From positions 434,001 to 498,000 of the forward strand of contig NZ_ATTE01000001.1 of NCBI RefSeq assembly GCF_000419525.1: DNA of 64,000 nucleotides, given 5' to 3'. The stretch comes from Leucothrix mucor DSM 2157 (lineage in GTDB: Bacteria; Pseudomonadota; Gammaproteobacteria; Thiotrichales; Thiotrichaceae). Of this stretch, positions 1-64,000 are shown piece by piece. The notes below the pieces were generated by a model. That model was given only the letters and a program-made list of their open reading frames with translations, ran no database searches and was not told the origin of the DNA. The position numbers and the translations under genes were made by a program. Within the stretch, counting starts at the first letter, position 1; each line of letters starts with the position of its first letter.

Positions 1-3000
1 GTTGAAGCAGACATCATTAAAGTATTGGCAACTAAAATCTCTACAGGTGATGGTGATCTGAAAGTACTTGCTAGTCGAAATGTCGTATTGTCTGGTGGTG
101 GATTAGTCACTGAAGGTGGAGATCTGACGGTAAGTGCTAATGCTAGTATGAGCATGACTTCGGTCGACTTATCCGGCTCGAGCTGTACGGACGTTGAAGG
201 TAACTTCATTGGTGTCGATTTGGTTAGTGCTTCTTATCTCTCATCTGACGGTGGAGATATTAGGGTCGTTGGTTGTGGTGGTATATCGGGTGATAATAAC
301 GTTGGTGTTCGCTTGGGTAGTACTGGAGGAAAGATTGTCTCTTCCGGCGCAGGAAGTGTTTCAATTGCTGGTCTTGCGGGTACCGGAGGAGAGCTGAATG
401 TGGGCTTGTTGGTTCAGGGAGACCAGAGCTTGGTTCAGGCAGCTGCGGGTAGCATTGATGTCTACGGAGCAGGAAGTAGTCTGAGCACGGGAGACTTTAA
501 CCCTGGCGTTGCGATTCAAAACGGAGGAAGTATTGTATCTAGTGCTTCTGAGCAGCAAGTTGCGACGAATAGTGTTTATGCTAGAGTTTCTGGTGTGGGT
601 GGTATTAGTCACAATGACGATAATCACGGTGTAATCATCAATGGTGATGGTAGTCGCATACACACTGAAGCTGCTAACTTACAGGTTAAGGGTTTCACTC
701 GCGGGTTGAACTTTGGTTCTGCGACAAGTGTGGGTATGGATGTCAATAATAGTGGAGAGGTCAGCTCAACACAGGGCGATATCACTATTGAAGGTGGTAC
801 AGTCAATATTTTGGCAACTAACATCTCTGCGCCTACAAGTGATTTGACTATTCTGGCAACACGCAACCTATTGCTATCGGATGCTAATTTGTCAACTGAT
901 ACAGGCCGTATACATCTCGCCGCTAATATTAATACAGGAGGAACGCCGGAGGATGTTACTGACGATGTTTGCCTAGGCACTAAAGGTAACTTTGTTGGTG
1001 TTGAAATGCTTGCTGGTTCATCAATCAAGTCTGATGATGGTTCTATCTTTGTAAGCGGCTGCGGTGGTACATCAGGAAATGCGAATATTGGTCTGCGCCT
1101 TGCTATTACGGGTGGCGCAATTGCTGCAACAGGTAATGGTTCAGTTTGGGCTAAAGGTATCGCTGGCACTGGAACCAATAATAATATTGGTGTAACCGTT
1201 AAAGGTGCTGATAGTGCTATAACTTCGGCGAAAGGTAGTCTAACCGTGATGGGTTATGGTAGCTCGAGTAGTACAGGAGAGTTTAACCCTGGGCTGGCGG
1301 TACAAGAGCTGGGTACTATTGCATCAACAGGAAATAACATCGTAAACCTGATCGGGGTGGGTGGCAGCAGCCCTAAAACGGATAACCACGGAATCATTGT
1401 TAGTGGTTTAGGCAGTAAAGTCGCTATTAGTAACGCGATGTTGAATATTTCAGCGAGCGGTGGTGGATCTGAATCTAACCCCGGCAGTAATGTTGGTTTT
1501 TATGTAAATGGTGGCGCGACGGTTCAGTCCACAGGCACCGGAAACATTACAATTAGTGCTAATGGTGGATTAGGGTTAGATAATAACGATGGTGTTCGAA
1601 TTGGTGGTGAAACTGATGACGGCGACAGCGCAGAGATTATCTCAAGCCTTGGTAATATCACCATTCGCGGAACGGCTAGCGGCCAAACCAAGGGTGATGG
1701 TAATAAGGGTGTGCGGGTCAATGCTGGTGGTAAGGTGACTGCACTGTCCGATGCTAATATTAATATTTATGGTATGGCTGGTGCAGGAGGTTCTACAAAC
1801 CAAGGTATTCAGGTAGCTGGAGATATTAAAGCAGAGAAATATGCCCAAATTAGTGCTGTGAACGGACACATCGTATTGACGGGTGATGCTAATGATAGTG
1901 GAACCGGCGACGGAAACACGGGTGTTAATATCATGAACTACGGTTTTGTTGAAACAAGTGGTGCTGGTTCTATTACAGTTACAGGAAGTGGCGGTTTTGG
2001 CGGACTAAACCATTATGGTGTTGGTCTTTATAATGGTGGTGAAATACGCACCACAGGTACTGGACAGATTGATATAGATGGTACGGGTGGTACTGGTAAT
2101 TTGGGTAACTCAGGCCTACGCTTGGCAGGTCAGCTACCTGAGGAAAATCCAAATAACCTACCGTTGCTATACGCTAAAATTTCTTCTGCACACGGTGATA
2201 TTAATATCAAGGCTCAGGCAGGGCCTGGTGATGGTGGGGCTGCTCCGACTACGTCTCCATGGGATAAGGAAGATCATGGTATGCAGGGGGTTTATTTAAC
2301 TCATGGTGGTTGGATTGAAGCATTAGGCACTGCTTCTATTAATATCGTCGCTACCGGTGGTGATGGTTATAACGAAACCAATGGCGTGTTTATTGAGGGG
2401 GAAGATAACTTTGGCTCTGAGGAAGGGCATGAGAAAGGGCTAGAGAGTTTCATTACCTCTGTCGATGGAGACATCAATATCGAAGGTTACGGTAGTACAA
2501 AAAATGCTGTAGGTAATAGTCTCGGAGTCGCTTTGTTGTTTGCTCAAATCAATGCAACGGGTTCTGGAAATATTAAGATCAAGGGTGTTGGCGGAAGTGG
2601 TAATAAAAGGCCAACTCATGGTATCCAGATTAATCAGATTGGCTCTCAAATCAGTGCTTTCAACGGTAGTATCGACTTAGTCGGGATTGGCGGGGTAGGT
2701 ATAGCCAATGGTAACGTTGGTGTGAAGTTAGTTGATGGTGGACGTGTCGTTGTTTTGGGTACTAACCCTGATGCATCAATTAATATCGATGGTGTTGGTG
2801 GGGCTGTTGGCCGTAGTGCAAACCATGGTGTCCAAGTCAGTAACGGAACGAGTAGTACTGACCTAACGAGCATAGAGGGCATTAATGGTAACGTTACTGT
2901 TGTTGGTGTTGCAGGAGGTAATGGTCTAGGCGATAGCAACTTTGGTGTAAGCCTTTCAGGAACGACGGCGGGTGGTGGTGGTCAAATCATCTCACATGGC

Positions 3001-4104
3001 TCTGCGAAGCTTTATGTTGTTGGAACCGGTGGAAGTGGGGTTAATAGCAACGGTGGTGTGCAGATAGCATCAGGTGAAAGTAAGATCAGTTCTACCGCCG
3101 GAAACATTGAGGTTGTTGGTGTTGCTAGTAATGATAGTGTCGGTGAAGCTAATGCAGGAGTACTTATTCAAACCGGAGGCAAGATAGAGTCCAATGGCAG
3201 TGCGAGCATCTTTGTTAGAGGTACCGGTGGTTTGGGTGCAATTAATGAAGGCGTTGTGATTATGGATGAAGGTGCTGCAATAGCATCTACTGAAGGTGAG
3301 GTGATTATTACTGCAATCGGGGGTGATCAGGCGGAGGATATTCGCTTTTATGATCCAACCCAAGATGCTGTAAATTATATCGGTGGCCCTGAAGCATCGG
3401 GTAATATTACTCTAAATATCGATACGATTAACTCGGTTCTAGGAAGCATTCAGTCCAAAGGTCAGCTGTTGATCAAGCCAAGAACGGAAGGTTTGACGAT
3501 TGGTTTGGCTGCGGGCGCTGAAGACGGCATTTTGAACTTTGGTGCTTCTGAGTTGACCAGTCTGGTTAATGGCTTTTCAAAAATTACCATTGGTACTGAA
3601 AGCTCTGGCCAGATTACATTGGGAGCACTTGTTTCCAATGACCCAATGGTGTTGAAGGGAAGTAATATTCAAGGTTTAACTACATCTCCGGTACATATCG
3701 ATATGCAAGATGATACGACTATGATCCTATCTGGCCAGGTATCTCCAAATCGTGATGAGTCAGGTCGTTCTGTTGGTCAGTTAGTGGTTAATGGACGACT
3801 GAAGCTTGAAAAGACGGCTAACCTGTTAATGAAGTTTAGAGGACTAAATCCGGGTAATGCCTATGATCAGATAATTGTGAATGGTTTTATCAGTTTGAAT
3901 TCTGCTAACTTGGATGTTACTTTCTTTGGTGGATTTACTCCTCAGCCGGGTGATACCTTTGTGATTGTCAGTAATGATGGTACTGAGCCTGTAGCTGGAA
4001 TATTTGCAGGACTTCCTGAAGGAAGTACTTTAACGGTATCAGGTATTCCGCTGACTATTAGCTATGTTGGTGGTGATGGAAACGATGTTCAGTTAAGTTA
4101 TTGA
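1..4104 (+). CDS. Very large repetitive beta-helix-type surface protein (5' end outside window)
   Basis: The reading frame is open from base 1, so the real start lies upstream and at least 1367 residues are present. The protein is Gly/Asn/Ser-rich and built from about 25 imperfect units of roughly 40-50 residues. Each carries a short N-x-G-V/I-x-L/V motif (NVGVRL, DNHGVII, NTGVNI, NHGVQV) followed by I-x-S-x-G and a G-x-G-G turn, as expected of a parallel beta-helix exoprotein. Residues about 1-260 and 260-480 are a diverged tandem duplication; both halves hold a GNF(I/V)GV segment and a GCGG segment with matching cysteines. The last 100 residues are non-repetitive beta-strand sequence ending in GGDGNDVQLSY. 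No autotransporter barrel is visible, so the secretion route is unknown. It is probably an adhesin or matrix protein; this is inference from composition and repeats. A strong terminator follows. Confidence 0.8.
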   Translation, partial: VEADIIKVLATKISTGDGDLKVLASRNVVLSGGGLVTEGGDLTVSANASMSMTSVDLSGSSCTDVEGNFIGVDLVSASYLSSDGGDIRVVGCGGISGDNNVGVRLGSTGGKIVSSGAGSVSIAGLAGTGGELNVGLLVQGDQSLVQAAAGSIDVYGAGSSLSTGDFNPGVAIQNGGSIVSSASEQQVATNSVYARVSGVGGISHNDDNHGVIINGDGSRIHTEAANLQVKGFTRGLNFGSATSVGMDVNNSGEVSSTQGDITIEGGTVNILATNISAPTSDLTILATRNLLLSDANLSTDTGRIHLAANINTGGTPEDVTDDVCLGTKGNFVGVEMLAGSSIKSDDGSIFVSGCGGTSGNANIGLRLAITGGAIAATGNGSVWAKGIAGTGTNNNIGVTVKGADSAITSAKGSLTVMGYGSSSSTGEFNPGLAVQELGTIASTGNNIVNLIGVGGSSPKTDNHGIIVSGLGSKVAISNAMLNISASGGGSESNPGSNVGFYVNGGATVQSTGTGNITISANGGLGLDNNDGVRIGGETDDGDSAEIISSLGNITIRGTASGQTKGDGNKGVRVNAGGKVTALSDANINIYGMAGAGGSTNQGIQVAGDIKAEKYAQISAVNGHIVLTGDANDSGTGDGNTGVNIMNYGFVETSGAGSITVTGSGGFGGLNHYGVGLYNGGEIRTTGTGQIDIDGTGGTGNLGNSGLRLAGQLPEENPNNLPLLYAKISSAHGDINIKAQAGPGDGGAAPTTSPWDKEDHGMQGVYLTHGGWIEALGTASINIVATGGDGYNETNGVFIEGEDNFGSEEGHEKGLESFITSVDGDINIEGYGSTKNAVGNSLGVALLFAQINATGSGNIKIKGVGGSGNKRPTHGIQINQIGSQISAFNGSIDLVGIGGVGIANGNVGVKLVDGGRVVVLGTNPDASINIDGVGGAVGRSANHGVQVSNGTSSTDLTSIEGINGNVTVVGVAGGNGLGDSNFGVSLSGTTAGGGGQIISHGSAKLYVVGTGGSGVNSNGGVQIASGESKISSTAGNIEVVGVASNDSVGEANAGVLIQTGGKIESNGSASIFVRGTGGLGAINEGVVIMDEGAAIASTEGEVIITAIGGDQAEDIRFYDPTQDAVNYIGGPEASGNITLNIDTINSVLGSIQSKGQLLIKPRTEGLTIGLAAGAEDGILNFGASELTSLVNGFSKITIGTESSGQITLGALVSNDPMVLKGSNIQGLTTSPVHIDMQDDTTMILSGQVSPNRDESGRSVGQLVVNGRLKLEKTANLLMKFRGLNPGNAYDQIIVNGFISLNSANLDVTFFGGFTPQPGDTFVIVSNDGTEPVAGIFAGLPEGSTLTVSGIPLTISYVGGDGNDVQLSY

Positions 4105-4124
4105 TCTGTTGATGTGTAAGGAAT

Positions 4125-4158
4125 AAAAAAGCCTGTCATGAAAATGACAGGCTTTTTT
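4125..4158. terminator. Bidirectional intrinsic terminator
   Basis: A perfect 9-bp stem (GCCTGTCAT / ATGACAGGC) with a GAAA loop is flanked by six A on the left and six T on the right, so it can work in both directions. It lies between the convergent surface protein gene and the sulfotransferase-like gene. Confidence 0.9.
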
Positions 4159-4185
4159 ATATCAGTAAATTGTAGAGTTACTTCT

Positions 4186-5151
4186 TTAAGCTTTAGCAGG
4201 TTGCGCTAAGTCGATAATCTTTGAAAGGATTGATTCAAACTCAGACTCATCCATTGCATAGTCAGTGGTATCCGTAGTCTGCGTCGGAAAATTAAGTTCT
4301 AGGTTGTTTAAATATTTCTGACTAAACAGCTTATTCTGCTCGCTATATCTTGCACGAATGTTGTCTGATAGGATTGTGGGGAGTATATACTTACCACTGT
4401 TATCAGCATCACTCAGCTCTCCTAGTATGCGATAAAGCTGTCTGTCATTGATCTTTAAGGATAACGAACCCTCTGAAACTTGTTTGTTCAGAAGTAGCTT
4501 AAAGGCTAGGTATCGTCGACTAAGGCTGGGGTTAGATAACCCAGTGTCTAAGTCGACTGCTTCAGTGTTAAGTATCTTTTTACAGAAATCAGAAACAATA
4601 TCGTTCTGATAAAGCTGGCTTCTTTCGAAGACTCTGCACTCGAAATTAGGAAAAAACTCAGACCAACTATCTGAGAATTTCATGTAATCTCCATCAAATG
4701 CCTGATTATAAAATCTCTTGACGTCATCGTAGAAAAAATTTGCGTGCGCGCGCTGATTGTAGGCCGAGCAATAATAGCTAACTTGATCTCTGAAGTAGCA
4801 GATCACTCGCACATTAAACATTTTGGGATTGAAAACTTGTCGAATTACTTTTGGGTCGCAATTCTGAAAAGATTCGGAGCTAAATATTAGCGTTTTATTT
4901 CTATGTTTAAATCTCCGAACAATTTTCCGACGATAGTTATGCGTTAAGTCAGTAACTTCTTTGTCTGTTAATTTATCCGTAATGCTTTTTTTAAGCCTCT
5001 CACCAATCAAATGATGAGCATTAACCCGGTAAAACATACGAGGGTAAATATAGTTATCAGACATAAGTTTCTTTGAGCTTTTATCCAGATACACCTGAAG
5101 TGATGATGTACCTGTTTTATGTCTACCGATATGTAATATTACGTCAATCAT
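4186..5151 (-). CDS. Sulfotransferase-like protein (PAPS-dependent type)
   Basis: This 321-residue soluble protein starts MIDVILHIGRHKTGTSSLQ. The G-x-x-K-T-G-T-S-S loop near residues 8-17 is the 5'-phosphosulfate-binding loop of sulfotransferases. A second typical segment near residue 115 (VICYFRDQVSYYCSAY) matches the 3'-phosphate-binding arginine/serine region. By family it would move a sulfuryl group from PAPS to an acceptor, here probably a glycan. It is the last gene of the minus-strand polysaccharide locus and lies 17 bp after the next sulfotransferase-like gene. The PAPS-synthesis genes at 24.5-29.1 kb could supply the donor. The acceptor cannot be told from sequence. Confidence 0.75.
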   Translation of the reverse strand: MIDVILHIGRHKTGTSSLQVYLDKSSKKLMSDNYIYPRMFYRVNAHHLIGERLKKSITDKLTDKEVTDLTHNYRRKIVRRFKHRNKTLIFSSESFQNCDPKVIRQVFNPKMFNVRVICYFRDQVSYYCSAYNQRAHANFFYDDVKRFYNQAFDGDYMKFSDSWSEFFPNFECRVFERSQLYQNDIVSDFCKKILNTEAVDLDTGLSNPSLSRRYLAFKLLLNKQVSEGSLSLKINDRQLYRILGELSDADNSGKYILPTILSDNIRARYSEQNKLFSQKYLNNLELNFPTQTTDTTDYAMDESEFESILSKIIDLAQPAKA

Positions 5152-5168
5152 TCACGTGCCTTGATTAA

Positions 5169-5978
5169 TTAAATGACGGATAAATTCACTAATGAATTGC
5201 CTACCCGTTTCTCAAACTCTCTTACTGCTTCCTCATATAGCATTAGATCTGGCTGTAAGGCCTCAAGTAGCTGCACATAGGTTGGTATTGATAGGTTGTC
5301 TTTAACGTAAGCGAGCTTCTCACTAGTATTCATAGCTGTATTAAGGGAAAAGTTTTCATGAACACTACCCGTAAGGTCGTCATCGCTACTGGCTAGTTGT
5401 TCAAAGTGCGGTGTAAGCTGGTGCTTAATCAGCTTAAGTGACAGATCAAAATGGCTAACTAAACCAAAAGAGTAGGCATTGTTTCGTAATGCGCTAATGG
5501 CAGAGTCTACGACGTCTTTTGTAACTGAGGTTCTTAGCTTTCCGTCCATGAGGCGATTATCGCAAATGGTCGCAGTTTGGAGATTAATGACTGCGCTAAT
5601 GGATGGGTTTCGAAGGCTCGAACGTGCATATTGCTCCATAGTCATATCTGGAGGGAATCGCTTTTGAACGTCCCGTTCGAAATGAAAGCAAGATTGTATG
5701 CGCTCAATCGGATGTCTAATAAAGAAAACTGGGAAAATCATCCGTGAAAAGTTAACAGGTAGAGGCATTCTGATCTGATGAGATGCTAAGCAAGATATGT
5801 TTTCATTTCTGTTTAGTATCTGATCAAGCTCATCACAATTTATCATTGCGCCTGGGTTGTCTTTGTCAAAAGTCATAAACTGATCCCCGAAACTGTCACG
5901 GAGGATTTTGTCTAGAGAGGAACCTGCATTTTTGAATATATGCAGATGAACGAGTGTTTTTTTAAGTTGTTGTTCCAT
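5169..5978 (-). CDS. Sulfotransferase family protein
   Basis: This 269-residue protein has the motif HLHIFKNAGSSLDKIL near residues 12-27, the K-N/T-A-G-S-S 5'-phosphosulfate loop seen in carbohydrate sulfotransferases. FFIRHPIERIQSCFHFERD near residues 85-103 is the R-H-P-x-x-R 3'-phosphate-binding motif. It is only distantly similar to its neighbour, so two different acceptor specificities are likely. It lies 5 bp after the large glycosyltransferase gene and is almost certainly co-transcribed with it. Sulfation of the locus polysaccharide is inferred from position. An alternative is sulfation of a protein or lipid. Confidence 0.8.
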   Translation of the reverse strand: MEQQLKKTLVHLHIFKNAGSSLDKILRDSFGDQFMTFDKDNPGAMINCDELDQILNRNENISCLASHQIRMPLPVNFSRMIFPVFFIRHPIERIQSCFHFERDVQKRFPPDMTMEQYARSSLRNPSISAVINLQTATICDNRLMDGKLRTSVTKDVVDSAISALRNNAYSFGLVSHFDLSLKLIKHQLTPHFEQLASSDDDLTGSVHENFSLNTAMNTSEKLAYVKDNLSIPTYVQLLEALQPDLMLYEEAVREFEKRVGNSLVNLSVI

Positions 5979-5983
5979 GCAGT

Positions 5984-8900
5984 TTATTCTCTTTCTAAGC
6001 CAATAAGATTTAAGCCACGACTAAAATGTCGCCAAGCTTCTTCAGTTGATAAGGTATGACGTGCAAACGCCGTATAGTTATGGGAGCAGTCTAGCCACTG
6101 CTCATCAGACAGCGCTAGCATTTCCAATACTTGTTGGGCGAATGCTTCCGGAGTGTCTGCGGTTGGTAGCAGGTCATTAATTCCGGGGATCCCTTCAGCG
6201 GCGATGCTGGTGGCCACTAGGGGGATGCCTTTTTGTAATGCCTCCAAGGTCTTGCCTTTAACGCCGGCGCCATATTGTAAGGGGGCGACAACGAGTCTGG
6301 CGAGACGGTACTCCTCGTGCAGGTCATCTTCTGAAATACCACCCAGTAGCGTGACCGATTCATCCGCCATCGCATAGAGTGACTCTGATGGGTTGGCCCC
6401 CACTAAGCGGAAACTTGCCTGAGGTGCGGCCTTTATAACGAAGGGCCACACCTCACTTAAAAACCACGTAACTGCATCATGATTCGGGGCGTGTTGCATG
6501 CCACCGACGAACACGATGCGCTGGCCTTCGGGTGCACGCTTACGGTCCGGACAGCCTGTTTCGTTACAATACAAGGGCAGGTAGCTCACCGTTTCAATGT
6601 TATGTTCCTGTTGCAAGTAATCCGCTTCGAACTGACTTGGAGTATAACTGAAGGCTGCCTGTCGGAAAATATCAATTTCTTCCTGCTCTCTGGCTTTGAC
6701 CTGTTTGGCCTTCTCGGTATCTTGTTGACGCAGGGCTTCACGGTAAGCGCGGAGATTATGCAGATCATGGCAGAAATACAAGACCGGAATTGACGCTTCC
6801 TGACAGGCTTTGGCATGCATCTGATAAATGTGAGGACGATTAATCAGCACCGCATCTAAGTAGTCTTTATGAGCAGTCAGCCAGGCACTCCAGTTTTGCT
6901 CAAAATAATAGATCCCGGGGTAGTAGGTTTCAACGCCCAGCTGTTGCAACTGAGTCGCAAACTGAATTTGCCGCTCATGATCAATAAAGCAAGCGAAGTA
7001 TTTAACGACATAGCCTTTTGATAGCAGTAGCTTGATGTAGGTCAGGGTGTGGCGGGCACCGGCATGACGGTCATATTCCGGCAAATAGTAATCCAGCACC
7101 GCAATAATCTTTTTACCGACACTCCGTTCTCTGGCAAAGAGTAATTGACTGCCATCAACATGCTTGGTTTCCAGCGTAGTTTGCCACTTGTCACGAAACT
7201 TTTGTTGATTAATCACCTGATGATGTTTGATGCCACTGCCAAGGTCGGTACCGTGAGACTTGCCTTCAAAATGAACCACTAAAGAGGCCGGTTGTAGATA
7301 GACCTCCCTGTTGTGATCTCGAGCCTCAAAACACAGGTCGGTATCTTCATAGTAAGCCGGTACAAAGCGCTCATCAAAGCCGCCCAACGTAAGCCAAAAG
7401 TCATGGCGAACGGCAATGGCTGCCCCTGAAATATAATCGGATGGTTTTAGGTAGCTATACTCAGGCAGGGCCGGGTTTTGGTCACGACCATAATTAAGGC
7501 CACCGGCATTCTGCCAAACCACTCCACCCGCCTCCTGCAAAGAGCCATCAGGATACAACAGCTTCGAACCAACAACGGCTGCATTCGGGTGTGTTTCGAA
7601 GGTGTCTATTAACGAAGATAACCAGCCAGGTTGAACTTGAGTGTCGTTATTGAGCAGGACCAGAAACGTTCCCTGCGCCGTCTTTGCAGCATGATTACAG
7701 TTACCCAGAAAGCCCAGATTCTTTGGTGTACGGACCACAATAAGGTGTGGATAATGATCTGCCGCCGCTAAGGTCTCATCCGTTGAACCATCGTCCGCTA
7801 AAATAATCTCATAAGGCGTTTGCTCAGGGTCTGTAAAGTCCGCAATCGCGTTCAGACAAGCACGGGTATGCGCCCATTGGTTATACACCGGAATAATAAT
7901 CGAGACTATTGGCTTCGCCGTCACGGACCAGTCGCGATGCTCAGGCATCGTCGGCGCAATCAATGGACTGAAAAACTCCATGGGTGAAGCAGGGCGGACC
8001 GCTTGATAAGTTTGCTGTTGGTGATGCGCAACGTAAAAGAATAAGCGCTCAATCACATGGGCCAGAGTGCCATTTTTCTGACTATCCTCTGCTGGGAAAT
8101 CAGCCCAGTCCAAATTAGCCTCAAACAACGGCCTCAAGGCCGAGGAGCGGAACCACATCATTGAGCCCGCCGGGAACTCAAGGGGAAACGCCTCCAGTGT
8201 CGTTGCCGGAACCCCCAGACGATCCAACAGAGCCTCACCCTCCGGACGCATATTCTCCCAATGCAAATGATTGCGCAAGGTAGGTAAAGGTGGCGGGTAA
8301 ATAATGCCCAGCTCAGGATTTTGTTCAAACTGATTCAGAATGGCACTCACATACAGCGGGCTATCGAGCAAGTGCGACAAGCAATAGCTAAACCAGCCAT
8401 CCGTCTCACTGCCATACGGGCTCTTCTTAGAATGTAAATGCAACACATAATCATGCGCCAGACACTCTTTCGCAAAGCCCACCACCATCGGTGCAATATC
8501 ACGTCCCTGATTCGGCATCACCCTAACATCTAATGTGCCCAGATTTGGTAACGAGGCTAAGCCTTCGACAATCCGTTGCTGCTGAGGCTCCGAGGGCGTC
8601 GAGATCAAAAGATCAAAGTGGAATGGAATATTAGACAGCCAGTGTTGAAACTCGGGCAACATATCGTCATAGAAGATATGCGCCATGACCGCAATAGAGA
8701 ATGTTTGTGCTGGCAGCGAAGCATAGTGCTGGCCGGTAGGGAGTGCCGGACATATTCTAAGACCATCAGGAGAGGCTCTTAGATTGTTTTGTCTTCCGAT
8801 AAAAATATAGTGAAGTAGCGGGTTGATGTACGAAAGCCCTTCATTGCGAAGTTGTGAAAGATAAAAATAGCTGAAAAATGATTGAGAAGGATTTCTCCCC

Positions 8901-9421
8901 TCTCTTGCTCCATTGCCTACATAGTGAGCTATGGGATCAATGTTTGCTTTAGCAACATCTTGATAGGTATCAAGGTACCAATCTACATCAAATAATCCCG
9001 ATTCTTTTAAGAGCTTGATACTTAATCGCTCATCGGCTTTAGAGACATCGAAGCTGACAGGTAGAAAAATTCTTCCTTCGTTAATTCCGTGCTCAAGGTA
9101 ATGGACTAAAGGGTTTAGGCCTGAGAGTCTAACGTCTGGATAAAGTAGATAGTAAGCTCTGGTCGAGAAAGCTGAGCTCGGGTCATTTTCGTTTATTAAC
9201 CCATATTTGAGAAAGTGTTCGTAGGGAGCATCGATGAGGTTATTTTTAGTACTGTATTTTTTTTGATACCAATCAGCATCAAATAAGCCACTATCCAGTA
9301 TCAGATTTTTATCATCACTTGTGTCTGGTTTGTTGCTAAGTGATGGAGGTGGAGCCTGTTCGTAAGATTTTTTTGAAAATCGTTTTCTTATACGCTGGAT
9401 AAACTTCATGCTTGCTGTCAT
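5984..9421 (-). CDS. Modular glycosyltransferase: DWY repeats + RgpF-like + GT2 + GT4 (repeat copy A)
   Basis: This is an intact 1145-residue protein. Residues about 40-215 hold three copies of a module of the form SGLFDxDWY...YPDV...NP(L/I)xHYxxxGxxEGR. Residues about 230-490 resemble the RgpF/rhamnan-synthesis domain (AVMAHIFYDDMLPEF; NQGRDIAP; HLHSKKS). Residues about 505-760 are a GT-A family 2 domain with VSIIIPVYNQ, the DDGSTD nucleotide-sugar site, LLNNDTQV and an EDTDLC motif. Residues about 790-1140 form a GT-B (family 4-like) domain with VFVGGMQHAPNHDA and a GAGVKGKTLEA donor-binding segment. It probably builds several linkages of the surface glycan. From residue 220 to near the C-terminus it is nearly identical at DNA level to 11540-14277. 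Confidence 0.88.
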   Translation of the reverse strand: MTASMKFIQRIRKRFSKKSYEQAPPPSLSNKPDTSDDKNLILDSGLFDADWYQKKYSTKNNLIDAPYEHFLKYGLINENDPSSAFSTRAYYLLYPDVRLSGLNPLVHYLEHGINEGRIFLPVSFDVSKADERLSIKLLKESGLFDVDWYLDTYQDVAKANIDPIAHYVGNGAREGRNPSQSFFSYFYLSQLRNEGLSYINPLLHYIFIGRQNNLRASPDGLRICPALPTGQHYASLPAQTFSIAVMAHIFYDDMLPEFQHWLSNIPFHFDLLISTPSEPQQQRIVEGLASLPNLGTLDVRVMPNQGRDIAPMVVGFAKECLAHDYVLHLHSKKSPYGSETDGWFSYCLSHLLDSPLYVSAILNQFEQNPELGIIYPPPLPTLRNHLHWENMRPEGEALLDRLGVPATTLEAFPLEFPAGSMMWFRSSALRPLFEANLDWADFPAEDSQKNGTLAHVIERLFFYVAHHQQQTYQAVRPASPMEFFSPLIAPTMPEHRDWSVTAKPIVSIIIPVYNQWAHTRACLNAIADFTDPEQTPYEIILADDGSTDETLAAADHYPHLIVVRTPKNLGFLGNCNHAAKTAQGTFLVLLNNDTQVQPGWLSSLIDTFETHPNAAVVGSKLLYPDGSLQEAGGVVWQNAGGLNYGRDQNPALPEYSYLKPSDYISGAAIAVRHDFWLTLGGFDERFVPAYYEDTDLCFEARDHNREVYLQPASLVVHFEGKSHGTDLGSGIKHHQVINQQKFRDKWQTTLETKHVDGSQLLFARERSVGKKIIAVLDYYLPEYDRHAGARHTLTYIKLLLSKGYVVKYFACFIDHERQIQFATQLQQLGVETYYPGIYYFEQNWSAWLTAHKDYLDAVLINRPHIYQMHAKACQEASIPVLYFCHDLHNLRAYREALRQQDTEKAKQVKAREQEEIDIFRQAAFSYTPSQFEADYLQQEHNIETVSYLPLYCNETGCPDRKRAPEGQRIVFVGGMQHAPNHDAVTWFLSEVWPFVIKAAPQASFRLVGANPSESLYAMADESVTLLGGISEDDLHEEYRLARLVVAPLQYGAGVKGKTLEALQKGIPLVATSIAAEGIPGINDLLPTADTPEAFAQQVLEMLALSDEQWLDCSHNYTAFARHTLSTEEAWRHFSRGLNLIGLERE
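6028..8762. repeat. 2.7 kb direct repeat, copy A
   Basis: This segment is nearly identical in the same orientation to 11540-14277. Identity starts abruptly near the 3' end of the coding region and stops just upstream of the RgpF-like domain, inside the codons for LRICPALPTG. Outside these limits the two genes differ. Confidence 0.93.
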
Positions 9422-9459
9422 GTCCTTGTTTAGTAAAACTTAATGTAATATTTTTGATT

Positions 9460-11472
9460 TTAATCTGATTGGTAGGGGTTTATTGAAAAATCTTCCAAAA
9501 TTCTAGTTAGGTTCTGGTTGTAAGCAGGATCTTTCTGCAAAAAATACCACCATTTATGTTTAATGTAACGCACTTCTTTGTTAGTAATCCTTTTAACTTT
9601 GGCGTTTACAGCTGTTCCTCGTGATTGAGATTCATGGTGGTATAGTAGGGCATGTGGTGTCCATATGTTGCGATAGCCAAGTTCTTTTATTTTTAGACAG
9701 AAGTCAACATCATTCATACTGATTGCTAAACGTTCCGTCAGCCCCCCGGCTTGGAGGTAGGTGTCTTTTCTAACCATCAAGCATGCAGCAGTCATGGCTG
9801 AGAAATTTTGAACTTGATTTAATCGATTAAAGTAGCCATTTGATTTCATATTTTGCCCACGATGTGCGTGCCCTGCGACTCCATTAATACCTAGGATTAT
9901 TCCTGCATGTTGTATTGTATGGTCTGCATAAATCAACTTGGCTCCGACACAGCCGACATTAGGGTGTATTGCATATCGGAGAAGCTCATTTAACCAAGTG
10001 TTAGAGATTACTTCAGTATCATTATTAAGCAATAAGATAATATCACCTTTTGCTTTCTTTACTGCATAGTTGTTCATTGCTGAAAAATTAAACGGTCTTT
10101 TGTAGCTTATTACGGATATATTAGGTAATTGATCAATGCTTGATAGAAAATCTAGTGTTCTTTTTTCTTTGCTATCATTATTAACTATAATAATTTCGTA
10201 ATTTTTATAGGTTGATTTTTGAATAATAGACTGTATGCATCTGTCAAGTAGCTCTACTTTATCTCTTGTAGGTATAATGATGCTTATTTTATAATTTTTT
10301 TCAGTATATGGATAAATCACATCGCTGAAATTTATTCTACTAATGTCTTCTTTTTGTTGGTCAGGCTTATGGAATAGTATTTTAGGGATATGGACTATAT
10401 CAGCTCCGTCAAGTTGGCTTGTTATCTTGTAAAGCACTTGGTAAGCAGTGAGTTTCTGAAGCTCGCTATCTGAAATCGCGCTTCTGAAAAAGTCGGACCT
10501 TATAATATAACTATTACCAATATAGTTCGATGAATAAAACAGGTCTGGGTTCCAGTCGGGCTTGAAGTGTGGTGAATGACGGAAGCCTGATGAGTTCAAA
10601 TAGTCATTATCTGAATATATGAGTTTGGCATTAGGGTTAGCCGAAATCATATCTGACAATACAATAAGTGCATCTTCTGCGAGAGTGGAGCCGTTCTCAA
10701 TAATTATTATATAGTCAATATTTTTTGTGTTATTAAAAAGGTTGGGAAAAGTTTCTCTTTGAGTTGCATGTGAGTAAACACTGTACGCTATTATGGTGTT
10801 TGAATTATTTTTAGGTGGTTCTTGAATATCAAATTTATTGCGTGAGAAAGAGAAGCCTGTTGGTGTTAGGTGTTTGTTTTTTTTCTGTTCATTATTGCTT
10901 ATCCATAGTGAATAAAGTTCAGTCTCATTGAAGTTCGGTGGGTCAACTATTTCATTATATTTTTTGTATAGAATAGCAGATATGGACTGTTTTTCTTTTA
11001 TGGATGTTAAATATACTTTACCAAAAGTAATGAGTGCTTTCCTGTTGAAATAAAGAGGGTGGTTGTTTATAAGCTTTTTTAGGGTACGAGTGAGGGCAAA
11101 AAAGAAACTAACCTGAAATATAGATAAACTATCCACGTTGAAATTCTTTTCTTCACTCACTAGCGATATCTTTTGTGGATTTCCTGAGCTTAAAAAAAGT
11201 CGTTTTCTAGTGCGTTGATTATAGAATGACAAGCTAATATCTTGTTCGTTATGAAGACCTTTATTTAGTATTAAGTTAACGATTTTTTTGTTGTTATTAG
11301 TAGATGATGCTACTAGTTCAAGCATATACCAGTTGTTTTTTTTAATGCTCTGTTTATTTTTAGTTATAAAAAAATCTACACTTATTTTTCCTAGATCATT
11401 GTGTTTAGTTTTTTCTTTAAACTCTATCTCCTTACGGAAAAATTTCTTTATTTGTGAGGTGGCTGAGTTCAA
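9460..11472 (-). CDS. Family 2 glycosyltransferase with novel N-terminal domain, AT-rich gene
   Basis: The protein has 670 residues. Residues about 45-200 form a domain of unknown function with NNWYMLELV and an ILYKKYNEIVDPP end; the 14145-14864 protein shares it. Residues about 230-380 look like the C-terminal half of a GT2 unit (LIYSDNDYLNSSGFRH, FKPDWNPDLFYSSNYIGNS), as in tandem GT2 proteins. Residues about 390-640 are a full GT-A domain: ISIIIPTRDKVELLDRC, IIVNNDS, the LLNNDTEV metal-binding motif and an MNDVDFC motif. The likely role is a sugar transfer in surface glycan assembly. Codons are strikingly AT-rich compared with both flanking repeat copies, which suggests separate acquisition. 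The spacing of 38 bp to the next gene fits an operon. Confidence 0.85.
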   Translation of the reverse strand: MNSATSQIKKFFRKEIEFKEKTKHNDLGKISVDFFITKNKQSIKKNNWYMLELVASSTNNNKKIVNLILNKGLHNEQDISLSFYNQRTRKRLFLSSGNPQKISLVSEEKNFNVDSLSIFQVSFFFALTRTLKKLINNHPLYFNRKALITFGKVYLTSIKEKQSISAILYKKYNEIVDPPNFNETELYSLWISNNEQKKNKHLTPTGFSFSRNKFDIQEPPKNNSNTIIAYSVYSHATQRETFPNLFNNTKNIDYIIIIENGSTLAEDALIVLSDMISANPNAKLIYSDNDYLNSSGFRHSPHFKPDWNPDLFYSSNYIGNSYIIRSDFFRSAISDSELQKLTAYQVLYKITSQLDGADIVHIPKILFHKPDQQKEDISRINFSDVIYPYTEKNYKISIIIPTRDKVELLDRCIQSIIQKSTYKNYEIIIVNNDSKEKRTLDFLSSIDQLPNISVISYKRPFNFSAMNNYAVKKAKGDIILLLNNDTEVISNTWLNELLRYAIHPNVGCVGAKLIYADHTIQHAGIILGINGVAGHAHRGQNMKSNGYFNRLNQVQNFSAMTAACLMVRKDTYLQAGGLTERLAISMNDVDFCLKIKELGYRNIWTPHALLYHHESQSRGTAVNAKVKRITNKEVRYIKHKWWYFLQKDPAYNQNLTRILEDFSINPYQSD

Positions 11473-11492
11473 AGTTAATGTATTCTTTAGGG

Positions 11493-14400
11493 TTATAAGT
11501 TAGCTTCTAAACCAACAAGGCTCAAGCCACGAGTAAAGTGTCGCCAAGCTTCTTCAGTTGATAAGGTATGACGTGCAAACGCCGTATAGTTATGGGAGCA
11601 GTCTAGCCACTGCTCATCAGACAGCGCTAGCATTTCCAATACTTGTTGGGCGAATGCTTCCGGAGTGTCTGCGGTTGGTAGCAGGTCATTAATTCCGGGG
11701 ATCCCTTCAGCGGCGATGCTGGTGGCCACTAGGGGGATGCCTTTTTGTAATGCCTCCAAGGTCTTGCCTTTAACGCCGGCGCCATATTGTAAGGGGGCGA
11801 CAACGAGTCTGGCGAGACGGTACTCCTCGTGCAGGTCATCTTCTGAAATACCACCCAGTAGCGTGACCGATTCATCCGCCATCGCATAGAGTGACTCTGA
11901 TGGGTTGGCCCCCACTAAGCGGAAACTTGCCTGAGGTGCGGCCTTTATAACGAAGGGCCATACCTCACTTAAAAACCATGTAACCGCATCATGATTCGGG
12001 GCGTGATGCATGCCACCGACGAACACGATGCGCTGGCCTTCGGGTGCACGCTTACGGTCCGGACAGCCTGTTTCGTTACAATACAAGGGCAGGTAGCTCA
12101 CCGTTTCAATGTTATGTTCCTGTTGCAAGTAATCCGCTTCGAACTGACTTGGAGTATAACTGAAGGCTGCCTGTCGGAAAATATCAATTTCTTCCTGCTC
12201 TCTGGCTTTGACCTGTTTGGCCTTCTCGGTATCTTGTTGACGCAGGGCTTCACGGTAAGCGCGGAGATTATGCAGATCATGGCAGAAATACAAGACCGGA
12301 ATTGACGCTTCCTGACAGGCTTTGGCATGCATCTGATAAATGTGAGGACGATTAATCAGCACCGCATCTAAGTAGTCTTTATGAGCAGTCAGCCAGGCAC
12401 TCCAGTTTTGCTCAAAATAATAGATCCCGGGGTAGTAGGTTTCAACGCCCAGCTGTTGCAACTGAGTCGCAAACTGAATTTGCCGCTCATGATCAATAAA
12501 GCAAGCGAAGTATTTAACGACATAGCCTTTTGATAGCAGTAGCTTGATGTAGGTCAGGGTGTGGCGGGCACCGGCATGACGGTCATATTCTGGCAAATAG
12601 TAATCCAGCACCGCAATAATCTTTTTACCGACACTCCGTTCTCTGGCAAAGAGTAATTGACTGCCATCAACATGCTTGGTTTCCAGCGTAGTTTGCCACT
12701 TGTCACGAAACTTTTGTTGATTAATCACCTGATGATGTTTGATGCCACTGCCAAGGTCGGTACCGTGAGACTTGCCTTCAAAATGAACCACTAAAGAGGC
12801 CGGTTGTAGATAGACCTCCCTGTTGTGATCTCGAGCCTCAAAACACAGGTCGGTATCTTCATAGTAAGCCGGTACAAAGCGCTCATCAAAGCCGCCCAAC
12901 GTAAGCCAAAAGTCATGGCGAACGGCAATGGCTGCCCCTGAAATATAATCGGATGGTTTTAGGTAGCTATACTCAGGCAGGGCCGGGTTTTGGTCACGAC
13001 CATAATTAAGGCCACCGGCATTCTGCCAAACCACTCCACCCGCCTCCTGCAAAGAGCCATCAGGATACAACAGCTTCGAACCAACAACGGCTGCATTCGG
13101 GTGTGGTTTCGAAGGTGTCTATTAACGAAGATAACCAGCCAGGTTGAACTTGAGTGTCGTTATTGAGCAGGACCAGAAACGTTCCCTGCGCCGTCTTTGC
13201 AGCATGATTACAGTTACCCAGAAAGCCCAGATTCTTTGGTGTACGGACCACAATAAGGTGTGGATAATGATCTGCCGCCGCTAAGGTCTCATCCGTTGAA
13301 CCATCGTCCGCTAAAATAATCTCATAAGGCGTTTGCTCAGGGTCTGTAAAGTCCGCAATCGCGTTCAGACAAGCACGGGTATGCGCCCATTGGTTATACA
13401 CCGGAATAATAATCGAGACTATTGGCCTTCGCCGTCACGGACCAGTCGCGATGCTCAGGCATCGTCGGCGCAATCAATGGACTGAAAAACTCCATGGGTG
13501 AAGCAGGGCGGACCGCTTGATAAGTTTGCTGTTGGTGATGCGCAACGTAAAAGAATAAGCGCTCAATCACATGGGCCAGAGTGCCATTTTTCTGACTATC
13601 CTCTGCTGGGAAATCAGCCCAGTCCAAATTAGCCTCAAACAACGGCCTCAAGGCCGAGGAGCGGAACCACATCCATTGAGCCCGCCGGGAACTCAAGGGG
13701 AAACGCCTCCAGTGTCGTTGCCCGGAACCCCAGACGATCCCAGAGTCTCCCAATTGCAAGCATGATTGCGCAAAGGTAGGTAAAGGTGGCGGGTAAATAA
13801 TGCCCAGCTCAGGATTTTTGTTCAAACTGATTCAGAATGGCCTCACATACAGCGGGCTATCGAGCAAGTGCGACAAGCAATAGCTAAACCAGCCATCCGT
13901 CTCACTGCCATACGGGCTCTTCTTAGAATGTAAATGCATCACATAATCATGCGCCAGACACTCTTTTCGCAAAGCCCACCACCATCGGTGCAATATTCAC
14001 GTCCCTGATTCGGCATCACCCTAACATCTAATGTGCCCCAGGATTTGTGGGTACGGTGGCGAGCTAAGGCTTCGACAATCCAGTTGGTGGTGGAGCTTCC
14101 GAGGGGCGTCCCGAGATCAAAAGATCCAAAGTGGAATGGAATATTTAGACAAGCCAGTGTTGAAACTCGGGCAACATATCGTCATAGAAGATATGCGCCA
14201 TGACCGCAATAGAGAATGTTTGTGCTGGCAGCGAAGCATAGTGCTGGCCGGTAGGGAGTGCCGGACATATTCTAAGAGCCGATTGAAGGTTTTTGTTGTT
14301 GCTTAAAAAAGCAGGAGCAACGATACCGTCGTATGTTTGATAGAGGTAGGCATCAGGATCTACTGCTTGTTGATCAGCCTGAAGATCTATCATTTGACGT

Positions 14401-14864
14401 ACAGTTTTAGTCTCAAGCTGGAAAAAGTCAGGATGATTCGCCTTTATCTTTTTCAATACCCGCTTATGCGCAAATTTACGACTAACTCTGAATATTCTTA
14501 ATTTCTCTATTTTCAGTAACTTAGAAGAAGTGTCAATTTCCAGCTGAACAGTAGTAGGGTTTATTAAAACTTTAAAAAAACGTTTCTTTAATACGCCATC
14601 TGTATAGCGAAGAAGTATTACCTGAGCTTTGTTATTAGAGTCTCTTAAGATAACCCTCATTATGCCTTGCCGAGCCTCAGCTTGCTTTATAACAAGTTCT
14701 ATCATGTACCATGACGTTGTGCACAGCTGAGACGATGCGCCCAAAAGACTCAGCTCAGGCAAAGGATGAATGATCTGATACTCATAATCTGAATTATCTA
14801 ATTTTAAAATGCCCTTAAGTATTTTCTTTGAAAATAACACATACAGTCTAAAAGGCATTCTCAT
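11493..14864 (-). pseudogene. Frameshifted modular glycosyltransferase: novel N-domain + RgpF-like + GT2 + GT4 (repeat copy B)
   Basis: As it stands the gene is broken into frames at 14145-14864 (start, 239 residues), 13394-13825, 13060-13401 and 11493-13070 (525 residues, end of GT2 plus all of GT4). No usable frame covers 13826-14144. Joined, it would encode about 1120 residues. The N-terminal 205 residues differ from copy A and instead resemble the start of the 9460-11472 protein (TTSWYMIELV; LYQTYDGIV). Everything after LRICPALPTG matches copy A. The disruptions are mostly one-base insertions that double a neighbouring base, plus a net loss of 18 bases near 13740, all within 13104-14153. 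This may be real decay or poor sequence; the flanking coding sequence remains near-perfect. Confidence 0.8.
11540..14277. repeat. 2.7 kb direct repeat, copy B
   Basis: This is the second copy of the 6028-8762 repeat, 5.5 kb away in the same orientation. From 11540 to 13103 it differs from copy A by only a handful of substitutions and no indels. From 13104 to 14153 it contains many small indels. From 14154 to 14277 it is again almost clean. Confidence 0.93.
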
Positions 14865-14866
14865 AA

Positions 14867-16507
14867 TTAAAGTATGCCAACAGCACTACTTGCAGCAGCA
14901 ATCTGGAAGATAATCGTGATTATATCCTTAGCGTATTGCATTGATTTAGTATCAACCCTAGGAAAAATAAGTAACTCATCCCCTGGAGCCAGAACAGCGC
15001 CTTGATCAATGATTATTTGTCCATTAGGCTTTCTAATGATAATGCGACGTGCGTCTGCTCTCTCGGTAAATCCGCCGGCTCTAGCGACATAGTCTCTAGT
15101 TGTGGCATTACTAGCAAAGACAAGCGCTTGGGGTATGTTAACTTCACCACTGATGGTTATAACGTCACTACGAAACGGAATAACAATTACATCACCATCT
15201 TCCAAGCGAATATTGGCAATTTGGCCATTCTCGCTGACAACAACTCGACCATCAGGAACTATATTCCGTGCATTTTTTATGAACTCACTTACTAGAGCCG
15301 CTTCCTGTTGTCTTATACTTGCTTCTCCATCTGATTTGGCTGGTGATGTTAAGACGCTTCTCTCCAGCCGATTAATTGACTGTTGTAAGTTGATTTTTTG
15401 TTTCTCAGCAACACTCTTGCGACGAATAAATATGTTATTAATATCTGCTTCATCAGGAGAGATGGCTATGTAGTCAAGGACTTCTTTTAAGCGAGATCCT
15501 TTCTTCGCAGCTAGGTAAGAGTTGCCTAGGTAGCTACCTTCTACGGAAATATCAATCGTGCCACTTTGAGCGTCTGACACAAAGCGTACAGTGTCTCCGT
15601 CACGTAGGGCGGTATTAGCGAATTTACCAATGGGTAAATAAACAGAAAGTGGTCTTTGATTTCTTGTTCCGCTAAGTGCGATGTTTGTTACGCTAGAGTT
15701 CGGCCGAGCAATGTTTATTAGGTCGCGACCTGAACCTTCTTGTCTTGAAAATTCGAATCGGTAGTTTCCTCGCACATCGCCTTCTACATTCACGGTGCTA
15801 CTTTGTGGAGCAACTAAAATAGTATCACCGTTTTGAAAACGAATATTTGGTAGTTGGCCCCATCGTAAAAACGCATATAAATCAACGGTTCCAATGGTCT
15901 GATTCCGCCTTAAGATTCTTATGTTTCGATAGCTTCCCCGATTTGGGTCAATGCCTCCTGCCTGGTGTAAATAGGCAAGAACACTATCTGTTTGTATACC
16001 TGCATATTGGCCTGGGCTAAGAACGGGGCCCGTCACAAATACACTTACAGGTGTCGCAGTTAAGAGATTGACGTAAACATCAACGCCCTGGGTATAGACA
16101 CCTTGTAGCTTTCCTTTTACAAGCGATGAGAGATCTTTTGCTGGGCTTCCGGCTACTTTTACGGCGCCTATTTCGGGAAGAAAGAGATTTCCTTGTGCAT
16201 CAATCACCGACGTTTCATCAGCTTGCACAGCTCCCCAGATATGGAGTGAGACTTTATCACCGGGAACAAGTATGTAGTCAGGGTCAAGGGCATTAGATCC
16301 CTGTGCTGCAAATTTTCCGGTAAAAAGACTGGCACCAAAAGGGCGGTTAAGGCCTCTAAGGCTCTCCGTGTCTGGTATTCCTTCATCGAATGCTTCAGGT
16401 GTTAAACTGTTTTGTGGGTCTGCCGCTTGTATGCTTAAGCACAGGGAAGATAATACAACTCCAGAAATGACTTTCTGGAGTAGCTTTGGTAGGTTTTTAT
16501 AGTTCAC
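14867..16507 (-). CDS. kpsD: Outer-membrane polysaccharide export protein, KpsD/Wza type
   Basis: The product is a periplasmic/outer-membrane export component. It has a signal sequence (hydrophobic VISGVVLSSLCLSIQA), a polysaccharide-export domain at about residues 50-125 (DYILVPGDKVSLHIWG), and SLBB-type beta-grasp segments near residues 150-240 and 430-510 (ISGEVNIPQALVF). The C-terminal segment is amphipathic/hydrophobic. The frame is open to a GTG at 16540. I prefer the GTG at 16507 because GAGG lies 8 bases before it, it follows the kpsE stop by 16 bp, and it puts the signal peptide at the N-terminus. With KpsE it would form the trans-envelope conduit. It ends 2 bp before the next glycosyltransferase reading frame, so co-transcription is likely. 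Confidence 0.87.
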   Translation of the reverse strand: MNYKNLPKLLQKVISGVVLSSLCLSIQAADPQNSLTPEAFDEGIPDTESLRGLNRPFGASLFTGKFAAQGSNALDPDYILVPGDKVSLHIWGAVQADETSVIDAQGNLFLPEIGAVKVAGSPAKDLSSLVKGKLQGVYTQGVDVYVNLLTATPVSVFVTGPVLSPGQYAGIQTDSVLAYLHQAGGIDPNRGSYRNIRILRRNQTIGTVDLYAFLRWGQLPNIRFQNGDTILVAPQSSTVNVEGDVRGNYRFEFSRQEGSGRDLINIARPNSSVTNIALSGTRNQRPLSVYLPIGKFANTALRDGDTVRFVSDAQSGTIDISVEGSYLGNSYLAAKKGSRLKEVLDYIAISPDEADINNIFIRRKSVAEKQKINLQQSINRLERSVLTSPAKSDGEASIRQQEAALVSEFIKNARNIVPDGRVVVSENGQIANIRLEDGDVIVIPFRSDVITISGEVNIPQALVFASNATTRDYVARAGGFTERADARRIIIRKPNGQIIIDQGAVLAPGDELLIFPRVDTKSMQYAKDIITIIFQIAAASSAVGIL

Positions 16508-16523
16508 GATGTTTGCCTCATGC

Positions 16524-17618
16524 CTAACTAAGGTGCTCACGCACTGAAGAAATTATTAAGGATAGCACTCCCCATATCATGAAGCTTGCTAGGAAGAATG
16601 ATACCGCTGAGAGAATACGGTGGGGCTTTAGCGCCTCATCTGGAAGGTGAGGAGGAACAATACGTTCCAAGTAGCGCTGCTTTTGTTTGGATTCAATTTC
16701 CGCCTGCTTTAATGCACTTAGCGCGGTAACATAAAGTTGCTCTGCAAAAGTAAGCTCTGAAGTGAGCCTAGCCGTGTTTTGTACTGCTGAGGCGACTGTT
16801 TTTCCAGCGCCAGCATCAGGGTTTGTCCAGCGACTTTGCTGCACTAGGATTTGGTTTTTAATAGAGTTGATGTCATTGATCAAGGCTCTAACCTTGAGAG
16901 AGTCTTGGCGCATATAGGCGCTTATTTTTCTATATTCAGCTTCCGCAGTAGCTAGTTTTTGTTTCAACTCCGCAACAATACCTTGCTCAGTTTGGGCATT
17001 TTGTTCCACACTGATAACCTTTTCACTTTCGCTGAAAAGTGTGATCTGATTTCTGAGATTGTCCAGTGTGAGCTTGGCATCTTTGGCCTCTTTTTGTGCA
17101 AACTCTAACGCGTCGTCCCTAGCATTGTCAGACATTGTATTAATGAAGGTTTCACTGATTTCTAAGATTTCGTTTGAAATTTTCTGGGCCATTTCTGCTT
17201 CAAATGCGGTTACCTCAAGTATGCTGATACCTGAAGCTCCATCGAATGAGATATTGACGATCGTATTCTCCCAGTAATCTAGAAGGTCTTCATTGGTTGC
17301 ATCCTCTGGCAATCTGGCCCACCAATCATGAGTAGTGCTTGAGTACTCTTTACGTAAACTGATTCTCTGGTTAATCAGGCGTAAGAAGTCGTGAGAGTTT
17401 ATATAGTTTTGAACTGTTAGGGAGTCTGTTCCAGATGAGGCCATCCCAGTAAGCCCCGTTACCATCCCTAATACATCAACATTGCTTTGGCTGCTTCCTT
17501 GTATAATATAGCGGGACTCAGAAACATATTGATCACTAGCATACTTATAAAAGTAGGTTGAAACTAATGCACTAGGTATTAGAACAAAGAAAAAAAATGT
17601 AAATTTATTAAAGGACAT
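16524..17618 (-). CDS. kpsE: Capsule export inner-membrane/periplasmic protein, KpsE (PCP) type
   Basis: This 364-residue protein has one transmembrane helix near each end (about residues 7-25 and 335-357) and a long periplasmic, largely coiled-coil middle (about 165-320). That is the architecture of polysaccharide co-polymerase proteins of ABC-dependent capsule systems. The N-terminal periplasmic part has the usual YVSESRYIIQ-type segment. It links the inner-membrane KpsM transporter with the KpsD outer-membrane channel. It starts 1 bp after the kpsT stop codon, so the two genes are coupled. Confidence 0.87.
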   Translation of the reverse strand: MSFNKFTFFFFVLIPSALVSTYFYKYASDQYVSESRYIIQGSSQSNVDVLGMVTGLTGMASSGTDSLTVQNYINSHDFLRLINQRISLRKEYSSTTHDWWARLPEDATNEDLLDYWENTIVNISFDGASGISILEVTAFEAEMAQKISNEILEISETFINTMSDNARDDALEFAQKEAKDAKLTLDNLRNQITLFSESEKVISVEQNAQTEQGIVAELKQKLATAEAEYRKISAYMRQDSLKVRALINDINSIKNQILVQQSRWTNPDAGAGKTVASAVQNTARLTSELTFAEQLYVTALSALKQAEIESKQKQRYLERIVPPHLPDEALKPHRILSAVSFFLASFMIWGVLSLIISSVREHLS

Positions 17619-17619
17619 T

Positions 17620-18303
17620 CTAAATGGTGCCTGTGTTGTTGCGATGAAAGCGTCGGTACTTTAGAAGGCCTGCTTCAATATCATCAAAGAGGATCGCAGC
17701 CCCTTTGTGAATTACCATTGCTCTATCAGTATAGTTTCGTACAAGCTTCACAGAGTTAGATGTCAAAATGAGTGAGGCATCCTTTGTCTTTTCTGTGAAT
17801 GCATCCATGCATTTTTTTTGGAACTCAGGAGAGTTCCCCGTTGGGATTGGGTTGATAACTAAATAGGTATCGAACCTCATTGCAATACTTAGTGCAAAGG
17901 CAATATTTTTACCAAACCCATCCTGATATGTTTTAGTTGGAAGCTTGAGTGCCTTATCCGCTTCCAGAAAGTCTTTTATGAAAGCGATGATAGTTTTAGG
18001 TTGCTGTCCGTAGAGCTTGCAAATAAAGCGAATATTCTCCTCGCCAGTCAGATCACCATGAAAGCTACCAGTGTCACCGATTGGAGGAGAAAATGAACCG
18101 CGTCTTATAATCTTCCCTGTTGTTGGTAATTCAGAGCCTGAAATAAGTTTTAGCACTGTTGGAACACCAGCACTTTTTACTCCTAGTAAACTAACTCGAT
18201 CACCTTCATTGAAGATAAAAGAGGCATTCAGAAGAACATGTTTTTTCTTATGAGTGCCTGGTATTGGCTTTAGCTTGGTGACATTGTCAAAGGATATAAT
18301 CAT
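17620..18303 (-). CDS. kpsT: KpsT-like ABC subunit with degenerate ATPase motifs (putative pseudo-ATPase)
   Basis: The protein has the normal KpsT length (227 residues) and normal position between kpsM and kpsE, and collinear similarity to KpsT is clear (GSFHGDLTGEENIRF, RFDTYLVINP, EFQKKC). Catalytic motifs are altered. The Walker A loop at residues 41-49 reads GVKSAGVPT, with Val47 for the essential Lys and Pro48 for Ser. The signature at about 126-130 is YQDGF instead of YSSGM. The Walker B Asp-Glu pair is Asn151-Pro152. The switch His is Asn183. The Val codon was checked on the DNA (18163-18165). There is no stop or frameshift. As built it should not hydrolyse ATP, so export would need another ATPase or this subunit has another role. 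The start overlaps the kpsM stop (ATGA). Confidence 0.88.
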   Translation of the reverse strand: MIISFDNVTKLKPIPGTHKKKHVLLNASFIFNEGDRVSLLGVKSAGVPTVLKLISGSELPTTGKIIRRGSFSPPIGDTGSFHGDLTGEENIRFICKLYGQQPKTIIAFIKDFLEADKALKLPTKTYQDGFGKNIAFALSIAMRFDTYLVINPIPTGNSPEFQKKCMDAFTEKTKDASLILTSNSVKLVRNYTDRAMVIHKGAAILFDDIEAGLLKYRRFHRNNTGTI

Positions 18304-19130
18304 TCGCGGGCTTTTTCCTCGGTGAGTCTCTGCATAGCTAAACCTATAAACAATGCTGTGAGGGTAAAGCCAAGGAGGTATTTTAAGTCGACCAGACTAC
18401 TTTCCCATGTACGGTAGAATGCACTGCGTGACCACTCGGTGATGTGTAATACAGGGTTATAATAAAGAATAGCCATGACTTCAGGCGGAAAGCGCTCTGA
18501 CGCGACAAAAAACACTCCCGACATAATAAATAAAGGGCGCGTGAGTAGACCCCAAAACTTTGGATATAAGCTGAATCGTGCGGCAAGTGCTGAATTAATA
18601 AGCCCTATTGCAAAACCAAGAGTAATCGACACAATTATCATTAGGAGGATGTCAAGCAATGAGTCGTAGGAGTAATCCCAGTAGCCAAGCAGCCCAACAC
18701 CAGTGAAAATAACGACTCCAGCAATCAAAAGTATCGAGGATTCTATTAAGAGGTTTGCAATAATTGTATCGAAGGGGGTTATAAAGGGGTGAGTCATCAG
18801 GCCTTTACTTGTTCCTTGATTATTCATCACTCTGGTTGCCATCATTATGCAAAAATTGTAAGGAATGATAGCTGTTGCTAAAAACAGTACAATACTGCCG
18901 CCTAGAGGGTTATTCCTCCCAATTACAGTGAACAGTAATGAAATAAAAAGAATCTGTGATAGCGGCTGACCGATAGCCGACAGGAAACCCATCTTATTAT
19001 TACCGAGCTTTATCAGCGTCTCTCGATAAACGATGGCTTGAATAACTCGAACCTGTATGCTTAGCGCATTTAAAAATAGAGCCATTACTAGGGAGTTTGA
19101 ACGACTAATATCGGTGCTGCTTCTTGCCAT
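18300..19130 (-). CDS. kpsM: Capsule ABC transporter permease, KpsM type
   Basis: This is an integral membrane permease of the ABC-2 type with about six hydrophobic segments. It has a cytoplasmic N-terminus with YRETLIKLGNNKMGFLSAI, corresponding to the KpsM amphipathic start, and the typical NPVLHITEWSRSAFY segment near the C-terminus. It should move the finished polysaccharide across the inner membrane with KpsT. The frame is open to 19184. I chose Met at 19130 because it begins MARSS, like known KpsM proteins; Met at 19085 (2 bp after the upstream lipoprotein stop) is also possible. No good ribosome-binding site marks either. Confidence 0.85.
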   Translation of the reverse strand: MARSSTDISRSNSLVMALFLNALSIQVRVIQAIVYRETLIKLGNNKMGFLSAIGQPLSQILFISLLFTVIGRNNPLGGSIVLFLATAIIPYNFCIMMATRVMNNQGTSKGLMTHPFITPFDTIIANLLIESSILLIAGVVIFTGVGLLGYWDYSYDSLLDILLMIIVSITLGFAIGLINSALAARFSLYPKFWGLLTRPLFIMSGVFFVASERFPPEVMAILYYNPVLHITEWSRSAFYRTWESSLVDLKYLLGFTLTALFIGLAMQRLTEEKARE

Positions 19131-19429
19131 TTTCCATCGACAAAGCAAGCAGCCCTCGGGGTATCTAAAGACAGAGTTTGACACCTGTTGCCATTAGCTG
19201 AGTAATAGCTAAAACGACCCATAGAGCCGTTATTACCACTTGAGGTAAGCTGCAATCTACTCGCCACTGCTGTAGCCAGTGGAGCTCTTCTTGGCGCGAT
19301 GAAACTGTACTTCATGGGCTTTGATGTTGTGAGTGGGTCGGCTGGTTTGAAGAAGCGCGCCTTAATAGCACTACAGCCATTGAGTGATATCACTGCTATA
19401 AGGCTGAATAGGATTTTTCTTTTATTCAT
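19088..19429 (-). CDS. Small putative lipoprotein at head of capsule export operon
   Basis: The protein has 113 residues. Its N-terminus KRKILFSLIAVISLNGC has a charged start, a hydrophobic stretch and a lipobox ending at Cys19, so it should be a lipoprotein. The mature part is small, with two further cysteines (NRCQTL and AACFVDG) that could form a disulfide. I do not recognise the family. It is the first gene of the minus-strand run leading into kpsM-kpsT-kpsE-kpsD and overlaps or abuts kpsM, so a role in capsule assembly or export is plausible but unproven. Confidence 0.7.
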   Translation of the reverse strand: MNKRKILFSLIAVISLNGCSAIKARFFKPADPLTTSKPMKYSFIAPRRAPLATAVASRLQLTSSGNNGSMGRFSYYSANGNRCQTLSLDTPRAACFVDGKWQEAAPILVVQTP

Positions 19430-19637
19430 AGGGGATTTCTGTTGGTAAAAGAGGTCTATCCGAATATAGCGTACCAGCTCCTTGCGGCATAGGGTTTTTG
19501 GTTTGCTACTAACGGATACAACAAATCTGTGGATAAACGGTAAAGTGATTGACTGTGGTATGTCAAGTTACTTAGGTTGCGAACAAATTTAGTCTCACTA
19601 TTTTTCATTCGATAGCAGAGCATCTCAATCAGCCTTC

Positions 19638-19646
19638 TGCTAAAAT
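19638..19646 (+). promoter_or_regulatory. Possible extended -10 element for tkt
   Basis: The sequence CTGCTAAAAT contains TGnTAAAAT, an extended -10 match about 40 bp before the tkt start. No convincing -35 is present. The 257-bp region 19430-19686 must also hold the promoter of the divergent capsule operon, but I could not fix it. Confidence 0.3.
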
Positions 19647-19686
19647 TGCCTTCTTTATTCAAGTACCAGCTCAACAGGAGTTATTA

Positions 19687-21690
19687 ATGTCATCTCGTAG
19701 TGTACTAGCCAATGCAATTCGTGTCCTTAGTATGGACGCTGTTCAACAAGCAAAATCCGGTCATCCGGGGGCGCCAATGGGTATGGCTGATATAGCCGAA
19801 GTACTCTACAACGACTTCATGAAACACAACCCGCAAAACCCAGCATGGCCAGACCGCGACCGTTTCGTGATGTCTAACGGTCATGCTTCAATGCTACCAT
19901 ACTCGGTGCTGCACCTAACGGGTTATGATTTGCCAATGTCGGAAATCCGTAACTTCCGCCAATTACACTCCAAAACACCGGGTCATCCAGAGTACGGTTA
20001 CGCACCAGGCATCGAAACGACAACCGGACCACTGGGTCAAGGCCTCAGCAATGCGGTTGGTATGGCACTGGCTGAAAAAGTTATGGCGGCACAGTTCAAT
20101 CGTGATAGTCACGCAATCGTAGATCATTTCACATACGTATTCTTGGGCGATGGTTGCCTTATGGAAGGTATTTCCCACGAAGTATGTTCACTAGCTGGCA
20201 CATTAAAACTGGGCAAACTAATCTGCTACTACGATGACAACGGCATTTCTATCGACGGCGACGTTGTAGGCTGGTTCGCTGATGATACCCCTAAACGCTT
20301 CGAGTCTTACGGTTGGCAGGTTATTGCGAATGTTGATGGTCACGATGCGGATGCGATCAAAGCCGCAACCGAGCAGGCTCAGGCAGAAACTAACAAGCCA
20401 ACACTAATCTGCTGCAAAACAGTGATTGGTAAAGGTGCTCCAAACAAGCAAGGCGGCCACAATGTACACGGCGAGCCATTAGGAGCAGACGAAATCGCAG
20501 CCACTCGCGAAGCAATGGGCTGGACACTACCTCCGTTCGAAATTCCTGATGATGTGTATGCCGGTTGGGATGCAAAAGAGCAGGGCGCTGCCGCAGAAGC
20601 TGAGTGGAATACTCGTTTCGATGCCTACAAAGCTGCATACCCTACAGAAGCCGCTGAGTTCTCACGCCGGATGGCGGGTGACTTGCCAGAGAACTGGGAG
20701 CAAGCCGCTAACGACGCAGTTAAATCCATTGCAGAGCAAGCGTTAACTCAAGCAACCCGTGCCTCGTCAAAGACTGCACTGAATGCATTTGGTCCGTTGT
20801 TGCCAGAGTTCTTGGGTGGTTCTGCCGACCTAACGCCATCTAACAACACCTTCTTCAGTGGTAGCAAATACATCAACTCAAACCATGGAACAGATAAAGA
20901 TTTCACTGGAAACTACCTGTCCTACGGTGTGCGTGAGTTTGGTATGAGCGCCATTATGAATGGTGTAACACTGCATGGCGGATTGATGCCTTACGGCGCA
21001 ACCTTCCTGATGTTCTCAGAATATGCACGTAATGCACTGCGCATGGCTGCACTAATGAAAATCCGTAGCATCTTTGTTTACACGCACGATTCGATCGGTT
21101 TGGGTGAAGATGGCCCAACCCACCAAGCGGTTGAGCAAATTCCAACGCTACGGATGATTCCAAATATGAATGTATGGCGTGCCTGTGATGCGGTTGAGTC
21201 AGCTGTATCCTGGAAGTCTGCGATCGAAAAGAAAGACCAACCGTCTTGTCTGATTTTCTCACGTCAAAGTCTGCCTCATGTTGAGCGCGATGCTGCGACT
21301 CTGGCGAACGTTAGCAAAGGTGGTTACATTATTAAAGATTGCGCTGGCACACCTGACGTAATTGTTATTGCTACCGGTTCAGAAGTTCAGCTTGCTTTGG
21401 AAGCAGCCGAGCAATCACCAAAGAATGTACGTGTAGTCTCCATGCCATCAACCATTGAGTTTGATCGTCAGGATGCAGCTTATAAAGAGTCTGTATTACC
21501 AGCAGCAGTCACTGCACGTGTGGCAGTCGAAGCAGCGATCATGGACGGTTGGTATAAATATGTCGGCATCAATGGCGCAATGGTCGGCATGACAGGCTTC
21601 GGCGAGTCGGCACCAGCACCAGAGTTGTTCGAGTACTTCGGTATCACGACTAAAGCCGTTCTGGAAGCCATTGAGCAAGTGACAGCCTAA
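19687..21690 (+). CDS. tkt: Transketolase
   Basis: This 667-residue protein is full length for bacterial transketolase, a thiamine-diphosphate enzyme that exchanges two-carbon units in the pentose phosphate pathway. It shows the early [12 protein letters not shown] segment and the ThDP/Mg motif [18 protein letters not shown]...DDNGISIDG. The pyrimidine-binding domain contains [16 protein letters not shown], with the catalytic His region. A C-terminal domain begins near residue 535. CAGGAG lies 7 bases before the ATG. It heads a co-directional tkt-pgk-pyk group; the usual gap/epd gene between tkt and pgk is absent. Confidence 0.97.
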
Positions 21691-21748
21691 GCGTCATTCT
21701 CGTGTCATGTTTAACGTTTACACTCTTAGTGTTAAAGAGGATTGATTA

Positions 21749-22930
21749 ATGACTATTGTCAATATGACAGATCTGGAATTATCCGGAAAACGGGTGCTGA
21801 TTCGTCAGGACCTGAATGTGCCGTTCAAAGACGGCAAAGTAACCTCTGCTGCGCGTATCGAGGCATCATTGCCAAGTTTACGCACGGCATTGGATGCTGG
21901 CGCTAAAGTAATGGTGATGTCTCACTTAGGGCGTCCGACCGAAGGGCAATATGAGGAGCAATACTCCTTACAGCCCGTTGCGGACTATTTAAGCGAAGCG
22001 CTAGGCAAGCCCGTAAAGCTGATTACAGACTATCTGGAAAATGCCCCTGTGCTAGAAGATGGCGAGCTGGCCTTACTGGAAAACGTACGTTTCAACAAGG
22101 GCGAAAAGTCTAACGACGAAACACTGTCTCGCCAGTACGCAAGCTTATGCGATATCTATGTCATGGATGCATTCGGTACTGCACATCGCGCGCAAGCCTC
22201 TACTTATGGCGCAGGTGAGTTTGCCCCAGTCGCGGCCGCAGGCCCATTGTTAGCCGGTGAGTTAGCGGCACTAAAGCAGGCGCTGGATAACCCAGCCCGT
22301 CCAATGGTGGCGCTGGTTGGTGGCTCAAAAGTCTCTACCAAGCTGACTGTGTTAGAATCGCTGTCTAAAGTGGTTGACCAGTTGATCGTCGGCGGTGGCA
22401 TTGCCAATACCTTCATTGCCGCAGCGGGTCATAACGTTGGTAAATCACTTTATGAATCAGATTTAGTCGATACCTGCAAAGCTTTAACCAAAGCGGCTAT
22501 TGCCAATGGTGGTAGCATTCCAGTACCGGTTGACGTGGTCTGCGGTAAGGAATTTTCAGAAACGGCTGAAGCAACACTCAAGCCAGTCTCTGAGATTGCA
22601 GATGACGATATGGTCTTTGATATCGGACCACGGTCGGCTGAAGAATTAGCAGAGATCATCCGCAATGCCGGAACGATTGTTTGGAACGGCCCGGTTGGCG
22701 TATTTGAATTCGACCAATTTGGCGAAGGCACCAAAGCCATTGCGATGGCGATTGCCAAATCAAAAGGCTTTTCGGTTGCAGGTGGTGGCGACACCTTGGC
22801 TGCTGTTGATAAATATGGCATCAGTGATAAGGTTTCCTACATCTCCACAGGTGGTGGCTCATTTCTGGAATTCTTAGAAGGTAAAAAACTTCCCGTCGTT
22901 TCCATGTTGGAAGCGCGAGCAAAAGGATAA
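21749..22930 (+). CDS. pgk: Phosphoglycerate kinase
   Basis: The protein has 393 residues, the usual length. The N-terminal domain has [18 protein letters not shown] and SHLGRPTEG (substrate-binding arginines). The C-terminal domain has the nucleotide-binding GGSKVSTKL and the final GGGDTLAAV...[15 protein letters not shown] loop. It forms ATP from 1,3-bisphosphoglycerate in glycolysis. It follows tkt by 58 bp and precedes pyk by 10 bp, so pgk and pyk are almost surely co-transcribed. Confidence 0.97.
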
Positions 22931-22940
22931 AATAGACGCT

Positions 22941-24383
22941 ATGAGACGAACGAAAATAGTAGCCACACTTGGACCCGCTACGGATACACCTGAGAGTATC
23001 GAAAAACTAATCGCTGCCGGTGTCAACGTAGTTCGATTAAACTTTTCTCACGGCTCGCCTGAAGAGCATGCGCATCGTGCGAAAATGGTACGCGATGCTG
23101 CTGCAAAGCTTGGGCGTACCGTTGGAATTTTAGGCGATTTACAAGGCCCTAAAATCCGTATTGACCGCTTTAAAGAGGGTAAGATTGAGCTGGCCACGGG
23201 CGATCAGTTCTTTCTTGACTCCGATATGGGTGTGAACGACGGCGACCAAAATGCGGTAGGTCTGACTTACAAAACACTGCCACAAGAAGTGCATGCTGGC
23301 GATGAGTTGTTGCTGGATGATGGCCGTATAGTGTTTTTGGTTAAAGGCGTCGTTGGTAACCGCATCGAGTGTGAAGTGGTTAATGGCGGCATCTTGTCTA
23401 ACAACAAAGGCATTAACCGTCGTAACGGTGGTTTATCTGCAGATGCGTTGACTGAGAAAGACATTCAGGACATCAAAACTGCCGCAGCCATCGAAGTAGA
23501 CTTTTTGGCTGTTTCCTTCCCACGCTCCGCAGAAGACATGCACTACGCACGTCGCTTGATGAATGAAGCGGGTGGAAATGCGGCCATGGTGTCTAAGCTG
23601 GAGCGCGCTGAAGTGATTCATCAGCCAGTGCTGGATGAGATCATTATCGCCTCTGACGTGGTGATGGTTGCTCGTGGTGATTTGGGTGTAGAAATTGGGG
23701 ATGCGCACTTGCCGCTGACTCAAAAGAACATCATTAACCGCTGCCGCACATTGAATCGTATTGTTATCACTGCCACGCAGATGATGGAAACAATGATCGA
23801 TAACCCGATCCCAACCCGTGCTGAAGTATTCGATGTTGCTAATGCGGTAATCGACGGTACAGATGCGGTGATGCTATCTGGTGAAACAGCCGTTGGTAAG
23901 CATCCGTATAAAGTCGTTGAGATCATGTCGGAGATTTGTGAGCAGGCAGAGCGTTCACGCGACTCTAATGTCTCTAAGCACCGTATGGACCTGCATTTTG
24001 AGCGTGTGGACGAAGGGATTGCGATGGCGACCATGTATGCTGCGAATCACATGAATATCAAAGCGATTGGTGCATTAACCGAGTCGGGCTCAACCGCACG
24101 TTGGATGTCACGCATTAGTTCAGGCATTCCAATCTTTGCACTAACGACTCACGAGAAGACTTGTCGTTTGGTTAGTCTGTATCGCGGTGTCTATCCCGTT
24201 ATCCTGAAAGAGCCATTGACTGACCCACTAGTGGCCAACCGCGTGGTGGTTGATCACTTGTTGGCAGAAAAAGTGGTTGCTGAAGGCGATAACGTGATTG
24301 TGACTAAAGGTGATCTGATGGGGCGTGATGGTGGAACGAACCAGATGAAGATTATCCAGGTAGGCAACCATAAGCTTGCCTAA
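22941..24383 (+). CDS. pyk: Pyruvate kinase
   Basis: This 480-residue protein starts MRRTKIVATLGPAT, the conserved pyruvate kinase opening. It includes the active-site segments NFSHG, GDLQGPKIR, the Mg-binding MVARGDLGVEIG and TATQMMETM, and an allosteric C-terminal domain ending with TKGDLMGRDGGTNQMKI. It converts phosphoenolpyruvate and ADP to pyruvate and ATP. The short 10-bp spacing from pgk indicates one operon. The next gene is convergent, with a hairpin between them. Confidence 0.97.
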   Translation: MRRTKIVATLGPATDTPESIEKLIAAGVNVVRLNFSHGSPEEHAHRAKMVRDAAAKLGRTVGILGDLQGPKIRIDRFKEGKIELATGDQFFLDSDMGVNDGDQNAVGLTYKTLPQEVHAGDELLLDDGRIVFLVKGVVGNRIECEVVNGGILSNNKGINRRNGGLSADALTEKDIQDIKTAAAIEVDFLAVSFPRSAEDMHYARRLMNEAGGNAAMVSKLERAEVIHQPVLDEIIIASDVVMVARGDLGVEIGDAHLPLTQKNIINRCRTLNRIVITATQMMETMIDNPIPTRAEVFDVANAVIDGTDAVMLSGETAVGKHPYKVVEIMSEICEQAERSRDSNVSKHRMDLHFERVDEGIAMATMYAANHMNIKAIGALTESGSTARWMSRISSGIPIFALTTHEKTCRLVSLYRGVYPVILKEPLTDPLVANRVVVDHLLAEKVVAEGDNVIVTKGDLMGRDGGTNQMKIIQVGNHKLA

Positions 24384-24412
24384 GTTAGAGTAATGCCGTA
24401 ATTGGCAAGTCG

Positions 24413-24455
24413 TAAAAAAGAAACCGGCCGGTATTGAGTGAAATCAGTACCGGCC
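24413..24455. terminator. Terminator between pyk and the Sat-CysC gene
   Basis: A 12-bp stem (GGCCGGTATTGA / TCAGTACCGGCC, one G-T pair) closes a 6-nt loop. Read on the minus strand it is followed by GGTTTCTTTTTT, so it is a good terminator for the minus-strand sulfurylase gene. On the plus strand the T-run is weak, though it may still help end pyk transcription. Confidence 0.75.
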
Positions 24456-24482
24456 TGCTTCGTTTGGGGCAGGGAGGAATGA

Positions 24483-26186
24483 TTAGTTAATCAGACCCAT
24501 GCTCTCCAACTTCAGAAGTACTTGATGTGCGCAGTTGTCCACATCAACATTCTCAGTCTCAATCACTAGCTCAGGGTTAACCGGAACATCATAAGGATCA
24601 GAGATCCCTGTGAACTCCTTGATCTTGCCTTCGCGAGCCAGCTTGTACAGGCCTTTACGGTCACGGCGCTCACACTCTTCGATAGTCGTCGCAACGTGAA
24701 CTTCAAGGAATGCACCAAACGTCTCGATATCTTCACGAACAGCACGACGAGTGGTTGCATAAGGCGCGATAGGCGCACAGATCGCAATACCGCCGTTCTT
24801 AGTGATCTCAGATGCAACATAACCAATGCGGCGAATGTTCAGGTCGCGATGCTCTTTAGAGAAGCCTAGTTCAGATGATAGGTTTTTACGAACCAAATCA
24901 CCATCCAGTAATGTCACCGGACGACCACCCATCTCCATCAGTTTGACCATCAATGCGTTAGCAATAGTGGATTTTCCTGAGCCAGAGAAGCCAGTAAAGA
25001 ACACAGTGAAGCCTTGCTTAGCGCGAGGTGGCTTAGAGCGACGCAGCTCTTGTACTACTGTTGGGAATGAGAACCACTCAGGAATCTCTAGGCCTTCAGC
25101 CAGACGGCGACGCAGTTCAGTACCAGAAATATTCAGTACGGTGGTGCCTTCTTCAACTTCATCAGCGGCTTCATACTGAGCGCGCTCTTGCACATAAACC
25201 ATGTGCTTGAAGTCAATCATTTCGATGCCCATCTCTTCCTGATGCTTGCGGAACAGATCTTGCGCATCGTAAGGACCGTAGAAATCTTCGCCTTGAGAGT
25301 TATTGCCCGGGCCTGCGTGGTCACGACCAACAATTAGGTGAGTACAGCCATAGTTCTTGCGAATCAAACCGTGCCAAACTGCTTCTCTTGGGCCAGCCAT
25401 ACGCATCGCCAGGTTTAGCAGGCTCAACGTAGTGGTCGCGGATGGGTACTGATCCAAAACCGCTTCGTAGCAACGAACACGAGTAAAGTGATCGATATCG
25501 CCAGGCTTAGTCATACCCACAACTGGGTGAATCAACAAGTTAGCCTGAGCTTCTTTAGCGGCACGGAATGTCAGCTCTTGGTGTGCACGGTGCAGAGGGT
25601 TACGGGTTTGGAACGCAACCACACGACGCCAGCCCAGTTTGCGGAAATAAGCACGCAGCTCGTTTGGCGTGTCACGACGACCGCGGAAGTCATAATGAAT
25701 AGGCTGCTGGATACCGGTAATAGCACCACCTAAGTAAACCGGGCCAGCCGTGTTGTGCAGGTAGTTTACTGCAGGGTGAGCGCTGTCATCTGCGCCAAAT
25801 ACCTTTTCAGCCTCAAGGGACTTATCTGGCGTCCAGCTATCAGAGATCGACAGAACAGCCAGAATTACGCCTTCCTGGTCGCGTAGAGCAATGTCCTGAC
25901 CGGTTTCGATAGAATCTGCAAACTTTTGCGAAACATCTAACGTGATCGGCATAGGCCATAGTGAGCCATCGGCTAAGCGCATGTTTTCAACAACAGAGTC
26001 ATGATCTTTTTGTGTCAAAAATCCTTTCAGAGGATTAAAGGCACCATTCATTAATAACTCAAGGTCACAAATTTGACGAGGAGTCAGATCCCATGATGGC
26101 AGGTCTGCAGCTTCCAGTTTAAGTTTTTGTGCACTTTCAGGGGAGACATACAGTTCCGTAATTGGTTGGTGGGACATTTGAGACAA
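24483..26186 (-). CDS. Bifunctional ATP sulfurylase / APS kinase (Sat-CysC fusion)
   Basis: This 567-residue fusion has an ATP sulfurylase of the homo-oligomeric (Sat/Met3) kind at residues about 1-385. It carries QTRNPLHRAH (the HxxH nucleotide motif) and GRDHAGPG. An APS kinase follows at residues about 395-565, with intact P-loop GFSGSGKST, LLDGD, RDLNIRR and KGLYKLAREG. It would make APS from sulfate and ATP and then phosphorylate it to PAPS. All visible catalytic motifs are intact. It lies 74 bp after cysNC on the same strand, so two unrelated sulfurylase types are encoded side by side. Confidence 0.94.
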   Translation of the reverse strand: MSQMSHQPITELYVSPESAQKLKLEAADLPSWDLTPRQICDLELLMNGAFNPLKGFLTQKDHDSVVENMRLADGSLWPMPITLDVSQKFADSIETGQDIALRDQEGVILAVLSISDSWTPDKSLEAEKVFGADDSAHPAVNYLHNTAGPVYLGGAITGIQQPIHYDFRGRRDTPNELRAYFRKLGWRRVVAFQTRNPLHRAHQELTFRAAKEAQANLLIHPVVGMTKPGDIDHFTRVRCYEAVLDQYPSATTTLSLLNLAMRMAGPREAVWHGLIRKNYGCTHLIVGRDHAGPGNNSQGEDFYGPYDAQDLFRKHQEEMGIEMIDFKHMVYVQERAQYEAADEVEEGTTVLNISGTELRRRLAEGLEIPEWFSFPTVVQELRRSKPPRAKQGFTVFFTGFSGSGKSTIANALMVKLMEMGGRPVTLLDGDLVRKNLSSELGFSKEHRDLNIRRIGYVASEITKNGGIAICAPIAPYATTRRAVREDIETFGAFLEVHVATTIEECERRDRKGLYKLAREGKIKEFTGISDPYDVPVNPELVIETENVDVDNCAHQVLLKLESMGLIN

Positions 26187-26260
26187 TCCTTTTTAAAAAA
26201 ACATACCAATACACTAAATGCCCAACTTCAACAAAAGTTGAAATTGGGCTGATAAAACCA

Positions 26261-28189
26261 TTACGACTGGCTTGGTTTACCAAATAACCAAGCAATAACC
26301 TTGTCAGCTGCTTGTTCCGGAGTTTGGTTTGTTGTATCCAAACGAATTTCCGGGTTGTTTGGAGCTTCGTAAGGGCTATCAATACCAGTGAAGTTTTTCA
26401 ACTCTCCCGCACGTGCTTTTTTGTACAAGCCCTTCACATCACGCTTTTCAGCTACTTCTAGTGGCGTCTCAATGTAAATTTCAACGAACTCCGACTCAGG
26501 TAGCATCTCACGTACCATTCTGCGCTCACTACGGAAAGGTGAGATAAATGCAGTCAGCACGATAAGACCAGCATCTACCATTAGTTTAGACACCTCACCA
26601 ATGCGTCGAATATTTTCAACACGATCAGCTTCGGTAAAACCTAGATCCTTATTAAGACCGTGACGCACATTGTCTCCGTCAAGCAAGAACGTATGTCTAT
26701 TCATAAGGTTTAGTTTTATCTCAACCTCATTAGCAATAGTAGACTTTCCTGATCCAGATAGACCTGTAAACCACAGCACGACCGGCTTTTGGTTCTTCAG
26801 GTTAGCGTGCGCAGTACGGTCAATTTCGGTCGCCTGCCAATGAACATTGTCACTACGGCGTAAAGCGAAATTAAGCATACCAGCTGCAACAGTCGCGTTA
26901 GTCATCTTATCGATTAAGATAAAGCCACCTAGCTCATGTCCACCGCGCGCAATGTCATTGTAAGACTCAAACACCACACGCTTGTCAGTCGTTAATGAAC
27001 AAACACCGATATCATTCAGTTGCAGTGTTTTTGCCGCGAGGTGCTCAATAGAGTTAACATCAACACGATACTTAGGGTGCTGAACAGTCGCATTAACCGA
27101 TTGAGTACCGATCTTCATCACATAGCTGCGACCCGGTAGCATCTCGTGCTCATCCATCCAAACCAAAGTAGCTTCGAAGCTGTCAGCAGCCTCTGCAGGA
27201 TCAGCTGCCGCACAAATAACATCACCGCGTGAGCAATCAATCTCATCGTTAAACGTCAGCGTAACAGATGCGCCAGCTGAAGCCTGTTCCAAGTCCCCAT
27301 CCATCGTAACAATGCTTTTGATGGTTGATGTTTTACCAGAAGGCAATACTCTAATTTCGTCACCAGGCTTAACAATACCCGACGCAATTTGTCCAGAAAA
27401 GCCACGGAAATCAAGATTAGGACGGTTAACCCATTGCACAGGAAAACGTAACGGGCCGCTTTGTCTTGTATCTTCACCAACATCAACGGTTTCCAAGTGA
27501 CTCATCAGTGTTTGGCCGCTATACCACGGCGTATTTTCACTGACTGAGGCAATATTATCGCCTTTAAAGCCGGAGATAGGCATAGCCGTAAACTCAGCAA
27601 TACCAATAGAGTCAGCAAATACACGATAGTCTGAAACAATCTTGTCATAAGTCGCTTGGTCGTAGTCAACCAAATCCATCTTATTGACTGCCAACACAAT
27701 GTTCTTGATACCCAGCAAGTTCACTAAATAACTATGGCGGCGAGTTTGCGTCAAGATGCCTTTACGTGCATCAATAAGAATCACTGCTAGCTGTGAGTCA
27801 GATGCACCAGTCACCATGTTACGCGTGTATTGCTCGTGGCCCGGTGTGTCAGCGACGATGAACTTACGCTTTTCAGTGGCAAAGAAGCGGTAGGCAACAT
27901 CAATCGTGATACCTTGTTCACGTTCTGCTGCAAGACCATCAACTAATAGAGCAAAGTCAATATCTTGTCCCTGAGTACCACCCGCTTTTGATTCATCTTC
28001 TAGTGCAGCAAGCTGATCTTCAAAGATCATTTTGGAATCATAAAGCAGACGACCAATCAGTGTTGATTTACCGTCGTCAACAGAGCCGCAGGTAATAAAA
28101 CGCAGCATCGTCTTTTCAAGGTGTGTATTAAGGTACTCTTCAACGTTCTCGGCGATGAGCGCGTCTGGGCGATAAGCATTATCACTCAT
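26261..28189 (-). CDS. cysNC: Sulfate adenylyltransferase large subunit / APS kinase fusion (CysNC)
   Basis: The protein has 642 residues. Residues about 25-445 are the GTPase subunit CysN, with [15 protein letters not shown] (G1), the DTPGHEQY G3 box and NKMD (G4), followed by beta-barrel domains. Residues about 460-640 are an APS kinase with [21 protein letters not shown] and [10 protein letters not shown]. With CysD it forms APS using GTP hydrolysis, then PAPS. The ATG overlaps the cysD stop by one base (TAATG), so translation is coupled. Confidence 0.96.
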
Positions 28190-29094
28190 TAGAAATATCC
28201 CTCTTGTTTTTTCTTTTCCATTGTCGCAGATGCATCTTTATCAATCGCTCGACCTTGACGCTCAGATGTTGTCGTCAGTAGCATTTCTTGAATGACTTCT
28301 GGCAATGTTTTAGCTGTTGACTCAACAGCACCTGTCAGCGGGTAACAACCCAAGGTACGGAATCGGATAGAGCGCTCAACAGGTACTTCGCCTGGCTCAA
28401 GTTGGAAGCGATCATCGTCAACCATTACTAACATGCCATCGCGCTCAACTGTCGGACGCATCTCTGAAAGGTATAGAGGAACGATCTCAATGTTTTCAAG
28501 GTAGATGTACTGCCAAATATCCAACTCAGTCCAGTTAGATAGTGGGAATACACGAATAGACTCACCTTTGTTTTTGCGAGTATTGTATAAGCTCCAAAGC
28601 TCTGGACGCTGGTTTTTAGGATCCCATCCGTGGTTCTTGCTACGGAAAGAAAAGATACGCTCTTTAGCGCGACTCTTTTCCTCATCACGGCGAGCACCAC
28701 CAAAAGCAAGATCAAAGCCGTGCTTGTCTAGTGCTTGCTTAAGACCTTCTGTTTTCCACATATCTGTGTGCAGACTACCGTGATCAAATGGGTTGATGCC
28801 CTTATCTACCGCTTCTTGGTTTTTATGAACCAGTAGCTCCATGCCTGCATCTTTAGCTGCCTTGTCGCGCAGCTTATACATCTCTTGAAACTTCCAGGTA
28901 GTGTCAACGTGTAACAACGGGAAAGGTGGAGGAGAAGGGAAAAATGCCTTTTTCGCTAAGTGCAGCATAACAGCGCTGTCTTTACCTACCGAGTAGAGCA
29001 TGACTGGGTTTTCCGCTTCTGCGGCAGCTTCCCGAAGAATTTGAATGCTCTCGTATTCCAGCTGTTTTAGATGGGTATGTTTCTTCATATTCAC
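28189..29094 (-). CDS. cysD: Sulfate adenylyltransferase small subunit
   Basis: This 301-residue protein belongs to the PP-loop adenylyltransferase family, with [14 protein letters not shown] near residues 34-47 and [16 protein letters not shown]. It is the catalytic subunit that adenylates sulfate with the CysN GTPase. It is the first gene of the cysD-cysNC-Sat-CysC run. No cysH, cysI or cysJ lies nearby, which fits PAPS made for sulfation as well as for assimilation. Confidence 0.97.
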
Positions 29095-29770
29095 GGTTCT
29101 ATTCTGTAGTTAGTTAACATTGGAGTCACTTTTATTCTGAGTAGGTCAGACTATAAATGAGACTTTGAATCTAATAAAGTAATTTGTATCTCTTAAAAAA
29201 TAGCTTCGCCATTAGTTGCGGTCTTAACCGCGTGAATCTGATCAAGGATAGGGGGGGTGCTAATCCAGTCCCCAATGTTGTTTCGCACCCCTAAAGTTAA
29301 ACTCTATCTGGAATCTCAGATGGTAATAATCCACTAAGGCTTCTCAGTTCAATTCGCTATCAGTAGCGAACAGAATGATGTGCTATGCAAATAGTAATTA
29401 ACCTAAGAGTGTCTAGTAAAGGGCTCTTATTTTACAGTGATGTGGTTCTTGACGGTTCATCGTTGTTTTTCAGGTTTAGGTGTTTTTGTTCTACTAAGCA
29501 TAGCTAGAAGATATTTTTACTTAAAAATCAGAGTGATAATTGAATTTTAAGTCTTAATGTTTCTGACTCAAAATTGTTTTTTATAAATAGCCGTTTCTAG
29601 GTTTAGTATTGACGTTGCCATTATGTATTTAATGTTCTTTATATGCGCTCTCAATGTGGTGGCTAGTATGCGTATTCCAATAGCACAGAGTTGGCCTAAT
29701 TATATTTTATATTAGCAGCAATGTCATAAGTGTCATGCATGGCTTGAGTCGGTGGGCTCATCGCGCTTTT
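29095..29770. other. 676-bp AT-rich region without a recognisable gene
   Basis: The region lies upstream of cysD and downstream of argA. No supported reading frame or tRNA is seen. It contains a 7-bp hairpin at 29353-29370 (TTCGCTA, loop TCAG, TAGCGAA) and a possible GGGGTGC/GCACCCC pairing between 29254-29260 and 29285-29291. The cysD promoter and any regulator site should lie near its left end, but I could not identify one. Confidence 0.5.
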
Positions 29771-31114
29771 CTACTGAATTTCCTTAACCATCACCTTAGA
29801 GTTTCTCTGAGCATTATAAAGCGACTTCCGTGACCCAGGCAGTGCATCAATCGTTTCCAGCTTAAACCCCCGCTCCCTAAACCAGTCTATCGACTGCGTC
29901 GTCAAAATAATCAAACTCTTAACGCCTAATGTCTTAGCTCGTTCCGTAATATGACTAACTAAGTCCACGCCACGCTTCCCCGTCCGATAATCCTCATGCA
30001 CCGCTAAACACGCCAACTCCGCCGCATCAGTCTCCTCAATCAAATACAACGCTGCACAGCCGATAATCTTCCCATCCCGCTCAATAACACTAAAATTCCC
30101 AATCTCCAGCTCCAGTTGTTCCCGCGAGCGCTTCTTTAGTGTGCCAACCGCTTCCAATGGCCGAATCAGGTCCAATATCCCCCCAACATCGTCAATCACC
30201 GCATCACGTGGCTCGTCATACAAGCCGCTACTAAACATGCTGCCAATACCGTCGCGCGTATAAAGCTCTAGTAATAAGCCACCGCGAATATCCATATCCA
30301 CGACATGCGCACGTTCAACCCCTGCTTGTAGCGCATTGCTAATTTCCTGAAAGATCCGGTCTTCATACGTCGTTTTCAAAGCACTCAATTGTTTCATGTT
30401 GAGCTGCCTTGGAAGGAGAGGTAAGTCGTCGTTGTCATGCACAAAAATCAGCTTGTCGGCATTTAGCTTGCTAGCAGTGACGTTAGCGACTTCTTCAAAC
30501 AGTACATTGTAAATTTGCCCGGTCGGCGAGTAGCCCAGTGGCGACAGCAGAATAATATTATCTTGTGAAATCAAAGATTCCAGTAGCTTGTGATTGACCT
30601 TGCGCACTTTGCCGGTATGCATATGGTCGATGCCATCAATTACGCCTAGTGGTCTGGCAGTGATGAAGTTACCGGAGATCACACCAAGGCTATTATTAAC
30701 AATCGGTGGACGATTAAGTGCACGGTTTAGGTGGTTCTCAATTTCCAGGCGTGCCGCGCCGATGGCGGCTTTGGAATCTTCCAACGCATCGGTATCGGTA
30801 ATCCGTAAGCCGTTGTGAAAGGGTGTACTGCGGTTGCGGGAGCTGAGCTGTGCATCGATTTGCGGGCGTGCGCCATGCACCAGAATAATTCTTGCGCCCA
30901 GTGTTGAGAGAATCGCGACATCACTTAGCAGCTCACCAATCGCAGGATGCAGCAATACTTCGCCGGAGAGCGCGATAACAAAGGTCTTGCCTCGGTGCAT
31001 GTGGATGTAAGGCGCGGCTTCACGAAAAAAATCAACAAGGTTTTGTTCGTGCTGAAGGTCGGCGTCGGTTGTAGTCGCTGGCTGTTCTGGAGTGTCGGGC
31101 ATGGGTAGTCGCAT
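29771..31114 (-). CDS. argA: N-acetylglutamate synthase (amino-acid kinase fold + GNAT)
   Basis: The protein has 447 residues. Residues about 25-290 form an amino-acid-kinase-like domain (KTFVIALSGEVL, ILVHGARPQID) and residues about 300-440 a GNAT acetyltransferase domain (AELACLAVHEDYRTGKRGVDLV, the acetyl-CoA loop; TTQSIDWFRERGF). This is the classical ArgA layout: acetyl transfer from acetyl-CoA to glutamate, the first step of arginine synthesis, normally inhibited by arginine through the kinase-like domain. It follows yraN by 24 bp on the same strand. Confidence 0.95.
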   Translation of the reverse strand: MRLPMPDTPEQPATTTDADLQHEQNLVDFFREAAPYIHMHRGKTFVIALSGEVLLHPAIGELLSDVAILSTLGARIILVHGARPQIDAQLSSRNRSTPFHNGLRITDTDALEDSKAAIGAARLEIENHLNRALNRPPIVNNSLGVISGNFITARPLGVIDGIDHMHTGKVRKVNHKLLESLISQDNIILLSPLGYSPTGQIYNVLFEEVANVTASKLNADKLIFVHDNDDLPLLPRQLNMKQLSALKTTYEDRIFQEISNALQAGVERAHVVDMDIRGGLLLELYTRDGIGSMFSSGLYDEPRDAVIDDVGGILDLIRPLEAVGTLKKRSREQLELEIGNFSVIERDGKIIGCAALYLIEETDAAELACLAVHEDYRTGKRGVDLVSHITERAKTLGVKSLIILTTQSIDWFRERGFKLETIDALPGSRKSLYNAQRNSKVMVKEIQ

Positions 31115-31138
31115 CTGAAAGTGGGTGGGGTGGTGTCC

Positions 31139-31528
31139 TTAAAAGCCATCAAATGCGCTGGGAAACCATTGTGGCGCATTATCGCCTTCAATCGCGATCA
31201 CGTCAAAACGCATACAGCTTTTCGGATAATATTTCTGTTGATAGAAAAGTGCCGTGCGGATTGTTTTGCGTTGTTTGCTGCGAGTAACACTAGCGGCTGC
31301 TCCACCGTATTGTGCATTTTTACGGTAACGCACCTCGACAAATATCAAGCCAGTTTTATCTTGCATAATAAGATCGATTTCGCCCATGCGACAAAGGAAG
31401 TTTTGCTCGACTAACTGCAGTCCTTTACTTTGCAGAAACTCGCAGGCAATTTGCTCCTCCTGTTCCCCCTTAAGCTGTCGGCTAGTCGCCGCAGCTGAGG
31501 CTTTTGGTGTATAGTGCCGTTCGTTCAT
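31139..31528 (-). CDS. yraN: YraN/UPF0102 family nuclease-like protein
   Basis: The protein has about 129 residues from Met at 31528 (MNERHYTP); the frame is open to 31570, but those codons are not family-like. The core GEQEEQIACEFLQSKG...GEIDLIMQDKTGLIFVEVRYR carries the E-x-D-L-I and F-V-E-V-(R/K) motif of the restriction-endonuclease-like UPF0102 fold. Its cellular role is not established. It is divergent from rsmI, as in many gammaproteobacteria. Confidence 0.9.
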   Translation of the reverse strand: MNERHYTPKASAAATSRQLKGEQEEQIACEFLQSKGLQLVEQNFLCRMGEIDLIMQDKTGLIFVEVRYRKNAQYGGAAASVTRSKQRKTIRTALFYQQKYYPKSCMRFDVIAIEGDNAPQWFPSAFDGF

Positions 31529-31608
31529 GGCATGCTTTCCTATTGTTATTATTAGCGGGAATTTTAGCACGGCCTTTTATTATTCAGCACTTTTACGGGA
31601 AACACGGT

Positions 31609-32454
31609 ATGCAGATTGAGTCAGGCACCTTATACGTGGTGGCGACGCCGATTGGTAATCTGGGTGATATTACACATCGCGCATTGGAAGTGCTGGCAGG
31701 GGTCGATCGGATTTGCGCTGAGGATACCCGTAATAGTAAGAAGCTGCTGACGCACTTTGGTATTCAAAAGCCGCTGGTGGCATTGCATGATCACAATGAA
31801 CGGGATCGTTTGCAGCAGTTAACGGAGTTTTTGCAATCGGGCGAGAGTTTGGCCTTGATTAGTGATGCCGGTACGCCTCTGATCAGTGACCCTGGTTATC
31901 ATTTAGTTCAGCATTTGCGTGAAGCCGGTTTAAAGGTCGTGCCGCTACCGGGCGCTTGCGCGATTATTGCTGCTTTGTCGGTTGCAGGCTTACCAACGGA
32001 TCGTTTTGTGTTTGAGGGCTTTTTGCCGGCTAAGTCCAGTGGGCGTAAGCAGGTCTTTAAGGATCGTACCCAGCAAACGTGTACCCAAGTCTATTATGAG
32101 TCGAGCCATCGTATTGAGGCTTCGGTGGCTGATTTGTGCGAAGTGATTGAAGCTGATCGGCGCGTGGTGTTGGCGCGTGAGTTGACTAAGTTGTTTGAAG
32201 AGTTGTTCTCTGGTACGGCTGCGGAGTTGCTCGCGTGGCTACAAGCAGACTCAAATCATCAACGTGGAGAGTTTGTATTGATGGTGCAGGGCGCGCTCCC
32301 CACCAGCGCGACACAAGGTATGGCATTGGAGCCTTTGCTGAAGCTATTAATGGATGAGTTGTCAGTTAAACAAAGTGCGGGATTGGCGGCTAAGATCACT
32401 GGTGAGAATAAAAATCACTGTTATAAGCTCGCAATGAGCTTGCGTGATCTATGA
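31609..32454 (+). CDS. rsmI: 16S rRNA (cytidine-2'-O)-methyltransferase RsmI
   Basis: The protein has about 281 residues from the ATG at 31609 (MQIESGTLYVVATPIGNLGDI). The frame is open further upstream, but only this start gives the conserved N-terminus. It belongs to the tetrapyrrole-methylase-like SAM fold, with ATPIGNLGDITHRAL, CAEDTRNSKKLL, SDAGTPLISDPG and PLPGACA. It methylates C1402 of 16S rRNA. It is divergent from yraN across an 80-bp spacer, and rnpB follows directly. Confidence 0.95.
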   Translation: MQIESGTLYVVATPIGNLGDITHRALEVLAGVDRICAEDTRNSKKLLTHFGIQKPLVALHDHNERDRLQQLTEFLQSGESLALISDAGTPLISDPGYHLVQHLREAGLKVVPLPGACAIIAALSVAGLPTDRFVFEGFLPAKSSGRKQVFKDRTQQTCTQVYYESSHRIEASVADLCEVIEADRRVVLARELTKLFEELFSGTAAELLAWLQADSNHQRGEFVLMVQGALPTSATQGMALEPLLKLLMDELSVKQSAGLAAKITGENKNHCYKLAMSLRDL

Positions 32455-32484
32455 ATCAGGATAGAAGTTTGTTACAGTGCGCGA

Positions 32485-32830
<346 letters not shown>

Positions 32831-33033
32831 ATCCTTTCATATTTGTTTGCTTAGTAAGCAGACGCAATATTTTTACACATATTTCCTGCACTTAGCGGGT
32901 TTTCATGATGTTCTTTCTTAAGTCTTTTCGACACCCATCTGTATTTCAGCAATAAACTCAGAATTATTCAGGTTTTTCTACTCGCAGTTCATCTAAGTAT
33001 TTGTCTTTTCTATAAGTTTTTAGCAAAACTGTG

Positions 33034-33062
33034 TTGACCTATGGGTCTTCCGTAGCTATATT
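33034..33062 (+). promoter_or_regulatory. Sigma-70 promoter of the dcw cluster (mraZ promoter)
   Basis: TTGACC (33034-33039) and TATATT (33057-33062) are separated by 17 bp, a near-consensus pair. Transcription would start about 33069, just at the MraZ repeats, 70 bp before mraZ. Confidence 0.75.
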
Positions 33063-33070
33063 GGCGAAAA

Positions 33071-33095
33071 GTGGGGTGAAGTGGGGAATTGTGGT
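33071..33095 (+). promoter_or_regulatory. MraZ operator: three 10-bp-spaced GTGG(G/T) repeats
   Basis: GTGGG, GTGGG and GTGGT begin at 33071, 33081 and 33091, each separated by 5 bp. This is the known arrangement of MraZ-binding repeats upstream of mraZ. It sits right after the -10 element, so MraZ would block its own promoter and the whole cluster. Confidence 0.85.
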
Positions 33096-33137
33096 ATTTT
33101 CCGAAAAAGTCACTCGCTCTGAATCGGAAAAAAACAC

Positions 33138-33593
33138 ATGTTTCGTGGAATATCCAATCTCAATGTTGATGTTAAGGGCCGTATCGCGGTTCCTTCACGT
33201 TACCGTGAGTCGATTCGGGAAAAAGCATCTGGTCAAATGATTGTAACGGCGGACCACACCGATTATTGCTTACTGGTTTATGCCATGGATGAGTGGCTTG
33301 AAGTTGAAAATACGCTTCGGAAGCTCCCAAACATGAAGCCTAGTGTAAGGAATCTACAACGTTTAGTGCTAGGGCACGCCGAAGAGGTGGACTTAGATTC
33401 ACAGGGTCGGATTCGCATACCTGCTCCGTTACGGGAATACGCCAATATTGATAAGGCAACGGTATTGGTGGGGCAGATGAATAAGTTTGAATTATGGGAT
33501 GAAGAGACTTGGTTGGCAAAACGGAAACTCTGGATTGCTGAGGCACAAGCTTCTCTCGAAACCGATGACGCACTAGATGGTATTTCATTTTAA
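33138..33593 (+). CDS. mraZ: Transcriptional regulator MraZ
   Basis: The protein has 151 residues with two AbrB-like swapped-hairpin repeats, each with a D-x-K/Q-G-R motif: NVDVKGRIAVPSRYRE near residue 8 and DLDSQGRIRIPAPLREYA near residue 85. It forms a ring-shaped DNA-binding oligomer that represses the dcw promoter. The operator repeats just upstream support autoregulation. It is the first gene of the cluster; rsmH follows after 17 bp. Confidence 0.96.
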   Translation: MFRGISNLNVDVKGRIAVPSRYRESIREKASGQMIVTADHTDYCLLVYAMDEWLEVENTLRKLPNMKPSVRNLQRLVLGHAEEVDLDSQGRIRIPAPLREYANIDKATVLVGQMNKFELWDEETWLAKRKLWIAEAQASLETDDALDGISF

Positions 33594-33610
33594 ATCAGGA
33601 AGCAGGCTAC

Positions 33611-34549
33611 ATGGCTGAAGAGTATCAACATGTAACAGTGTTGCTAGACGCTGCCGTAGAGGCATTGTCGGTTAATCCTGACGGGCTTTATATCGATGGC
33701 ACATTTGGCCGTGGCGGTCATGCGCGCAAGATATTGGACCGTCTGGGGGATAACGGACGCCTGATCGTGGTCGATAAAGACCCGCAAGCGATTGCCATTG
33801 CCCGTCAACTGGCAGCAGATGATAGCAGGGTGTATGTCTTTCACGGCAGTTTTGCCGACTACCGGCAGGCACTGGAGAATTCCGGCTTCGGCAACAAGGT
33901 CGCGGGCATGTTATTAGACTTGGGTGTTTCCTCCCCACAGATCGATGATGCCGCCCGTGGTTTTAGCTTTCAGCGCAATGGCGACTTAGATATGCGAATG
34001 AATCCGGAGCAGGGTTTGTCTGCGGCGGACTGGTTAGCTGTTGCTGAGCCTGCTGAAATCGCTGCCGTGCTTTGGAAGTACGGTGAAGAGCGCTTTGCAC
34101 GCCGGATTGTCGATAAGATTACCGAGCGCCGCGAAACTAAGCCACTGACTACAACATTAGAGCTGGCTAACTTAATTAGCGAAGCGGTTCCTCGTAAATT
34201 TCATGGACGCAAGCATCCTGCGACTAAAAGTTTTCAGGCGATCCGGATTTTCATCAACCAAGAGTTGGGTGATTTGGAGCGTTGTATTGCAGAAGCCGTG
34301 GATGACCTGGCGATCGATGGTCGCTTGGTAGTGATTAGTTTCCACTCCTTGGAAGACCGGATGGTAAAGCGTTTCTTTAAATTGAAATCCACACCGCCAT
34401 CGATTCCACGTGGTATGCCGATTTTAGACTCAAGCATTGCTCCACCGTTTCGTACGATCGGAAAAGCACTGAAGCCGGATGAGGATGAAGTGGCGGGAAA
34501 TGTGCGTTCACGTAGTTCAGTCATGCGAATTTTGGAGCGTTGGGCATGA
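33611..34549 (+). CDS. rsmH: 16S rRNA (cytosine-N4)-methyltransferase RsmH
   Basis: This 312-residue class I SAM methyltransferase has HVTVLLDAAVEAL, the SAM-binding DGTFGRGGHA, DLGVSSPQIDDAARGFSF and FHSLEDRMVKRFF. It methylates N4 of C1402 in 16S rRNA, the same nucleotide that RsmI modifies on the ribose, and both enzymes are in this window. Its stop overlaps the ftsL start (ATGA). Confidence 0.97.
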   Translation: MAEEYQHVTVLLDAAVEALSVNPDGLYIDGTFGRGGHARKILDRLGDNGRLIVVDKDPQAIAIARQLAADDSRVYVFHGSFADYRQALENSGFGNKVAGMLLDLGVSSPQIDDAARGFSFQRNGDLDMRMNPEQGLSAADWLAVAEPAEIAAVLWKYGEERFARRIVDKITERRETKPLTTTLELANLISEAVPRKFHGRKHPATKSFQAIRIFINQELGDLERCIAEAVDDLAIDGRLVVISFHSLEDRMVKRFFKLKSTPPSIPRGMPILDSSIAPPFRTIGKALKPDEDEVAGNVRSRSSVMRILERWA

Positions 34550-34818
34550 AGCATTGGCGATTAATTTTATTAGTCTCGCTATATGTCGGTGTCGTGTTCA
34601 CTGCGATTCAAGTGGTTGTTCAGCGTAACTACACGCGCGGTTTGTTTGTTGAGGCACAAAAAGTAGAGAAACAACGCAATATTTTGACGGCGGAATGGAG
34701 TCGTTTGAAATTGCAGCAAGGTACCGATTTAAACGAAGTTCGTGTTGAAGCACAGGCACGGCGGGAACTCGGAATGCATATTCCACGGGCTGTTGATATT
34801 AGGGTTATTAAAGAGTGA
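34546..34818 (+). CDS. ftsL: Cell division protein FtsL
   Basis: A small bitopic protein of about 90 residues: short cytoplasmic start (MKHW), one transmembrane helix at residues about 4-22, then a periplasmic heptad coiled coil (EAQKVEKQRNILTAEWSRLKL) that pairs with FtsB and recruits FtsQ and FtsI. The ATG at 34546 overlaps the rsmH stop, which is preferred over a TTG two codons earlier. Position between rsmH and ftsI confirms identity. Confidence 0.93.
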   Translation: MKHWRLILLVSLYVGVVFTAIQVVVQRNYTRGLFVEAQKVEKQRNILTAEWSRLKLQQGTDLNEVRVEAQARRELGMHIPRAVDIRVIKE

Positions 34819-36620
34819 GTCGCAGAGCTAAACAATCCACTGTAATTCCACCGGTTTATCGGGGGCGACGCCTAACATTATTATTGGTGTTGCTGGCTGG
34901 TATGGTGGTGTTATTGCTGCGTGCCGGGTATCTGGAAGTCTTCCAGCAAACTTGGCTGCAAGAGCAGGCGGATAAACGTCAAATGCGTACGATGACCATT
35001 CCGCCATACCGCGGCATGATCTTAGATCGCAATGACGAGGCGCTGGCAATCAGTTCTCCCGTTGAGTCGGTGTGGAGTAATCCCCGTAAGTTTTTTGCAA
35101 CGCGCGATTCATTGACTAAGAAAGCGGCTAGCGATGACAGAGCCGTAGCGGATGAAGCTCGCAATGCGTTGGACGAGCTAGACGTTAATATGGTCAAGCT
35201 TGAAGTCATTCTTGGCATGTCTGACGGTGAGTTGAGCAAGCTGCTGGATGACAATAAGCGTCGGAGCTTTGTGTACTTGGTGCGTCAAACGTCACCAGAG
35301 CAGGCGCAGGAAATTCAGGATTTAAATATTCCCGGCATTGGTTCCAATGACGAGTATCGTCGTTTCTATCCTATGGCGGAAGCCGTTGCTCATGTGGTTG
35401 GCTTTACCAATATTGATGATAGTGGTGTAGAAGGCATTGAGCGCTCAATGAACACTGAGCTAGCTGGTCGCGCAGGTAAAAAGCGCGTTATTCAGGATGG
35501 CGCCTCACGTTTAATTGAAGACGTTGAGCAGATTGATCGCATGGTGCCCGGTAAAGATGTGAATTTGAGCATTGATCGCCGGATTCAATATCAAGCTTAT
35601 AAAGTGCTTAAAGAGCAAGTGACTCAGTTAAGCGCTAAAGCGGGCTCCGTTGTAGTGCTTGATGCGCATACCGGTGAGGTGTTAGCGATGGCCAATATGC
35701 CGGGCTTTAATCCAAATGCACGTAGCTCATTGCAGCCTGAAAATTACCGAAATCGTGCGGTAATGGATGCCTTTGAGCCAGGCTCAACTATTAAGCCTTT
35801 GACTATTGCAGCTGCTTTGGAAGCACGCGTTCTTGGACCTGATGTGCTGATTGATACAGCGCCTGGCTATCTGATGTTGGGTAAAACCAAAGTCAGCGAC
35901 CCGCGTGATTATGGCGATTTGACCTTGGATATGGTGTTGGCCAAGTCCAGCAACGTAGGCGCCAGTAAAGTCGCTTTGTTGATGGATGCTAAAGAGCAGT
36001 GGAAATTTTTAAACCGGATTGGTTTTGGTTTGCGTCCAGACTCGGGTGCTCCAAGCGAGACAGATGGTTTGCTCAGTTATTACGATAGCTGGGGCAGTGT
36101 AGATAGAGCCTCACATGGTTATGGCTATGGTGTGTCGGTGAGTTTATTGCAGTTGGCACAGGCTTATACCATGTTCGCCAATGGTGGCATTATGTATCCG
36201 GCAAAACTGCTAAAGCTTGAAGGTGCTCCAGTTGGTCGTCAGATTATGCGCCCTGAAAATGCACGTGCGGTTTTGCGTATGTTGAAGGCGGTAGTTGCTG
36301 ATGACGCAACCGGTAAGCGCGCAATGATTGATGGCTATACAGTGGCGGGTAAAACTGGTACAGCGTACAAGTTTTTGAATAAGCGTTATGACACACGTCG
36401 CCGCATTGTGAGCTTTATTGGTTTGGCTCCTGCCAGCAATCCACGGTTGATCGTGGCAGTGATGTTGGATGAGCCTCAGGTTGAGCGTGCAACCGGTGGC
36501 CGTTTGGTGGCTCCGATGTTCACCAAAATTATGTCTAACAGCTTACGCGTTCTGGATATTCCACCGGATGATTTACCTGCGCAAGCCGGATCTGGCGGCA
36601 CTAAAAAGGGAGGTGCTTAA
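34815..36620 (+). CDS. ftsI: Peptidoglycan D,D-transpeptidase FtsI (PBP3)
   Basis: The protein has 601 residues with a GTG start overlapping the ftsL stop. It has one N-terminal membrane helix (about residues 18-37), a pedestal domain and the transpeptidase domain with the active-site STIK (EPGSTIKPL), SSN (KSSNVGASK) and KTGT (VAGKTGTAYK). It cross-links septal peptidoglycan with FtsW as the glycan polymerase partner. Confidence 0.97.
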   Translation: MSRRAKQSTVIPPVYRGRRLTLLLVLLAGMVVLLLRAGYLEVFQQTWLQEQADKRQMRTMTIPPYRGMILDRNDEALAISSPVESVWSNPRKFFATRDSLTKKAASDDRAVADEARNALDELDVNMVKLEVILGMSDGELSKLLDDNKRRSFVYLVRQTSPEQAQEIQDLNIPGIGSNDEYRRFYPMAEAVAHVVGFTNIDDSGVEGIERSMNTELAGRAGKKRVIQDGASRLIEDVEQIDRMVPGKDVNLSIDRRIQYQAYKVLKEQVTQLSAKAGSVVVLDAHTGEVLAMANMPGFNPNARSSLQPENYRNRAVMDAFEPGSTIKPLTIAAALEARVLGPDVLIDTAPGYLMLGKTKVSDPRDYGDLTLDMVLAKSSNVGASKVALLMDAKEQWKFLNRIGFGLRPDSGAPSETDGLLSYYDSWGSVDRASHGYGYGVSVSLLQLAQAYTMFANGGIMYPAKLLKLEGAPVGRQIMRPENARAVLRMLKAVVADDATGKRAMIDGYTVAGKTGTAYKFLNKRYDTRRRIVSFIGLAPASNPRLIVAVMLDEPQVERATGGRLVAPMFTKIMSNSLRVLDIPPDDLPAQAGSGGTKKGGA

Positions 36621-38128
36621 TGACGATGTTATTAAGTGCATTGCTTGATGGTGTTTCCGGTGTACGCGATGCAGCTCCACAGTTGTCTGTTTCAGCAATG
36701 ACTTTGGATAGTCGCGCAGTGAGCGAAGGTGCTGTATTTGTCGCATTGAGCGGTACACGTGAGCATGGCTTAGCCTATGCGCAGCAAGCGGTTGAGTGTG
36801 GCGCTGCGGCAGTGATTTGGGATTATGATGCGAATATTGAGGTTCCTGAATTAGCGGTTCCTCTAATTGCAATTGAAGATTTACCAGCAAGCCTAGGCGG
36901 AATTGCAGCCCGTCTTTATAACCACTCCGGTCATGACCTGCAGATTGTCGGGATTACAGGAACCGACGGAAAAACTTCTGTAAGCCACTTTCTGGCGCAG
37001 GCAATGAATGCTAGCGGCGGCTCGTGTGCAGTGATCGGTACACTCGGAATAGGTAACCCCAGCGCGCTGGAAAAGGCGACACACACTACGCCCGACGTGA
37101 TCACCGTTCATCAGAATCTCCAACGTCTCAGTACGCGAGGGAGTCGCTGTGTGGCGATGGAGGTTTCTTCACATGCTTTAGATCAGCAGCGAGTAGCTGG
37201 CGTAGCATTTGATGTAGCGATATTGACTAACCTGACCCGTGATCACCTCGATTATCATGGAACGGTTGAGGCATATGCCGCTGCAAAAGCGAAATTATTT
37301 ATTGAGCATGTGCCAAAGGTAGCCGTGCTTAATTTGAACGATGAATTTGGTCAGAAGCTGTTTGATACATTGGTTACTCTGCCAACGCAAACCATTGCTT
37401 ATGCCATTGGCGAACTAGCAGATTATCCGGCAGATACGTTAATCGCGACCGAGCCGCATTATGACCATCAGGGTTTAAAGGCAACCATTCACTGGCAAGG
37501 GCAGGCATTGAAACTGTCAGTGGGTGTATTGGGTGACTTCAACCTCAGTAACTTACTGGCTGCCACGGGCGGACTGCTGGGGCTAGGTTACAGCGCAAGT
37601 GATGCGGTTGCGGCCCTGTCGCAAGTGACTACCGTTGCTGGCCGCATTGAGAAAATTACCATTGCAGCGTCTCAGCCGTTTTTATCGGTTGTGGATTATG
37701 CGCATACACCGGGCGCATTGTCGTCGGTGTTATCGGCGCTGCGGGTACATTGCCGTGGTCGCCTGATTTGCGTATTTGGATGCGGTGGTGACCGCGATGC
37801 AGGCAAGCGTCCTTTAATGGCAGCTGTTGCTGAAGCGAAAGCAGATGTGGTAATTGCCACGGATGACAATCCACGCAATGAAGACCCAAAGCTGATTATG
37901 CAGGATATTGTTGCAGGCTTTGAAAAGCCAGAAGCTGTGACGATTGAACATGATCGCGCTGCTGCAATTCGCTTGGCTATTCAACAAGCTAAAGCCGGTG
38001 ATGTGGTGCTGGTTGCCGGTAAAGGCCATGAGCAAGAGCAATTAATTCAAGGTGTGGCACAGCACTTTGATGATCGCGAGCAGATTCGATTGGCGCTGAC
38101 TGCCTTAATACAGGAGATGGCGTCATGA
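36620..38128 (+). CDS. murE: UDP-MurNAc-tripeptide synthetase MurE
   Basis: This 502-residue Mur ligase has the ATP loop GITGTDGKTSVSHFLAQ, TTPDVITVHQNL, AMEVSSHALDQQRV and LTRDHLDYHGT. DNPRNEDP near residue 417 is the DNPR motif that selects meso-diaminopimelate, so the organism uses meso-DAP peptidoglycan. The start overlaps the ftsI stop (TAATG) and the end overlaps murF. Confidence 0.97.
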   Translation: MTMLLSALLDGVSGVRDAAPQLSVSAMTLDSRAVSEGAVFVALSGTREHGLAYAQQAVECGAAAVIWDYDANIEVPELAVPLIAIEDLPASLGGIAARLYNHSGHDLQIVGITGTDGKTSVSHFLAQAMNASGGSCAVIGTLGIGNPSALEKATHTTPDVITVHQNLQRLSTRGSRCVAMEVSSHALDQQRVAGVAFDVAILTNLTRDHLDYHGTVEAYAAAKAKLFIEHVPKVAVLNLNDEFGQKLFDTLVTLPTQTIAYAIGELADYPADTLIATEPHYDHQGLKATIHWQGQALKLSVGVLGDFNLSNLLAATGGLLGLGYSASDAVAALSQVTTVAGRIEKITIAASQPFLSVVDYAHTPGALSSVLSALRVHCRGRLICVFGCGGDRDAGKRPLMAAVAEAKADVVIATDDNPRNEDPKLIMQDIVAGFEKPEAVTIEHDRAAAIRLAIQQAKAGDVVLVAGKGHEQEQLIQGVAQHFDDREQIRLALTALIQEMAS

Positions 38129-39477
38129 CTTGGATGCTTTCTGATATCGCCAAAATGACTAATGGCGTGTTGCACGGTAACGATTTAAGTATCGACTCTG
38201 TCGCTACAGACTCTAGAAGCGTTACGGCGGACCAGTTATTTATCGCAATCAAAGGCGAGCGTTTTGATGCGCACGACTTTGTCGCTGATTTAGCTGGTAA
38301 AGCCGGTGCGGCACTGGTTCATCAGTATGTTGAGTGTGACCTGCCACAGGTTGTGGTGAGCGATACCCGTCAAGCGCTTGCGGATTTTGCAGCAGCATGG
38401 CGTCAGCAGTTTACTAAGCCAGTGATTGGCTTAACTGGCAGTAATGGCAAGACCACGGTTAAAGAGATGCTAAGTGCGATTTTATCGGTCAGGGGGTCGG
38501 TATTGGCAACGCTAGGTAATCTCAATAATGACTTAGGCATGCCATTAACCCTATTGCGATTACGCGAAGAACATGATTTCGCGGTAATCGAAATGGGCGC
38601 AAACCATTTTCATGAAATTGCGTTTTTGACTGCGATTTCAAAGCCGGATGTGGCGATTCTGAATAATGCAGGTGCCGCGCATCTGGAAGGTTTTGGCAGT
38701 ATTGAAGGGGTTTCCCGTGCCAAAGCAGAGATTTTTCAAGGCCTGAGCGATGATGGCATTGCCATTATTAATGCAGACGATACTTACGCAGATTATTGGT
38801 ATGGCTGTAATACATCGCGTCAGGTCATTAGTTTCGGCACTCAAAATGCCGCCACCGTACAAGGAAAGGCTACTCCAACAGGGATGTTGGTTCTTAATTA
38901 TCAGCAGGAGCCAGTTGAAATAACGCTGAAACTGCTGGGCGAACACAACGCTCGAAATGCCTTGGCCGCTGCGGCTGCCGCACTAGCGATTGGCACGACC
39001 TTAGCGCAAATCAAGCAGGGTTTGGAGTCATTGCAACCGGTCAAAGGACGCTTAGCACCATTAGCAGGACAGCAAGACACGCTGTTGATTGATGATACCT
39101 ACAATGCTAACCCATCATCAGCTAAAGCAGCGATTGATGTATTAGCGGGTTTTAGCGCTGGCGAACAGGTGTTTGTGTTAGGTGATATGGGTGAGCTTGG
39201 TGAGAATGTTGCCGAGCTTCATCAGGAAGTGGGCGCACATGCCCGTGAGCGGGACATCGACCAACTGTATTGCCTGGGTGCGCAGAGCGTACACGCAGCC
39301 AATGCCTTTGGCGCAGCGGCGAAGCACTTTGATGAGCTTGAACCGCTGTTGGATTCGTTAAAAGCAACAATGAAAAATAATATGACAATCTTAGTGAAAG
39401 GATCTCGCAGTATGCGTATGGAACGGGTGATTGAGGCCTTAAAAGCCACCGATTCAGTTAACGGGGGACGTAACTGA
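38125..39477 (+). CDS. murF: UDP-MurNAc-pentapeptide synthetase MurF
   Basis: This 450-residue Mur ligase adds D-Ala-D-Ala to the UDP-MurNAc-tripeptide. It shows the P-loop [30 protein letters not shown], the [10 protein letters not shown] segment and [10 protein letters not shown]. It overlaps murE (ATGA) and mraY (TGATG), indicating coupled translation. Confidence 0.97.
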
Positions 39478-40559
39478 TGCTGGTTGGTTTTTTTGAATGG
39501 TTGGCTAACCATTACAGTTTTTTTGGTGTTTTTAAATACCTGACATTACGCGGTATTTTGGCAGTTTTGACCGCGCTGGGTTTATGTCTGGCGATGGGGC
39601 CATTAATGATTCGTCGGTTAACGCTGATGAAGATTGGTCAAAGTGTGCGTGACGATGGTCCGCAAACACATTTAGTTAAAGCGGGCACCCCAACCATGGG
39701 TGGCGCGCTGATTTTATTGTCGATCGGTATCTCTACGTTACTGTGGGGCGATCTGCGCAATTACTACGTTTGGGTGACCCTGTTCGTTACTTTGGGCTCG
39801 GGTGTGGTTGGTGGTTTAGATGACTACCTAAAGCTTAAGTACCGTAACAGCAAAGGCTTGGCGGCACGTTGGAAGTATTCAGGCCTGTCATTTGTTGCGC
39901 TGATTGGCGTCATGGTGCTGTATATGAAGGCCGGCTCTGCCACTGAAACGACCTTGTTTATTCCGGTCTTCAAAGATTTGTTCTTTGAGATGGGGTGGAT
40001 CTTCATTCCTTGGGCCTACTTAGTGATTGTTGGCTCCAGTAATGCGGTCAATCTGACAGATGGCTTGGATGGTTTGGCAATTATGCCGACGATTTTGGTT
40101 GCAGCGGGTTTAGGCGTATTTGCTTACTTGAGCGGTAACAGTGTATTTGCGGCATATTTGGGAATTCCATATGTGCCAGGTGTGGGTGAGATGGTTGTGT
40201 TCTGCGCCACGATTTTCGGGGCTGGCTTAGGCTTCTTGTGGTTTAACACTTACCCAGCACAAGTATTTATGGGCGATGTAGGCGCGCTGGCACTCGGTGC
40301 TGGTCTTGGCATCGTTGCAGTCATTGTCCGTCAGGAAATCGTATTGGCGATTATGGGCGGTGTGTTTGTGATGGAAGCGGTGTCCGTAATTTTGCAGGTT
40401 GGCTCATTTAAAATGACCGGCAAGCGTATTTTCCGGATGGCACCGATTCATCACCATTTTGAATTGAAGGGCTGGGCAGAGCCGAAAGTAATTGTCCGTT
40501 TTTGGATTATTACTATCGTTCTGGTTTTGGTTGGTTTAGCAACAATTAAGGTACGTTAA
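39477..40559 (+). CDS. mraY: Phospho-MurNAc-pentapeptide translocase MraY
   Basis: This 360-residue protein has about ten membrane helices. It transfers phospho-MurNAc-pentapeptide from UDP to undecaprenyl phosphate, making lipid I. Motifs are [11 protein letters not shown], the acidic [40 protein letters not shown] and [13 protein letters not shown]. All catalytic aspartates and the triple His are present. Confidence 0.97.
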
Positions 40560-40562
40560 ATC

Positions 40563-41909
40563 ATGCAGCAAGCAACGCAGGTAAATTGGCATACACTCAT
40601 TGTCGGTCTGGGAAAGACAGGCTTATCAGTGGCTCGCTATTTATCGGCTCAGGGCATCGACTTTGCTGTTATGGATTCTCGTGAAACGCCTCCATCTGCT
40701 GATGTCTTGGCTAAGGACTTTCCGGACGTACCGAGCTACTACGGTAAGTTCGATGCAGACATTATGTGTCAGGCGAAGCTGTTGGTGATCAATCCAGGTA
40801 TTGCATTAGCAACGCCTGAGATTGAAAAAGCCCGTTCCTTAGGCATTGAAGTCGTTGGCGATGTGGAGTTGTTCGCGCGTGAAGCCGAGGCGCCAATCTT
40901 GGCAGTCACTGGCTCTAATGGCAAAACCACGGTAGCCAGTTTGCTGGATTGCATGGCAAAAGCGGCAGGAATACGGGTAGCGACCGGTGGAAATATTGGC
41001 TTACCCGCATTGGCTTTACTTGAGCAGAAAAATGTTGAGTTGTATGTGTTGGAGTTATCCAGTTTTCAACTAGAGACCACCAGTAATCTACATTGCCGTG
41101 CGGCCTGCATTTTGAATATCACTGAAGATCACCTGAATCGCTATGCGAACAGAATTGAGCTTTACGCAGCGGCTAAAGCAAGAATTTATGATCATTGCGA
41201 TATTAAAGTAGTTAACCGTGATGATGAACGCGTGATGGCAATGGCTAAAGGTGGCGGTGTCGTTAGCTTTGGTTTTGATGCGCCAGAGCAGGGCCAATAT
41301 GGCTTGATTAGCGAAGGTGATCAGCTGTTTTTAGCACGTGGCCGTGAAAAGTTATTAAAGAGCGCTGATGTTAAATTGCCGGGTCGTCATAACTTAGTGA
41401 ACGCATTAGCCGCTCTGGCATTAGCCAATGCTGCGGGTATTCCGCTCAAGCCTTGTTTAGAAGTGCTAAAGACGTTTGAAGGCTTAGAACATCGCACGCA
41501 ATGGGTTGGTGAGAACAATGGAATCCATTGGTACAACGACTCCAAGGGTACCAATGTCGGCGCAACTGTTGCGGCGCTCCATGGCCTGAATGGCAAAACA
41601 GTGTTGTTAGCTGGCGGGCAAGGTAAAGCGGCAGACTTCACACCACTAGCCGATGCGGTACAAAAGTATGCGCGGGCGGTAGTGTTGTTTGGTGAAGATG
41701 CTGAGCTGATTGCCTTAAGCATAAAAGGCGACATCCCTATCGTGTTTGCGACCGATATGTTGGATGCCGTAGAGCAAGCTAAGTTGTTGGCGCAGATTGG
41801 TGACAATGTATTGTTATCTCCGGCCTGTGCCAGTTTTGATATGTTTGATAGTTATGAGCATCGCGGCAGAGTGTTTGTCGAGGCGGTTAAACAGGTGGTG
41901 TTATGTTAA
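40563..41909 (+). CDS. murD: UDP-MurNAc-L-alanine:D-glutamate ligase MurD
   Basis: This 448-residue Mur ligase has an N-terminal Rossmann part (LIVGLGKTGLSVARYL), the ATP loop [36 protein letters not shown] and the late WYNDSKGTNVGAT. It adds D-Glu to UDP-MurNAc-L-Ala. It starts 3 bp after mraY and overlaps ftsW by 7 bp. Confidence 0.97.
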   Translation: MQQATQVNWHTLIVGLGKTGLSVARYLSAQGIDFAVMDSRETPPSADVLAKDFPDVPSYYGKFDADIMCQAKLLVINPGIALATPEIEKARSLGIEVVGDVELFAREAEAPILAVTGSNGKTTVASLLDCMAKAAGIRVATGGNIGLPALALLEQKNVELYVLELSSFQLETTSNLHCRAACILNITEDHLNRYANRIELYAAAKARIYDHCDIKVVNRDDERVMAMAKGGGVVSFGFDAPEQGQYGLISEGDQLFLARGREKLLKSADVKLPGRHNLVNALAALALANAAGIPLKPCLEVLKTFEGLEHRTQWVGENNGIHWYNDSKGTNVGATVAALHGLNGKTVLLAGGQGKAADFTPLADAVQKYARAVVLFGEDAELIALSIKGDIPIVFATDMLDAVEQAKLLAQIGDNVLLSPACASFDMFDSYEHRGRVFVEAVKQVVLC

Positions 41910-43174
41910 CGCGCGTTCTTGCCGATTTTTTTCCTGAGTGGGAGCGCTATGTTGATCGTGCATTGCTGATCAATATTATGTTGTTGATGGCGTTTGGCAC
42001 AGTGGTAATGACCTCTGCCTCAGTCGCAATTTCTGAAAAGAATTATGGTACGGCTTATTTCTATCTGAATCGTCAGGTGATGTTTTTGCTGATCGGCTCG
42101 GTGGTAGCTTATGTTACCTACCGAATTCGCATGTCATTTTGGCAGGGCATGGGGCCATTAATTCTGATCCCGATTTTGCTGATGCTGGTTGCTGTATTGG
42201 TCTTAGGCCGTGAGGTTAATGGTAGTACCCGTTGGTTGGGTGTGGGGCCAATGTCCATTCAGGTCTCTGAAATGGCGAAGGTCAGTGTGATTTTGTACAT
42301 GGCGGGTTACTTAGTTCGTCATGGTAAGGCTCTGGCAGAATCAGCAGCCATCAAGCCATTGTTTTTACCGTTGATTGTGATTGTTTTAGTCGATGTTTTA
42401 CTGATCCTGCAGCCTGACTTTGGAAGTCTGATCATGATCACGGCAACTGGCTTATCGATGCTGTTTTTAGGTGGCGTCAAATTGCATCGTTTACTGCTGT
42501 TGTTTGTGCTGGCAGTGGGTGGCATGGTCGGCATCATTATGATGGGTGGTTATCGTCTGGCGCGTGTCATTGCGTTTATGAACCCATGGGAGCATGCGCA
42601 GGATAAAGGCTACCAGACCGTACACTCGTTGATGGGTATCGGTGATGGCGGTTGGTACGGTGTTGGTTTAGGCGGCAGCGTACAAAAATTATTTTATCTA
42701 CCAGAAGCGCATAATGACTATGTGTTTGCGGTGCTGGCAGAAGAGTTTGGATTTATCGGTATCGTGTTCATTCTGGCCTTGTTTGGCTGGTTTGTGCAGC
42801 GTGCATTCGTGATTGGCTTTAATGCAGATAAGGCGAAATTGCACTATGGCGCTTATGTGGCGTATGGCATTGGTTTCTGGATTGGTTTTCAGGTGCTGTT
42901 CCATATCGGTGTGAATCTTGCAGTGTTGCCACCAAAAGGTTTGACGCTGCCATTCGTAAGCTATGGTGGTAGTAGTTTGTTAAGCACCATGATTGCCATT
43001 GCTCTGTTAATGCGAGTGCATCGCGATACTCAAATTGCTTTGTTCGGCTTGTCAGATAAAGAGCTGGAGCGTGAAAAGCAGCGAAAGCAAACCGTTTCAA
43101 ATCGTCGGGTTCCGGAAAAGCCGGCTCGTAAATTAAATAAGCGCCGTTCAGGAGGGTTGCTTCGTGGAAAATAA
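41903..43174 (+). CDS. ftsW: Septal peptidoglycan glycosyltransferase FtsW
   Basis: This 423-residue SEDS family membrane protein has about ten helices. Diagnostic segments are GREVNGSTRWL, the QPDFGSLI motif with catalytic Asp, PEAHNDYVFAVLAEEFGFIG and PPKGLTLPFVSYGGSSLL. The basic C-terminal tail (RRVPEKPARKLNKRRSGG) is cytoplasmic. It polymerises septal glycan with FtsI. Confidence 0.97.
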   Translation: MLTRVLADFFPEWERYVDRALLINIMLLMAFGTVVMTSASVAISEKNYGTAYFYLNRQVMFLLIGSVVAYVTYRIRMSFWQGMGPLILIPILLMLVAVLVLGREVNGSTRWLGVGPMSIQVSEMAKVSVILYMAGYLVRHGKALAESAAIKPLFLPLIVIVLVDVLLILQPDFGSLIMITATGLSMLFLGGVKLHRLLLLFVLAVGGMVGIIMMGGYRLARVIAFMNPWEHAQDKGYQTVHSLMGIGDGGWYGVGLGGSVQKLFYLPEAHNDYVFAVLAEEFGFIGIVFILALFGWFVQRAFVIGFNADKAKLHYGAYVAYGIGFWIGFQVLFHIGVNLAVLPPKGLTLPFVSYGGSSLLSTMIAIALLMRVHRDTQIALFGLSDKELEREKQRKQTVSNRRVPEKPARKLNKRRSGGLLRGK

Positions 43175-44276
43175 GCGTCCAGTTCTGATTACTGCTGGCG
43201 GTACCGGTGGCCATGTTTACCCTGGCCTTGCCGTGGCGCGTGCGCTGCAGGCGCAGAATATTCCAGTGGTCTGGATGGGCACGCCAAAAGGCTTTGAAGC
43301 ACGTGTGATTCCTGAAGCAGGCATCGAGATGGCATTGCTGGAAGTGACTGGCTTACGCGGTAAAGGCATTACTACTTTGTTGCTGGCACCGTTTCGTTTG
43401 GTGAAAGCCTTGTACCAATCCGTTCGCATTATGCAAAAGCATAAGCCAGCTGCGGTATTGGGTATGGGTGGATTTGTAGCAGGTCCTGGTGGTTTGGTTG
43501 CCTCCTTGATGGGCATTCCCGTCATTATCCATGAGCAGAATGCAATTCCAGGTTTAACCAATCGTTTACTGAGCAAGTTTAGCCGCAAAGTATTAGAAGG
43601 CTTTCCGGGAACATTTCATCAGGCAGGCAATAAAGCTGTGCCAGTGGGAAATCCGGTGCGTCAAGATATTAGCAGTTTGCCAGCTCCAACTGAGCGCATG
43701 AAGCGGGATGACTCGCAGCTGCATTTGCTGATTATTGGTGGCAGCTTAGGTGCTCAGGCACTGAATGAAACTGTGCCACAAGCATTGGCGGAACTCGCAC
43801 CAGAAATGCGCCCAGTAGTTCGCCATCAAGCTGGTAAAAATAAGGATGAATCAACCCGCGAGCAATATGCTAAGTCTGGGGTTGAGGCGACCGTCTCCCC
43901 GTTTATTGAAGACATGGGCGAAGCGTATGGCTGGGCTGATTTAGTGATTTGTCGCTCAGGGGCACTAACAGTGACCGAGCTGGCGGCAGCCGGTCTGGCG
44001 TCAATTTTGGTGCCTTATCCTTATGCAGTGGATGACCATCAAACCGCTAACGGTTTGTATCTATCAGAAAATGGCGCGGCAATTTTGGTTTCACAGTCTG
44101 ATTTGACGGTTTCGTATCTGGCGCAGCATCTGCAGTCGTTGACTCAGGAGCCAGAGCGCTTATTACAGATGGGTGAAAAAGCCCGTGAATTGGCTCGTCC
44201 GAATGCGACCGAAGCAGTCGCTGCGATTGTAGCCGAAATGGCGAACTATACGTTTAACACAGAGGTTGTAGCATGA
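43164..44276 (+). CDS. murG: Lipid II synthase MurG
   Basis: This 370-residue GT-B enzyme has [17 protein letters not shown] at the N-terminus, an [14 protein letters not shown] segment, and the UDP-GlcNAc site [23 protein letters not shown]. It transfers GlcNAc to lipid I at the inner membrane. It uses a GTG start inside the end of ftsW and its stop overlaps murC (ATGA). Confidence 0.97.
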
Positions 44277-45694
44277 AGCCAGCAAACGAATTGGCCCGCA
44301 GACGCATCAAACAAATTCACTTTGTCGGCATCGGTGGTGCGGGCATGGGCGGTATCGCCGAAGTTATTTCTCATCTGGGTTACCGGGTGACAGGCTCTGA
44401 CATTGCACAAAGCCCGATGACCGACCGCTTAAAAGATTTAGGCGTAAAAGTGTTTATTGGGCACGCGGCTGAGAATATCGAAGGCGCAAACGTGGTGGTG
44501 ATTTCATCAGCGGTGAACGATAGCAACCCTGAAGTTGCAGCGGCTAAGATGAACGGCATTCCGGTAGTACCTCGTGCTGAAATGCTGGCTGAGATCATGC
44601 GCTTCAGTAACGGCATTGCCGTGGCTGGTACTCACGGTAAAACCACGACGACCAGTTTGGTAACTAGCTTATTAGCGGAGGGCGGATTAGATCCAACCTT
44701 CGTGATTGGCGGCAAGCTTAATAGTACGGCGAGTAACTCACGCTTAGGAACTGGTGAATATCTGGTTGCCGAAGCGGATGAGAGTGATGCGTCATTCTTG
44801 TTACTAAAGCCGATGATTTCGATTGTTACCAATATCGATGCGGATCACTTGTCGACCTACGGTGGTGACTTTGAAAAGCTGAAAGCCACGTTCGTTGAGT
44901 TTTTACATCACCTGCCATTCTACGGCATTGCCGTGATGTGTATTGATGACGAGCATGTCTGCGAGATTCTGCCAGAAGTGACGCGTACCGTTGTGAGCTA
45001 CGGTATCCACTACGATGCCGATGTGCGTGCAGTTGATCTACGCTACGACGGCATGCAGAGCTACTTTAAGGTTGAGCGTAAAGGCTACACAACATTAGAT
45101 ATCGTGTTGAATATGCCGGGCGAGCACAATGTACAAAACGCACTGGCAGCGATTGCTGTTGCGACTGAGATTGGTGTCAGCGATGAAGCTATCCAGAGTG
45201 GCTTGCTACGTTTCCAAGGAGTGGGGCGTCGCTTTAACTGTTATGGCGATCTTGAGACTAAAAACGGCAAAGTGATGTTGGTTGATGATTATGGTCATCA
45301 CCCAACTGAAATGGCTGCGACCATGAATGCGGTACGCACGGCATGGCCAAATCGTCGTATGGTGGTGCTGTTCCAACCGCATCGTTACACGCGTACTCGT
45401 GATTTGTTTGAAGATTTTGCAACGGTACTGTCTGAACCGGATGTATTGCTGCTAATGGATATCTATGCGGCTAGCGAAGATCCGATTCCGGGAGCCGATG
45501 GACGCTCGCTGTCTCGTGCGATTCGTAATCGCGGCAAGGTTGATCCGATCTTTATCGCGGACAATGCTGAGATTTTAGAAAACCTAAGCCACCAGCTTCA
45601 GGGTGGCGATGTATTACTGACTTTGGGTGCCGGTAGTGTCGGTACGATTTCTGCGGGTTTGCCTGAGCAACTAACCGCTTGGAGTAAAGCATAA
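44273..45694 (+). CDS. murC: UDP-MurNAc:L-alanine ligase MurC
   Basis: This 473-residue Mur ligase has [16 protein letters not shown], the ATP loop [38 protein letters not shown] and [11 protein letters not shown], with FQPHRYTRT near residue 364. It starts the cytoplasmic peptide ladder on UDP-MurNAc. murB, which sits next to murC in some relatives, is not here. Confidence 0.97.
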
Positions 45695-46602
45695 TGAAAG
45701 CCAGATTCGGTAAAGTCGCGGTTTTGATGGGTGGCTGGGGGGCTGAGCGCGAAGTATCACTAAACAGTGGTGCCGCCGTGTTAGCTGGCTTACAAGCTAA
45801 AGGTGTAGATGCTCATGGCATTGATGCTGATCGCAATGTCGTTGAGACGTTGAAAGCAGAAGGCTTTGATCGCGTATTCAATATTTTACACGGTCGTGGC
45901 GGTGAAGATGGTGTGCTGCAAGGCGCATTAGAATTGATTCAGATGCCGTATACTGGCTGTGGGGTTATGTCTTCAGCCATCAGCATGAATAAGCTGATGA
46001 CTAAACGGTTTTGGCTAGGCTGCGGATTAAAAACACCTGCATTTATGATCTTGCAGGATGATACAGACTTTGATGCCGTGGTTGCTGAGTTAGGCTTGCC
46101 GCTCATTGTAAAGCCGGCCGATGAAGGTTCTAGCGTTGGGATGAGCAAGGTAACGAGTGCTGAGCAGTTGCCACTCGCGTATCAGGAAGCCCGCAAACAT
46201 GATTCTGCTGTGTTTGTAGAGCAATGGGTGACTGGCAAAGAATATACGATTGCCATTGTCGGTGGTCAGGTATTGCCGGTGATTCGCGTTGAAACCGATA
46301 GCGCGTTTTACGATTACGAAGCGAAATACAAGTCAGATGATACTCGTTATTTCTGCCCTTGCGGTTTAGATCCGGAAGCCGAAGCGGAAATGCAGGCACT
46401 AGCAAAACAAGCTTTTGATGTATTGGGCACTTCTGGCTGGGGTCGGATTGATCTCATGCAGGATGAACAGGGACAGGCTTGGTTAATTGAGTTGAATACC
46501 GTTCCGGGCATGACGAGTCACTCATTAGTGCCAAAAGCAGCGAAGGCGGCGGGCATTAGTTTTGAAGACTTAGTGGTCAAAATTTTGGAGACATCAGAGT
46601 AA
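45694..46602 (+). CDS. ddl: D-alanine:D-alanine ligase
   Basis: This 302-residue ATP-grasp enzyme makes D-Ala-D-Ala for MurF. It has VLMGGWGAEREVSLNSG (substrate loop), IVKPADEGSSVGMSKV, VEQWVTGKEYTIAIV and LIELNTVPGMTSHSLVPKAA. Its length and position between murC and ftsQ match the DdlB type. The start overlaps the murC stop (TAATG). Confidence 0.97.
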   Translation: MKARFGKVAVLMGGWGAEREVSLNSGAAVLAGLQAKGVDAHGIDADRNVVETLKAEGFDRVFNILHGRGGEDGVLQGALELIQMPYTGCGVMSSAISMNKLMTKRFWLGCGLKTPAFMILQDDTDFDAVVAELGLPLIVKPADEGSSVGMSKVTSAEQLPLAYQEARKHDSAVFVEQWVTGKEYTIAIVGGQVLPVIRVETDSAFYDYEAKYKSDDTRYFCPCGLDPEAEAEMQALAKQAFDVLGTSGWGRIDLMQDEQGQAWLIELNTVPGMTSHSLVPKAAKAAGISFEDLVVKILETSE

Positions 46603-46606
46603 GCAT

Positions 46607-47437
46607 ATGGCAACTCAGGCGACAAAAAAGAAACGGCCACAGGCAACCCGAAAGCGAGGCGCTAAGCAGCCGCTATCGTCTCGTTTTAAGCCAGGCGTTT
46701 CGTTAAACCTGAATTGGGGGCGCGTTTCGGCAGTTTTATTCATGTTAGCGCCTTTATTACTGATAACTGCTGCATATATCTGGATTAATCGGCCGGAAAA
46801 TCTTACGATTCGCGCAATCGAAGTCACTGGCGAATTGAAGTACCTGAAGCAGGAAGATTTGCAGCCAATTATTCAGCCGTTTGTATCCACCAATTTGTTT
46901 TTGCTGGATGCCAAGTCGCTGGAAACTGAGCTGGAATTTAGCCCTTGGGTGTACTCCGCTTCGATGACAAAACTGTGGCCAGACAAGCTACGGATAAAGA
47001 TTCATGAAGAGCGGCCGATCGCGTTTTGGGGCGCAGATAGCATGCTAAATGAGTTCGGCGAGATCATTGATGCCGAACTACCTGAGAAAATAGGCCAGTT
47101 ACCTGTTCTTTATAGTCCGGAAGACAAGGGGCGCGGTATGGTAGAGAACTACCTGAGAGTGCAACAGTGGACCCGGGAGTTTCCAACGCCGATAGCAGAG
47201 TTCCGCGAGGATGCGCGTGGCTCATGGCAGCTGAAACTTGAGAACGGATTGATTGTGAACATAGGGCGTGAAAAGCAGGAAAAGCGTTTGCGTCGTTTTG
47301 TCGTTGGATATCAACGTGAGTTAGCGGATCAGATCGATAAGATTCACACCGTGGACTTACGTTATACCAACGGTTTTGCAGTGAAATGGAAAAGTGACTG
47401 GCAATTGAAGCAGGAAGCCAGCAAGAAAAAGGGGTAG
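46607..47437 (+). CDS. ftsQ: Cell division protein FtsQ
   Basis: This 276-residue bitopic protein has a basic cytoplasmic tail (about 35 residues, very Lys/Arg-rich), one membrane helix near residues 40-62, a POTRA domain (LTIRAIEVTGELKYLKQEDL) and a beta domain with PDKLRIKIHEERPIAFWG. It bridges FtsK and the FtsBL complex in the divisome. It lies 4 bp after ddl. Confidence 0.95.
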   Translation: MATQATKKKRPQATRKRGAKQPLSSRFKPGVSLNLNWGRVSAVLFMLAPLLLITAAYIWINRPENLTIRAIEVTGELKYLKQEDLQPIIQPFVSTNLFLLDAKSLETELEFSPWVYSASMTKLWPDKLRIKIHEERPIAFWGADSMLNEFGEIIDAELPEKIGQLPVLYSPEDKGRGMVENYLRVQQWTREFPTPIAEFREDARGSWQLKLENGLIVNIGREKQEKRLRRFVVGYQRELADQIDKIHTVDLRYTNGFAVKWKSDWQLKQEASKKKG

Positions 47438-47445
47438 TACACCGC

Positions 47446-48681
47446 ATGTCACGTAACGATGGAACAAATATGGTTGTCGCTTTGGATATTGGTACATCCA
47501 AAGTGGTCGCGCTGATTGGCGAAGTGTCTGCCAGCGGAGAGATTGAGATTGTCGGCATCGGCAAAACACCGGCACGCGGAATGAAAAAAGGCGTGGTGGT
47601 GAATATCGAGTCCACGATTGAATCAATCAACCGTGCGGTGGATGAAGCTGAGCTAATGGCTGGCGTGAACATCAACTCTGTGTTTGCCGGGATTGCAGGA
47701 AGCCACATTAGCAGCCTGAATTCACACGGTATCGTAGCGATTCGTGATAAAGAAGTGACTGATGCGGATTTAGAGCGCGTAATGGATGCGGCCCGTGCTG
47801 TTGCCATTCCAGCCGATCAGCGGATTTTGCATGTGCTGCCGCAAGAATATGTCATCGATGATCAGGATGGTATCCGTGATCCGGTGGGCATGGCTGGTGT
47901 GCGTTTAGAAGCCCGTGTGCATTTGGTGACTGGCGCTCAAAGTGCGGCACAAAATATTATTAAATGCGTTGAGCGTTGTGGTTTAGACGTAGACGATTTG
48001 ATTCTGGAGCAAGTGGCATCAAGCTATGCGGTTCTGGAAGATGATGAGAAAGAATTAGGTGTGTGTCTGGTCGATATCGGCGGCGGCACCAGTGACATTG
48101 CGGTATTCCTGAATGGTGCGATTCAGCATACGGCGGTTATCCCGATTGCGGGAGATCAGGTCACCAATGATATTGCGGTTGCTGTGCGTACACCGACACA
48201 GTTCGCAGAGCAGTTAAAGATTCAGCACGGCAGCGCATTGCGTCAGCTGATTACTGAAGAAGAGATTATTGAGGTGCCGGGAGTCGGTGAGCGTGAGCCA
48301 CGCACATTATCAACCCAAACTCTGGCATCTGTGATTGAACCCCGTTATGAGGAGCTGTTTTCATTGATTCTCGCGGAGCTACGTCGCAGCGGTTATGCCG
48401 AGCGTCTTGGTGGCGGTATCGTATTGACTGGTGGTTCATCAAAAATTCTGGGAGCAGTGGAGCTAGCGGAAGAGATTTTCCACATGCCAGTGCGCCTTGG
48501 ATCACCCCGACGGGTGGGCGGCTTGAAAGGGGAAGTTGACAATCCAATTCATTCAACAGGTGTTGGATTGCTAATCTACGGCGCAAAACAAATGGCGGCC
48601 GGGACCGGGAGGGCTTATGTCTCGGGTACCTCTGTTAGTGTTTGGGAACGAATGAAAAATTGGTTTCAGGGAAATCTCTGA
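47446..48681 (+). CDS. ftsA: Cell division actin-like protein FtsA
   Basis: This 411-residue protein has an actin/Hsp70-type fold: phosphate 1 VVALDIGTSKVVALIGE, phosphate 2 CLVDIGGGTSDIAVF and the adenosine loop GIVLTGGSSKILG. The end (SVWERMKNWFQGNL) is the amphipathic membrane-targeting helix. It tethers FtsZ to the membrane and recruits later division proteins. Confidence 0.97.
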   Translation: MSRNDGTNMVVALDIGTSKVVALIGEVSASGEIEIVGIGKTPARGMKKGVVVNIESTIESINRAVDEAELMAGVNINSVFAGIAGSHISSLNSHGIVAIRDKEVTDADLERVMDAARAVAIPADQRILHVLPQEYVIDDQDGIRDPVGMAGVRLEARVHLVTGAQSAAQNIIKCVERCGLDVDDLILEQVASSYAVLEDDEKELGVCLVDIGGGTSDIAVFLNGAIQHTAVIPIAGDQVTNDIAVAVRTPTQFAEQLKIQHGSALRQLITEEEIIEVPGVGEREPRTLSTQTLASVIEPRYEELFSLILAELRRSGYAERLGGGIVLTGGSSKILGAVELAEEIFHMPVRLGSPRRVGGLKGEVDNPIHSTGVGLLIYGAKQMAAGTGRAYVSGTSVSVWERMKNWFQGNL

Positions 48682-48702
48682 TTTTTCTTGCGTTGCAATA
48701 AA

Positions 48703-48722
48703 CCCGAATTCGATAGTTCGGG
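48703..48722 (+). other. Hairpin in the ftsA-ftsZ spacer
   Basis: CCCGAA and TTCGGG form a 6-bp stem around an 8-nt loop, 20 bp after ftsA. No T-run follows, so this is not a classic terminator. It could slow transcription or protect the ftsZ mRNA end. The 98-bp spacer is the only real gap between genes inside the cluster. Confidence 0.4.
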
Positions 48723-48779
48723 ATTAATAAATTAGTCACATTGAATTGTTAGTACAAAGGATTATAAAAGGAGAATAGC

Positions 48780-49931
48780 ATGTTTCAGATTATGGATGCA
48801 GATGGTCAAAGTGCGGTAATTAAAGTCGTTGGAGTCGGCGGCGGTGGCGGAAACGCTGTCCAGAACATGGTTGACTCCGGTATTGAAGGTGTTGAGTTTA
48901 TCTGTGCCAATACAGATGCTCAGGCTCTGGAAGGCTCAGGTGTAGAGACTCTGATCCAGTTAGGACACTCACTGACTAAAGGTTTGGGTGCAGGCGCAAA
49001 TCCTGATATCGGCCGTGAAGCGGCTCTGGAAGATCGCGAGCGCATTAAAGAGCTAATCGCGGGTACTGACATGCTATTCATCACTGCGGGTATGGGTGGT
49101 GGAACCGGTACTGGTGCAGCACCGGTTGTTGCTGAGCTGGCACGTGAGCTGGGTATTTTGACCGTTGCGGTTGTGACTAAGCCGTTCCCATTTGAAGGCC
49201 CACGCCGCATGAAAATGGCTGAAGCCGGAATCGCGGAACTGTCTAAGAGTGTTGACTCACTGATTACCATTCCAAATGGTAAGCTGCTGACGTCTCTAGG
49301 TAAAAACATCACGTTACTGGATGCGTTCAAAGCAGCGAATAACGTATTGTTAGGCGCGGTACAGGGTATTGCAGAACTGATTACCCGTCCTGGTCTGATC
49401 AACGTGGATTTCGCGGACGTTCGCACTGTAATGAATGGCATGGGCTTATCCATGATGGGTACTGGTTCTGCCAGCGGTGAAGAGCGTGCCACTAAGGCAG
49501 CTAAAGCGGCGATCTCTAGCCCATTGCTGGATGATATCGATCTGAATGGCGCGCGCGGTATTCTGGTTAACATCACAGCTGGCTTGGATATGGGTATCCA
49601 TGAGTTTGAAGAAGTGGGTAGCGCAATCCGTGAGTTTGCTTCCGATGAAGCGACTGTGGTAGTTGGTACGGTTATTGATCCTGAGATGACTGATGAGATC
49701 CGCGTAACGATCGTGGTAACTGGTCTTGATGGTGCAAACCCAGCAACGACTAGCGATGCTCCAGCACGCCCTGCAACCACTCGCTTACGTCCTGTTCAAA
49801 TCGAGCAGACACAGCGTAAAGTCGCTGGTAGCGATGTAAACCCTAGCGCCGACACTAGCAAAACTGCTAAGTCAGGCAGTGACAAGAACTACCTGGATAT
49901 CCCAGCGTTCTTGCGCAATCAGGCTGACTAG
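48780..49931 (+). CDS. ftsZ: Cell division tubulin-like GTPase FtsZ
   Basis: The protein has 383 residues. It has the GTP-binding [13 protein letters not shown], the tubulin signature [12 protein letters not shown] and the T7-loop region [11 protein letters not shown]. After a variable linker (about 320-368) comes the conserved C-terminal peptide [11 protein letters not shown] that binds FtsA and ZipA, both encoded nearby. GGAG lies 6 bases before the ATG. It forms the Z ring. Confidence 0.98.
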
Positions 49932-49971
49932 TTTAATTAGCGCCTGAAGAAAAAATATCTATTCTCTGTTT

Positions 49972-50004
49972 CCGCTGTCGACTGGTTCGGCAGCGGTCCT
50001 TTTT
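49972..50004 (+). terminator. Terminator after ftsZ
   Basis: CCGCTGTCG and CGGCAGCGG form a 9-bp stem with one G-T pair around a 7-nt loop, followed by TCCTTTTT. It ends the dcw transcript 40 bp after ftsZ and just before the next gene. Confidence 0.75.
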
Positions 50005-50014
50005 CGGAGTGTTT

Positions 50015-50422
50015 ATGCCAAGCTTTGAAGTGAGTACACAGTGGGTGGTTATTCTTGGGCTGGTGTCGCTGGCGACCTTTGTGTTGACCTTGCTACTAGT
50101 GCCATTGATTGTGATACGTATTCCGGAAGATTACTTCAGGGATAGTTATCGGCATAAAAGCCAGTGGTCGGAGTATCATCCGGTCTTACGGTTTTGCTTA
50201 CTGATATTAAAGAATATGTTGGGAGTGATACTGCTAATTATGGGAATACTGATGCTGGTATTGCCGGGGCAGGGGATTCTGACGATTCTATTTGGTATTG
50301 CTTTAATGAATTTTCCCGGAAAATTCAAATTGGAGCGACGACTGATTTCTTATTCTAAGGTCCTAAGTTCGATAAACTGGATCAGAAAGAAAGCCAATCG
50401 TGCCCCAATTCAAGTTGATTAA
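50015..50422 (+). CDS. Small membrane protein, PGPGW-like
   Basis: The protein has about 135 residues with two or three hydrophobic helices (about residues 8-35 and 66-100). The turn VLPGQGILTILFGIALMNFPGK resembles the PGPGW family of small membrane proteins of unknown function. ATG at 50015 is preferred over an in-frame GTG two codons upstream because GGAG lies 5 bases before the ATG. The usual gene after ftsZ in many gammaproteobacteria, lpxC, is not found here. Confidence 0.75.
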   Translation: MPSFEVSTQWVVILGLVSLATFVLTLLLVPLIVIRIPEDYFRDSYRHKSQWSEYHPVLRFCLLILKNMLGVILLIMGILMLVLPGQGILTILFGIALMNFPGKFKLERRLISYSKVLSSINWIRKKANRAPIQVD

Positions 50423-50619
50423 TCCAATGGGTAGTCATCTTCGAATACATCTTTAAGCTTTCTCTCTAAAGCTTTACGTTCAAGGTAGTCTTCAATATTA
50501 CGGCGTAGCACATGCGGCTTCTGTGGCTCTGCGTGCTCTTTAGATTCGCCTTCGATTAGGTGAATGTTATTCTTATGCGCGACAAACATATCATCTAAGA
50601 TTTTTTTGGTATTCATCAT
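50419..50619 (-). CDS. Small charged conserved protein, PA3496-like
   Basis: This is a 66-residue soluble protein. Its C-terminal half (RRNIEDYLERKALERKLKD) is a charged helix of the kind found in the PA3496 family of small gammaproteobacterial proteins, assigned here from memory of the motif. It overlaps the end of the convergent membrane protein gene by 4 bp and follows zipA on the same strand after 155 bp. Its function is unknown. Confidence 0.6.
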   Translation of the reverse strand: MMNTKKILDDMFVAHKNNIHLIEGESKEHAEPQKPHVLRRNIEDYLERKALERKLKDVFEDDYPLD

Positions 50620-50774
50620 ATTGTGGTACTCACTTGTTAGGAGATTATTATTTTTGTTGTGCCCTAACGCTTTAGCTGTTTGGCTTAAAGCGCTTCTTAC
50701 TGGTGAATACGACCGATTATCAGGAATAGCAGCTGAATCATAACTGACTCAGCCTTACCGTTGGTCGGAAAAAC

Positions 50775-51416
50775 TTAATGGTCTAGCGATTCAATCAATG
50801 CAGAAGCATCGTCGTGACTGAAGGTTTCCTGATCGGTATTTCTCAATGTGCCACCTAATTCTTCCGCCACCATTTGCGTCGTAGAGATCAAAATCTCAAT
50901 GGCGTCAATGTCATCAATTGGGCTAGGCAGCTGCATCATGATAGATAGGCCGGGTGTCTCAGAGCCCTTTAAATCCGCTGGACTTAAGGTCCAAGGCTTG
51001 ATGCCATTAGCAACGGTGAACAGGTTCGCGGGTACCCCATTATCTTCAACCGGATAGTGATATAAATCCATATCGCCAAAGCGCAATTGATACTGTGGCA
51101 ACACTTCGCTGATCTTATCGCCAGACAGTGTTTTACCTTCCTCTGCCGCAATAAATAATACGACCTGACGGGGCGTAACAGCCTGCTTACGCGGTCTTGC
51201 GAGGATAGTTTCCTCAACCACAACCGGCGTTGAGCCATCGGTCGCTGGCAGATCCTGCATCACTGATGAAGTCGTCTTCCCAAAATCATCATTGATCTTA
51301 GGCACTACGCCATCACTTTGTTTTGGAAACTTATTCTGTGAAATACGTCCCATAATATACAAGGCGATCATCACGATGATCCCCGCGACGGTGATCAGAA
51401 TACTAACTATGTCCAT
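50775..51416 (-). CDS. zipA: Cell division protein ZipA
   Basis: The protein has 213 residues, short for the family because the linker is only about 55 residues. An N-terminal membrane helix (about residues 3-22, periplasm-out orientation) and short linker lead to the C-terminal FtsZ-binding domain at about 80-210 (VLFIAAEEGKTLSGDKI, LRFGDMDLYHY, FTVANGIKPWTL). It anchors FtsZ to the membrane. Position directly after smc is typical for gammaproteobacteria; ligA, which often follows, is absent. Confidence 0.92.
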   Translation of the reverse strand: MDIVSILITVAGIIVMIALYIMGRISQNKFPKQSDGVVPKINDDFGKTTSSVMQDLPATDGSTPVVVEETILARPRKQAVTPRQVVLFIAAEEGKTLSGDKISEVLPQYQLRFGDMDLYHYPVEDNGVPANLFTVANGIKPWTLSPADLKGSETPGLSIMMQLPSPIDDIDAIEILISTTQMVAEELGGTLRNTDQETFSHDDASALIESLDH

Positions 51417-51449
51417 TGTGTTTTCCTTGGCAAAAACAATTGCTTACGG

Positions 51450-54400
51450 CTACTCATCTATCATCCGTGCCGCTTCATTTACATCGACCGCTACCATACG
51501 CGACACACCCGGTTCACGCATGGTAACCCCAACCAAATTCTCCGCCATTTCCATGGTAGATTTATTATGAGTTATAAAGATGAATTGTACCCGTTTCGAC
51601 ATGTGTCTTACCAGCTCGCAGAAACGCCCGACGTTCGCTTCATCCAGTGGCGCGTCCACCTCATCCAGCATACAAAACGGTGCAGGGTTTAATTCAAAGA
51701 TCGCAAAGACCATCGCCACTGCCGTTAAGGCCTTCTCACCACCCGACATAAGTTGGATACTGCTCAAACGCTTTCCCGGTGGGCGAGCCATGATTGAGAT
51801 GCCGGTAGTTAACAGGTCATCGCCAGTCATTTCCAGGTGTGCTTCACCGCCGCCAAACAAGCGTGGGAACATCTCCTGAATGCGCACATTCACCTTCTCA
51901 AAGGTTTCTTTGAAGCGACCGCGGGTATCCCTATCAATTTTACGAATGGCGCTCTCTAGCGTCGCCATAGCCTCTGCCAGGTCGGCATGTTGCTCGTCCA
52001 GATAGGTCTTTCGCTCATTTTGCGATTCATATTCTTCAATCGCGGCCAGATTGATCGCTCCTAAGCGCTGAATTTTCTGGCGAATATCCTGTAATTGTTC
52101 CTGATGCGATGAAATCTGAGCGCTTAGATCCATTTCATGCTGCAGCATTTGAGGATCAAATTCGGTTTCGGCCAACTGTTCCAGCAAGGTTTCTTCACGA
52201 ACATTGACTGTTTGCCAGTGCAGCCTTAGTTTTTCGATTTTTTCGCGTTGAGTCTGAACAATGGCTTCAGCTTGCGCACGTGCTTGTTCATGCTCACGAA
52301 TTTTCTGATCAATATCGGACAGCGCTTTGCGAGCATCCGTCAATGCAACTTCACTGACCTTACGTTGCTCAAGCGCTTGCTCTAATTGTTCTTGCAGGCT
52401 TGCGATCAGTGCATCATCCAACTGGGTATCAGTATGGCTTAGCTTACGTGCTTGCAACGACTCAATCTGGTAGTGAACTCGTTCGATCTGCGACTGACTG
52501 TTTTGGCAACCACTGCGTTGCGTTTCAATCTGAATTTGTAGCGCTTGGTATTGGTCGCGGTTCAGCTGAAATTGCTGACGGGCATCACTTAAAGCTTGTT
52601 CTAGTGGATGTTGCTGTTCTCTTAATAGCTCAAGATTTTCAGTGAGTTGCTCGATACTTGCTTGTGCCAGTGCCAGCGACTCTTCTGATTCTAATAATTG
52701 CGCGGTGTCAGCTTCTTGCTGCTGATTAAGTTCGGTCGTTTCTTCCGTTAAGCGCGCGGCAAATTGTGCCTGCTGTACTTGCTGCTGCTCCAGGCCGCGA
52801 GCACGCGCATTCACTTCACTTTCTTCGCGATGCAATTGCTGCTGTTGCTGTTGCTGTAACTTTAGCTGGCTTTGGGACTGCTCGGCCAGCTCCTGAAGTG
52901 CTTCAAGCGCCATTTCAGTGTGCTTGAGCTGTTGCTCATCTTTTGCGATGCTGGCTTGCAGCTCTTCAATGCTTTTCTGGCGAGCAATCACACCTTCTTG
53001 TTCGCGCTCAGAGCCCGGTAGGCGCACCCAGTTTGTTCCGTAGCAGCTGCCATCCGCAGTGATTAGGCGTTCACCTGCCTTGAGGTTGGATTGGCGGCTG
53101 AGCGCATCCTGATGATCTGTAGCGCAGTAAACTAATGCCAGCAGCGGCTTGAGTTGAGTAGGGGAGAGAACCTGCTGCGCCAAGCTATCTTTTGAATAGG
53201 TATGATTATCTGAGTTGGCATTGCCTGCCAGTAAAAGCTCTATTGCATGTGCCGGTGCTGTACTAATCAGGTGTTCGAGCCGCTGATCTGCGGGGAGTTG
53301 CAAAGCTTCCAGTGTTGGGCCTAATAAGCTTTCAACGGCATTTTCCCAGCCGGCATTGACTTTAATTTCTTCAGCCAGTCGTGGCAGTTGATCAAGATGG
53401 TGTTCTGTCAGCCATTGATTCAAGGCTGTTTTATCTTTACCTAAGCCCGCCTGCTGCAAGGTTTCCAGCGAGCTTAAACGCCCACGGGCGCTTTGTAATG
53501 AGCCGCGTAATTCATTCAGTTGTTGCTGTTCTTCTCGCTGCTCTTCTTGCTGTTTTTGCAGGGTGGCTTGCGTCGTACTGAGCGTGGCTTCGGTTTCTTC
53601 CAGCTTAGCGGCCAGTTGTAACTGATGCTCACGGACTAGCTCAATCTTTTCAGCTTGTTCGCTCTGATCACCTTGCTCGGCATGCTGCTGTTCAAGGCGC
53701 AGTAAGCGTTGCTGGTTACGGCTAATTTGTTGCTGTAATTGCTGAATTCGGCTGCTTTCAACACTGCTCTGGCGTGTTGGCTCAGCAAGTTGTTGCTGTC
53801 CAAGGGTCCATTGTTGTTTCCACTCATTGAGGGCTTGTTCAGCGACATCCAGCGCTTCTTGCTGAGTTTCTTGCATGGCCAGCATTTCTTCGGCCTTTGG
53901 CTCCAGCAATTCCAGCTCTGTTTGTGCTTGTAACAGCCGCTCCTCGTCATGTTGCAAGTGCATGCGGGCGTTTAACAGCTCTTGTTCGAGTTGCTCACGC
54001 TGCTGCTTGTCGCGTTGGACGATTTCGTGCTGATGACGAATTTGCTGTTCCAGCTGAGAAACCTGAGCACCGGATTCATACACACCAGCCTGTACCTGAT
54101 TAAATTCGGCATTGGCTTCGGTTTGGCGGCTGCGATGAGCTTCCAGCTGTGTTTCAATCGAGCGTTGCTGTTTCAGGTGATCCTGATGCTTTTCCGCTTC
54201 GGTATTAATTTGTTCTTGCTGAGCTTGCAGCTCTTTTTGCACGGCTTGCAGTTGCAGATACAACAGTTCAGCGGCTAAGCGACGCTCAGTTTGTTTAAAG
54301 TCTTTAAAGCGTTCAGCGGCGCTGGCTTGACGTTTCAGGGTGCCGAGCTGTTTATCAATCTCTTCGCGCAGGTCATTCAGACGATCCAGATTGTCGCGGG

Positions 54401-54959
54401 TGCCACGAATGCGGGTCTCGGTTTCTTTACGGCGCTCTTTATATTTTGAAATACCGGCCGCTTCTTCGATATAAACGCGCAGCTCTTCAGGCTTAGCTTC
54501 GATCAGGCGGGAAATCATGCCCTGTTCGATAATGGCGTAACTGCGAGGACCTAAGCCGGTACCTAGGAAGATATCGGTAATGTCACGACGACGGCAGCGT
54601 GTACCATTTAGAAAGTATTTGGATTGTCCGTCGCGGCTCAGTAAGCGCTTGATAGCAATTTCAGAGAACTGGGAATATTCACCGCCTAGCGTGCCATCAC
54701 TATTATCAAATACTAGTTCGATACTGGCTTGGCCGACTTTTTTGCGAGTGGAGGAGCCGTTGAATATGACGTCTTCCATCGAGGCGCCACGCAGGTTTTT
54801 AGCGGATGATTCGCCCATTACCCAGCGCACAGCGTCGATCGTATTGGATTTTCCGCAACCATTCGGGCCGACAATCGCGGTCAGATTGCTCCGCATTTCA
54901 ATGGTCGTTGGGTCTACGAAAGATTTAAATCCAGACAGTTTGATCTTGCTAAGACGCAT
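51450..54959 (-). CDS. smc: Chromosome partition protein SMC
   Basis: The protein has about 1169 residues from Met at 54959 (MRLSKIKLSGFKSF). The frame is open to 55088, but the extra 43 residues are not SMC-like. It has Walker A IVGPNGCGKSNTIDAVRW, two long Gln/Glu-rich coiled coils separated by a hinge near residues 510-650, the ABC signature LMSGGEKALTAVA and Walker B CMLDEVDAPLDEAN. It compacts and segregates chromosomes. It is divergent from purL across about 150 bp and upstream of zipA. Confidence 0.96.
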   Translation of the reverse strand: MRLSKIKLSGFKSFVDPTTIEMRSNLTAIVGPNGCGKSNTIDAVRWVMGESSAKNLRGASMEDVIFNGSSTRKKVGQASIELVFDNSDGTLGGEYSQFSEIAIKRLLSRDGQSKYFLNGTRCRRRDITDIFLGTGLGPRSYAIIEQGMISRLIEAKPEELRVYIEEAAGISKYKERRKETETRIRGTRDNLDRLNDLREEIDKQLGTLKRQASAAERFKDFKQTERRLAAELLYLQLQAVQKELQAQQEQINTEAEKHQDHLKQQRSIETQLEAHRSRQTEANAEFNQVQAGVYESGAQVSQLEQQIRHQHEIVQRDKQQREQLEQELLNARMHLQHDEERLLQAQTELELLEPKAEEMLAMQETQQEALDVAEQALNEWKQQWTLGQQQLAEPTRQSSVESSRIQQLQQQISRNQQRLLRLEQQHAEQGDQSEQAEKIELVREHQLQLAAKLEETEATLSTTQATLQKQQEEQREEQQQLNELRGSLQSARGRLSSLETLQQAGLGKDKTALNQWLTEHHLDQLPRLAEEIKVNAGWENAVESLLGPTLEALQLPADQRLEHLISTAPAHAIELLLAGNANSDNHTYSKDSLAQQVLSPTQLKPLLALVYCATDHQDALSRQSNLKAGERLITADGSCYGTNWVRLPGSEREQEGVIARQKSIEELQASIAKDEQQLKHTEMALEALQELAEQSQSQLKLQQQQQQQLHREESEVNARARGLEQQQVQQAQFAARLTEETTELNQQQEADTAQLLESEESLALAQASIEQLTENLELLREQQHPLEQALSDARQQFQLNRDQYQALQIQIETQRSGCQNSQSQIERVHYQIESLQARKLSHTDTQLDDALIASLQEQLEQALEQRKVSEVALTDARKALSDIDQKIREHEQARAQAEAIVQTQREKIEKLRLHWQTVNVREETLLEQLAETEFDPQMLQHEMDLSAQISSHQEQLQDIRQKIQRLGAINLAAIEEYESQNERKTYLDEQHADLAEAMATLESAIRKIDRDTRGRFKETFEKVNVRIQEMFPRLFGGGEAHLEMTGDDLLTTGISIMARPPGKRLSSIQLMSGGEKALTAVAMVFAIFELNPAPFCMLDEVDAPLDEANVGRFCELVRHMSKRVQFIFITHNKSTMEMAENLVGVTMREPGVSRMVAVDVNEAARMIDE

Positions 54960-55112
54960 AAGAAAAAGGGATCGACCATTGTTGTGATTATCGTGGGGGG
55001 CCAATAATAAGTAAGGTGCAGCGTATTTGCACGAAAAAATTAAAAAACGGCATTCAACCCATGCGCTAGATACACTATCATACGCCATTCATTTCTAACG
55101 ATGTAGCCAACC

Positions 55113-58100
55113 ATGCTGATTATCCCCGGTGGCCGAGCCTTTTCCGACTTTATCCAAGCTAAGCTGTTGAAAAACTTACAGCGTGAAGTGCCAGAGGTAC
55201 GAGCAGTCCATGCCCGTTATCAGCACTTTGCCGATCTTAGCCGTACTTTAACCGAACAAGAAGCTGAACGCCTTGAACACGTGTTGCGCTATGGTGAGGA
55301 GCAGGATACTGCTCAACCCGCTGGCGAGTTGTTTTTAGTGGCGCCACGCCAAGGCACTATCTCGCCTTGGTCGAGTAAAGCGACTGATATTTTGCACAAC
55401 TGCGATCTAACAGCGGTGATTCGGGTAGAGCGTGCGACCGCGTACTACGTTGAATACAGTGCTTCTGTTTCTGCTGAGCAGAAAACACTGATCGCTGCAC
55501 AATTGCATGATCGCATGATGGAGACGGTATTGCCGGATCTGGACAGCGTTGAAGGTTTGTTCAGCCATGCAGAACCTGCACCCTTGCGTTATGTTGAATT
55601 GGGCGCTAACCCAGTCGGCGCATTGCAGGAAGCTAATATTGAGTTGGGTCTTGCCTTATCTGCTGATGAGATTGAGTATCTGGCGGATAACTACGCGGCG
55701 CTTAAGCGTAATCCAACCGATGTTGAATTGATGATGTTTGCGCAGGCCAACTCTGAGCATTGTCGTCATAAAATCTTCAATGCCGATTGGGTGATTGATG
55801 ATCAGCCGCAGACGCAAACACTGTTCGGCATGATTCGCAATACCTATAAGCATTCACCGGAAGGCGTATTAACCGCTTACAGCGATAACTCCTCAGTGAT
55901 TGAAGGACCAGCGGCGAGTCGTTTCTTCCCGTCCAGCGATGGTCATGCTTACGAGCACCACAATGAAGCGGTGCACATGCTGATGAAGGTGGAAACTCAT
56001 AACCACCCAACGGCCATTTCGCCATTCCCCGGTGCCGCGACTGGCTCTGGTGGTGAGATTCGTGATGAGGGCGCAACCGGTAACGGTTCGAAGCCTAAAG
56101 CGGGTCTCTGTGGTTTCTCAGTCTCTAACTTACGCATTCCTGGCCATGAAATGCCTTGGGAGCGCGACTTTGGTCGCCCTGAGCGGATTGATTCTGCGTT
56201 GAATATTATGCTGGATGGGCCAATTGGCGCGGCGGCATTTAACAATGAATTCGGACGTCCGAATTTGTGCGGCTACTTCCGTACTTTTGAAGCCGAAGTA
56301 CCGGGCCCGAAAGGTCAGGAGCTTCGCGGCTACCATAAGCCCATTATGCTGGCAGGTGGTTTGGGTAATATTCGCCCTGACAATATTAAGAAAAAAGATC
56401 TACCAGAAGGCACGCCGATTGTGGTGCTAGGTGGGCCTGCAATGTTGATTGGTTTGGGTGGTGGTGCAGCCTCATCCATGGCCAGCGGTACCAGTGCTGA
56501 AAGTCTGGACTTTGCTTCGGTACAACGTGGCAATCCTGAGATGGAGCGTCGTTGTCAGGAAGTGATCGATCGCTGTGTGGCGTTAGGCCAAGACAGCCCA
56601 ATCCTGTCGATTCACGACGTGGGTGCTGGTGGTATTTCCAATGCGATTCCGGAAATCATCAATGATGCCGGGCGAGGTGGACGTTTCGAGCTACGCGCAG
56701 TACCCAATGCGGAATCTGGCATGGCACCAATGGAAATTTGGTGTAACGAGGCTCAAGAGCGCTATGTGCTAGCGATTTCTGAAGAGCGTTTAGCCGAGTT
56801 TGAAGCGATTTGTGAGCGTGAGCGCGCGGTATATGCCGTGGTTGGAACTGCCACTGAAGATCGCCACTTGTTAGTACAAGATGCGCAGTTCGACAATAAC
56901 CCTGTCGATATGCCAATGAATGTGCTGTTGGGTAAGCCGCCTAAAATGCTGCGCAATGTGCATCATAAAACCTTCAGCAAGCCAGAGCTTGAGCTGGATG
57001 GCATTGTATTGAGTGAAGCGATTGAGCGGGTATTGCGCTTGCCAACTGTCGCTTCAAAATCCTTCCTGATTACCATTGGCGATCGCAGCATCACCGGTAT
57101 GGTGAACCGCGATCAGATGGTGGGTCCTTGGCAAGTACCGGTTGCTGATGTGGCGGTCACTGTGACAGATTACAAAGGCTACACCGGTGAAGCGATGGCA
57201 ATCGGTGAGCGTACACCGCTGGCATTGGTTAATCCTGCTGCATCGGGCCGTATGGCGATCGGTGAGGCACTAACTAACTTGGCCGCCGCGAATATCGGCA
57301 AGTTATCCGATATCGTGTTATCCGCTAACTGGATGGCTGCTGCAGGTCATGACGGCGAAGATGCCGCATTGTTCGATACCGTAAAAGCGGTTGGTGAAGA
57401 GATTTGTCCGCAACTGGGCATTTGTATTCCAGTGGGTAAAGATTCGCTATCGATGAAGACAGTATGGCAACAGGGCGACGAGTCTCGCGAAATGACCTCA
57501 CCATTGTCATTAATCGTGACGGGCTTTGGTGTGGTTCAGGATGTACGCAATACTCTAACGCCACAGTTACGTACCGATAAGGGTGATACTGACCTGATCG
57601 TAATTGACCTGGGTAAGCGCGAAAACCGTTTGGCAGCTTCTGCATTGGCGCAGGTTTATTCTCAGGTTGGAAAACACGCACCTGACTTTAAAGACACACA
57701 TCAAATGATTTGTTTCTTTGAGACGATTCAGCGACTGAATGAAGAAGGTTTGTTATTGGCATATCACGACCGTTCAGATGGTGGTTTGCTGGCCACTTTA
57801 TGCGAGATGGCATTCGCAGGCCGCACCGGTATCAATGTTGTACTGGATGATCTGGCGACTTCACCAATCGAAGCGCTGTTCAATGAAGAGCTGGGTGCCG
57901 TTATTCAGGTTAAGCATGAAGATACTGAAGAAGTGTTGGCTGCGTTCCGTGAAGCTGATCTTGGCAAACACACGCATGTTATTGGTTGCTTAACAGATGA
58001 CGATGCGGTTGAGTTTAGCTGGGCAAAGGCTTCGATCTACCGCGAAAGCCGTACCACCTTGCAGACGTTCTGGAGCGATGTGAGCTACCAGATGCAGTCA

Positions 58101-59006
58101 CTGCGTGATAATACAGAATGCGCTGATCAAGAGCTGGAGCAAATCGCTGATCCTGCGAATACAGGCTTGTTTGCTGAGCTTAGCTACGACCTTGATGAAG
58201 ATATTGCCGCGCCTTATATCAAGAGTGGCGAGCGCCCATCGGTGGCGATTCTGCGCGAGCAGGGTGTAAACGGCCAGATTGAAATGGCAGCGGCGTTTGA
58301 CCGTGCCGGTTTCCGCAGTGTCGATGTACACATGACGGATATTTTGAGTGGTCGTGTATCGCTGAGTGAGTTCAAAGGCTTAGTAGCTTGTGGCGGCTTC
58401 TCTTACGGTGACGTGCTAGGTGCTGGTGGCGGTTGGGCAAAGACTATTTTGTTCAATGAGCAAGCCAGTGCGACCTTCAGTGAGTTCTTTGCACGTGAGG
58501 ATACTTTTGCATTAGGCGTATGTAACGGTTGTCAGATGCTGTCTCAATTGAAGCATATGATTCCGGGCGCATCGCATTGGCCATCATTCTACCGCAACTA
58601 TTCTGAGCAGTTTGAAGCACGCTTAGCGATGGTTGAGGTGATGGAGTCTCCATCCATTCTGTTTAAGGATATGGTTGGCTCTAAGATGCCGATTGCCGTG
58701 GCGCATGGTGAAGGGCGTGCAGTCTTTGATGCAGGCGTTTCCCCATCAGGTTTGATCTCTGATCAGCGTGTCAGCTTGCGTTATGTTGATGCAGCAGGTC
58801 AGCCAACTGAGCACTATCCCGAGAACCCGAACGGCTCAGTGGATGGCATTACCGGTCTATGTAGTGAAGATGGTCGTGTGACGATTATGATGCCGCATCC
58901 TGAGCGAGTATTCCGCACAGTGACGAACTCATGGCATCCGGATGATTGGGATGAAGATGGAGCGTGGCTGCGGATGTTCCGCAATGCGCGTCGCTGGGTA
59001 GGCTGA
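55113..59006 (+). CDS. purL: Phosphoribosylformylglycinamidine synthase (single-chain PurL)
   Basis: This 1297-residue protein is the large gammaproteobacterial form. It has an N-terminal PurS-like domain, a linker ([14 protein letters not shown]), two AIR-synthetase-like halves ([30 protein letters not shown]) and a C-terminal glutamine amidotransferase with Cys in [13 protein letters not shown] and His in MPHPERVFR. It converts FGAR, Gln and ATP to FGAM in purine synthesis. It is monocistronic and ends at a strong terminator. Confidence 0.98.
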
Positions 59007-59024
59007 TAGAGCCGAAGGTGAGCA

Positions 59025-59060
59025 AGCCGGTTGATCGTGATTGATCAACCGGCTTTTTTT
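59025..59060. terminator. Terminator after purL
   Basis: A perfect 12-bp stem (AGCCGGTTGATC / GATCAACCGGCT) around a 6-nt loop is followed by seven T. It lies 19 bp after purL, before a convergent small gene. Confidence 0.92.
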
Positions 59061-59063
59061 ATA

Positions 59064-59264
59064 CTAGTCAGTAAATAGATTCAACTTCTTGAAAACCATA
59101 GTAATTGGGCAGAATCCAGTAAAGGCTGACTGCATTACTAATGCGCCCACTAATACCATCAACCAGATAAAGCCGGAACTGATCATTGTCAGGATTGCTG
59201 ACAGTAAAATTAGCGCTCCGGATGTCAGTCTTACTGCGTCACTCATATTCAGATTGTCTAGCAT
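59064..59264 (-). CDS. Small inner-membrane protein, DUF2892/YgaP-tail type
   Basis: This 66-residue protein has two hydrophobic helices (about residues 12-30 and 32-48) separated by a short turn, then GFCPITMVFKKLNL. The two-helix plus (F/C)CP-x-x-x-(V/I)-(F/L)-x-K-L-G/N pattern is that of the DUF2892 membrane segment, often fused to rhodaneses such as YgaP. A membrane rhodanese is encoded 2 kb away. Its function is unknown. AAGGAGA lies shortly before the start. Confidence 0.75.
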   Translation of the reverse strand: MLDNLNMSDAVRLTSGALILLSAILTMISSGFIWLMVLVGALVMQSAFTGFCPITMVFKKLNLFTD

Positions 59265-59376
59265 GACAAAGTCTCCTTGGTGAATCGTTTTCCATCATTA
59301 AGCCCGAAGGCTTCGAAATAAGGTCAGGTATCTTGTATCACAAATCGGGGATTGCGTGAAGCGGATTGCGGGATGA

Positions 59377-60384
59377 CTAGAACTCAGGCTTTGGTTTACG
59401 GCTGATTAAACTACGTACGGCTTCTTGTGGTGAGAGCCCTTTATACAAAACTTGATGCACAGCATCGCAGATCGGCATTTCAACATTGGCGCGCTGCGCT
59501 AACAGGTGAATGCTTTGGGATGTTTTGGCACCTTCTACCGCTTGGCCAATGGACTTGATTGCCTCATCCAATGTTTTTCCAGCGCCTAAAGCAAGCCCTA
59601 ATTGGCGATTGCGTGATTGGTTATCTGTACAGGTTAGGATTAAATCCCCCATGCCTGAGAGGCCCATCAGGGTTTCAGCATTTGCGCCTAGCGCTTGGCC
59701 TAAGCGAAGTATTTCAGCTAGTCCACGCGTAATGATCGCAGTGCGGGCATTGGCACCAAAGCCTAAGCCATCCGCAATACCTGCGGCAATTGCCAGTACA
59801 TTTTTAACGGCACCGCCGAGCTCTACCCCGACAATATCGCGACTGGTATACACACGGTAATTTTCAGACTGAAAAGCAGCTGTGACTTGCTTGCCTAGTT
59901 GGTCACTACTGGCGGCAACAGTCATAGCCGTTGGTAGGCTGCGAGCTACTTCGGCGGCAAAGGTTGGCCCCGAAACTAGTCCGTATTGGGTGACTTGCGG
60001 TAGTATTTCTTCCACCAGTTCATGCAATAGCTTGCCACTGGTAAGCTCTAAACCTTTAGTTGCCCACAGTACTTTATGCTCAGCCGTTAACAGTGGCGCG
60101 AGCTGCTCCAGCAGTTGCCGAAAGCCATGGCTTGGTACCACAATCAGTTGATATAAGCTGTGTTGAGCTAAAGTGTTGAGGTCGCTGTGACAATGAAGTG
60201 TATCGGGGAAGGGGATATTGGGAAGATAGTCGGTATTTTCCCGCTGTTGTTCGTAGTGAGCGAGACGTTCCGCCCGATGACCCCAGAGATAAACCTCAAG
60301 GCCATTTCTGGCTAATTGCAGTGCCAGAGCGGTTCCCCAGGAGCCCGCTCCGTACACTGAAAAGCTGTCAGGTCGTAATGACAT
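59377..60384 (-). CDS. gpsA: Glycerol-3-phosphate dehydrogenase [NAD(P)+]
   Basis: The protein has 335 residues. The N-terminal dinucleotide site reads FSVYGAGSWGTALALQLARNG. The catalytic domain has the conserved VELGGAVKNVLAIAAGIADGLGFGANARTA (active-site Lys) and GLSGMGDLILTCT. It makes sn-glycerol-3-phosphate for phospholipids. Its ATG overlaps the secB stop region by one base (TAATG), so the two genes are coupled, as in other gammaproteobacteria. Confidence 0.97.
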   Translation of the reverse strand: MSLRPDSFSVYGAGSWGTALALQLARNGLEVYLWGHRAERLAHYEQQRENTDYLPNIPFPDTLHCHSDLNTLAQHSLYQLIVVPSHGFRQLLEQLAPLLTAEHKVLWATKGLELTSGKLLHELVEEILPQVTQYGLVSGPTFAAEVARSLPTAMTVAASSDQLGKQVTAAFQSENYRVYTSRDIVGVELGGAVKNVLAIAAGIADGLGFGANARTAIITRGLAEILRLGQALGANAETLMGLSGMGDLILTCTDNQSRNRQLGLALGAGKTLDEAIKSIGQAVEGAKTSQSIHLLAQRANVEMPICDAVHQVLYKGLSPQEAVRSLISRKPKPEF

Positions 60385-60875
60385 TAGGCCTGAGCTACAC
60401 CGCCGTTTTCTTTAGCGGTTGCTTCTTCTGCCATACGCTGAGCATACAAGGCATCGAAGTTAATCGGTGACAGGTGCATCTCAGGGAAGCTACCTTTAGA
60501 GATCAGGCTAGCAATCGCTTCACGCGCATATGGGAACAGGTTGCCTGGGCAGTAGCTGGCCAATAAATGGTTCAGCTGATCAGCAGGGTAGCCAGTGATT
60601 TTGAATACACCCGCTTGAGTCACTTCGACCAAGAATGCTGTTTCATCATTACTCTTAACGGTAATGGTGAGCATCAACTCGACTTCGTAATGACCTTCAG
60701 ACAGCGGTGTTACCTGCGTGTTTAACTGCAGGTTAGTGTTTGGCTCCCACTCTTTGGTGAAAATAGCCGGGCTGTTTGGCGCTTCAAACGACACATCTTT
60801 CAAATAAATGCGTTCAATAACAAACTGTGGTTCAGCTGTTTCTGTCGTAGTAGCGGCGGCTTGTTCTTCTGCCAT
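60384..60875 (-). CDS. secB: Export chaperone SecB
   Basis: This 163-residue protein has IERIYLKDVSFEAPNSPAIF, the conserved early strand, and the late CPGNLFPYAREAIASLISKGSFPEMHLSPINFDALY. It is a tetrameric cytoplasmic chaperone that hands unfolded precursors to SecA. It sits between grxC and gpsA in the conserved order. The C-terminal tail is Ala/Glu-rich. Confidence 0.97.
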   Translation of the reverse strand: MAEEQAAATTTETAEPQFVIERIYLKDVSFEAPNSPAIFTKEWEPNTNLQLNTQVTPLSEGHYEVELMLTITVKSNDETAFLVEVTQAGVFKITGYPADQLNHLLASYCPGNLFPYAREAIASLISKGSFPEMHLSPINFDALYAQRMAEEATAKENGGVAQA

Positions 60876-60887
60876 GATAATTCCCTG

Positions 60888-61151
60888 TTATTGTTTGGAT
60901 TCTAATAGTGGATCAAGCTTACCAAGACGGTCTAAATGTGCGATGTCATCGAAGCCACCGACAGACTGATCATTGATAAAAATTTGTGGCACTGTGTCAC
61001 GGCCGCTTAGCGAGGCCATTGTTTTCCACAGTGCTGCATCGGCGCCCACGTCGATGTCTTCAAATTCTACGCCTTTACTGCTCAGCAAGCGACGTGCTCG
61101 CATGCAATAAGGGCAGAAACGGGTGCTGTACATAACGACTTTTGCGCTCAT
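60888..61151 (-). CDS. grxC: Glutaredoxin 3
   Basis: The protein has about 87 residues from Met at 61151 (MSAKVVMYSTRFCPYC); the frame is open upstream, but those codons lie within the rhodanese gene end. It has the dithiol active site CPYC near residues 13-16, the TVPQIFIN cis-Pro segment and GGFDDIAHLD, which binds glutathione. It reduces disulfides using glutathione. Confidence 0.94.
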   Translation of the reverse strand: MSAKVVMYSTRFCPYCMRARRLLSSKGVEFEDIDVGADAALWKTMASLSGRDTVPQIFINDQSVGGFDDIAHLDRLGKLDPLLESKQ

Positions 61152-61167
61152 AACTTTAGTCCTGAGT

Positions 61168-61593
61168 TTATCGTTTAGCCAATGGTAAGCCGGCTGTTTC
61201 CCAGGCAACAATGCCGCCGCTCATATTATTAACATTCGCGAAACCGGCTTTAGTCAGTGTTTGACATGCGCCACCTGAACGGTTTCCAGTGCGGCAATAC
61301 ACTAGCACTGGAGAGTTTTTGTATTTTTCCAGCTCATTCAGTCGGGTGCTTAAGTTACCCAGTGGAATGTGCTTAGCGCCTTTAATCATACCATCCTGAA
61401 TTTCGCGATCTTCACGGACATCCAGAACCAATGTTTTATCATCATTCATCAGTTTAACCGCGGTATTGACGGGTACCACCTGATATTTACGTGTCATACG
61501 ACCGTATTCTGTCCAGATAATCAGCGCGAGTACCGCAAAAAAACCCAGAAACAATAAAGGGTTTGCGCGGGCAAATTCGATATATTCTTGCAT
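61168..61593 (-). CDS. yibN: Membrane-anchored rhodanese-like sulfurtransferase (YibN type)
   Basis: The protein has 141 residues. An N-terminal transmembrane helix (about residues 13-29) is followed by a single rhodanese domain with VLDVREDREIQDG, the active-site loop CRTGNRSG (Cys about 101) and GGIVAWETAGLPL. It probably handles persulfide sulfur at the membrane; its substrate is not known. It is the upstream gene of the yibN-grxC-secB-gpsA run. Confidence 0.93.
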   Translation of the reverse strand: MQEYIEFARANPLLFLGFFAVLALIIWTEYGRMTRKYQVVPVNTAVKLMNDDKTLVLDVREDREIQDGMIKGAKHIPLGNLSTRLNELEKYKNSPVLVYCRTGNRSGGACQTLTKAGFANVNNMSGGIVAWETAGLPLAKR

Positions 61594-61730
61594 TTTATAA
61601 CCATGTGATGAATTGACAGGGCGTTAAGATACCGTTTGCGCGGCGCTTGGTAAAGTCTCACGCAAAGCTTATCGTACAAAACTGTCAGAGATTTATAATT
61701 AGGTGGTAATTTTAAGAGGAATTTAGCTGG

Positions 61731-62078
61731 CTAGCGAGGCTTGCAGAACACTTCTTGCATCATTTCAATCAATTTTAAGGTGCGCGAATCAGCAACGCGA
61801 TAGAAGACTTTATTCGCTTCCTTGCGTGATCCGAGTACCCCTTTGTCGCGCAGGATGGCTAAGTGTTGAGAAATATTGCTTTGCGAGGTGCCAACCGACT
61901 CGACGATGTCTTGAACATTGACTTCATTGGTACCTAGTACGCACAAAATTTTCAGGCGTAGTGGGTGGGAAATGGCTTTCAGAGAGCGGGATGCTTGTTC
62001 AATGTCTTGTTCGCGACTAAGTAGGTCTTTGCTGTTAAAGGCGGGGGCGTTGCTGGTGCTTAAAGTTCCGCTAGTCAT
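61731..62078 (-). CDS. ArsR-family winged-helix regulator
   Basis: The protein has 115 residues. Residues about 28-105 form a winged helix-turn-helix with SHPLRLKILCVLG, the recognition helix TSQSNISQHLAIL and the wing KEANKVFYRV. It has one Cys in the HTH-adjacent helix (LKILCVLG) and one at the C-terminus (EVFCKPR), but no classic CxC metal site, so the metal or redox signal is unknown. The adjacent rhodanese and glutaredoxin make a sulfur or redox signal conceivable. Confidence 0.88.
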   Translation of the reverse strand: MTSGTLSTSNAPAFNSKDLLSREQDIEQASRSLKAISHPLRLKILCVLGTNEVNVQDIVESVGTSQSNISQHLAILRDKGVLGSRKEANKVFYRVADSRTLKLIEMMQEVFCKPR

Positions 62079-62226
62079 GTGTGATTACTCTGCTCATTGT
62101 CAGGGTGTTTAGTTAATTAGTATAAGCTGATACTTTAATGTAGTTTATATGTAAAGTCACTTGAATATCAAACAGCTAAAGTTATAAGCTAAAGCGATTA
62201 GAAAAATTATTTTTCAGGTAACTGCT

Positions 62227-63483
62227 TTGATCTATCGTCTATTTATCCTCAGCGCGCTGTGCTGCGGACTCAGTTTGTCGTCTGCTTATGCAGAAACCCA
62301 GCAACAAAAAATCAAGAATGAAATTTCAAAGGCGAGTAGCAGTTTAAATAAAGCTAAAGCTTATTCCTCCTCGTTACAGAAAGAATTGAGTAAGAACCAA
62401 GCTGAAATCAATCGTCTGTCACGCAAAGAGTATGAAACTGAGCAAAGCATTTCACGCATTACTCAGCAGCTGATCGAGTCGAATAAGAAAAAACAGGATT
62501 TGTCAGTACGCATCAAAGATGAAAAAGAGGCTTTGGCTAAGCAGCTGTTAGCGATGTACAGCTCGGGCGAAGAATCTCATTTACGCCTGTTACTTAAAGA
62601 AGATGACCCTTCAGACATCAGCCGCACCACTAAATACTTTGAATACCTTAATCGCAGTCGGGTTAAGCGGATTGAAAGAGTGCGAAAAACACTGAAAGAA
62701 GCCGAAGCGCTAGAAGCCTCGATTACTAAGGATCGTCAAGATTTGAAGCAGCTGCAGACAAGTTTAGCGCAGGATAAAAAGCAGTTAAGTGCTGAGCTGA
62801 GAAAAAATGAGGTGGCACTGGGGCGTGCTAAATCAGAAGTCGTTGATAAAAGTAAGGACTTGGCAAACCTGAAAAAGCAGGAAGCAGCACTGCAAGCAGT
62901 ATTTGAAAAATTGGTTAGAGAGCAGCAAGCTAAGGCTCGTAAGGAAGAGGCGCGAATAGCTGCAAATAAGGCAGCCGCAGCGGCTAAGAGTCAGGCTTCA
63001 AGCTCAGCAGCTCAGCCTAGGCAAACGGTTGCCGCAAAGCCAGCTCCCAAACCTGCACCACCGGTGGCTGATTTGAAATTTGTTGCCAATCGACCCTTTT
63101 CTTCCCTGCGGGGACGCTTGCCTTGGCCGGTGCAGGGTACTTTGTATAAAAAGTACGGTAGTAAGCGAAACGACAAGCAAACTTGGAAAGGGGTGTTGAT
63201 TAAAGCACCGGGCGGACAGCGAGTACACGCTGTTGCACGCGGGAAAGTGGAATACGCTGGCCCGCTTCGGGGTTATGGCTATGTGGTTATTTTGCAGCAC
63301 GATAATAGTTACCGTACTCTCTACGCTTATAATCGTGCGGTGTATCGCAAAACCGGCGATATTGTTAAGGGCGGGGATGTGATTGGCGCAGTGGGGAATT
63401 CCGGAGAGCATAGCGAAAATGCTTTGTACTTTGAAATCCGCAAAGGGGCAACGACTAAAAACCCTTCCAGATGGTGTAAATAA
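62227..63483 (+). CDS. envC: EnvC-like murein hydrolase activator
   Basis: The protein has 418 residues with a TTG start followed by a signal peptide (LFILSALCCGLSLSSAYA). Residues about 25-245 are a long coiled coil, followed by an Ala/Pro-rich linker and a C-terminal LytM-like domain at about 305-418 (GVLIKAPGGQRVHAVARGKVEYAGPLRGYGYVV). The zinc ligands of active LytM peptidases are absent (Tyr-x-Tyr where His-x-His is expected), as in EnvC, which activates amidases rather than cutting peptidoglycan. gpmM, usually next to envC, is missing. Confidence 0.9.
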   Translation: MIYRLFILSALCCGLSLSSAYAETQQQKIKNEISKASSSLNKAKAYSSSLQKELSKNQAEINRLSRKEYETEQSISRITQQLIESNKKKQDLSVRIKDEKEALAKQLLAMYSSGEESHLRLLLKEDDPSDISRTTKYFEYLNRSRVKRIERVRKTLKEAEALEASITKDRQDLKQLQTSLAQDKKQLSAELRKNEVALGRAKSEVVDKSKDLANLKKQEAALQAVFEKLVREQQAKARKEEARIAANKAAAAAKSQASSSAAQPRQTVAAKPAPKPAPPVADLKFVANRPFSSLRGRLPWPVQGTLYKKYGSKRNDKQTWKGVLIKAPGGQRVHAVARGKVEYAGPLRGYGYVVILQHDNSYRTLYAYNRAVYRKTGDIVKGGDVIGAVGNSGEHSENALYFEIRKGATTKNPSRWCK

Positions 63484-63661
63484 AACCTTATGTGTCGCAA
63501 AGTTATTTTTGTTAGGAATTTTTCCGTGCTTTTCTGAATAAACGAAGTGCAAAGTTCCAGCTAAATGCTTAAACTCGGTGAGTCGCAACGAGCTTGACAA
63601 TAATAACGAGCGAGATTCAAACATCCATCATGCATTAGCGGATGTTTCCACTGGAGAATAT

Positions 63662-64000
63662 ATGCAATTCAAGATCAATAAAAAACTAACTACAGGCCTG
63701 CTAATTGGCGCAGTAGTTGGCGGGGTAAGTACAGCTAGTTTGAACGTATTCGCGTTCAAAGATAACTCCACAGCAGTTCCTCTTGAGCAGTTAAGAAAAT
63801 TTACTGAAGTATTCATGCGGATTAAGCGTGACTACGTCGAAGAAGTCGATGACAAGAAGCTGATGAGTGATGCAATCAGCGGTATGTTAACCGGACTTGA
63901 TCCTCATTCCGCCTACCTTGATGAAGATGCATTCACTGAATTGCAGGTTGGAACCTCCGGTGAGTTTGGTGGCTTAGGTATCGAAGTGGGAATGGAAAAT
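63662..64000 (+). CDS. C-terminal processing peptidase, S41 family (3' end outside window)
   Basis: The first 113 codons are present from the ATG at 63662, with GGAG 5 bases upstream. An N-terminal hydrophobic segment (TTGLLIGAVVGGVSTASLNV) is a signal or anchor. It is followed by the CtpA-type MRIKRDYVEEVDDKKLMSDAI and GMLTGLDPHSAYLDEDAF, leading into a PDZ start (GEFGGLGIEVGMEN). The catalytic Ser/Lys region lies beyond the window. It is likely a periplasmic protease; its position after envC is common in gammaproteobacteria. Confidence 0.92.
   Translation, partial: MQFKINKKLTTGLLIGAVVGGVSTASLNVFAFKDNSTAVPLEQLRKFTEVFMRIKRDYVEEVDDKKLMSDAISGMLTGLDPHSAYLDEDAFTELQVGTSGEFGGLGIEVGMEN

What the first reader, a model, noticed from the sequence alone, without database searches (positions are those of the whole stretch)
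17620..18303. Intact KpsT homologue that has lost every ATPase motif
Seen: full-length frame, correct operon position, collinear with KpsT, yet Walker A Lys is Val47 and the next Ser is Pro48, the signature is YQDGF, the Walker B Asp-Glu is Asn151-Pro152 and the H-loop His is Asn183. Known: these residues are essential for ATP hydrolysis in ABC proteins. Inference: random decay would also leave stops or frameshifts, but none are present, so this may be a selected pseudo-ATPase. It could be one half of a heteromeric capsule transporter, or a structural or regulatory subunit, with a functional ATPase encoded elsewhere.
Basis: partly seen in the sequence, partly recalled or inferred. Interest (0 to 1): 0.8.

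Follow-up and report, generated by a model that had tools for sequence, protein, structure and literature searches.

The report
Capsule transporter motor without its engine
In a group of marine filamentous bacteria, the ATP-burning motor of a capsule-sugar exporter has lost the parts needed to use ATP, yet its gene stays open and its membrane-facing part stays conserved, which suggests that it was kept for a different, probably structural, job.

Summary
The window's KpsT-like protein (17620-18303, minus) lacks the A-loop Tyr, Walker A Lys/Ser, signature, Walker B Asp/Glu and H-loop His. The genus is Leucothrix. The three Leucothrix genomes, of seven, that carry the operon share the loss, with different replacing residues; 26 of 26 KpsT-type genes read in five other genera of the family keep Walker A. 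The loss looks single and ancestral. KpsT, elsewhere usually more conserved than KpsM and KpsE, is here the least conserved subunit, while KpsE and KpsD stay near ordinary constraint. In the dead KpsT the Q-loop/helix block and the stretch after Walker A keep full constraint. KpsM of the same genomes lost Arg35 and Trp45, essential in a studied homologue and present in 25 of 25 relatives. No second KpsT/Wzt was found. Best reading: a selected pseudo-ATPase, probably a structural partner of KpsM inside the KpsE cage. What moves the polymer, or whether any is exported, is unknown.

The parts
17620..18303 (-). kpsT-like gene, pseudo-ATPase (227 aa): all nucleotide-binding and catalytic motifs broken
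18007..18078 (-). codons 76-99, Q-loop and following helix: block that keeps full constraint (16 of 24 identical in the three Leucothrix; intact trios 14, 16 and 9 of 24)
18103..18153 (-). codons 51-67 after Walker A: second block with full constraint (9 of 17; intact trios 10, 10 and 6 of 17)
18300..19184 (-). kpsM-like permease gene (ORF 294 aa; the Leucothrix homologues start roughly 20-30 codons later); St-KpsM Arg35 is Lys and Trp45 is Ser here
19088..19429 (-). small lipoprotein-like gene (113 aa, no Pfam family) heading the operon; homologues beside kps genes in other genera
16524..17618 (-). kpsE-like co-polymerase gene (364 aa), near-ordinary constraint
14867..16540 (-). kpsD-like export gene (557 aa; Poly_export + SLBB), ordinary constraint
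11493..13825 (-). broken glycosyltransferase gene downstream of kpsD: RgpF, GT2 and GT1 pieces in three open frames that do not join; same make-up as the intact gene at 5987-9421
5987..9421 (-). intact 1144-aa RgpF-GT2-GT1 glycosyltransferase gene of the same region

Best explanation
The gene is the orthologue of kpsT, the ATPase of the group 2 type capsule exporter, turned into a pseudo-ATPase in an ancestor of the operon-bearing Leucothrix. Shown by sequence: every nucleotide-binding and catalytic motif is broken in three species, the frames stay open, the loss coincides with loss of two KpsM residues essential in a studied homologue, KpsE and KpsD stay near ordinary constraint, and capsule-linker genes are still present and open. 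Inferred: the protein folds as an ABC domain but does not hydrolyse ATP; it stays on the cytosolic face of KpsM through its conserved Q-loop/helix block and keeps the KpsM pair folded and seated in the KpsE cage. KpsM-KpsT would then be a structural, ATP-independent core of the KpsE-KpsD conduit, and the polymer would cross the inner membrane by another route that I could not identify. The pseudo-ATPase and selection steps are well supported; the scaffold role is the least certain.
Against: The ATP-site versus rest contrast is uneven: per sequence p = 0.03 (window), 0.0006 (L. arctica) and 1.0 (MAG, 7/18 versus 21/50), so in the MAG the loss looks spread evenly, and there Walker B Asp is kept and Glu is Asp, a mild change. 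With only the three Leucothrix sequences as input the structure model is poor (pLDDT 39.7), so the confident fold leans on intact relatives. dS is saturated, so omega cannot be estimated, only omega = 1 rejected. Only three genomes carry it, one a MAG of 64% completeness. The order of the three within their group differs between trees, and long branches weaken all of them. KpsM contacts to KpsE reported in the structure involve TM3, TM6, the interface helix, TM4 and TM1, not the retained TM5 to C-terminal part as such, and parts of the interface helix have changed. A glycosyltransferase gene in the same region is broken. No control trio was run for the linker genes, so their constraint is not measured against a norm.
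Confidence: 0.55

Rival explanations
1. Slow decay of a dispensable capsule exporter: after capsule export was lost, KpsT and then KpsM drifted, and the frames are open only because time was short or through luck; KpsE/KpsD serve something else.
For: KpsT and, less, KpsM lose constraint; a glycosyltransferase gene in the same region is broken; 4 of 7 Leucothrix show neither KpsE nor PF05159 genes (two of the four are only 56% and 69% complete); in the MAG the loss is even across sites.
Against: Time was not short: the loss seems to predate the split of three species with KpsT only about 34% identical. Open frames in all three are improbable under neutrality, omega = 1 is rejected, and two KpsT blocks keep full constraint. 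KpsD and KpsE stay near ordinary constraint.
Confidence: 0.2
2. The transporter still works on ATP hydrolysed by another ATPase that docks on KpsM in trans, with KpsT kept as a regulatory or assembly subunit.
For: The capsule-linker enzymes (KpsC in 3 of 3, KpsS in 2 of 3 carriers) are present, so something should be exported; the genome has many other ABC ATPases (130 PF00005 matches, with 150 of 233 candidates scored).
Against: The intact-KpsT profile finds, at E <= 1e-15, only the three dead genes and one 272-aa frame in each of four Leucothrix genomes (2.4e-16 to 7.3e-16); the window's own is nearest to taurine/nitrate import ATPases and lies beside an NMT1-like binding protein (the other three were not typed). 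PF00005 shows no match between the KpsS gene and the operon, and a P-loop pattern in that stretch hits only two glycosyltransferase frames (430-434 kb not scanned). KpsM itself lost two essential residues.
Confidence: 0.12
3. One reading: one half of a heteromeric capsule transporter whose other half is an intact KpsT.
For: Degenerate sites in heterodimeric ABC exporters are well known (PMC7756269, passages and section 6).
Against: No intact KpsT found. Here one polypeptide lost both the Walker/H-loop side and the signature side, so neither composite site would be canonical. The review says degenerate-site sequences have not deviated between orthologues (passage); here they differ in all three.
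Confidence: 0.03
4. The frame is kept only for translational coupling: kpsM-kpsT overlap by 4 bases and kpsT-kpsE are 1 base apart, so a stop would cut kpsE translation while the protein itself is useless.
For: Gene spacing in the window and in L. arctica, 4 bases between kpsT and kpsE.
Against: Coupling would not conserve amino acids, yet omega = 1 is rejected and block 76-99 is as conserved as in intact relatives. In the MAG kpsT and kpsE are 25 bases apart.
Confidence: 0.05
5. The ABC pair was refitted to a new, non-ATP-driven transport or channel role for a changed glycolipid (PMF-driven, or pushed by chain growth).
For: KpsM residues near the Kdo sugar (Arg35, Trp45) changed together with KpsT; KpsE and KpsD kept, linker genes open.
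Against: No direct evidence of transport. A fused GT29-like domain on KpsC, first thought to be a matching change, has free-standing homologues in g7 and is fused in one g3 genome, so it is not tied to the loss.
Confidence: 0.05

Closest known systems
KpsT of the KpsMT-KpsE-KpsD capsule exporter (S. thermodepolymerans, PDB 8tsh/8tsi/8tsl)
   Different: All ATP motifs broken; KpsM lacks Arg35 and Trp45 shown essential in that system
Degenerate nucleotide-binding site of heterodimeric ABC exporters, most extreme in yeast Pdr5 (PMC7756269, passages and section 6 read)
   Same: Walker A Lys, Walker B Glu, H-loop His and signature replaced
   Different: There a second, canonical site remains (that Pdr5 keeps one is recalled in part); here a single-gene, presumably homodimeric ATPase has none, and the replacing residues differ between orthologues
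KpsT of sister genera in the same family (24 sequences in A2)
   Same: Same gene neighbourhood and tree
   Different: Motifs intact, and KpsT more identical than KpsM and, where held, KpsE in 63 of 66 within-genus pairs (KpsD not in this count)
Wzt and TagH/TarH ATPases of O-antigen and teichoic acid exporters
   Same: Next closest by sequence and fold
   Different: Motif-bearing ATPases; none was recognised in 7 Leucothrix genomes at E <= 1e-15 (the only other matches there are 272-aa frames, the window's one of import type)

Membership tests
ABC transporter ATPase (PF00005) | Sequence over the family's curated cut-off | tested here: not met
   20.5 bits against a cut-off of 25, only residues 26-68 matched
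ABC transporter ATPase (PF00005) | Walker A Lys, signature, Walker B Glu, H-loop His | tested here: not met
   V47, YQDGF, N151, N183
ABC transporter ATPase (PF00005) | ABC-ATPase fold | tested here: inconclusive
KpsT/CtrD/BexA capsule-export ATPase | Orthology: sequence clade and place next to kpsM, kpsE, kpsD | tested here: met
KpsT/CtrD/BexA capsule-export ATPase | ATP hydrolysis that powers export | not testable with these tools
   Residues required for it are missing; activity itself needs the bench
Heterodimeric ABC exporter with one degenerate site | An intact partner ATPase | tested here: not met
   No KpsT/Wzt-like partner recognised at E <= 1e-15 in 7 Leucothrix genomes; weaker or unrelated partners not excluded
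Heterodimeric ABC exporter with one degenerate site | Subunit keeps one half of a canonical composite site | tested here: not met
   Walker A Lys, H-loop His and signature Ser lost in 3 of 3; Walker B Glu lost in 3 of 3 (Asp in the MAG)
Pseudogene | Stops or frameshifts, or neutral codon evolution | tested here: not met
   Open frames in 3 of 3; omega = 1 rejected; neutral simulation
Pseudoenzyme (catalytically dead homologue kept by selection) | Catalytic residues lost in orthologues while other sites stay constrained | tested here: met
   not visible in the MAG sequence taken alone

The most novel reading that the evidence does not exclude
The operon-bearing Leucothrix have a complete KpsM-T-E-D capsule machine in which the ABC pair no longer uses ATP at all: a pseudo-transporter kept as the core of a trans-envelope conduit that is fed or driven by another route. 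It would be a natural case of an ABC exporter converted to an ATP-independent structural element inside a live export system.
Probability: 0.4. Interest if true: 0.85.

Novelty: new variant of a known kind. Interest (0 to 1): 0.68.

Why it matters
ABC exporters are defined by ATP use, and in the studied KpsMT a single Walker B change stops capsule secretion. A lineage in which the ATPase is dead and the permease has lost essential residues, while the KpsE cage and KpsD stay near ordinary selection and the linker genes stay open, separates two roles that are hard to separate otherwise: energising transport, and holding KpsM in the cage. It gives a natural set of sequences that shows which KpsT surface is needed without ATP.

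Tried and rejected
Rejected or dropped: (a) assembly error - three separate genomes show the loss. (b) Second KpsT elsewhere - none recognised. (c) KpsE/KpsD recruited by a Wzx/Wzy cluster next door - the window's 33-50 kb stretch is, by reading, a cell-wall/division cluster, and the window's genome has one further Poly_export gene; not supported. (d) GT29-like extension of KpsC as a matching Leucothrix change - looked unique at first, but free-standing homologues lie in g7 kps loci and one g3 genome has the fusion. (e) dN/dS as a number - dS saturated; IQ-TREE's own omega could not be read from its report. (f) KpsM Arg89 and Arg94, also essential in S. thermodepolymerans, are not conserved in this family in general, so they were not counted; essentiality there need not carry over. 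(g) Class-wide base rate: 370 genomes searched, 160 with a match, at most 8 candidates scored in each. Only 29 loci were read: one is the window itself and one a sister-genus KpsT counted before; all 28 besides the window keep a Walker A and a (Y/F)SxGM signature; my simple patterns for Walker B or the H-loop missed in some of the 28 and were not followed up. Weaker matches were not read, so rarity is not fully measured. (h) Paper searches for a degenerate or inactive KpsT or an ABC pseudo-ATPase and for Leucothrix capsule work showed no report of this in the listings (one search listed 12 of 16); only open-licence papers are held.

Rows dropped before counts: A2/A3 hold 24 of 26 other-genus KpsTs (L051 left out for an overlong start, L055 for truncation); L056 was read on the wrong strand and corrected. 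Operon comparisons use 25 other-genus genomes (G009 left out); not all have every gene (KpsE 22, KpsD 15). In one search only sequences covering over 60% of the query were kept (KpsC 6 other-genus rows; the MAG's cut PKS dropped).

Full report
What was checked. The frame at 17620-18303 minus is open, 227 aa, and collinear with KpsT. Pfam ABC_tran matches only residues 26-68, below its cut-off.

Where it lies. The order on the minus strand is lipoprotein (19429-19088), kpsM (19184-18300), kpsT (18303-17620), kpsE (17618-16524), kpsD (16540-14867), beside three genes that I read as transketolase, pgk and pyk, in the window and in L. arctica. The genus is Leucothrix: two same-genus matches are on contigs of the same lengths as records of Leucothrix arctica IMCC9719 and of a Leucothrix MAG.

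Who has it. Of 7 Leucothrix genomes 3 carry KpsE and a KpsT of this clade; in the other 4 neither was found, two of which are 97% and 100% complete and two 56% and 69%. PF05159 genes (KpsC/KpsS) occur in the same 3 and were not found in the other 4. KpsC is present in all 3; KpsS was found in the window's genome and L. arctica, not in the MAG, which is 64% complete.

The loss is shared, its letters are not. Walker A reads GVKSAGVPT (window), SVYERSSKS (L. arctica) and GKNEAGTSD (MAG). In 26 of 26 KpsT-type genes read in five other genera of the family Walker A is intact. Of 68 columns conserved in at least 23 of 24 intact KpsTs, 18 are ATP-site columns by my own choice from recalled motif knowledge; 0 of these 18 are kept by all three, against 13 of 50 others. 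Taken one by one the contrast is clear for L. arctica (0/18 versus 21/50), modest for the window (6/18 versus 32/50) and absent for the MAG (7/18 versus 21/50). Shared new residues (an Asp for an invariant Phe, and Ile, Lys, Leu, Ile at four other columns), a long stem (4.17 changes per column, against 0.33 for KpsE) and a branch that sets the three apart in trees of 28, 17 and 14 rows (98/97, 95/95, 97/97) point to one loss before the three species split. The order inside the three differs between trees, and the branches are long, so this is an inference.

Selection. Among 66 within-genus pairs outside Leucothrix KpsT is more identical than KpsM and, where held, KpsE in 63. In Leucothrix it is the least identical of the subunits in 3 of 3 pairs: KpsT 34%, lipoprotein 42-51, KpsM 42-51, KpsE 58-67, KpsD 67-68. 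Conserved columns kept by all three: KpsD 138/157, KpsE 25/31, KpsM 11/25, KpsT 12/67. On a second measure with control trios, Leucothrix keeps KpsD 0.88, KpsE 0.70, KpsM 0.44, KpsT 0.20, while g7 and g3 keep 0.67-0.88 for every gene. So KpsD is ordinary, KpsE at most slightly low, KpsM lower and KpsT far lower. Linker genes, without control trios: KpsS 68/76 kept by two genomes, KpsC 205/322 by three, polyketide synthase 913/1353 by two. Yet KpsT is not free: omega = 1 is rejected (2dlnL 132, dS saturated), and a neutral simulation, without indels, makes three stop-free frames very unlikely at the divergence seen. The per-lineage identity of 70% used there is my estimate from 34% observed against about 70% expected.

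What is kept. In the dead trio, residues 76-99 (16/24 identical) and 51-67 (9/17) are as conserved as in three intact trios, while Walker A (1/11), signature (3/12), Walker B/D-loop (1/14) and H-loop (0/9) are not. I drew the blocks after seeing the alignment. [quoted passage not shown] that the following helix forms the docking groove for the permease is recalled. The kept surface thus fits a subunit that still holds KpsM but no longer needs ATP.

KpsM. Numbered on chain 8tsh_C (paper number + 3, by my matching of residues), Arg35 and Trp45 occur in 25 of 25 KpsMs beside intact KpsTs and in S. thermodepolymerans, but are Lys/Glu/Glu and Ser/Ala/Ala in Leucothrix. In S. thermodepolymerans neither could be replaced (Arg35 by Lys or Ala, Trp45 by Phe or Leu) without disrupting export, and KpsT E151Q stopped secretion (PMC11041684; sections 7, 8, 9, 10 and 11 and passages read). 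Arg89 and Arg94 of that paper are not conserved in this family in general, so caution is due. Losses gather in the interface helix and TM1 (14 of 30 cells kept), while TM5 to the C-terminus keeps 18 of 18.

Is there a substitute ATPase? The intact-KpsT profile finds in the window's genome only the dead gene and one weak match (5.4e-16), a 272-aa frame nearest to taurine/nitrate import ATPases next to an NMT1-like binding protein; three other Leucothrix genomes have one such weak 272-aa match each, which I did not type. PF00005 shows no match between the KpsS gene and the operon (150 of 233 candidates scored), and a P-loop pattern there hits only two glycosyltransferase frames (430-434 kb not scanned). 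A trans-acting ATPase among the many others cannot be excluded.

Decay nearby. Just downstream of kpsD, RgpF, GT2 and GT1 pieces lie in different frames (13825-11493); an intact gene of the same make-up stands at 5987-9421.

Fold. With 22 relatives, 20 of them intact, the model is confident and matches KpsT best. With the three Leucothrix sequences only it is not. The fold is therefore likely but leans on relatives.

Verdict. A real pseudo-ATPase, shared by the Leucothrix that carry the operon, in a capsule exporter whose permease is also altered. Member of the KpsT clade by descent; not a member of the ABC ATPases by function-defining residues. The structural role is my best inference, not a result.

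Noticed in passing
G000 contig 1, about 390000-406433 (L136), left of the window; L138/L139 in L. arctica; L183-L187, L196: Between KpsS-like and KpsC-like genes lies a 2514-aa type I polyketide/fatty-acid synthase (KS-AT-DH-ER-KR-ACP) with an aminotransferase, a short-chain dehydrogenase, a formyltransferase-like and a sulfatase-fold protein. The layout recalls the rhizobial rkp-1 K-antigen region (recalled); the synthase, aminotransferase, dehydrogenase and sulfatase-fold genes occur in five g7 genomes and one g8 genome too.
   Followed up: partly
L136:13369-16434 minus, L139:2222-5230 minus, L140:10974-13994 plus: Leucothrix KpsC carries a fused GT29 (sialyltransferase-like) N-terminal domain; relatives have it as a free gene or, in one g3 genome, fused.
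   Followed up: partly
window 19088-19429 minus: Small lipoprotein-like gene with no Pfam family, conserved beside the kps operon in several genera.
   Followed up: no
window 11493-13825 minus: Glycosyltransferase gene broken into pieces in different frames, near an intact likeness at 5987-9421.
   Followed up: partly
window 25-4101 plus: A 1359-aa open frame with no Pfam family.
   Followed up: no
Leucothrix G002, G003, G005, G006: No KpsE and no PF05159 genes found: the capsule system seems present or absent as a block within the genus; G005 and G006 are incomplete genomes.
   Followed up: no
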